Source: a virus. From it: DNA of 27,721 nt. Positions within the stretch are counted from its first letter, which is position 1. Each line of letters starts with the position of its first letter. Under the pieces are notes generated by a model, which was given only the letters and a program-made list of their open reading frames with translations, had not been told where the DNA came from and ran no database searches. This document shows, one piece after another, positions 1 to 27,721 of the stretch. The DNA is taken from positions 1 through 27,721 of IMG/VR virus record IMGVR_UViG_3300028228_000199; one strand, given 5' to 3'. The position numbers and the translations under genes were made by a program.

Positions 1-2
1 TA

Positions 3-515
3 ATGTCAGGAAGAGGCAACACAGCAGAGGATGCTATAGGAGTTAACCAAGCATTTGGTGAAGATGTTAACGCATGGGTTAGAGGCTTGCACTCAGGTAA
101 CGGAATGATTGCTAAGAATGGAGATGCACAGAGCGGAATAGTTCATTTAACCTTTGCGGGTACAATGGATGGAACAGTAGTACTAGAACCGTTCTTAACT
201 ATCCCTAATAATAGCACTATCTCTTTGTTTATGAACTTCTGCTTATCTGAATGGAGCACTTCAACGAGTAGAGTAATATCAGACCACTACCTAAGTGCCT
301 CTACAAGTATTCACAGAGATACCGCAGGTGCTGGTTCAATAACTCCTGTTACTGTTTCAGATGTGGGGAGTGTAGGTACTGGTGTTTATACTGCAACGAT
401 TGACACCTCAACAGATACTACTCAGCACAGGATTCAACTTGTGAAGTCTGGTGCAGCATTAAGCAACGCAGTGAAAGTAGTTTGTTCAATTAGGTATGTA
501 ATGACTAGGCACTAA
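3..515 (+). CDS. tail or other structural protein, C-terminal part (probably 5'-truncated)
   Basis: An open frame runs from the window edge to a TAA at 513-515. An ATG at base 3 could be a start, but the reading frame is open to the edge, so I treat this as the tail end of a longer gene. The 170 visible residues are rich in Ser, Thr, Gly and Asn and predicted to be beta-rich, ending in an alternating hydrophobic strand (VKVVCSIRYVMTRH). This is the usual look of a C-terminal domain of a phage tail or fibre protein. No catalytic motif is seen. It lies just upstream of the tape measure block, which fits a tail role. Function is inferred from composition and position only. Confidence 0.5.
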   Translation: MSGRGNTAEDAIGVNQAFGEDVNAWVRGLHSGNGMIAKNGDAQSGIVHLTFAGTMDGTVVLEPFLTIPNNSTISLFMNFCLSEWSTSTSRVISDHYLSASTSIHRDTAGAGSITPVTVSDVGSVGTGVYTATIDTSTDTTQHRIQLVKSGAALSNAVKVVCSIRYVMTRH

Positions 516-542
516 AAAGGAACACCCAATTAAGGATGCTCC
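514..542 (-). terminator. hairpin with U tract on the minus strand
   Basis: GGAACACCC (519-527) and GGATGCTCC (534-542) pair at 7 of 9 positions around an AATTAA loop. Read on the minus strand the stem is followed by TTTTT (complement of 514-518). It lies just past the stop of the minus-strand gene at 572-982, so it could end that transcript. It also sits at the end of the converging tail gene. Two A-C mismatches make the stem imperfect. Confidence 0.45.
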
Positions 543-571
543 TGTATGTGTTAACCAAAAACACTAATCAA

Positions 572-982
572 TTATTCTTTAGGCTCGCACCATTCTTTTA
601 CATCCTTAAGTGTCTCTGCTATATTCAAGTCTATTGCTAGTGCGATACTTTCCCTAAACCCTTCTAGAACATAATGGTTACAATTTGAAAGTATCTCTAG
701 AGTTAGTTCCTTTTTTAATATGAACTGAACATCCATCCTTTCCTTTTTCTGAAACATTGTACAAGTAAGAATAACAATGTCGTTGTTTTTTGAAAACTTA
801 CACCCTATTTGTTTGGGGTCATCTGGAATTTGTCTTTGAATCTTAAGAGTCTTTAAGTTTCGTTTAACGTATTTATCTTGCACTACAAAAAGCAAACCCT
901 TAGTTACTTTACCATCATGATAGATGTCTCTAATAACTGTATCTTCGTAGCCTGGTAAGAATACTGATTTTGTAATCTTCAT
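572..982 (-). CDS. hypothetical protein on the opposite strand (moron-like)
   Basis: A 136-residue protein of unknown function, mixed charged and hydrophobic, with no signal peptide or membrane segment. The frame has an earlier ATG at 1009, but the promoter I see upstream has its -7 box (1007-1014) overlapping that codon. Transcription would begin after it, so the start at 982 (MKITKSVF) is preferred. It is one of three minus-strand genes set among plus-strand structural genes, each with its own host-type promoter. That is the arrangement of moron genes: accessory cargo expressed independently of the late operon. No family recognised. Confidence 0.6.
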   Translation of the reverse strand: MKITKSVFLPGYEDTVIRDIYHDGKVTKGLLFVVQDKYVKRNLKTLKIQRQIPDDPKQIGCKFSKNNDIVILTCTMFQKKERMDVQFILKKELTLEILSNCNHYVLEGFRESIALAIDLNIAETLKDVKEWCEPKE

Positions 983-1006
983 ATTGTTTCTGTTTGTTTG
1001 ATAGAG

Positions 1007-1037
1007 CAATGATATAACTTACCTTTGACTTATGCAA
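1007..1037 (-). promoter_or_regulatory. Bacteroidetes-type promoter for the minus-strand gene at 572-982
   Basis: On the minus strand TTG (1037-1035) is followed after exactly 20 bases by TATCATTG (1014-1007), one base away from the Bacteroidetes -7 consensus TAnnTTTG. The predicted start of transcription falls just upstream of the ATG at 982. The same 20-base spacing occurs ahead of the two other minus-strand genes, which strengthens the call. Confidence 0.5.
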
Positions 1038-1085
1038 GTACCGAACAAATTATTTTCCTGTATTTCTATTTTCACGAAGGAGAAG

Positions 1086-1202
1086 ATGAAGTACAACACC
1101 ATCCCTAAATGGGTTAAGATTGCCGATATTGCACTAACAGTCGTCTACTTAATAGTATACATAAGTGCATTAATATTCCTTGTTAGATGGCTAATGAAGT
1201 AG
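1086..1202 (+). CDS. 38-residue single-pass membrane peptide
   Basis: A short frame starting ATG at 1086 and ending TAG at 1200-1202. The Shine-Dalgarno-like AAGGAG lies about 5 bases before the start, which is unusual for this SD-poor genome. The peptide has a basic N-terminus (MKYNTIPKWVK), one hydrophobic helix at about residues 13-34, and a basic end (RWLMK). Its last 16 bases overlap the start of the tape measure gene in another frame, suggesting coupled translation. Possible roles are a small membrane effector, an accessory lysis peptide or a translational coupling leader. It is not clearly a known family. Confidence 0.55.
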   Translation: MKYNTIPKWVKIADIALTVVYLIVYISALIFLVRWLMK

Positions 1203-3076
1203 TAGTTATAATAAATGCTGAGACAGGCGAAGCTGAGAAGAAGATTGATAAGGTTAAAGACAGCGTAAAAGGCGTATCTAAAGAAACCGAAAAGACTCAG
1301 GCATCTTTTAGTGCGTTTGGTGATGTTGCGGACAGTGTTTCTGGCGGCATGATTACTGGCTTTAGAGGGGCTAGAGCTTCTTTAGGGGGTTTAACAAACG
1401 GCTTTAAAGGTTTACGGGCTGCCATTATATCAACTGGAATAGGTGCTTTAATTGTTCTTCTTGGTTCTTTAGCTGCTTGGTTCACATCATCAGAGAAAGG
1501 AGCGACAGCACTTAAAACAGCAACAGCGTTTCTTTCAGCAGTGATACAGTCCCTAACATCTTTCCTTGCACCTTTAGGGGAGTTACTTGTGAATGTATTT
1601 ACAGAGCCTCAGAAAGCACTTGACACATTAAAGGATAGTCTTGAGCCAGTGCTAGAGTTCTTCCAAGATATTAACGCCATTATAGTAGGACAAGTCCTAA
1701 AGCAGTTTAAGCAGTTAGGTTCTGTTCTGTCATTCCTCACGGCAAAGTTTTTTCAACTAACAGGAAACCAAGCGAAAGCAAATCTTGCGATGGCAGAGAG
1801 TGTCAGATACTCTGAAGAAGTAGAGGCTATTAACAGGATGCAAGCTGAAAGCTGGAACGATATAAAAGAGGCGGTAGGAGACGCAGCGGATTTCATAGTA
1901 GAAGGGGTTAGTAACATCATTGAGGTTACAAACAAAGCACTAGACGTAGCTTCTAAGTACGCTAATAGTCAAATGAATACCCGTAACCTAGTACAAAGGT
2001 TAACTGTAGATAATGCTAAACTCAATCAAACAATTGAGGAACAGCAAAAGGTTATAGATGATACAACTAAGTCTTACGAAGAACGTAAGGACGCTCTACT
2101 TATTCAAAGCGAAGCATCCGCACAGTTAGCAGAGAATATCGCTATACAAGCAAGGGCAGAAGAAAGTCTATTAAGACAGCAGATTGCTATAACGGCATCC
2201 GTAGAGCAGCGTGAAGAACTAGAAACAGCTTTAGCCGATAAGATAGCCCAAAGGATAGACGCTGAGAAACAGATTAACATAGTCAACCTAGACAACGCTC
2301 AAAAGAGTAGAGAGATAGACAGGGAGGAGTTTGACCGTAAGAGAACTATCCTACAGCAGTTAAATGATTTAAGGCTTGAGTCTTTAGATGATGAAAAATT
2401 AGTAGAAGCTGAGAGATTAGCACTAGCAGAACAGACAGGACTCCAAGAGTTAGAACTACTCAGGGCAAGTGAGGAAGAGAAACAAGCGTTAAGGGATTAC
2501 TACGCTACCATAAGAGCCAATAAAGAGAAGGAAGCAGCAGCAGCAAGAAAGGCAGACAAGAAGGTCTTAGATGATAAGGAGATTGCAGATGCTGAAGCCT
2601 TAAGTGCTGCTAAATTAGACCTCGCAAAGCAAGCATTTGGAGCAATGCAGAACCTAGCTATAGCGTTTGGTGATGGAGACGAGAAGAGAGCAAGGAAAGC
2701 CTTTGAACTTAACAAGGCATTAAGTGCAGGACAGGCTTTAATAAGTACTTTCCAAAGTGTTAACACTATCCTATCAGACAAGACTATGCCTACAGCTGCC
2801 AAGCCGTTTCTTATTGCTGCCTCTGTAGCAACAGGATTACTAAACGTAGCGAAGATTAAGAGAACAAAGTTCACAGGCGGAGGTGGCGATGGACCTCCCC
2901 CAGGACCTCCTTCTTTAGGTGGTGGTTCAGGTGGGAGTAACGTACCTCAATTAAACACTGACGCACTACAGACAGGAACACAGAATAGTATTAGAGCATA
3001 CGTAGTGAACAAAGATGTCACAACAGCAACAGCCCAAGAGCAACAAATAGAACAACAAGCAAACCTTGTATTATGA
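1187..3076 (+). CDS. tail tape measure protein
   Basis: This 629-residue protein would set tail length and be threaded through the tail tube. The N-terminus (MANEVVVIINAETGEAEKKI) is typical of tape measure proteins. A hydrophobic segment lies at about residues 78-98, as is usual. Long charged, Ala- and Gln-rich coiled-coil helices cover about residues 255-480. A second hydrophobic helical stretch lies near 535-560, followed by a Gly/Pro-rich linker and a polar C-terminus. It starts inside the preceding membrane peptide gene and its stop overlaps the protease start by ATGA. The size is modest for a siphovirus, so a fairly short tail is expected. The family call is from architecture; confident for a tape measure. 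Confidence 0.88.
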   Translation: MANEVVVIINAETGEAEKKIDKVKDSVKGVSKETEKTQASFSAFGDVADSVSGGMITGFRGARASLGGLTNGFKGLRAAIISTGIGALIVLLGSLAAWFTSSEKGATALKTATAFLSAVIQSLTSFLAPLGELLVNVFTEPQKALDTLKDSLEPVLEFFQDINAIIVGQVLKQFKQLGSVLSFLTAKFFQLTGNQAKANLAMAESVRYSEEVEAINRMQAESWNDIKEAVGDAADFIVEGVSNIIEVTNKALDVASKYANSQMNTRNLVQRLTVDNAKLNQTIEEQQKVIDDTTKSYEERKDALLIQSEASAQLAENIAIQARAEESLLRQQIAITASVEQREELETALADKIAQRIDAEKQINIVNLDNAQKSREIDREEFDRKRTILQQLNDLRLESLDDEKLVEAERLALAEQTGLQELELLRASEEEKQALRDYYATIRANKEKEAAAARKADKKVLDDKEIADAEALSAAKLDLAKQAFGAMQNLAIAFGDGDEKRARKAFELNKALSAGQALISTFQSVNTILSDKTMPTAAKPFLIAASVATGLLNVAKIKRTKFTGGGGDGPPPGPPSLGGGSGGSNVPQLNTDALQTGTQNSIRAYVVNKDVTTATAQEQQIEQQANLVL

Positions 3077-3633
3077 GAATAGTTGAGTTATTAATAAACG
3101 AAGAGGCAGAGATATTTGGTATGGACACCGTTTCCCTTGTAGAATATCCTGCTATAGAATCTGATTTCGTAGCCCTATCTTCTCAGAAGGTAGAGTTTAA
3201 AACAATAGATACAGAGAAGCGAATAGTAATGGGTCCTGCTTTGATTCCTAACAAACCTATTGTAAGAGTAGACGAAGAAGGTAAAGAGTATTTTGTATAT
3301 TTCTCCAACGCAACAGTACGAAGAGGTGCTGAGTTGTTCTTTAAAGGCGGGCATCAAGGGAGTGTAAACCTAGAACATGATAAAGAAGTAGAGGGTATTT
3401 ATTTCTTCGAGTCTTGGATAGTAGAAGGAGAGCAAGATAAGTCTAGAATGTACGGACTAGAAGCACCTATTGGCTCTTGGTTACTAACGGCTAAGATTGA
3501 GAACGAGGGTGTATGGAATGAGTACGTAAAGACTGGTAAGGTAAAAGGCTTTTCTATAGAGGGTTACTTCTTAGACAAAATGAAGATGAGTATAACAGAA
3601 GAACTGGAGGCACTGCTATGCAAGAAACACTAG
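3073..3633 (+). CDS. prohead serine protease, XkdF-like
   Basis: 186 residues resembling the XkdF family of putative phage serine proteases, which mature the prohead by cleaving scaffold and capsid proteins. Visible hallmarks are IPNKPIVR (about 58-65), the strand FVYFSNATV (about 74-82), VNLEHD with His102, FESWIVEGE (112-120) and KGFSIEG with Ser161. His102 and Ser161 are the likely catalytic pair. The gene overlaps the tape measure stop (ATGA) and overlaps the next gene by 16 bases. Its place just upstream of scaffold and capsid genes supports the role. Finding it directly behind the tape measure is unusual for gene order. Confidence 0.85.
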   Translation: MRIVELLINEEAEIFGMDTVSLVEYPAIESDFVALSSQKVEFKTIDTEKRIVMGPALIPNKPIVRVDEEGKEYFVYFSNATVRRGAELFFKGGHQGSVNLEHDKEVEGIYFFESWIVEGEQDKSRMYGLEAPIGSWLLTAKIENEGVWNEYVKTGKVKGFSIEGYFLDKMKMSITEELEALLCKKH

Positions 3634-4193
3634 TATTAATACTCTCCTCTGGGCTTACTTTATTTTTGGTTAAACAGGTTGTATTGTCGTATAAGGAATG
3701 GAGGAAGGAGAGGAAGACTAAGTTTAACACAGTGCTTCCAAAGGTGTCAGAGATATACGAAGAGATGAACCACTTGAGACACACTACTAAAGCGGGTAGG
3801 GTTATCATTTTAAAGGCTCATAACGGAGGAGGTAGACCAAAGGTAGGTACACAGTTGTTTAGTTCAGCAGTCTATGAGGTATGGGGTGACTTATCTTCTA
3901 TCAAAGCACACTGGCAGAACCAAGAACTAGACGAAGACTATACTAGGATGCTAGTAGACTTAGATAGGAATGGAAAGGTAGAGAGTGATACAGCAAACAT
4001 GAAGGACGGGGTGTTAAAAAGGATGTACTTCACCAATCACATCTTGCACTCTGTCACTGTCAAAATAGCCCAAGACGAAAAAAGTCTATACTATTTAAGT
4101 ATAAACTTTCACGAACCTACAAACTTATTAGAGCCATCAATACAAGAGGCTATAAGAGCATCAGTTAATAGGTTGAAGCAGTTGTGGGGTTAA
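3618..4193 (+). CDS. membrane-anchored protein of unknown function
   Basis: 191 residues. An N-terminal hydrophobic helix at about residues 3-24 is followed by a strongly basic stretch (KEWRKERKTK), so the protein is probably anchored with the bulk in the cytoplasm. The soluble part has a conserved-looking segment RVIILKAHNGGGRPKVG (about 61-77) and alternating strands and helices that recall GAF-like folds. That resemblance is an impression only. It is translationally overlapped with the protease gene, so it is expressed with the head genes. No catalytic residues can be assigned. Confidence 0.65.
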   Translation: MQETLVLILSSGLTLFLVKQVVLSYKEWRKERKTKFNTVLPKVSEIYEEMNHLRHTTKAGRVIILKAHNGGGRPKVGTQLFSSAVYEVWGDLSSIKAHWQNQELDEDYTRMLVDLDRNGKVESDTANMKDGVLKRMYFTNHILHSVTVKIAQDEKSLYYLSINFHEPTNLLEPSIQEAIRASVNRLKQLWG

Positions 4194-4194
4194 T

Positions 4195-4229
4195 CATTCA
4201 TTACCTCCATTAAAGAGGTTTAGTGAATG
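4195..4229. terminator. hairpin between converging genes
   Basis: CATTCATTACCTC (4195-4207) and GAGGTTTAGTGAATG (4215-4229) can form an imperfect stem around the loop CATTAAA. It sits exactly between the converging stops of the plus gene ending 4193 and the minus gene ending 4232. A moderately T-rich tail (GTTTATTGTT) follows on the plus strand. It is probably a shared transcription terminator. Confidence 0.5.
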
Positions 4230-4231
4230 GT

Positions 4232-4420
4232 TTATTGTTCATTGGCTAATTCACCCCAGAATATCCATTGCTGAACAAGTGTGTAATAAGTTCTTTTCAC
4301 TACTTTTAATTCAACATCACCGCTATCGGTTTCAATAGAACAATAATCACCTACACGTAACTCACACTCTATTTGTGTTTCGTCTTTGTTAATACCTTTA
4401 TGTTTTATAAAGTATTTCAT
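4232..4420 (-). CDS. hypothetical protein on the opposite strand (moron-like)
   Basis: A 62-residue acidic protein of unknown function with alternating hydrophobic residues suggesting a small beta fold (VGDYCSIETDSGDVELKVVK). This could be an SH3- or OB-like barrel, but that is only an impression. There is no membrane segment. It has the best promoter in the window directly upstream, with only about ten bases of leader before the ATG. It is the second of three single minus-strand genes inserted among late structural genes, here between the membrane-anchored protein and the scaffold gene. Confidence 0.6.
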   Translation of the reverse strand: MKYFIKHKGINKDETQIECELRVGDYCSIETDSGDVELKVVKRTYYTLVQQWIFWGELANEQ

Positions 4421-4436
4421 CTTGTTTTGTTTCCCA

Positions 4437-4468
4437 CAAACCTACAACTTTTTATTGAATTGCACAAA
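4437..4468 (-). promoter_or_regulatory. consensus Bacteroidetes promoter for the minus-strand gene at 4232-4420
   Basis: On the minus strand TTTG (4468-4465), 20 bases, then TAGGTTTG (4444-4437): a full match to the Bacteroidetes consensus TTTG-N19 to 21-TAnnTTTG. This is the clearest evidence in the window for the host group and shows the gene can be transcribed by unmodified host polymerase. Confidence 0.75.
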
Positions 4469-4506
4469 CACCCCTTCTAAATCGTCTACTTAGAAAGATT
4501 CAAGTA

Positions 4507-5082
4507 ATGATTAATTTGAAAAGTATTAAAGACCTTTTAACCAAGCATGGCGTAGACCCTAAATCGCTACTTGAAGAGGCAACCAAATTAGCCGAGGCTA
4601 AACTAGCGACAGGCGAAACTATCCAGACAGAAGGTGAATGGGCTGTAGGCTCTGCCGCTATGCTCGTAACTGAAGATGGTACTATGCCTCTACCAAAAGG
4701 TGAAGATTACGTGCTAGAAGATGGTACAGCATTCGAGGTAGACGAAGAGGGTATTATCTTAGTCTGGAAACCAGCTGAAGCAGAAGCGGAAGAAGAGATG
4801 AACTCTGTTCTTACTGAAGAGAAAGTTGCAGAGATGATTAAGTCAGCTGTATCTGCTATGACTGATGAGTTCAAAAAGGCTCAATCAGAAGATAAGGAGA
4901 CTGCAACAGAGAAGAAACTAAACGCTTTGAGCAAAGACATGGAGACATTGCTTGCTAAGCCTACGGAGTTCTCTTCTAAGAAGCCCGTCAAGACTGTCAC
5001 TCAAAAGGAATTTAAGAACATGAGTCCACAAGAGAGAGTGTACCATGTGTTCAATTCAAAAAGAAATAAACCCTCCCGTTAA
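4507..5082 (+). CDS. capsid scaffold-like protein
   Basis: 191 residues, mostly acidic. The N-terminal third is helical (SIKDLLTKHG), the middle (about 35-95) is a small beta-rich domain (TEGEWAVGSAAMLV, LPKGEDYVLEDGTAFEV), and the rest is a Glu/Lys-rich helix likely to form coiled coil (about 100-165) before a basic tail. A helical, charged, low-complexity protein between the prohead protease and the major capsid gene is the usual position and look of a phage scaffold, which guides capsid assembly and is then degraded by the protease. The basic C-terminus could bind capsid protein. Role inferred from context. Confidence 0.65.
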   Translation: MINLKSIKDLLTKHGVDPKSLLEEATKLAEAKLATGETIQTEGEWAVGSAAMLVTEDGTMPLPKGEDYVLEDGTAFEVDEEGIILVWKPAEAEAEEEMNSVLTEEKVAEMIKSAVSAMTDEFKKAQSEDKETATEKKLNALSKDMETLLAKPTEFSSKKPVKTVTQKEFKNMSPQERVYHVFNSKRNKPSR

Positions 5083-5103
5083 AGGGAATTAAATAGACAC
5101 AAA

Positions 5104-6075
5104 ATGTCAGATATTACAATTACTAGTTCAACTTACGCGGGGGAGAACGCCTTAGAATACATTTCCGCAGCACTTACCACAGCCGATTCACTTGCGAATG
5201 GTTATGTGACTATCATGGAGAACGTAAAATTTAAGCAAGTGCTTAACGTGTTTTCAAATGATGGTGCATTGATTCAGGATTTCGGATGTGACTGGGTAAC
5301 AGCAGGACAGTTAACACTTGCTGAGCGAGTTCTTACCGTTACTGAGTTAATGGTTAACCTAGAGTTCTGTAAAGAGCAGTTCCGTTCTTCATGGCAAGCA
5401 CTACAGACAGGAAGAGGTTTCATCAACGATGAGTTACCTTCCTCTATTGAGTCTTTCATCTTGCTTTATGTAGCTGGAATCATTCAAGAGGCTATCGAGT
5501 ATAACCTATGGCAAGGTAACTATGATGCTTCTGGAACTACATACCCTTATGAAGATTTTAACGGTGTATGTCAAATCCTAGAGGCAGATGCTGGAACTAT
5601 CGACGTTGACCTAATGGCAATAGATGGTACTACGCCAGCTACAGCTTTCACATCAGGCGAACAGGTTGTAACAAACCTAAACCTTGTGATGAATGCGATG
5701 ACTACACCAATCAGAAACAAAGACCGTTTCCGTTTCTTCGTATCTCGTAAGACTCAAGACTTCTACCTTCAGCGTTTGTCTGAACTAGGAACTGATTATA
5801 AGTACTTCTCAAACGATGGTTCTTCTAAGTTCCTTTACAACGGTTACGAAGTAGTAGCCCCTGCTGGTTTCCCAGATGACACGATTCTTTATGCAGAGTC
5901 TGCTAACTTGTTCTTTGGAACAGACGTAGTAGGTGACTTCAACCAAGCGGTTGTAATTGACCGCACACAGATTGACGGCTCAGACAACGTTCGTGTTGCT
6001 TTCCGATTTACTGGTGGAGTTCAAGTAGGTGTTACTGCTAACTGTATCATGTGCTTCCCAGACGCAGCGGTATAA
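5104..6075 (+). CDS. major capsid protein
   Basis: 323 residues with the make-up of an HK97-fold capsid protein of Bacteroidetes phages. A mobile N-terminal region is followed by a helical spine segment (about 85-150, including FCKEQFRSSWQALQTG). A long central domain contains RFFVSRKTQDFYLQRL (about 213-228), NGYEVVAPAGFPDD (about 247-260) and a closing strand pair with VRVAFRFTGGVQVGV. It follows the protease and scaffold-like genes and is followed by a stable hairpin. The clean frame and strongly polar, acidic composition fit an abundant virion protein. No separate decoration gene is obvious nearby. Confidence 0.87.
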   Translation: MSDITITSSTYAGENALEYISAALTTADSLANGYVTIMENVKFKQVLNVFSNDGALIQDFGCDWVTAGQLTLAERVLTVTELMVNLEFCKEQFRSSWQALQTGRGFINDELPSSIESFILLYVAGIIQEAIEYNLWQGNYDASGTTYPYEDFNGVCQILEADAGTIDVDLMAIDGTTPATAFTSGEQVVTNLNLVMNAMTTPIRNKDRFRFFVSRKTQDFYLQRLSELGTDYKYFSNDGSSKFLYNGYEVVAPAGFPDDTILYAESANLFFGTDVVGDFNQAVVIDRTQIDGSDNVRVAFRFTGGVQVGVTANCIMCFPDAAV

Positions 6076-6092
6076 TTAACTGATTAATAAAA

Positions 6093-6124
6093 AGGAGGTA
6101 AGGGGCTTCGGCTTCTTACTTCCT
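6093..6124 (+). terminator. very stable C(UUCG)G hairpin after the capsid gene
   Basis: AGGAGGTAAGGGGC (6093-6106) and GCTTCTTACTTCCT (6111-6124) form a 14-bp stem with three G-U pairs, closed by a C(UUCG)G tetraloop. There is no T tract after it, so it may work as a 3' end stabiliser or partial terminator that sets capsid messenger level above that of the downstream genes. The AGGAGGT in the stem looks like a Shine-Dalgarno site but is far from any start. Confidence 0.7.
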
Positions 6125-6142
6125 ACTTAATACAACAACGAT

Positions 6143-6738
6143 ATGGCTTGTGATTATAGTACAGGGGTTGGGTTAGGTTGCAAAGATGTTATTGGAGGAA
6201 TTAAATCTCTGTATTTTTTACAGATGGAACTTCACCTTATACCCTTACAGCCGCAGACGTAACCTTTACAGCATCAACTACCCAAGAGATTGAGGACATT
6301 GATACAGCTGTTACAGTTTATAAGTGGGATTTACCACGTAATACGGCAACCTTTTCAGAGGCTCTTGAGAGTTCAGATGAGAATGGTAGCCTAATGTACG
6401 CACCTACTCTAGTTATTACCTTGCATGGTTTGCAGTATGAGATACAAGACCTCTTGCACACAGTAGCAAAGAACTACCAGAGCGTAGGTGTTTTGACGAA
6501 CAGAGGTAATGTATTCATTGCAGGCTTCGAGAGAGGACTAGGGGCAAGTGCAGGAGATACAGCAATAGGAGCAGGTTTAGGTGACGGTCAGAACATGACT
6601 CTTACTTTATCTTCTCAATGTGCTACACCTGTTAAGATGCTTCCAACTCCAACAGCAGGAGCAAGTGGATACCCTTTTGACGGACTGGCAACAGTAGCAA
6701 ACGTAACAATTAGCGCAACGCAGATTACTCCAGCGTAG
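6143..6738 (+). CDS. tail tube-like structural protein, needs a -1 frameshift at 6214-6220
   Basis: The start MACDYSTGVGLGCKDVIGGI is a recognisable opening of a structural protein found beside capsid genes in Bacteroidetes phages, here taken as the tail tube protein. The zero frame stops at 6260-6262 after 39 codons. The rest of the protein (TDGTSPYTLT..., then ENGSLMYAPTLVITLHG) is in the -1 frame, which is open from 6205 to the TAG at 6736-6738 and has no ATG until 6394. Joining the frames at T TTT TTA (6214-6220) gives about 198 residues. GGAGG (6194-6198) lies 15 bases upstream of the slippery site. Either programmed frameshifting or a lost T in a T7 run explains it. The protein family is fairly secure; the tube role is inferred. 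Confidence 0.72.
6214..6220 (+). promoter_or_regulatory. slippery heptamer T TTT TTA
   Basis: In the reading frame of the start at 6143 the codons are TAT TTT TTA, which gives the canonical -1 slip site X XXY YYZ. A Shine-Dalgarno-like GGAGG 15 bases upstream is the type of stimulator known from bacterial -1 sites such as dnaX. I see no strong hairpin just downstream. A single-base loss in the T run is the competing explanation. Confidence 0.45.
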
Positions 6739-6753
6739 TGAGTTTACATATTT

Positions 6754-6954
6754 CTAACATGAAAGGGGTGGGTTATTCCTACCCCTTTTTTCTTCTTCTA
6801 TGATGGTGTAAATAGCGTAACCGCTACCGAAAACAATACATAATAAAATAAACACTGGAAGAAAGTAGTAATATTTACCTGACAAATACGCTACCGTCGT
6901 TAGTAATGACATAAAAGCACAACCATAAAGAGCAATAGAAATAAACTTTTTCAT
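6754..6954 (-). CDS. small two-helix membrane protein on the opposite strand (moron-like)
   Basis: A 66-residue protein with a Lys start (MKKF), two hydrophobic helices at about residues 4-25 and 31-53, and a charged C-terminal tail (EEEKRGRNN) likely to be cytoplasmic. Possible roles include superinfection exclusion or another inner membrane function, which are common jobs for small phage membrane proteins. There is no direct evidence for either. It has its own promoter and is the third isolated minus-strand gene among the structural genes. A plus-strand terminator (6762-6788) lies inside its last codons. Confidence 0.6.
   Translation of the reverse strand: MKKFISIALYGCAFMSLLTTVAYLSGKYYYFLPVFILLCIVFGSGYAIYTIIEEEKRGRNNPPLSC
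6762..6791 (+). terminator. rho-independent terminator after the tail tube-like gene
   Basis: AAAGGGGTGGG (6762-6772) pairs fully, with one G-U pair, with CCTACCCCTTT (6778-6788) around a TTATT loop and is followed by more T. It ends transcripts coming from the capsid and tail tube side. The hairpin is embedded in the 3' end of the opposing minus-strand gene. Confidence 0.85.
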
Positions 6955-6969
6955 GTGTTTCGTTTAATG

Positions 6970-7000
6970 CGAAGATATAAAAATTATGATACACCTACAA
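6970..7000 (-). promoter_or_regulatory. Bacteroidetes-type promoter for the minus-strand gene at 6754-6954
   Basis: On the minus strand TTG (7000-6998), 20 bases, TATCTTCG (6977-6970), one base off the -7 consensus TAnnTTTG. The leader to the ATG at 6954 is short and A-rich. The promoter overlaps the first codons of the plus-strand gene at 6986. Confidence 0.5.
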
Positions 7001-7381
7001 CCAAACACTGCCAACAACGTTGTATATTTGACCCTATACGAAAAGAAAAAGGATTTTGCAACCTTTACTAATTATTTATTTAAGTTGGTACACCAGACTT
7101 CTTTTAAAGAATACTTTTTTGTTGCGACGGTCAATGTAGACAATGAGCGTTATACTAAGATTACTGTCTCCACAGATGGAGCAGACACCAATAACCTACT
7201 GATGGAGGAGAACGGATATATGTATTACTACGTATACGGTCAAAACTCAGAGACTAACTTAGACCCACTCAACGCCGACGTAATAGGAGAGATTGAAGTA
7301 GGGGTTGTTTCTGTTCCTTCTGGAGATACTTACTTTACACCTAACACAGCAGTAATAAACGATACCGTATACTATGGATAA
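6986..7381 (+). CDS. probable virion structural protein
   Basis: 131 residues, beta-rich (NVVYLTLYEKKKD, YFFVATVNVDNERY, GYMYYYVYGQNSETN), acidic, without membrane segments. It ends in SGDTYFTPNTAVINDTVYYG, a Gly/Tyr-rich tail seen in small phage structural proteins. It overlaps the portal start by eight bases, so it is translated with the portal. A neck, connector or decoration role would fit but none can be assigned. No plus-strand promoter is seen after the terminator at 6762-6791. The strong terminator plus this gap suggests read-through or an undetected late promoter. Confidence 0.65.
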   Translation: MIHLQPNTANNVVYLTLYEKKKDFATFTNYLFKLVHQTSFKEYFFVATVNVDNERYTKITVSTDGADTNNLLMEENGYMYYYVYGQNSETNLDPLNADVIGEIEVGVVSVPSGDTYFTPNTAVINDTVYYG

Positions 7382-9261
7382 GACACTAGATAAATTCTCC
7401 TTCGCCTCTTATACGGAAAAGGATAACTCAGAAAGGATAGACCGCAAAGGGTTTGTATCATACGGTAAGGACAATGATTTCCCTCAGTACTTGGAAAACC
7501 TTTATATGACCTCTCCTACTCATCACGCTCTAGTTGATTCTATTGCTTACATGATAGCAGGAAAAGACATAGAGGTAGATGGTTTGCAGGCTAAGTTAGC
7601 AGTTGCTAAGTTCCGTCTAAACGATTTGAAAGGCTACCTATCCTTTGATTTAAAACTACATGGTGCTTATGCTATTGAGGTTATTAAAGATAAGAAAGGA
7701 GATGTCAGTTCTTTTGAGCATTTACCAATGTGTAATCTCAGACCTTCTGAGGTAGATGATGAGGGTGTAGTGAATCATTGGTACTACTGCGAGGACTGGA
7801 CGGATAGAAAGCTGTTAACCTTCGCTCTTGAGAATCCAATAGAGGCATTAGATGAGAGTTTAAAGCAGACTAAATGTATCATTGTTGTAAAGACACCTAC
7901 TCCAAACGGTAACTACTTCAGTAAGCCTGACTATATCGGAGCAAGGAACTACATAGAACTAGAAAAAGAGATTTCCACCTTCCACGTTAACAATATTAAG
8001 AACGGTTTATTCCCTTCTGCTTTCCTTATCTGGAAGAATGGTATACCAACTGAGGAAGAACGTAGAAGACACAGTTCTGATATGGAACGTGATTTATCAG
8101 GTGCTCAAAACGCTGGTAAGATTGTGAATCTTTACGCTTCAGATAGTGAATCTGCCCCAGAAATTGTAGCATTTGAATCTAATGATGCAGACAACACCTA
8201 CCAATTCCTATCTAACGAGACTACAAATAAGATAATGATTGGTCACAGGGTAACAACCCCTTCTTTGTTTGGTGTAAAGACTGCTGGGCAACTTGGTAAC
8301 GTACAAGAGATGGAGACTGGTAGCGTTATCTTTGAATCTAATGTGATTGAACCCTTTAGAGAATTGGTTCAAGACGGCTTAGAGTTATGTTTAAGGCTAG
8401 AAGGAATCACAGACGAGGTAGACATCCCTTCTAATAACAAGTTAATGCCAGAGGAGACAGCAAACGTTGAGCAATCCTTCACAGGTATTCAAATCTCTAG
8501 TGCTGTAGACATCATCGCTAAGGTTGGACTAGGAGAATTAACAGTTACCCAAGCAAAACAACTCCTTATATCAATGCTTTCCTTTACTGAAGACAGTGCT
8601 AACGCTTTGTTTGAAAATAAAGAAGAGTTATCTAAGCATCAAACTGAACTAGAAACGTTCTTAGAGTCTATTAATGATGACTTGGATGGCTATGTAGAGG
8701 TAGATGATGAAGACGCAAGCGAGGAAACGGAGGATTTCAACTTTGAGGATGCGTTAAATGAAGAGGCTTTGAAGTTTGCAAGCACAGGAACAGCAAGACC
8801 TAACGCAAATAGCGACCAAGACATAACTAAAGACGGTGTTAAGTACAAAGTAAGGTACTATTATGCTGGTTCTGAAGCACCAGAAAGAGAGTTTTGTAAG
8901 AAAATGAAGGGTGCTAACAAGCTATATCGCAAAGAGGACATACTTCAGATGGGTACTAAGTCAGTTAATAAAGGATGGGGGTCCAAAAGGTGCAGCAACA
9001 TACTCAATTTGGCTTTATAAAGGTGGTGGTAATTGCTACCATAAATGGTTTAGAAAGATATTTGTAGCTGAAGGAGTTAATGTAGATGTTAACAGTCCTA
9101 ATGCTACGGTTATCTCCACCACCAAGGCACGTTCTAAGGGGGTGAAACCAGAGGCAAACGATACTAAGGTGTCAGTAGCCCCTATTGATATGCCAAAGCA
9201 AGGATTCCTTTCTTCCATAAGAGAGTATTTTAGAAACAACTTAAAGAAAAAACAATGGTAA
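7374..9261 (+). CDS. portal protein with fused C-terminal domain, frame broken at a G5 run
   Basis: The portal forms the DNA entry ring at the capsid vertex. Residues 1-430 show the layout of Bacteroidetes phage portals: GKDNDFPQYLENLYMTSPTHHALVDS-type start, FHVNNIKNGLFPSAFLIWKNG, and TPSLFGVKTAGQLGN near the middle. An acidic linker follows at about 440-465. The C-terminal domain (YKVRYYYAGSEAPEREFCKKM...) continues correctly only after a +1 step at 8977-8981. The first frame stops at 9018-9020, while the +1 frame gives WGPKGAATYSIWLYKGGGNC, then CYHKWFRKIF, on to the stop at 9259-9261. Joined length is about 628 residues. The C-terminal domain resembles one seen on minor head proteins. The end overlaps the connector start. 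Confidence 0.82.
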
Positions 9262-9809
9262 TTCTAGCCGATTCTGATTACATAAAAGCCTACACCTATT
9301 TGAATGGAAGTATTGGAGATGACTATTTACGTGTGGCAATGCTTAGTTCTCAAGACAAATGGATTTCGCCATACTTGGGGGATAGTCTTTATGAATATCT
9401 TAAAACACAGATTCAAGCGGGAACGGTAAGCGGTAACTATGCTACTCTCTTGAATGATTACATAAAGATTGCTTTCGCTTGGTGGACGGTGGTAGAATAT
9501 TTACCTAATGCGATGGTGAAGATTGACAACTCAGGACTTGTTCAAAGGAGTTCAGATGATACCTCTGCTGCTTCTAGGAGTGATAAGGAAATGTTACAGA
9601 CTCAGGCAAGGGATAACGCTGAACACTACACGCAAACCTTAGTAAGATACTTATGTGCTAACAGTACTCTGTTTCCTCAGTACTCTAATAACGTCTACCC
9701 TCAACGTTGCCCAATCACGTCTAACTTTAAGCAGTTAGGGATGACTGTTTCACGTGGGCATGGTGGAGTAACAAGAGATAAAAGGTTCGATGGTGCTTAT
9801 AGGGACTAG
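9255..9809 (+). CDS. head-tail connector (adaptor) protein
   Basis: 184 residues, helical at the N-terminus (ADSDYIKAYTYLNGSIGDDYLR) with the pattern of phage head completion/adaptor proteins of the DUF6712-like kind in Bacteroidetes phages. Features include a central hydrophobic helix IAFAWWTVVEYLPNAMVKI and a second long helix after the Ser/Asp-rich loop. Such proteins dock under the portal and join it to the tail. It starts inside the end of the portal gene (seven-base overlap) and is the last gene before the terminator at 9901-9932. Role inferred from position and general likeness. Confidence 0.65.
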   Translation: MVILADSDYIKAYTYLNGSIGDDYLRVAMLSSQDKWISPYLGDSLYEYLKTQIQAGTVSGNYATLLNDYIKIAFAWWTVVEYLPNAMVKIDNSGLVQRSSDDTSAASRSDKEMLQTQARDNAEHYTQTLVRYLCANSTLFPQYSNNVYPQRCPITSNFKQLGMTVSRGHGGVTRDKRFDGAYRD

Positions 9810-9900
9810 TTGTACAACGGTTGTAGAAATAACTTTAAGTGATATAAATAATTAAGTATCAATTAGTTAATCAATGTTTACCTCATAAGTAAGGGAAACA

Positions 9901-9933
9901 AAAAAGACCAGTACACGAATACTAGTCTTTTTA
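9901..9933. terminator. strong bidirectional terminator closing the head block
   Basis: AAAAAGACCAGTA (9901-9913) pairs with TACTAGTCTTTTT (9920-9932) with a single C-A mismatch, loop CACGAA. A-run and T-run flanks allow termination in both directions. The stretch from 9810 to 10087 is otherwise non-coding apart from a possible tiny frame at 9997. Confidence 0.85.
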
Positions 9934-9996
9934 TTTACCTCTATTAGAAGTAGATACAATCTATTCACACAGTTCAAATATACAAAACCTTTTCAA

Positions 9997-10071
9997 ATGA
10001 ACAAGCGAAGACAAGTAAATTTATATAAATTAAAGAAGTGGGTTAAGGATAAGAAAAAACTGTACCTTTAA
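9997..10071 (+). CDS. possible 24-residue basic peptide
   Basis: ATG at 9997 to TAA at 10069-10071 encodes a Lys/Arg-rich amphipathic peptide (MNKRRQVNLYKLKKWVKDKK...). There is no Shine-Dalgarno sequence and no clear promoter. Its charge pattern would suit membrane or nucleic acid binding. It may be chance; it is the only frame in the 280-base gap after the terminator. Confidence 0.25.
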   Translation: MNKRRQVNLYKLKKWVKDKKKLYL

Positions 10072-10087
10072 AGAAAAAATAGGTACT

Positions 10088-10297
10088 ATGAAAACAACAG
10101 AGAAATGGTTTAATACTCTACCAAAAGAGATAAAAAACAAGGCTTTTGGTAATCTAAGGGAGAATGATTGGGAAAAGGAAAAGAAATACTCTTCTCTTTT
10201 TGAAGCGGTAGTATTTGCTTTCGTTTGGTCTGAAACTCTAGAAGGGCAAGATTATTGGAGTGAAATAGCAAAAGGAAACTTTAAAACAGAACTATGA
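10088..10297 (+). CDS. hypothetical protein, short helical domain shared with the gene at 24828
   Basis: 69 residues. The pattern W-F-x2-L-P, then SLFEAVVFAFVWSETLEGQDYW, matches the first 60 residues of the product at 24828-25487 (WYEEL..., SLAEALSGGFSWTDSPERFEYW). It is a small helical phage domain of unknown function. A -7-like TACCTTTA lies at 10063-10070 with no good -33 element. Its stop overlaps the next start (ATGA), so it heads a translationally coupled row leading to the endolysin. Confidence 0.6.
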   Translation: MKTTEKWFNTLPKEIKNKAFGNLRENDWEKEKKYSSLFEAVVFAFVWSETLEGQDYWSEIAKGNFKTEL

Positions 10298-10458
10298 ACA
10301 AATCAAAAGAACTCTCCTTCCATGAAAGATGGGAGAAGGTAGCCTTCTTAGGTCAACAAATTACTATCTTGCAGGAACTACAGGAAGACGGTAAGATTTC
10401 AGAGAAGTATTTTAACGCACAAGTAAAACAAATGTTAGATGAAGCTGATAAACTTTAA
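10294..10458 (+). CDS. hypothetical 54-residue protein
   Basis: Starts at the ATGA overlap with the previous gene and ends inside the endolysin gene. The product (MNKSKELSFHERWEKVAFLG..., ending QMLDEADKL) is entirely helical and amphipathic, with no membrane segment. Its overlap on both sides (4 and 20 bases) supports real translation and tight coupling to the lysis enzyme. A lysis accessory role is possible but not shown. Confidence 0.6.
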   Translation: MNKSKELSFHERWEKVAFLGQQITILQELQEDGKISEKYFNAQVKQMLDEADKL

Positions 10459-10798
10459 TATCTCAGAGTTTGATTCACCAGACCTTGAAGGTAGCGGTGA
10501 AGAAATGAAGTCTAACTTCCTTACTAAGCTACAAACAGCTAGAACATTGGCTGGCTATCCCTTCTCTATTAACTCAGGCTACAGAACAGAAGCCCATAAC
10601 AAGCTTGTGGGAGGTAGTAGGAATAGTTCACACTTGAAAGGTTTAGCCTGTGACATATCTTGTAAGAACTCAACCGAAAGGTCTTTAATACTAGTGTCTT
10701 TATTGGCTGCTGGCTTTACAAGGATTGGAATAGGTACTAACTTTATACACGTAGACCTAGACTTGAGTAAATCACAGAACGTTATCTGGACTTATTAA
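10439..10798 (+). CDS. endolysin, peptidase M15A-like (DD- or LD-carboxypeptidase fold)
   Basis: 119 residues forming a bare peptidase M15 domain. Zinc-binding and catalytic motifs are visible: NSGYRTEAHN (about 45-54), S-S-H65-L-K-G-L-A-C-D72 (the SxHxxGxAxD motif) and H104-V-D106. The enzyme would cleave peptide cross-links in peptidoglycan at the end of infection. No signal peptide is present, so export depends on a holin, and a holin gene lies 1 kb downstream in the same block. The small single-domain form is common for phages of Gram-negative hosts. Confidence 0.88.
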   Translation: MKLINFNISEFDSPDLEGSGEEMKSNFLTKLQTARTLAGYPFSINSGYRTEAHNKLVGGSRNSSHLKGLACDISCKNSTERSLILVSLLAAGFTRIGIGTNFIHVDLDLSKSQNVIWTY

Positions 10799-10808
10799 AA
10801 ACAGAACT

Positions 10809-11561
10809 ATGAAAAGAATGTTTTGGGATATAGAGACTTGCCCTAATATAGTGTTAAGCTGGGGTGCAAGTTGGAAGGAAAGGTTAAGCCACCACAACAT
10901 ACTAGAAGAACGTAGAATAATCTGCATCTGTTGGAAGTGGGAAGGAGAGGATAAGGTACACTCCTTAGATTGGGGTGATGAACAGTGTGATAAGAAGCTG
11001 ATTCAGAAGTTCATGAAGCAAGCCAATAAGGCTTCTGAAATGGTAGCCCACAATGGGGATAGATACGATTTAACATGGCTTAAAACACGTTGTCTTTTCC
11101 ATAGGATAGAAGCGTTTCCCAAGTACACAACCATAGACACGTTAAAACATTGCAGGCAGTCTTTCAGATTCAACTCCAATAGGTTAGACTACGTGGCGAA
11201 GTTCTTGGGGGTAGGTGCTAAGATGGAGACCGGAGGCTTTCAGCTATGGAAGGACGTGATGAATAAGGATGCTGACGCTCTTAACAGAATGATTGAGTAC
11301 TGCAAAGGAGACTGCAACATACTTGAGAAGGTTTACAATGAACTTAAAAACTACGTGCCTCACAAGTCCCATAGAGGGGTTGAGTTAGGTGGTAAGAAAT
11401 GGCACTGCGTCGAGTGTGGTAGTCCAAACGTTAGACACAGAAAGACTTATGTAACGGTTACAGGGATTATCAAACGATTCCTTTCTTGTAATGGATGCAA
11501 AAAGTATTATGCAGTCAGTGATAAAGTATACAGTAATTTTTTAAAAGAGAAAGTAAAATGA
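10809..11561 (+). CDS. DEDDy 3'-5' exonuclease with zinc ribbon
   Basis: 250 residues. The RNase H-like exonuclease core shows motif I F-W-D7-I-E9-T, motif II with AHNGDRYDLTWL (Asp84 or Asp87), and motif III EYCKGDCNILEKVY, where Y164-x3-D168 is the DEDDy form. It resembles YprB/DnaQ-like exonucleases. A C-terminal zinc ribbon has C200-x2-C203 and C227-x2-C230. Likely roles are DNA repair, recombination or degradation of host DNA. Its place between endolysin and holin is odd, since replication genes lie elsewhere. The leader (AAACAGAACT before ATG) is almost the same as that of the gene at 10294. Confidence 0.8.
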   Translation: MKRMFWDIETCPNIVLSWGASWKERLSHHNILEERRIICICWKWEGEDKVHSLDWGDEQCDKKLIQKFMKQANKASEMVAHNGDRYDLTWLKTRCLFHRIEAFPKYTTIDTLKHCRQSFRFNSNRLDYVAKFLGVGAKMETGGFQLWKDVMNKDADALNRMIEYCKGDCNILEKVYNELKNYVPHKSHRGVELGGKKWHCVECGSPNVRHRKTYVTVTGIIKRFLSCNGCKKYYAVSDKVYSNFLKEKVK

Positions 11562-11788
11562 TTTACCCAGTAGAGTTATTAAAGAGACACCTTGCGGCAC
11601 TTGCTCCACAGCTAAAGAGCCTACATTTGTTAGATGGAGATAACACTCCGCTAGATATTGAGTCATTGCGAAAGGAGATGTCAGATAGGATGGTGGAGGT
11701 TGAGTTTGCAATATCTATTTTGGAGTTTGAACTAGAGAACACTCCTACGGACACCCCAAGAAAAGCAGAAGATGAAGTGGTTGATTGA
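11558..11788 (+). CDS. hypothetical protein, helical
   Basis: 76 residues with two predicted helices (PVELLKRHLAALAPQLKSL and LRKEMSDRMVEVEFAISIL) joined by a short loop and an acidic, Thr-rich tail. The pattern suggests a helical hairpin or short coiled coil. It overlaps the exonuclease stop (ATGA) and overlaps the holin start by 17 bases, so it is translated as part of the lysis row. It could be a holin partner or antiholin, but it has no membrane segment. Confidence 0.6.
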   Translation: MIYPVELLKRHLAALAPQLKSLHLLDGDNTPLDIESLRKEMSDRMVEVEFAISILEFELENTPTDTPRKAEDEVVD

Positions 11789-12221
11789 TTTATTAGGTGG
11801 TAAAGCAGTAGATAATATAGGGGGGGTGATTGACTCCCTCTCTACTTCCAATGAAGAGAAGTCTAAGGTGAAGAATGAACTTTCACAGATAGTGCTTAAC
11901 TCATTGAATGAATTAGCCAACGCTCAGAAGGATGTATTGATTGCTGAGTTGCAAGGCTCTCCTATTCAAAGGATGTGGAGACCTATTGTTATGCTTACCT
12001 TCGCTTTCATCATAGTGTTTCACTACTTTGGGTATCCAATTGCTATGGCTTTTGATCCTACTGTTCCAGAGTTACCTATTTTAGACAGCAAGTTTTGGAC
12101 GTTACTGGAAATTGGTATGGGTGGTTACGTTGTAGGACGTTCATTAGAGAAGATTTCAGAGAACGTAACAAAGAATGTTGACTTTTCTTTTATGAAAAAG
12201 AAGAATAGGAAAGAGGATTAG
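11772..12221 (+). CDS. holin of the 3TM-type superfamily (PF11351-like)
   Basis: 149 residues. An amphipathic N-terminal part (WLIDLLGGKAVDNIGGVIDSL) and a long helix lead to the typical sequence PIQRMWRPIVMLTFAFIIVF, with one membrane helix at about 70-92. A second hydrophobic segment lies at about 105-122 (WTLLEIGMGGYVVGRSLEKI), and the tail is basic (MKKKNRKED). These features match the gene-transfer-agent/3TM holin family, which permeabilises the inner membrane and releases the endolysin. It is the last gene before the terminator at 12295-12323. Confidence 0.82.
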   Translation: MKWLIDLLGGKAVDNIGGVIDSLSTSNEEKSKVKNELSQIVLNSLNELANAQKDVLIAELQGSPIQRMWRPIVMLTFAFIIVFHYFGYPIAMAFDPTVPELPILDSKFWTLLEIGMGGYVVGRSLEKISENVTKNVDFSFMKKKNRKED

Positions 12222-12294
12222 TTATATTTGTATCATTAAGGAATTAGAAAAAGAGTTTTGTAGCGTTTCATAGCGCATCTGTTTTGTTTTTTAG

Positions 12295-12323
12295 CCCTTG
12301 GTTTCATCGCCAAGGGTTTTTTT
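12295..12323 (+). terminator. strong terminator closing the lysis block
   Basis: CCCTTGG (12295-12301) and CCAAGGG (12310-12316) form a perfect 7-bp stem, loop TTTCATCG, followed by seven T. It separates lysis from the early block. A perfect -7 hexamer-like TATATTTG (12223-12230) 65 bases upstream could start a roughly 90-base RNA ending here, but no -33 element is seen. Confidence 0.9.
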
Positions 12324-12334
12324 ATGTGAATAAC

Positions 12335-12365
12335 TTGCGGAAGTGAAACCTTTAGCTTTACTTTG
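12335..12365 (+). promoter_or_regulatory. promoter opening the early gene block
   Basis: TTG (12335-12337), 20 bases, TTACTTTG (12358-12365): close to the Bacteroidetes consensus with one mismatch in the -7 box. It lies directly after the lysis terminator and 25 bases before the ATG at 12390, exactly where an early promoter would be expected. Confidence 0.6.
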
Positions 12366-12389
12366 CGTAGAACAATAAAACAAAACGCC

Positions 12390-12545
12390 ATGATAGATGT
12401 AGATAAACTTATTGATAACAACACCTCAGAGTTAAGAGTTGATTTGCTAGAGGCTCTACAGTGTATTGATTTTGGAAGAATGTTTCCTGATGATGAATAC
12501 ACCAAGAAGAGAGCAATAAACCTATTATCTAAGTACTTAAAATAA
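12390..12545 (+). CDS. hypothetical 51-residue early protein
   Basis: ATG at 12390 (MIDVDKLIDNN) is chosen because it lies 24 bases after the early promoter. An upstream TTG codon in frame overlaps the promoter itself and is unlikely. The product is small, helical and acidic in the first half, basic in the last (KKRAINLLSKYLK). It is the first gene of the early block, a position often used for small host-takeover proteins. No family recognised. Confidence 0.55.
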   Translation: MIDVDKLIDNNTSELRVDLLEALQCIDFGRMFPDDEYTKKRAINLLSKYLK

Positions 12546-12550
12546 ACGCT

Positions 12551-12751
12551 ATGAACTCATTTCACAATTACGTAAATGCATTACGTTCTATCTCAAACTG
12601 TGTTACCTCTTTAAAGATTGGAAGCAGCAACCAAGTAGGAATACTTTGGGCTTTTGCTAACGACAACTCTTTAGAAAAGGTTCACGAAGCTATAGGAGCA
12701 TTTAACATTATGCCAGTTAAAAATAAACTATTCATATACAAAAAGCTATGA
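12551..12751 (+). CDS. hypothetical early protein
   Basis: 66 residues (MNSFHNYVNALRSISNCVTS..., ending VKNKLFIYKKL), starting five bases after the previous stop, with the ACGCT before ATG that recurs at several starts in this genome. It looks like a small alpha/beta domain with no motif. Its stop overlaps the next start (ATGA). No family recognised. Confidence 0.6.
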   Translation: MNSFHNYVNALRSISNCVTSLKIGSSNQVGILWAFANDNSLEKVHEAIGAFNIMPVKNKLFIYKKL

Positions 12752-12951
12752 CACACGAGATTAAAAAAGAAGAGGTTGATATAAACTTAAAACTAACCCT
12801 TAAAGAGTTTGAGTATTTATTTTCAGCTGCCTCGTTAAACTGGAGGAAGCATAAAGAACTACACGAAGCCTTTGGTTTTGATGATTACAGTGATGAAGAA
12901 GCTCAAGAATTATTCGACCAATTAGAGAAGATTAACGAATCAATTAAATAA
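12748..12951 (+). CDS. hypothetical acidic early protein
   Basis: 67 residues, strongly acidic and helical (LTLKEFEYLFSAASLNWRKH, then DDYSDEEAQELFDQLEKI). Small acidic phage proteins can act as DNA mimics or as inhibitors, but nothing here shows that. It is coupled to the gene before by ATGA and followed five bases later by the ssDNA-binding-like gene. Confidence 0.6.
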   Translation: MTHEIKKEEVDINLKLTLKEFEYLFSAASLNWRKHKELHEAFGFDDYSDEEAQELFDQLEKINESIK

Positions 12952-12956
12952 ACATT

Positions 12957-13391
12957 ATGAAAGTTAAACAAGTTCAAAGTACAGGTTCTTTTGATATGTC
13001 AATTGGAGGACAACCGACAACGCTATACTCATTTGAGTATGAGTTCGATGATAACAGCGTAGGCATCGCAAACCACAAGACACAAGACGCTCCTTTCAAG
13101 GCTGGAGATGAAGTTCTGGTAGAAGAGAATGGTATTAGTCCAAGAGGTGACAGAAAGATTAAAGTCAAAAAGCCTGAATCAGGTTCATACGCACCCCAAA
13201 ATTCAACGCAATCCCCTCAGAAGGGTGGTAGTGAGGTAGGAGAGCAGATAATGCGTCAGACGTGCGTTAAAGCAGCCGCTGAATTTTACGCTCAACGAGG
13301 GCAAGCAACAGAGAACGAGGTAATCTTTACAGCAGCCCGTTGGTATGAGTGGTGTAAGACAGGTAATCCAGTAGTAGCAGACAACAAGTAA
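12957..13391 (+). CDS. probable ssDNA-binding protein (OB-fold-like)
   Basis: 144 residues. The N-terminal 75 residues form a beta-rich domain that fits an OB-like barrel (YSFEYEFDDNSVGIANHKTQ, FKAGDEVLVEENG, GDRKIKVKKP). A Gln/Ser-rich linker (about 78-95) leads to a helical C-terminal part (IMRQTCVKAAAEFYAQRG and VIFTAARWYEWCKTG). Bacteroidetes phages have proteins of this layout near replication genes, often considered single-strand binding. It is the last gene before a UUCG terminator and precedes the DnaA-like gene. The assignment is by layout and position, without catalytic residues. Confidence 0.5.
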   Translation: MKVKQVQSTGSFDMSIGGQPTTLYSFEYEFDDNSVGIANHKTQDAPFKAGDEVLVEENGISPRGDRKIKVKKPESGSYAPQNSTQSPQKGGSEVGEQIMRQTCVKAAAEFYAQRGQATENEVIFTAARWYEWCKTGNPVVADNK

Positions 13392-13401
13392 AAATAAGAT
13401 T

Positions 13402-13421
13402 CCCCTTCGGGGGTTTCTTTT
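13402..13421 (+). terminator. CCCC-UUCG-GGGG terminator
   Basis: CCCC (13402-13405), loop TTCG, GGGG (13410-13413), then TTTCTTTT. A compact terminator with the UUCG tetraloop that also closes hairpins at 6093-6124 and 25563-25575. The DnaA-like gene starts only 12 bases after it and shows no promoter of its own, so it may work as a partial attenuator. Confidence 0.8.
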
Positions 13422-13432
13422 AAAACAAACAG

Positions 13433-13834
13433 ATGAAAACAGAGAACGAACACATGAAGCCTGAGATGTACGCTGGACTTTTAAAAGAGGACAGAGACAG
13501 AGCGTTCAGGTCTTACCGAATGGGTATTAGCAGTTGCAATGTAGATAAGATTATTGACGTGGTAGCAGAACACTTCGATGTTAAGGTAGAGGATTTGTTA
13601 GGTGGTTGCAGGAAGAGAGAATTAGCAGACCCTAGACACATGGCTCAACACCTAGCAGCCAAACTCACAGATAGTAAGTTGAAATACATAGGGGATAAAT
13701 TTGTATCTGTTAAGAACAGTCACTGTAATATCATACACGCAAACAAGAAGTGTAATCAACTATACGTTTATGACCCTAGCTTTAGAGAACACATAGACGA
13801 ATTAGAGGACAAAATACTTGCAGCGTTGAAGTAA
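13433..13834 (+). CDS. DnaA domain IV-like DNA-binding protein
   Basis: 133 residues that carry the DnaA-box-binding domain (domain IV) without the AAA+ ATPase. Visible signatures are FDVKVEDLLGGCRKREL (about 48-64; D-L-L-G and R-K-R-E), DPRHMAQHLAAK (67-78, the ARHxAMYL equivalent) and HCNIIHANKK (97-106, the DHSTVLHA equivalent). In DnaA these form the helix-turn-helix that reads DnaA boxes. A stand-alone copy could mark the phage origin, recruit the phage helicase, or titrate host DnaA boxes. It lies 2 kb before the helicase gene. The short N-terminal region may be a partner-binding part. Confidence 0.78.
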   Translation: MKTENEHMKPEMYAGLLKEDRDRAFRSYRMGISSCNVDKIIDVVAEHFDVKVEDLLGGCRKRELADPRHMAQHLAAKLTDSKLKYIGDKFVSVKNSHCNIIHANKKCNQLYVYDPSFREHIDELEDKILAALK

Positions 13835-13852
13835 TTTTTGTATATTCACATC

Positions 13853-13864
13853 GGCAATATTGCC
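13853..13864. promoter_or_regulatory. perfect 12-base palindrome, possible operator
   Basis: GGCAATATTGCC is a perfect palindrome in the gap between the DnaA-like gene and the gene at 13890. It could bind a dimeric regulator, or fold as a 4-bp hairpin with loop ATAT. No second copy was seen in the window. Confidence 0.4.
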
Positions 13865-13866
13865 AC

Positions 13867-13906
13867 AGTAACCATGAAACATAAAGAAGATGGTAACTAC
13901 ATTTAA
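13867..13906 (+). promoter_or_regulatory. start-codon hairpin and overlapping 10-codon leader frame
   Basis: AGTAACCAT (13867-13875) pairs at 8 of 9 positions with ATGGTAACT (13890-13898), which contains the start codon of the next gene. Inside lies a micro frame, ATG 13874 to TAA 13904-13906, encoding MKHKEDGNYI, which overlaps that start in another frame. Translation of the leader would open the hairpin, a possible coupling device. Confidence 0.35.
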
Positions 13907-14192
13907 TAAATCAGACTTAGTAAAGTTTGGAAACTTCCTAATGGAAGAAGTGCAAAGCGGAGAGATGAATCTTCACGGTGATTTCAGAATAAAACCTTCA
14001 GATATTGATGACTGGTTAGTAGAAAAAGAGATTGACAGTATTAGGGCTTGGAAAAGTATTACTGTAGATGATATACCAGACCTAAAAAAGGAGGCTTTTC
14101 TATCTCTTAAACCTCATATTGACGCTCTTATTAGTGATTCTATTTACGGAACAGAAACGGAGAGAGCGTTAAAAGAGCAAGAAATAAATTGA
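13890..14192 (+). CDS. hypothetical protein
   Basis: 100 residues, acidic, mixed alpha/beta (DLVKFGNFLMEEVQSGEMNL, then FRIKPSDIDDWLVEKEID). The segment DIDDWLVEKEI is of the kind seen in small DNA-excision or regulator proteins, but no helix-turn-helix is clear. The start codon is enclosed in a possible hairpin with a micro leader frame. It is followed by the structured RNA element at 14205-14307. No family recognised. Confidence 0.6.
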   Translation: MVTTFNKSDLVKFGNFLMEEVQSGEMNLHGDFRIKPSDIDDWLVEKEIDSIRAWKSITVDDIPDLKKEAFLSLKPHIDALISDSIYGTETERALKEQEIN

Positions 14193-14204
14193 TTTGAATA
14201 TATT

Positions 14205-14215
14205 TTACGTATCTT
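14205..14215 (+). promoter_or_regulatory. shared 11-mer TTACGTATCTT, copy 1
   Basis: The same 11 bases occur at 25592-25602, both in gaps ahead of a gene block and both with TTTG 7-8 bases upstream. It contains TATCTT, a -7-like core, but the TTTG spacing is too short for the host promoter type. It may be a phage-specific promoter or regulator site. Confidence 0.35.
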
Positions 14216-14226
14216 AGCAACGCATT

Positions 14227-14307
14227 GTAGGAGGTGCGTAAAAGACTAAGGTCTTAGACCTAATAAAACCCTTGTAGAAAGCCTCCTACCTTTCCGCAGG
14301 GGTTTTT
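14227..14307 (+). ncRNA. structured RNA or attenuator with loop complementary to an upstream SD-like site
   Basis: A terminator-like hairpin is formed by AAAACCCTTG (14265-14274) with CAGGGGTTTT (14297-14306), ten pairs with one G-U. It continues after a two-base interruption into GAAAG (14277-14281) with CTTTC (14290-14294). The apical loop CCTCCTAC (14282-14289) is a perfect 8-base complement of GTAGGAGG (14227-14234). Between them AGGTC and GACCT (14249-14253, 14257-14261) form a small hairpin that competes with AGAC-GTCT. The U tract ends six bases before the ATG at 14313. This could be a pseudoknotted attenuator for the next gene or a small RNA ending there. Confidence 0.55.
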
Positions 14308-14312
14308 CATGT

Positions 14313-15026
14313 ATGGAATTTTGGAAGTTAAGTAAACAAGTCACGAAAATGAAGGACGTATCAGACGGAGCAAAGGTACTTCACGCGGTTATAACTAACC
14401 TATGTGGTAAAGAAGGGTATTGTTTTGCATCAAATTCAAAGCTGGGGGAAATGTGTGGAGTATCTGCACGTACAGTACAGCGAAGAATCAAAGAAATGGA
14501 TGGTGTATTAATTACTGTTAAGCACTTTATTCAAGCAGATGTACAGAAGAGAAATATTTTTTTAAAGACACTTGTCACGGGTGAAGAAAATGACACACGG
14601 GGTACACTTTCTGTCACACCCCCTACGTCAAATGGTGCTGTCACGGGTACAATATCTGTCACCCATAATAGAGAACCTATAATAGAAGACGTTAATAGAG
14701 TTCCTACACACATTCCTAAAGACTTAACAAGTAACACGACTACAAAGGTTCTAGGTGCGGGCGAATGGAGGTCTGGAATAGCGTTAGATGGTGAACACAA
14801 CTCATGGAGGTTCTTACATAGACAGGTTAAAGGAACACACTCACACGCAACGTTGCCAGACTTACAAAATAAGTGTACATTGTTCTCTGAATCAGAGAGC
14901 CAAGGCGAACCAAAGACATCCTTTGAATGGAACAAACACTTTGTTGCATGGTGTAAGTACCAGAAGTTCACCCAACCCAAAGAGAGTAGCCTACCAAGTG
15001 CAACTAAATCAGATTGGAACAGATGA
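14313..15026 (+). CDS. helix-turn-helix replication-type protein
   Basis: 237 residues. The N-terminal 75 form a winged helix-turn-helix: a helical stretch (DGAKVLHAVITNLCGKEG) followed by ASNSKLGEMCGVSARTVQRRIKEM, the recognition helix, and a wing (GVLITVKHF). A long Thr/Pro-rich disordered linker (about 90-150) leads to a C-terminal helical part ending EWNKHFVAWCKYQKFTQ. Phage replication initiators and loaders upstream of a DnaB-like helicase often have this layout, so it may help load the helicase at 15747. It starts just after a possible attenuator and its stop overlaps the methylase start (ATGA). Confidence 0.68.
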   Translation: MEFWKLSKQVTKMKDVSDGAKVLHAVITNLCGKEGYCFASNSKLGEMCGVSARTVQRRIKEMDGVLITVKHFIQADVQKRNIFLKTLVTGEENDTRGTLSVTPPTSNGAVTGTISVTHNREPIIEDVNRVPTHIPKDLTSNTTTKVLGAGEWRSGIALDGEHNSWRFLHRQVKGTHSHATLPDLQNKCTLFSESESQGEPKTSFEWNKHFVAWCKYQKFTQPKESSLPSATKSDWNR

Positions 15027-15747
15027 AAAATTGGAAAGGAAGAAGTAACATTGCCATTCACCAAATGGATTGCCTCGAAGCAATGAAAGGCATGGAGGAT
15101 AACGCTTTTGATTTGGCTATTGTAGACCCGCCTTATGGGATAGGTGAAAGCGGGAAAAGTAACTCAACTAGAGGCTCATCTGCGGGTTCTAATAAATTTA
15201 AAGGAACAAGAAACACTACTGGAGCTGGAATACCTAGCACTAAATTTTTACATAAAGAATGGGATAATAAACCTCCAGACATTAAGTACTTTACAGAACT
15301 TCAAAGGGTTTCTAAAAATCAAATAATTTGGGGGGCAAATCATTTTATTGAAAATATAGAAGGGGCAAATAGCTCCTGCTGGATTGTCTGGGATAAATTA
15401 AACGGCTCAACAGATTTTTGCAGATTGTGAACTTGCTTACAGCAGCTTTAAAACTGCGGTTTAGAAAGATTCAGTTAATGTGGAACGGAATGTTACAACA
15501 GGACATGAAGAACAAAGAAATAAGAATCCACCCCACCCAGAAGCCCGTCAAACTTTACGAATGGTTATTAATAAACTACGCAAAGGAGGGTGATAAGATA
15601 CTCGACACGCACTTAGGAAGTGGAAGCCATGCCCTTGCTTGTTGGAATTTAAACTTTGACCTTACAGCGTATGAGTTAGACCCCGACTATTTTGAGGCTA
15701 CAGCAAAGAGAATAGAGAAACACACCAGACAGATACAGATGTTCTAA
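15023..15747 (+). pseudogene. DNA adenine N6/N4 methyltransferase, frame broken twice
   Basis: The start MKNWKGRSNIAIHQMDCLEA at 15023 sits at an ATGA overlap. Motif IV DPPYGIG is at residues 35-41. After about residue 130 the frame fails. Skipping one T in T5 (15415-15419) restores FADCELAYSSFKTAV, and skipping one T in T3 (15460-15462) restores RKIQLMWNGMLQQDM. Then come the HPTQKP motif and motif I DTHLGSGS, to the stop at 15745-15747. Order IV then I indicates a beta-class enzyme of the N6/N4 type (PF01555). The rest is intact, so the lesions are recent or are sequence errors. If functional it would protect phage DNA from restriction. Confidence 0.8.
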
Positions 15748-16784
15748 TGAAAGAAGCAAAACAGATAACACAAACAGAGCCTTTAGACATAGCCCACCCA
15801 GAAGTTAAGAGGAATCTGGATAGTATGCACCTGCACGGAGTTGACGCAGGGCAAGCACATGGGTTAAATATCGATTGCAGATGGAGGAAGAAAAGCACTC
15901 TATACATTTACGGCCCAGACCACTCAGGGAAATCAAGGTTATTCTTCTTCACAGCTTTAGCAATGGCAGAAAGGCATGGATGGAAGTTCCTTATCTACTC
16001 TCCAGAGACAGGAGATGCAGCGGATATTTTCGCTATGCTTATTAAAATATTCTGTGGTACAAACACTTTCCAAAAAGGTCCATTCGGAGTAACAGACGAA
16101 GGAAGGAAGGAGGCTACCCATTTTATCATGAGGCATTTTAAGGTGGTTGATTACTTCAGAGGGATAACGATGGATGATATTTACGAGCAAGCCAATGAAT
16201 TGAACTCAACGAAGTGGCACGTAGACTGTTTATGTATAGACCCGTTCAACGCTGTCAAGCATGACATCGACGCAACCCCTAGAGATATTTATCTAGGAGA
16301 CTTCTTACTAGACTTTGACCAAGATGCAACAAAGAATAATAGGTTGAATGTATTAATTGTACACCCTGCAAGCCAAGAGTTGGAAACCCAAGAAGGAGAG
16401 AACGGGCAGAAGATTAAGTACTACGGTATAGCAGACAAAAGGAATATAATGTGGGGGCAGGAGTGGTCTAGGAAAGGCAAGAACCTCTGGAGTGTTTGGA
16501 GACCGACAAAGGAAGGTTTAAGAGATGCAGACGGCAACCCATACCCAAAGGGTTACTTAGTTGTAGATGTACAGAAGCGAAAGCCAGACGAAGTAGGAGA
16601 GGTAGGAGTGTTTCATGTGTATTTCAACTGGATGACACAGAGATATTACAATGATGCTAACATGACTGACTGCCCATTGAAAGGATTAACTACTTCAGTG
16701 CAACCACTTGAAGAAAAAAGTGTATCTTTAAAACCTAATAAGCACTTTGCAGATATAGACTTAGATAACGATGTACCTTTTTAA
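15747..16784 (+). CDS. DnaB-like replicative helicase (RecA-fold ATPase)
   Basis: 345 residues. Walker A is YIYGPDHSGKSRL (GPDHSGKS at 56-63), Walker B is CLCIDPFNAV (Asp165), and NVLIVHPASQE (about 208-218) is the motif III-like sensor strand with a His. The region around MWGQEWSRKGKNLWSVWRP precedes the last strands. A C-terminal acidic tail ends DIDLDNDVPF, which is reminiscent of ssDNA-binding-protein tails and may bind partners. No primase domain is fused. The start overlaps the methylase stop by one base (TAATG). It would unwind DNA at the phage fork, working with the DnaA-like and helix-turn-helix proteins upstream. Confidence 0.8.
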   Translation: MKEAKQITQTEPLDIAHPEVKRNLDSMHLHGVDAGQAHGLNIDCRWRKKSTLYIYGPDHSGKSRLFFFTALAMAERHGWKFLIYSPETGDAADIFAMLIKIFCGTNTFQKGPFGVTDEGRKEATHFIMRHFKVVDYFRGITMDDIYEQANELNSTKWHVDCLCIDPFNAVKHDIDATPRDIYLGDFLLDFDQDATKNNRLNVLIVHPASQELETQEGENGQKIKYYGIADKRNIMWGQEWSRKGKNLWSVWRPTKEGLRDADGNPYPKGYLVVDVQKRKPDEVGEVGVFHVYFNWMTQRYYNDANMTDCPLKGLTTSVQPLEEKSVSLKPNKHFADIDLDNDVPF

Positions 16785-16801
16785 TTACATCTTTACCGCA
16801 C

Positions 16802-16855
16802 ATGATACCGAGCAAGACACCGCACAAGATAAACCCACTTAAAACAAAACGATGA
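16802..16855 (+). CDS. possible 17-residue peptide
   Basis: ATG at 16802 to a TGA that overlaps the next start (ATGA at 16852). It encodes MIPSKTPHKINPLKTKR, very basic. Support is only the typical overlap and the otherwise empty gap; it may be chance. Confidence 0.25.
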   Translation: MIPSKTPHKINPLKTKR

Positions 16856-17058
16856 CCCTATACATAGAGATTAACAAAGAACAGACCGCAGAGAACATAC
16901 AGCTTAAACTAGAGTGTGACGGTTACACAGCTATACACAGATTAAACGTAAGGGATAACTACATTTTAGTCTACCCTAAATCCAAATGGTATCAAGGGGC
17001 TATGTATCTACCCACATCGATTAAGGAAGAACCACCTACAAAACTCACAGACCTATGA
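16852..17058 (+). CDS. hypothetical protein
   Basis: 68 residues, beginning MTLYIEINKEQTAENIQLKL. It has alternating strand-helix pattern typical of a small alpha/beta fold (IEINKEQ, YTAIHRLNVRDNYILVYPKS) and a Pro-rich tail. It starts at the end of a tiny basic frame and overlaps the next gene by ATGA. No family recognised. Confidence 0.6.
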   Translation: MTLYIEINKEQTAENIQLKLECDGYTAIHRLNVRDNYILVYPKSKWYQGAMYLPTSIKEEPPTKLTDL

Positions 17059-17267
17059 ACCTTTCGGAAGAGATGGTAATGAAGGGTTACGCTGAGAGTC
17101 TTTCTATCCAATTGAATGAGAGCCTAGCCAAACTACAAGGCGAAAGGAAGGTAAACGCTATTCGATTAATGAAGTATTTAGAATGGAGTGGAGGTGTAAT
17201 AGATGAACTACAAACAAAGAACAACTACCTCCAAGAGAGGGTAAAGAACTTAAACGATTTGATATGA
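17055..17267 (+). CDS. hypothetical coiled-coil protein
   Basis: 70 residues, almost wholly helical: ESLSIQLNESLAKLQGERK and LQTKNNYLQERVKNLNDLI have heptad-like spacing of Leu, Ile and Val, consistent with a short coiled coil. Overlaps both neighbours by four bases (ATGA), so it is translated as part of a chain of small middle genes. No family recognised. Confidence 0.6.
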   Translation: MNLSEEMVMKGYAESLSIQLNESLAKLQGERKVNAIRLMKYLEWSGGVIDELQTKNNYLQERVKNLNDLI

Positions 17268-17628
17268 AAATCACGAAAAAGAATACAAGGTGCTTAAAGG
17301 CATCATTGAAAGATATGAGGCTAAGAAGAAGCCCAACACGATTGCGGGTGTAGATTTTAGCGAGGTGGTTAATTGCCTTCACGAGGTTAAAGTAAAGCCA
17401 ACCATCTACGATTGGAGCAACGAGCCTGAAGAGGTGAAGTTTATGTGTACGGACGGGTACGGCGGGCAAGAACGTTGGGAGTTAGAGCCTAAATTTATTG
17501 GGGGTTCTTGTTGGGTAAATCAGCATGAAGATTTATATGGTTCACAGGGTTTTTTAGTTAACCTATCAACTCCTAACTCACCATTCAAAGGCAACTTTCA
17601 GAACTCACTAGAAGCAAGACCTAAGTAG
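17264..17628 (+). CDS. hypothetical protein, probable frameshift at A4 near the start
   Basis: The frame that carries the protein (VLKGIIERYEAKKKPNTIAG...) is open from 17263, and its first usual start would be GTG at 17290. The expected ATGA start at 17264 is in another frame and soon stops. If the A4 run at 17267-17270 had one more A, the gene would read MKNHEKEYKVLKGIIERYE from the coupled start. I therefore annotate it from 17264 with a -1 step, while a GTG start at 17290 remains possible. The product of about 120 residues has a Gly/Trp-rich C-terminal half (CTDGYGGQERWELEP) and no recognised family. Confidence 0.55.
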
Positions 17629-18045
17629 ATGGCAAAGAAGACAGACAGAATAAAAGCCAGAGACAACCTTGACAACATCTTCAGCAAGTTTGTAAGGCTC
17701 AGAGACTCAGACAAGCATGGATTTAGTACTTGCGTTACCTGTTCAAAGGTAGCATTCTGGACTAAGGAGGGAATACAATGCGGACACTTCCAAACCAGAG
17801 GCAAGTATTCAACCCGCTGGCATGAGAGAAATGCCCACGCACAATGTGCAGGGTGTAACATGGTAAACGGAGGGCAACAGTACAAGCATGGACTAGAGAT
17901 AAACAAGAGGTATGGAGAAGGAGCAGCGGAGGAAGTACTACTACTCTCCAATCAGACCCATAAATTCAGTACCTTTGAGTTAATTGATATGTACAAGGCT
18001 TTCAAAGAGAGGGTCGATATAATGATTAAAGAGAAAGGATTATGA
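17629..18045 (+). CDS. ninG: NinG (Rap)-like recombination protein
   Basis: 138 residues matching the lambda NinG/Rap layout. A basic N-terminus (MAKKTDRIKARDNLDNIFSK) is followed by a Cys/His cluster: C35-V-T-C38, C51-G-H53-F-Q-T-R and RW-HERNAHAQC73-x2-C76-N. GGQQYKHGLE and a helical end follow. The NinG family aids phage recombination and is a structure-specific DNA endonuclease in lambda. All the metal-binding residues I expect are present. It starts right after the previous stop and overlaps the next gene (ATGA). It fits with the exonuclease and ssDNA-binding-like gene as recombination functions. Confidence 0.85.
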   Translation: MAKKTDRIKARDNLDNIFSKFVRLRDSDKHGFSTCVTCSKVAFWTKEGIQCGHFQTRGKYSTRWHERNAHAQCAGCNMVNGGQQYKHGLEINKRYGEGAAEEVLLLSNQTHKFSTFELIDMYKAFKERVDIMIKEKGL

Positions 18046-18266
18046 AACAGTTCTACATACGGATAAAAGCTAACCTTCCTGAGATACAACAGGAACTTCA
18101 GCGGCTAGGAAGGAGTCAGAATACAAACATGAAACAAGATTCTTCTAATCAAAAGGGTGTAATTTGTTACCCAGATGGAACTTACTGGATAACTTCATTT
18201 AAGCCTTGGTTTCTAGGTTATAACATCATTACTTTTGACCAACTCAAGGAATTAAAACCAGAGTAA
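18042..18266 (+). CDS. hypothetical protein
   Basis: 74 residues. The helical opening (FYIRIKANLPEIQQELQRLG) leads into a beta part with aromatic residues (GVICYPDGTYWITSFKPWFLGYNIITFDQL). The first strand and helix fit a small ferredoxin-like or similar fold. It is coupled to ninG by ATGA and ends two bases before the sigma-like gene. No family recognised. Confidence 0.6.
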   Translation: MKQFYIRIKANLPEIQQELQRLGRSQNTNMKQDSSNQKGVICYPDGTYWITSFKPWFLGYNIITFDQLKELKPE

Positions 18267-18268
18267 AA

Positions 18269-18703
18269 GTGTATAGCGTCCGAGCCTACATAGAAGATAA
18301 TTACAACGACCTATGCCATAGAGCAAAAGGGCTATCTTCTGACCCAATAGATTTAGTAAACCACACTTACCTAAGATGCTTAGATAAGCAAGCCATAAAC
18401 CCACGTTCCTATTTCATAGCGTCAATGTGGAGAGAGGCTAAGCAAGGAGACTTTAAAAACAATTACACTTATCGCTCTGAAGAACTTGTAGAAGTGGAAA
18501 ATTCTACCGACATTAGCGAAATGATACGGAAGGACAGGATAGACTTTCACCTATTAGCCTTTGATGAGTTTGACAGATTGGTCTGGAGGATATACAACGA
18601 AGGTCACAACGTTAGGCAAGTATCAAAAGAGAGCGGTGTCAGTTACCGCACAATCTACTGGAGCATTAAGAAAGTAAAAGACCATTTAAAACAGGAGCTA
18701 TGA
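18269..18703 (+). CDS. sigma-70-like (ECF-type) transcription factor, GTG start
   Basis: 144 residues with two DNA- and polymerase-binding parts in the right order. A region 2-like helix is seen at about 25-38 (DPIDLVNHTYLRCL, compare the D-x-DLV-x2-T-x2-R of ECF sigma factors). A region 4-like helix-turn-helix is seen at about 112-138 (GHNVRQVSKESGVSYRTIYWSIKKV). The spacing and size match a minimal sigma factor. It could direct host polymerase to middle or late phage promoters. The start codon is GTG at 18269, two bases after the previous stop. The similarity is moderate, so an unrelated regulator cannot be excluded. Confidence 0.6.
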   Translation: MYSVRAYIEDNYNDLCHRAKGLSSDPIDLVNHTYLRCLDKQAINPRSYFIASMWREAKQGDFKNNYTYRSEELVEVENSTDISEMIRKDRIDFHLLAFDEFDRLVWRIYNEGHNVRQVSKESGVSYRTIYWSIKKVKDHLKQEL

Positions 18704-19059
18704 AACGAGAAATATTATTTAGAGGGTTAAGAACAGATGGAAAAGGTTGGGTGTATGGTAATCTGCTTAACAGCATAAGCATTGGAGAGGTAGGAGAGGG
18801 TATGTGGAGTTACACCTACGTCGAAGTCAAACCGGAAACCGTTGGCCAGTATACAGGGTTGAAAGATATGAACGAGGCGAAGATATTCGAGGGGGATATT
18901 GTTAATTGTAGACTCGCTTTTGAGGGAGATGGGTTACATCCATGCGTTGTTAAATTTAAACAAGGTGAATGGTTATTCATTAATATGGAGATGGAGATAG
19001 CTGATTCTCAATTTTTAGTAGAGATATTTAATATCACAGGCAACACGCACGAAGCATGA
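18700..19059 (+). CDS. YopX-family protein
   Basis: 119 residues of the phage YopX family (PF09643), whose function is unknown. Typical features are the start MKREILFRGLRTDGKGWVYG, PETVGQYTGLKDMNEAKIFEG at about 46-66, and GDIV following it. The C-terminal half has beta strands (VVKFKQGEWLFINMEM). YopX proteins are common in phage and prophage genomes near replication and recombination genes. It is linked by ATGA overlaps to the sigma-like gene before and the Cys-rich gene after. The leader contains AAACAGGAGCT before ATG, like the other coupled starts. Confidence 0.85.
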   Translation: MKREILFRGLRTDGKGWVYGNLLNSISIGEVGEGMWSYTYVEVKPETVGQYTGLKDMNEAKIFEGDIVNCRLAFEGDGLHPCVVKFKQGEWLFINMEMEIADSQFLVEIFNITGNTHEA

Positions 19060-19511
19060 TTAACACCTTACACGTAACCACTGAAGAGTATGAGAAGAGG
19101 AAAGCCTCATGTCTTGCTTGTGAGTTCTACAACCCACAAACTAAAAGCTGCGGTACGTTCCTCCCTATAAAGCTACTCAAGCTACAAGGAGGAGACTTAG
19201 TAAGGTTAAAAGGTAGACAAAGAAAGGTTAGGCTATGCGGGTGCTTCCTTCCTGCTAAGTGGAAGTTAACATTTGCAAGCTGTCCTTTACCTTCTGAGCA
19301 TAAGAGGTGGGATAGAACAGTAACTAAGGAACAACTAAAGGAGGTTAAGAGAGTATTGAACAGTGAGCAAGGAACGAGAAAATGGGTTAAAGAGATGTTC
19401 ACAGTCTACAATCAAACCTTTAGCCATAAGGAGAAGGACACCTCTCTAGGTTGTGGCAAGTGCTTACAGAGAATGAAGAATCAAATGATTGAACTAATAG
19501 AGAAAGCATGA
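19056..19511 (+). CDS. Cys-rich, probably zinc-binding protein
   Basis: 151 residues with many Cys: SCLACEFYNPQTKSCG (about 18-33), CGCFLPAKWKLTFASC (about 61-76) and GCGKCLQRM near the C-terminus. This is the pattern of small phage proteins with zinc-ribbon-like N-termini (DUF6171-like). The middle is a basic helix (EQLKEVKRVLNSEQGTRKW). Such proteins may bind nucleic acid, but function is unknown. It is coupled on both sides by ATGA overlaps. Confidence 0.6.
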   Translation: MINTLHVTTEEYEKRKASCLACEFYNPQTKSCGTFLPIKLLKLQGGDLVRLKGRQRKVRLCGCFLPAKWKLTFASCPLPSEHKRWDRTVTKEQLKEVKRVLNSEQGTRKWVKEMFTVYNQTFSHKEKDTSLGCGKCLQRMKNQMIELIEKA

Positions 19512-19810
19512 CATCATACAAAGACAAATTAGATTTTACTGATTCAGGTTTAATAGATTACGTTGATGTAATCAAAGAAGGTTTTAAGATAGACTCAACA
19601 CCGAAAGACCAAGTGTATGAAGATACTTACGGCTACCCTTATAAAATAATATACCTAAACCTAAGTAAAGGACTTGAGCTATACTGGCATCAAAACACTA
19701 GGAAGTGCGAATTGATAAGGGCGAAGAAAAAATCCGGCACAATCATATCAAGAAAAGACGTGTGCTCATTAGATGAATTTAGAGATATAATTAATTTCTG
19801 GAAAGCATGA
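19508..19810 (+). CDS. hypothetical protein
   Basis: 100 residues, mixed alpha/beta, with a core YPYKIIYLNLSKGLELYWHQ suggesting two beta strands, then a basic stretch (RAKKKSGT) and a final helix (LDEFRDIINFWKA). The pattern resembles other small phage proteins but I cannot name a family. Coupled by ATGA at both ends. Confidence 0.6.
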   Translation: MTSYKDKLDFTDSGLIDYVDVIKEGFKIDSTPKDQVYEDTYGYPYKIIYLNLSKGLELYWHQNTRKCELIRAKKKSGTIISRKDVCSLDEFRDIINFWKA

Positions 19811-20166
19811 CAGCACTAGAAATAAAGAACTGGTATAACAATTACGACAATTCGCAAGGGTTAGACAGTCTACTTAAATACAGGCAATACCTTTCTTTGT
19901 GTATGTACGAAATGAGTCTAACAATAGCAGAGTTAGAAGGCAAGAGTAAAGCAAAGGAGGCAGAGAGAAGAATCCAACAAGCTGTTAAAGAACTATCCTC
20001 AGACGAAGGAACAGCAGCAGCAAGAAAACAAGACGCTGTGAAACAGACCAGAGAGATACTAGAAGACGAAGCAAGGTATGAAGGTCAGCTCAAAGGATAT
20101 AGAATACAGTACGACGCATTAAACGGAATCAGTCACTCAATGGCTAGTTATATCAATAAAGGATAA
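19807..20166 (+). CDS. hypothetical coiled-coil protein
   Basis: 119 residues, nearly all helix, rich in Glu, Lys, Ala and Gln (LTIAELEGKSKAKEAERR, KQDAVKQTREILEDEARYEG). Helical proteins of this size in phage replication regions can be recombination mediators or structural partners, but nothing here proves that. Its last base is the first base of the next start (TAATG), so the two are probably made together. Confidence 0.6.
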   Translation: MTALEIKNWYNNYDNSQGLDSLLKYRQYLSLCMYEMSLTIAELEGKSKAKEAERRIQQAVKELSSDEGTAAARKQDAVKQTREILEDEARYEGQLKGYRIQYDALNGISHSMASYINKG

Positions 20167-20426
20167 TGGAAGAACTAGAAGAAGGAGAGGTTGCCTATAC
20201 CTTAGAAGAGGCTCAAGCACACAGGGAGTTAATGGAGTCAGAGAAACACCTAACAGAGGCGAAGACTTTAGCCATTAGAGAACTAAGACTGTGGCTAACC
20301 TCTCATAGGTTAGACTCAGAGGCAATGGCTGGAGCAGAGCAACAAGTAATTCCATTAGTAGACAGAGACAGTGGAGGCTTTAAAACAATTCAAAAGAAAG
20401 CAATGGATATAATAGAATCGCTATGA
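20166..20426 (+). CDS. hypothetical acidic helical protein
   Basis: 86 residues, strongly acidic at the N-terminus (MEELEEGEVAYTLEEAQAHR), then helices and a Gly-containing loop (DRDSGGFKTIQKKAMDIIE). Linked to the coiled-coil gene before by TAATG and to the next by ATGA. The pairing with a coiled-coil protein suggests a complex, but this is only inference. Confidence 0.6.
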   Translation: MEELEEGEVAYTLEEAQAHRELMESEKHLTEAKTLAIRELRLWLTSHRLDSEAMAGAEQQVIPLVDRDSGGFKTIQKKAMDIIESL

Positions 20427-20617
20427 AAGAGAAATGGACGCTTAAAGAACCTAAACCAAGCAGTTTGGTAATATGTTACTTCAGAGGCTCAACTATGTTA
20501 TACTGGATTAACGCAATGGGAAACATCACAGACTCAAACACAGGACACCTACACATAGAGAACACCCACTACTTAGGGCAAATCAAGAAGGGTTACTGGG
20601 AATACGCAAACCTATGA
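20423..20617 (+). CDS. hypothetical protein
   Basis: 64 residues, beta-rich with many aromatics (LVICYFRGSTMLYWINAMG, NTHYLGQIKKGYWEYANL). The W/Y-G pattern gives the look of a small beta sheet domain. It overlaps the preceding and following starts by four bases. No family recognised. Confidence 0.58.
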   Translation: MKEKWTLKEPKPSSLVICYFRGSTMLYWINAMGNITDSNTGHLHIENTHYLGQIKKGYWEYANL

Positions 20618-20874
20618 ACAGACCAGATAAAATAACAGTATTTGTTAAGAGGCTCCAAAAGCTCGACGTAGAAGTGAAACTGTCTGCTAATTACCCTTGG
20701 GTTTACATATCTCATATAAACGGACTACGGGTTACTGAAAAATTCCAAGCCAATCACGGATTTACTTTAGCATTCGCACCGACTAAAAAAGGGCAACAAC
20801 CAGAGTTTACAGATATAAGAGAAATTTTTAAACTAGTAAGAAAGTATTGTGACTACCCACCAACAAACAATTAA
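20614..20874 (+). CDS. hypothetical protein, first of three starting MNRP
   Basis: 86 residues with a likely alpha/beta fold (ITVFVKRLQKLDVEVKL, YPWVYISHINGLRVTE) and no motif. The start ATGAACAGACCAGA is the same as at 20879 and 21213, where a 33-base direct repeat carries leader and first codons. Its own C-terminus (YPPTNN and stop) is made by the first repeat copy. This suggests the repeat spread through start regions by recombination. Confidence 0.58.
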   Translation: MNRPDKITVFVKRLQKLDVEVKLSANYPWVYISHINGLRVTEKFQANHGFTLAFAPTKKGQQPEFTDIREIFKLVRKYCDYPPTNN

Positions 20875-20892
20875 GAAAATGAACAGACCAGA
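20860..20892 (+). repeat. 33-base direct repeat, copy 1 (leader plus MNRP start)
   Basis: The stretch from CCAACAAACAATTAAG through AAAATGAACAGACCAGA is identical to 21194-21226. It contains the stop of the preceding gene, an A-rich leader and the first codons (MNRP) of the next. Confidence 0.85.
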
Positions 20893-21181
20893 ACGAACAG
20901 ACAAGGAGTGCAGGCGACAAGGTATGAGAGATGTGCCAGTTGCAAATTACAGCAAAATGCAAGATAAATACATTGACCACTTAGAAAGTAAAGTTAAAGC
21001 ATTAAGCACACCTGTTGTTAGAAAATCCCTACCTACAGATGACTGTTTGGAGCAATGGTGGGCAGAAGGACAAGACGAAAAGGAAAGTTTTTGGCAAGAA
21101 GCCCCTTACAGAACTAACGGAGATGTAGTTGAAGAAATCAAAACAGCGTTGAAGTATTTCATTGAAACTTGGCAGAGATAG
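20879..21181 (+). CDS. hypothetical protein, second of three starting MNRP
   Basis: 100 residues. The start ATG at 20879 lies inside the direct repeat and is preferred over upstream frame extension. The N-terminus is polar and basic (ERTDKECRRQGMRDVPVANY), followed by a helix (KMQDKYIDHLESKVKAL) and a Trp-rich acidic part (EQWWAEGQDEKESFWQEAP). No family recognised. It is followed by the second repeat copy. Confidence 0.6.
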   Translation: MNRPERTDKECRRQGMRDVPVANYSKMQDKYIDHLESKVKALSTPVVRKSLPTDDCLEQWWAEGQDEKESFWQEAPYRTNGDVVEEIKTALKYFIETWQR

Positions 21182-21193
21182 ACTACAGAACAC

Positions 21194-21226
21194 CCAACAA
21201 ACAATTAAGAAAATGAACAGACCAGA
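21194..21226 (+). repeat. 33-base direct repeat, copy 2 (leader plus MNRP start)
   Basis: Identical to 20860-20892. Here it supplies the leader and first codons of the secreted protein gene at 21213. The distance between copies is 334 bases, just the length of one gene, so recombination between them would remove or duplicate the gene at 20879. Confidence 0.85.
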
Positions 21227-21842
21227 CGTAACAAGACAGATTTTATCATGGCTAATTGCATCCCTTCTAATGCTAGGGGTGTTCATGGCTTGCAACGCTC
21301 AATGTATTACAGATATCGTTCCGTTTCCGCAGGCAATGTATAGTCAATGCTTTGAAGACTCGCTACAGGTGACTGATTTATACGACGTAGACTGCCCTGC
21401 ATGGTATAACGGAGGTTGCTATGTATACGAGTTCTACTCAAATGGTATTGACCCAGTGATATTCGTTGTCGATTCAGAGTTAGAATACTACTCCTGTCCT
21501 GACTGCGAAGTATGGGCACACGCATTTATAACAGATGGATGCCAAGGCGAAATGCTTTGGGGTACAACAGGCTCTTGCCCGACTAGCCCTTTGGTTTATG
21601 TCATTGGAGACAGTTCACCAAGTCAAGATTGGACGCTAGGAATCCAATTACCTGAAGGAATCTTCTACTTCCATATTGGAAACGTAGGGGCGGGAGTAGT
21701 TCAACACGAAGTACTAGGTTGTTATGACCTTATGATAGGGACGTTTGGATTATTAGACTTAGGAATTTATAGGTACAACCCATTGGTTTCTAATAGAAAT
21801 GAGTATCTTTACAATGTATTAGGACAAAGAATAAACAGATGA
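21213..21842 (+). CDS. secreted cysteine-rich protein with T9SS-like C-terminal motif
   Basis: 209 residues from the ATG in the repeat. N-terminal signal peptide: n-region MNRPDVTRQ, h-region ILSWLIASLLMLGVFMA, then a Cys-Asn-Ala-Gln site near residue 27. A lipobox is weak. About a dozen Cys lie in the mature part (for example DCPAWYNGGC and SCPDCEVW), pointing to disulfides outside the cytoplasm. The C-terminus ends NEYLYNVLGQRINR, close to the YNxLGQxV motif of type IX secretion sorting domains of Bacteroidetes. A signal-bearing, host-like protein in an early phage operon is unusual. It might act at the cell surface, for example against superinfection. Function unknown. Confidence 0.62.
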   Translation: MNRPDVTRQILSWLIASLLMLGVFMACNAQCITDIVPFPQAMYSQCFEDSLQVTDLYDVDCPAWYNGGCYVYEFYSNGIDPVIFVVDSELEYYSCPDCEVWAHAFITDGCQGEMLWGTTGSCPTSPLVYVIGDSSPSQDWTLGIQLPEGIFYFHIGNVGAGVVQHEVLGCYDLMIGTFGLLDLGIYRYNPLVSNRNEYLYNVLGQRINR

Positions 21843-22363
21843 AAGAACTAAAAAAATCACAAGACGCTATCTACCCAGCTACAGATGTGGTAGTAAATCA
21901 AGACCCACAAAGGGTTATTATAACTGTAACGAAACACCTTCACCGAGGGGAAACAATAATTCACAAGACTAACTTCACCCTAGAAGAGTTTGAAGAGATA
22001 GCAAGAGGAGTAATAGAAGGCCTAGAGGCTAAGAGAGCATCAGAAGAGAAGCTAGAGAAGCTGAAGATAGAAACAAATGCAGACTATAAGGTGTATAACA
22101 GAACCTTCAACGAAGAGATGGATAAGAAGATACAGGTAGTAGGTCTTCCTTATATCCCTTATGAGCAATTAGTAGTGTCTGGAATAGGAACAAAGGGCTG
22201 GTTCTTGGGTTACTATGATGATGAGTACATGAGAGTAGAAACAACAGCAGGAGTAGTCTTCTTTGATATAGAAGACACTACAGTTCTATCAGTAAGAAAG
22301 AGCGGTAAGAACTACAACGCTCCATGTAAAGTAAGTGAGAAGACATTTGACGAAATAAGATAA
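21839..22363 (+). CDS. hypothetical protein, helical then beta
   Basis: 174 residues. An N-terminal beta domain (VVVNQDPQRVIITVTKHLHRG) leads to a long helix rich in Glu and Lys (about 48-80), then a C-terminal beta part (KGWFLGYYDDEYMRVETTAG, VVFFDIEDTTVLSVRKSG). It is coupled by ATGA to the secreted protein gene. Not recognised; a structural or DNA-binding role cannot be separated. Last gene before the terminase block. Confidence 0.58.
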   Translation: MKELKKSQDAIYPATDVVVNQDPQRVIITVTKHLHRGETIIHKTNFTLEEFEEIARGVIEGLEAKRASEEKLEKLKIETNADYKVYNRTFNEEMDKKIQVVGLPYIPYEQLVVSGIGTKGWFLGYYDDEYMRVETTAGVVFFDIEDTTVLSVRKSGKNYNAPCKVSEKTFDEIR

Positions 22364-22379
22364 ACCAAAACTACCTACC

Positions 22380-22395
22380 AACTAAGACTTTAGTT
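22380..22395 (+). other. small hairpin before the terminase block
   Basis: AACTAA (22380-22385) and TTAGTT (22390-22395) form a 6-bp AT-rich stem with loop GACT in the 61-base gap before the small terminase gene. No T tract follows. It may be a weak regulatory or pac-associated structure, or chance. Confidence 0.25.
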
Positions 22396-22424
22396 AACAA
22401 ATTTAATACTGATTCAAAATCAAC

Positions 22425-22706
22425 ATGGACGGCAGGGTAAACAATAGAGGCACGAAAGGCAATAAAGGAGGCAGACCTCCTAAAGCAGATGAGCAAGAAA
22501 TCATTGATAGGCTAAGTCCATTAGAAGATGAGTTCATAGGAGCAATGCAGAGAGGCTTAGAACAGACCCAAGGGTGGGCTGTTAAGATATTTGCAGAGTA
22601 TTACTGGGGTAAGCCTAAAGAAAGGTTAGAAGTAACCTCAGAGGAAGGGGTTAAAAACATTACCTTCACAGTAGTTAAAACAAACAAAGATGAAGTACAG
22701 GATTAA
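22425..22706 (+). CDS. terminase small subunit-like protein
   Basis: 93 residues. A basic start (NNRGTKGNKGGRPPKADE) resembles the K/G-rich opening of many phage small terminase and DNA-binding proteins, followed by a helix-turn-helix-like helical part (LSPLEDEFIGAMQRGLEQTQ, WAVKIFAEYYWGKPKERL). The C-terminal strand (EGVKNITFTVVKTN) is typical in Bacteroidetes phages. The small subunit recognises the packaging site. Its gene lies 263 bases before the large terminase with one small gene between. Assignment by layout and neighbourhood. Confidence 0.68.
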   Translation: MDGRVNNRGTKGNKGGRPPKADEQEIIDRLSPLEDEFIGAMQRGLEQTQGWAVKIFAEYYWGKPKERLEVTSEEGVKNITFTVVKTNKDEVQD

Positions 22707-22968
22707 ACAAACGAGTAAGAATTGCTTCCTAGTTCAAGGCAGCTTAGAAGACTTTGGTAACAACCCCGTGTCTTGGTGGTTTGCAATAGACATAGATGGA
22801 GAAGCCTTTCAACCTTATAGAGACAAGTATTACTTTGAGAATAGGAGTAACTATAACTTTGACTTATATAGACACAACCGTTTAGAAGCTACCTTCATTA
22901 GCCTAGCCTCTGCCAAAGCATTTGTTAAGGAGTGTAAGATAACCTATCCTAAATATCATAAGGCGTAA
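22690..22968 (+). CDS. hypothetical protein between the terminase genes
   Basis: 92 residues, aromatic-rich alpha/beta (FLVQGSLEDFGNNPVSWWFA, YRDKYYFENRSNYNFDLYR). Overlaps the small terminase gene by 17 bases and abuts the GTG of the large terminase. No motif for nuclease or DNA binding seen. It could be a packaging accessory protein judging only by position. Confidence 0.55.
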   Translation: MKYRIKQTSKNCFLVQGSLEDFGNNPVSWWFAIDIDGEAFQPYRDKYYFENRSNYNFDLYRHNRLEATFISLASAKAFVKECKITYPKYHKA

Positions 22969-24123
22969 GTGAACGTTAAGACGACTGACATATTCCTACA
23001 GAACTTAGAGGCTACTGAAGACATAGTAATTAATCAAGGTGGTTCAAGGAGTAGTAAAACCTATTCGTTAGTTCAGATGATAGCCTTGTCCTATTGCTTT
23101 GAGCACACGGGTAAGGTTATTTCTATTGTCAGAAAGACCCTACCTTCATTGAAGCAAACAGTCATAAGAGACTTCTTAGAGATACTCAACGCTCATGGCT
23201 TATATGACCAGAGGAAACATAACAAGTCAGATAGTACTTACACCCTCAATGGTAATCTAATTGAGTTCCTTTCGTTAGACCAACCTCAAAAGAAAAGAGG
23301 AGCAAAGAGAGACCTGCTTTATATCAATGAGGCGAATGAACTAAACTGGGACGACTTCTACCAGTTGTACATGAGAACCACAGGACAGATATACATTGAC
23401 TTCAACCCATCGGAGGAGTTCTGGATTCATACTAAGGTTCACAAGCTAAAGGGTAAGACTACGCGCTGGATAAGGTCTACCTATAAAGACAACCCATTCT
23501 TAGAGCAATCCATTGTAGATGCTATTGTATCTCTCAGAGACATAGACGAGCAGCTATGGAGGGTATACGGTTTAGGAGAGTTAGGAGTACCTAAAGAGGT
23601 GGTGTTCCCTAGATGGTCAGAGGCAGAGATTCCAGAGGATGCAGAGTACTTAGGTTATGGTATGGACTTTGGTTACTCCAATGACCCTAGCACAGTGATA
23701 GACCTATACCTTTTAGATGGGTGTATCTACTTAGATGAGATAATCTACAGAACAGGGTTAACCAATCCAGAACTATACAACCTCCTCAAAGAAACACACC
23801 TACTAAGTAACGGAGTTGCAGATAGTGCAGAGCCTAAGAGTATAAAGGAACTAACGAATAGAGGTCTAAGAGTAGTTAAGTGTGATAAGGGTAAGGACTC
23901 AATCGCTTACGGTATAGAGATTATCAAGAGACACAAGATATTCATCACTCCTAGAAGTGTTAACCTAATCAAAGAGGCAAAGAACTATAAGTACAAGGTA
24001 GACAGGAACGGAGATATAACTAATGTACCTATAGACGCTTTTAACCATGCTTGGGACGCAGTGAGATATGTAGCAACCAAGAGAATAAGCAGACCTAACT
24101 ACGGACAATACGGAATAAGATGA
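22969..24123 (+). CDS. terminase large subunit, PBSX (XtmB) type
   Basis: 384 residues, GTG start directly after the previous stop. ATPase: Walker A GGSRSSKT at 24-31, Walker B LLYINEAN at 116-123 with the catalytic Glu, and a coupling strand IYIDFNPSEEFW (141-152). RNase H-like nuclease: GMDFGYSNDPST (Asp233), VADSAEPKSIKEL (Asp285) and IDAFNHAWDAVRY (Asp363), the acidic triad that cuts concatemers. It powers DNA packaging through the portal. All motifs are intact. The stop overlaps the tail chaperone start (ATGA). Confidence 0.92.
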   Translation: MNVKTTDIFLQNLEATEDIVINQGGSRSSKTYSLVQMIALSYCFEHTGKVISIVRKTLPSLKQTVIRDFLEILNAHGLYDQRKHNKSDSTYTLNGNLIEFLSLDQPQKKRGAKRDLLYINEANELNWDDFYQLYMRTTGQIYIDFNPSEEFWIHTKVHKLKGKTTRWIRSTYKDNPFLEQSIVDAIVSLRDIDEQLWRVYGLGELGVPKEVVFPRWSEAEIPEDAEYLGYGMDFGYSNDPSTVIDLYLLDGCIYLDEIIYRTGLTNPELYNLLKETHLLSNGVADSAEPKSIKELTNRGLRVVKCDKGKDSIAYGIEIIKRHKIFITPRSVNLIKEAKNYKYKVDRNGDITNVPIDAFNHAWDAVRYVATKRISRPNYGQYGIR

Positions 24124-24665
24124 AGATAATACTACCAGCAGACTTTCAGGATATAAGCCTAGACCAGTACCAGCAATGGCATAAAGGACTAGATAAGTTT
24201 AAGGGTATAGCATTGTTCACAGATGTAGACCTAAGGAAGGCATCAGTGACAGCTATAGACAAAGCTCATGAACATCTATCTGAGTTAATGCAAGATGAAG
24301 ACCCTCGTTTCTTTAAAGTTGTAAAGCATAAAGACATTGACTACGGCTTCATAAATGACTGGGACAAGTTAACGGGTGGAGAGTGGATAGACATAGAGAA
24401 CTATTCCAAGGACTTAGTATCTAACGCTCATAAGATAATGTCAATCCTTTACAGACCCATAGAGCGACTTTATTTAGATAAGTATAGTATAGTGCCATAC
24501 GAAGGTACGAACGATGATTTAAAGGATGTTCCTGCAAGTTGGTTCTTAGGGGCTATGGTTTTTTTTTGCGAGAGCGAGACGGAATATTTGAACAATATTC
24601 AGCAGTCTTTAATGGAAATAGCACAGCAGATGATTTCACCGAAAGATGGGGCTGGTACAGTTTGA
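24120..24665 (+). CDS. tail assembly chaperone, upstream frame (G-like)
   Basis: 181 residues, acidic, mixed helix. Typical parts include the start MKIILPADFQDISLDQYQQW, then DYGFINDWDKLTGGEW, IMSILYRPI and VPASWFLGAMVFFCESETEYL, the layout of the Bacteroidetes phage counterparts of lambda G. It carries a T9 run at 24559-24567, from which ribosomes can slip -1. The ending MISPKDGAGTV occurs in the zero frame. In lambda this chaperone coats the tape measure until the tube assembles around it. It overlaps the terminase stop by ATGA and a second frame by 127 bases. Confidence 0.72.
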   Translation: MKIILPADFQDISLDQYQQWHKGLDKFKGIALFTDVDLRKASVTAIDKAHEHLSELMQDEDPRFFKVVKHKDIDYGFINDWDKLTGGEWIDIENYSKDLVSNAHKIMSILYRPIERLYLDKYSIVPYEGTNDDLKDVPASWFLGAMVFFCESETEYLNNIQQSLMEIAQQMISPKDGAGTV

Positions 24666-24790
24666 TTCTTACATTGGCTGGAGAGGACATTCTAAAGATG
24701 AATGATATAACGAAACTACCTATCAAGCAAATCTTCACTCACTTAGCCTACTCAATGGATAAGAAAGGAACTGAGCAGTCGGACTTGTAG
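24120..24790 (+). CDS. tail assembly chaperone, -1 frameshift product (GT-like)
   Basis: The same start as the G-like protein, then a shift at T TTT TTT (24560-24566) into the -1 frame, giving FLRERDGIFEQYSAVFNG, then ERWGWYSLILTLAGEDIL and a Leu/Ile-rich end to TAG at 24788-24790. This is a total of about 223 residues. The -1 frame has no ATG of its own until late and the segment RWGWYSLILTLAGEDIL has the T-domain look. Lambda GT works the same way, the T domain holding the tape measure and tube. The exact shift point is not proven, because the frames overlap for 127 bases. If the run had ten T the two would be one gene. Confidence 0.6.
24559..24567 (+). promoter_or_regulatory. T9 slippery run in the tail chaperone gene
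   Basis: Codons in the upstream frame are GTT TTT TTT TGC, so the site is T TTT TTT, a strong -1 slip site. Transcriptional slippage on the T9 run is an equally reasonable mechanism. Frame change between tail chaperone genes is conserved in tailed phages. Confidence 0.65.
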
Positions 24791-24814
24791 AATCAAATAA
24801 ATAGTTTACCTTTA
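24785..24814 (+). promoter_or_regulatory. promoter for the gene at 24828
   Basis: TTG (24785-24787), 19 bases, TACCTTTA (24807-24814), one base off the Bacteroidetes -7 consensus. It lies 14 bases before the ATG at 24828 and partly overlaps the end of the chaperone frame. It gives this insert its own transcription. Confidence 0.55.
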
Positions 24815-24827
24815 CAAAAACAACGCT

Positions 24828-25487
24828 ATGAAACCAATGCTAGAATGGTACGAAGAACTTAACCAGCCCTATCGGATACTGGCAATCCACAACTATGATA
24901 AACACTTTAGTTATTGCAATGAGGCAGGCAGTCTAGCCGAGGCTTTATCGGGAGGATTTAGCTGGACGGATAGCCCAGAGAGGTTTGAATATTGGAATAA
25001 CCTTTACGATGAGTTGTCGAAGCCAACACCCAACCCCATGACACCACTAGAAGAAACAATACTAGCCAAGGCGCGAGAAGTAGTAATGCTTCCGCACATT
25101 GTTGGCGAATTGATGGATAAAAACAGCACGGGAAAAGTAGAAATACCTTTTCAGATTGAAGATTGTGGCCCGCTAGAACACCCCGTCTCTGATCACGTTA
25201 TTTTCGACGTTGACCAAATGAAGTTCACGCATATTAAATACTTTTTATGGTCTGAAGAAACGGGAGAAGTAGAAGAAATCACATTCGAAATTCCTGAGAT
25301 GGTTGAAGAACCGCCGCAACAATTATCACACATCGACGAACTAATCGAAAAATGGGAGTGCGAAGTTGTTTCGTACAGACAAGCCTCGCGTTCCGAACGT
25401 TTAACCGCCGAAGTGCGAAGTGAATCAGCCACATTAAGAACACTATGCTCGATATTTGTACGAGATTTAAACCAACTGAAAGGATGA
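24828..25487 (+). CDS. hypothetical cargo protein of unlike composition
   Basis: 219 residues. The first 60 match the 10088 product (W-Y-x2-L, SLAEALSGGFSWTDSPERFEYW), so the same domain occurs twice. The rest (about 65-219) is acidic, with EIPFQIEDCGPLEHPVSDHV and a helical end (SRSERLTAEVRSESATLR). Codon use differs from the neighbours: Arg is often CGN instead of AGA/AGG, and TCG, GCG and CCG are frequent. It has its own promoter and is followed by a terminator, lying between tail genes. All this suggests a transferred accessory gene. Function unknown. Confidence 0.62.
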   Translation: MKPMLEWYEELNQPYRILAIHNYDKHFSYCNEAGSLAEALSGGFSWTDSPERFEYWNNLYDELSKPTPNPMTPLEETILAKAREVVMLPHIVGELMDKNSTGKVEIPFQIEDCGPLEHPVSDHVIFDVDQMKFTHIKYFLWSEETGEVEEITFEIPEMVEEPPQQLSHIDELIEKWECEVVSYRQASRSERLTAEVRSESATLRTLCSIFVRDLNQLKG

Positions 25488-25525
25488 AAACACCAACCTT
25501 TGGCGACACTCCACTACCCAAGTAA
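25484..25525 (+). CDS. possible 13-residue peptide
   Basis: ATG at 25484 overlaps the preceding stop as ATGA and runs to TAA at 25523-25525, encoding MKTPTFGDTPLPK. The overlap is like that of real genes here, but the length is minimal. Confidence 0.2.
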   Translation: MKTPTFGDTPLPK

Positions 25526-25562
25526 GAATCCAGACAGGAATTGATTAACGAAATAACCCAAC

Positions 25563-25583
25563 GCCCTTCGGGGGCTTTAATTT
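25563..25583 (+). terminator. UUCG-type terminator after the cargo gene
   Basis: GCCC (25563-25566) and GGGC (25572-25575) around TTCGG, followed by TTTAATTT. It ends transcripts of the 24828 gene before the tail gene. Confidence 0.7.
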
Positions 25584-25591
25584 GCCGTTTA

Positions 25592-25602
25592 TTACGTATC
25601 TT
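25592..25602 (+). promoter_or_regulatory. shared 11-mer TTACGTATCTT, copy 2
   Basis: Same 11 bases as at 14205-14215, 7 bases after a TTTG at 25581-25584 and 26 bases before the ATG of the long tail gene, directly after a terminator. Position suits a phage promoter. Confidence 0.4.
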
Positions 25603-25628
25603 TCGTTCTACCTAGTAGAGACATAGAT

Positions 25629-27560
25629 ATGATTAGCTTTAATAATATAGTTGACACATTCCAGACCTTTGTAGACAACCACTTCTTCCTAAAGACATTT
25701 GGGTATGGCAGTCAAGAGGATGTAGACCAAGAGAAGAACACAGACTTCCCACTGCTCCACTTAGTATACACTCAAGGGAGTTACCAAGATGGGATTAAGA
25801 ACTACTCTCTAGATATTTATATCCTAGACCTTCCAAATGATAAGGAGGATAAGGTATCATTCCAGAAGGAAGCAATCTCAGACAGTGAGAAATGTGCTGA
25901 GGATATAATCAATGATATTACAAACGGGTTTAACATCTTCACTTGGGCAGCAGGTACAACTGTTCAATCTGCTTCAATCACACCATTAGAGGAAGAGACT
26001 AAGAACACCCTTGCGGGAGTATTGTTGAGCATCAGTATAAACGTTCCTTACACTTATGATGCTTGTGAGTTACCTCTCATACCTGTTACTCCTTCAACTC
26101 CTAGTGATTGCTTACCAGCAACCTATGTAAACGGAGATAGTTCATTCACAATAGAGATAGTTTCTGGTGCTACTTACACTGCTCCTAATATTACAGTTAC
26201 CCAAGCAGACGGCTCAACGAGTTCTATAGTTCCTAACGTAAACTTCACTTGTGCTTTTCCAGTATTGCAGGCTATTAACAGTAACGGAGATGTATTAGAG
26301 GATATAACCTCGTACCCAGCAGGCGGGGAAATAGATATTGCTGATACTCCTATAACCAATTCAGACGGCTCGTTCAATGTAGACGCTCCTAGTGGTGTTG
26401 AATACACTGCGCCAGACATAAATCTAACACAAGTAAACGGTACAGCAGCAGACGCTCCTTCATTGCAAGATATTGTATGCGCTTGGTCTGCTATTAGAAT
26501 CAACTCTTCAGGGGGGATAACGCTTGCAACTGTATCTTCTTTTCCTGCTGGTGCTATTTACACATTAGCTGACCAGACGGTAAAGATTGCCAATTCTAAC
26601 GGTACAGCTATAGAAGTAGGCATCAACTACGCCAATGACACAGATGTACTAGTGTCAGACAGCACCCTTGAAGATTCAGCAGGAACTATTCTAACGCTTC
26701 CAACGGTACGGCAGATAATCATTCCTAATACGGTGGTTACTTCTGCCAGTGTTACGGGTACATTAATGACAATCAACGTGCCAAGTGCAAGCACTCCAAG
26801 TGGGATATGTTATCAAAACACCTCTCCACTGTTTAACGTGTCTTATACAACAGGAGATTCACAGAGTGCATACGAGGCGGGGGCTTATAATAGAACACCT
26901 CCTACGCATCCTGAGTTTGCCGCTGAATTAAACTACTTAGCAGACCAAGCAGATATAAGGGTAACACCAGCAACGGGAACAAGTGGAACTGACTTAGTAA
27001 GTCCTACCATTTTGAAGTATAACAACGCCTTTGGGAACAAGTTAAGGTTTACAGATACAGATGGCAACGGCTCTGACGCTACGGTAGGTTCAAACATTTG
27101 GGCACACGTAGATTGGAACGCTCATTCCTTCACTGGTGCAACAGATAACTATGTAATAGACCACTTGACTGGTTACGGTTATTCTGTGACATACCTATTG
27201 GATGGGGCGAAGTACAATATGACTACAGCAAACGGTCAGACTTGGGCTTTATGGATTGCTTATATTGCAGGGCTTACTTATTTAGGGTACAGTGATTGGA
27301 TTCCTTTGGATGGTTCTGACATGAGAAGCGCACATGGGCCTAAGTGTATGCCCCAAATGGTTTGGGCTAACGACTTCTTCAATTTTGAAAGGTCAGACAA
27401 TCGAGGTTCATTTTTTACAGGAGAAAACTGCTCTTCAACTTTGTACTATAACATCAATGATTCTGGTAACAACGATATGCTCTTAGAAACTAGTAAGTCC
27501 ACAAGTTCAAGCTTTCAAGATGTTATTGTAAATGTGTTCATTAAACGTAAGCACTACTAA
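25629..27560 (+). CDS. tail protein: terminator-like N-terminus, repeats, adhesin-like C-terminus
   Basis: 643 residues in three parts. Residues 1 to about 145 (FQTFVDNHFFLKTFGYGSQE, DFPLLHLVYTQGSY, LDIYILDLPNDKED, LLSISINVPYTYDACE) resemble tail terminator/completion proteins of Bacteroidetes phages. From about 160 to 350 three beta repeats follow: SFTIEIVSGATYTAPNITVT, SFNVDAPSGVEYTAPDINLT and a more diverged TAIEVGINYANDTDVLVSD. The C-terminal 200 residues contain WALWIAYIAGLTYLGYSDWI and end VIVNVFIKRKHY, recalling the C-type lectin-like DUF1566/Lcl fold. It could both cap the tail and bear a receptor- or sugar-binding domain. It begins after a terminator and the 11-mer motif. Confidence 0.65.
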   Translation: MISFNNIVDTFQTFVDNHFFLKTFGYGSQEDVDQEKNTDFPLLHLVYTQGSYQDGIKNYSLDIYILDLPNDKEDKVSFQKEAISDSEKCAEDIINDITNGFNIFTWAAGTTVQSASITPLEEETKNTLAGVLLSISINVPYTYDACELPLIPVTPSTPSDCLPATYVNGDSSFTIEIVSGATYTAPNITVTQADGSTSSIVPNVNFTCAFPVLQAINSNGDVLEDITSYPAGGEIDIADTPITNSDGSFNVDAPSGVEYTAPDINLTQVNGTAADAPSLQDIVCAWSAIRINSSGGITLATVSSFPAGAIYTLADQTVKIANSNGTAIEVGINYANDTDVLVSDSTLEDSAGTILTLPTVRQIIIPNTVVTSASVTGTLMTINVPSASTPSGICYQNTSPLFNVSYTTGDSQSAYEAGAYNRTPPTHPEFAAELNYLADQADIRVTPATGTSGTDLVSPTILKYNNAFGNKLRFTDTDGNGSDATVGSNIWAHVDWNAHSFTGATDNYVIDHLTGYGYSVTYLLDGAKYNMTTANGQTWALWIAYIAGLTYLGYSDWIPLDGSDMRSAHGPKCMPQMVWANDFFNFERSDNRGSFFTGENCSSTLYYNINDSGNNDMLLETSKSTSSSFQDVIVNVFIKRKHY

Positions 27561-27561
27561 G

Positions 27562-27721
27562 ATGAGAATGAACATAAATTTTAACATCAAAGAGTTTGAG
27601 CAAAAAGTAACCAAGGCGCAACGTTGGGGGTTGCTTGATAAGAAGGAATTGAGAAAAGTACACCGTAAAGTGTCGCAGACTTATGTTTCGGCTTTACGTG
27701 CAAAAATAGGAAGTGCGAACC
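27562..27721 (+). CDS. gp10-like virion morphogenesis protein, 3'-truncated
   Basis: ATG at 27562, one base after the previous stop, open to the window end: MRMNINFNIKEFEQKVTKAQ, then WGLLDKKELRKVHRKVSQ and a basic, helical continuation. A start of this kind (short strand, then Lys/Arg-rich helices) is typical of HK97 gp10-like tail completion proteins. Only 53 residues are visible, so the call is tentative. Confidence 0.5.
   Translation, partial: MRMNINFNIKEFEQKVTKAQRWGLLDKKELRKVHRKVSQTYVSALRAKIGSAN

Follow-up and report, generated by a model that had tools for sequence, protein, structure and literature searches.

Directly upstream of a gene for a helix-turn-helix (HTH) protein, a 27.7-kb virus record carries a terminator-like hairpin whose loop can pair with a site further 5′. 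What does this pairing do, and is it kept in other phages? We followed up the locus in the whole 27,721-nucleotide stretch (hereafter, the window) and in related phage sequences. The results suggest that the locus belongs to a kind of RNA switch, not named before, that acts on phage replication.

A kissing contact between two hairpin loops

The first-pass annotation of the window had placed the pairing correctly, in both coordinates and sequence: GTAGGAGG and CCTCCTAC are exact reverse complements, and CCTCCTAC makes up the entire 8-nt loop of the terminator hairpin, which we call H3. Absent from that annotation was a 5′ hairpin, H1. As GTAGGAGG is the loop of this hairpin, the predicted contact is a loop-loop (kissing) interaction. 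From 14210 to 14307, the element consists, in order, of a promoter-like −7 box, H1, a small hairpin (H2) and H3 (Table 1). H3 has the stable hairpin and U tract (14303-14307) of an intrinsic terminator, and the tract ends 5 nt before the ATG at 14313. Folding of 14193-14312 gave z = −5.2, and none of 200 shuffles was as stable; the core (14218-14308) gave z = −3.7 compared with shuffles. The minimum-free-energy fold contains a long hairpin that uses sequence 5′ of H1; we rejected this as the functional form, as it is unsupported in relatives and part of it precedes the point where transcription probably starts.

The −7 element consensus of Bacteroidota promoters is TAnnTTTG (PMC7366714). The box in the window is a poorer match to this consensus than those of the other members of the family described below, which have an exact TAnnTTTG a few nucleotides 5′ of H1. 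The possible −33 TTG of the window has a counterpart in locus L082, in the arrangement TTG-N19-TATATTTG.

Table 1 Features of the element and its flanking genes in the window
Feature	Position	Strand	Sequence or similarity	Basis or remark
DnaA_C-domain gene	13433-13834			Upstream of the element
Possible −33 TTG	14189-14191	+	TTG	18 nt 5′ of the −7-like box; from sequence; weak in the window
−7-like promoter box	14210-14217	+	TATCTTAG (consensus TAnnTTTG)	Aligns with TATATTTG of L082 and L102
H1, 5′ hairpin	14220-14239	+	ACGCA-TTGTAGGAGG-TGCGT	Fold; found in all members
Kissing strand 1, in the H1 loop	14227-14234	+	GTAGGAGG	Exact complement of 14282-14289; covaries
H2, spacer-like hairpin	14249-14261	+	AGGTC-TTA-GACCT	Fold
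H3, intrinsic terminator hairpin with U tract	14265-14307	+		Fold
Kissing strand 2, the H3 loop	14282-14289	+	CCTCCTAC	Sequence; covariation
Downstream gene, HTH_36/replication-initiation-like protein	14313-15026	+	Pfam PF13730; PHROG 270/678, replication initiation

Homologues in phages of Bacteroidota

At least eight other phage sequences have a homologue of the element in the corresponding position. They include lake and marine contigs and the cultured phages FCL-2, V175 and FCOV-S2 of Flavobacterium, PD691P3 of Parabacteroides and P2559S of Croceibacter. One is a phage contig (IMGVR_UViG_3300005732_000010; G001, locus L082) with a terminase 78% identical to that of the window. Its element is again flanked by a DnaA_C-like gene on one side and the HTH operon on the other, and its kissing strands differ from those of the window by one matching base in each loop (GTAGGAG to GTCGGAG in H1 and CTCCTAC to CTCCGAC in H3). 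Scanning viral contigs with the H3-stem pattern alone identified two more: G021 (L102; GTCACGG/CCGTGAC), with the element directly 5′ of the HTH gene, and G020 (L100; GGGCAG/CTGCCC), with the element one small ORF ahead of HTH and ATPase-like genes. With a covariance model built without the kissing pairs (R2), we found the element of the F. columnare phage FCL-2 (CATCCAC/GTGGATG) in the gap before the HTH gene (E = 0.003, a rough value, as the covariance models are small). From FCL-2, BLAST led to the F. columnare phages V175 (GTAGAGAG/CTCTCTAC) and FCOV-S2. For G021, G020, FCL-2, V175 and FCOV-S2, loop complementarity was not a search criterion. The elements of PD691P3 (CTACCAC/GTGGTAG; reached by tblastn; PD691P6 and P4 carry nearly the same copy) and P2559S (GTGCAG/CTGCAC) were picked up with a descriptor that required a loop complement, which is therefore partly a selection effect in these two. 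The family is modest in size, and some of its members are only partly assembled contigs.

Several other searches returned little. Sequence homology searches of phage records with the HTH protein and with the element gave no matches, and the first pattern scans, besides L082 and one ambiguous locus (L087), gave chance or coding matches only. One scan of genome contigs had no match; among the matches listed for another were many ordinary terminators with an ACCCTTG/CAGGGG stem. When about 790 Bacteroidota genomes were searched for the HTH protein, one match was obtained, where the kissing element was not detected. The L087 locus contains a hairpin (828-870; GTTCTACA-TTGTAGGAGG-TGTAGAAC) whose 10-nt loop is identical to that of H1 in the window. 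It is followed on its 3′ side by a hairpin loop containing TCCTAC, has no U tract and is flanked by a tRNA array on one side and a holin-like gene on the other. Whether it is a coincidence or a distant relative is ambiguous.

The members share a common anatomy. Every one has a −7 box and a terminator of its own, with H1 loops of 6-10 nt and H3 loops of 6-11 nt; in V175 and FCOV-S2 the U tract is displaced by a few nucleotides. U·G wobbles in the H1 and H3 stems fit an RNA made from the plus strand. The outer stem of H3 is identical at 24-26 of 27 positions among the window, G001 and G021. The middle hairpin, which the first-pass annotation described as competing, is not a competitor of H3 and looks instead like a spacer: five of the eight distinct members have H2 (as TGGTT-AACG-AACCA in L082 and L102), whereas L100, V175 and P2559S have a longer unpaired linker in its place. 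The linker thus consists either of 11-13 unpaired nucleotides plus H2 or of about 18 nt without H2. By a crude estimate from rule-of-thumb Ångström figures, this length roughly spans a stacked H1-kiss-H3 rod, with FCL-2 somewhat short. No conserved unpaired sequence that might serve as a target-binding seed was common to all members.

Loop pairing is kept while the letters change

To assess the complementarity, we compared the loops of the eight distinct phages, leaving out FCOV-S2, which is near-identical to V175. Cognate H1 and H3 loops have perfect complements of 6-8 nt, 56 in total, whereas non-cognate loops have complements of 1-6 nt, mostly 1-4. Only one of the 40,320 possible re-pairings, the true one, reached 56 (mean 24.75); the comparison was also made with seven members. 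A strict descriptor (−7 box, H1, terminator and a loop complement of at least 6 nt) had 11 matches when searched against 1.2 Mb of phage loci, compared with 0-5 (mean 2.2) after shuffling. Nine of the 11 were family loci, some of them one contig counted twice or loci of near-identical phages. On the re-pairing test and the shuffles, we rejected a chance complement.

From one phage to the next, the paired sequences bear no relation to each other. When the window, G001 and G021 were aligned, kissing pairs 3-6 had changed on both sides with Watson-Crick pairing kept. Between G001 and G021, the kissing strands are identical at 8 of 16 positions (50%) and the scaffold at 68 of 78 (87%; Fisher p = 0.002); the same comparison was not significant for the window against either of them. 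The kissing strands thus diverge in sequence but keep their pairing. Relatives thus contain the compensatory changes, in the stem and in the loop pairing, that the first-pass annotation had named as the check to make, and the pairing it proposed is real in the sense of being conserved by covariation. On these sequence comparisons, the architecture of the element, its loop-loop complementarity with compensatory change and its position are established.

No second complement of the kissing strand was found elsewhere in the available sequence of G021, G020, FCL-2, V175 or PD691P3, suggesting that the partner of each element is the element itself. In the sequences examined, which are full genomes for only some members, most kissing strands have no further occurrence. 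Loops that change rapidly yet remain self-matched suggest self-recognition.

The element heads a replication-initiator operon

In the window, the element is preceded by a 100-aa ORF as well as by the DnaA_C-domain gene, and a protein of PHROG 5482 with weak primase/helicase similarity is encoded farther downstream. Of eight contexts checked, seven have about 4-20 nt between the U tract and the next ATG, and all eight lack a TAnnTTTG between the terminator and the next ORF. Because the terminator abuts the next ORF with no space for a promoter, and none was found between them, transcripts of the operon would have to traverse H3 by read-through. Against the attenuator reading discussed below, a small ORF separates the element from the HTH gene in G001, G020, V175, FCOV-S2 and P2559S. 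In P2559S, the annotated TTG start of gp48 (L261:1714) falls within the RNA element, and an ATG 3′ of the terminator is the likelier start.

The element was absent before the replication gene in Riemerella phage PT33, several B. fragilis phages, Elizabethkingia phage TCUEAP2 and Parabacteroides phage PDS1. As many related phages lack it, the element is not essential to such operons. In phages of B. fragilis and B. ovatus (L255, L256, L257, L259, L260 and L265), a short hairpin resembling GGCGGGGTAATACCCGCC stands before the replication-initiator gene in place of the kissing element.

Three further features of the window were observed. A second promoter-hairpin-terminator unit (12223-12325, plus strand) comprises TATATTTG, a GTAGCG..CGC hairpin and a CCCTTGG/CCAAGGG terminator; its two loops are not complementary, it has homologues at L082:2586-2655 and near L102:12460-12540, and it is possibly another conserved phage small RNA. 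On the minus strand, a TATATTTG-hairpin-terminator unit runs from about 9982 down to 9905, with similar minus-strand units in L102 and L095. Finally, a DNA methyltransferase (15014-15747, plus strand) seems to be split into overlapping frames (15014-15430 and 15418-15747), which suggests a frameshift or an assembly error.

A candidate attenuator and its alternatives

The structure and location of the element are well supported; its function and the direction of regulation we infer from them. The first-pass annotation had listed an attenuator of the HTH gene among its suggestions, and this is also our best reading, in which we place roughly even confidence: a kissing-loop attenuator that works co-transcriptionally on the replication-initiator operon and in addition releases an RNA of ~90 nt. 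RNA polymerase would start just 5′ of H1, which would fold first, and the H3 loop strand would pair with the H1 loop as it emerges, so that the 5′ half of H3 would be held at a time when its 3′ half has yet to be made. H3 might then close as a kissing complex, leading to termination and release of the stable ~90-nt RNA, or it might be held open long enough for read-through, and the balance between closure and read-through would set the amount of replication initiator. On the simplest reading, the element would be a kinetic switch in which early loop pairing tunes the speed of H3 closure, and terminated molecules would accumulate as the ~90-nt RNA. In folds of the nascent RNA that stop where the H3 loop ends, with the 3′ arm not yet made, the two loop strands were predicted to lie in one long-range helix in seven of eight phages. 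With the 3′ arm present, H3 formed in every phage folded, and no alternative structure that fully destroys H3, such as a nested antiterminator, was found in the folds. As H3 wins once its 3′ arm is made, any regulation would have to be kinetic or protein-dependent.

More speculatively, released copies of this RNA, which bear the same two loops, could compete in trans with nascent RNA, providing sequence-specific feedback that senses copy number. Such feedback is attractive because the loops are self-matched, hypervariable and mostly without another complement in the sequences examined. A phage would in this way count its own genomes, set initiator synthesis without a protein repressor and ignore co-infecting relatives with other loops. 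We regard this extended scheme as unlikely, but if true it would define a new class of phage RNA switch, the self-complementary kissing-loop attenuator.

The element could instead be a free-standing phage small RNA, its position before the replication gene being incidental. The kiss would then give a compact, nuclease-resistant form that acts in trans on a host or phage protein or on other RNAs. A promoter box and terminator in every member, the strongly conserved outer stem of H3 in the window, G001 and G021, a linker geometry that roughly suits an intramolecular kiss and the other promoter-hairpin-terminator units in the same phages would all be expected of such an RNA. However, the element always heads the replication operon, mostly with its U tract close to the next ORF, and lacks an unpaired seed common to all members, so that we consider a free-standing role conceivable but doubtful. 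Alternatively, the loops may act between molecules, forming dimers, chains or rings as the loops of phi29 pRNA do, or serving as an identity tag for copy-number or superinfection control. Loops that are always self-matched but differ even between close relatives, as in the loop matrix, are consistent with this, as is the greater divergence of kissing strands than scaffold between G001 and G021. Yet the linkers have about the length that an intramolecular kiss needs, low concentrations favour a kiss of that kind, and the window has no phi29-type packaging ATPase, its TerL belonging to Terminase_3. Prophage immunity in particular has little support, as the associated gene is in few or no prophages. 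Overall, contact between molecules seems improbable.

The location of the element, with a DnaA_C-like gene before it and a replication initiator after it in the replication module of several phages, also raises the idea of an origin element or primer RNA rather than a gene regulator. This is very improbable: the U tract, the strand-specific wobble pairs and the covariation of the loops are features of an RNA terminator, and no iteron-like repeats were seen by eye. Hardly credible is the proposal of the first-pass annotation that the pairing mimics ribosome binding, with the GTAGGAGGTG motif and the CCTCCTAC loop imitating the Shine-Dalgarno (SD) and anti-SD sequences. The match holds in the window, but relatives have entirely different kissing sequences, most of them with neither SD nor anti-SD. 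Given that the paired sequences are unrelated between phages, the resemblance is peculiar to the window, and we rejected mimicry because the SD and anti-SD letters are not conserved.

Relation to known RNAs

As the first-pass annotation had supposed, no named family matches: Rfam 15 gave no match at gathering score for the window or for the eight loci with homologues, a permissive search of the element gave chance matches only, and the model of the c4 antisense RNA (RF01695), an RNA listed in PMC2864571, was matched by neither the window nor the homologue loci. The literature searched contained no description of the element, although the supplementary tables of structured-RNA surveys (for example, PMC8040213) may hold it as an unnamed entry. 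The element and its homologues form a family of structured RNAs that has no name and that occurs in phages of both Flavobacteriia and Bacteroidia; those of F. columnare are in culture and can be mutated. Plasmids are well known to use RNA to control the initiation of replication, whereas there are few descriptions of such control in tailed phages of Bacteroidota.

By working principle, the nearest known systems are transcription attenuators, the c4 and P4 CI RNAs of phages and the kissing RNAs of plasmid copy control, each of which differs from the element in defining features. More distantly, purine and guanidine-II riboswitches also have an intramolecular loop-loop contact in a cis-regulatory leader, but the element lacks a conserved ligand-binding core and its kissing bases are not conserved in sequence. 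The pRNA of phi29 has two complementary loops on one phage RNA that covary between phages, as here; the element, however, has a different fold, lies in the replication module and is not accompanied by a phi29-type packaging ATPase.

Attenuators and premature-termination leaders with intrinsic terminators resemble the element in having a promoter, a 5′ hairpin and a terminator directly before the regulated operon, and in the predicted shift in pairing as the 3′ arm emerges. They differ in that the contact here is a kiss with the terminator loop rather than a nested antiterminator that destroys the terminator, and no leader peptide or ligand domain was found in the element. The c4 RNA of P1 and P7 and the CI immunity RNA of P4 are, like the element, short same-strand phage RNAs with short complementary segments, through which they control the genes that lie downstream. 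In the element, the complement lies within the same RNA rather than in a downstream target, and complements outside it were mostly absent from the sequences examined; the hosts belong to another phylum, and there is little or no sign of prophages. In plasmid copy control (RNAI/RNAII of ColE1, CopA/CopT of R1, attenuation in pT181 and pIP501, and RNAII of pMV158), kissing hairpins likewise adjoin the replication initiator, and loop sequence can serve as a specificity tag while the stems are kept. The plasmid RNAs are antisense pairs transcribed from opposite strands, whereas the element carries both of its loops on a single transcript.
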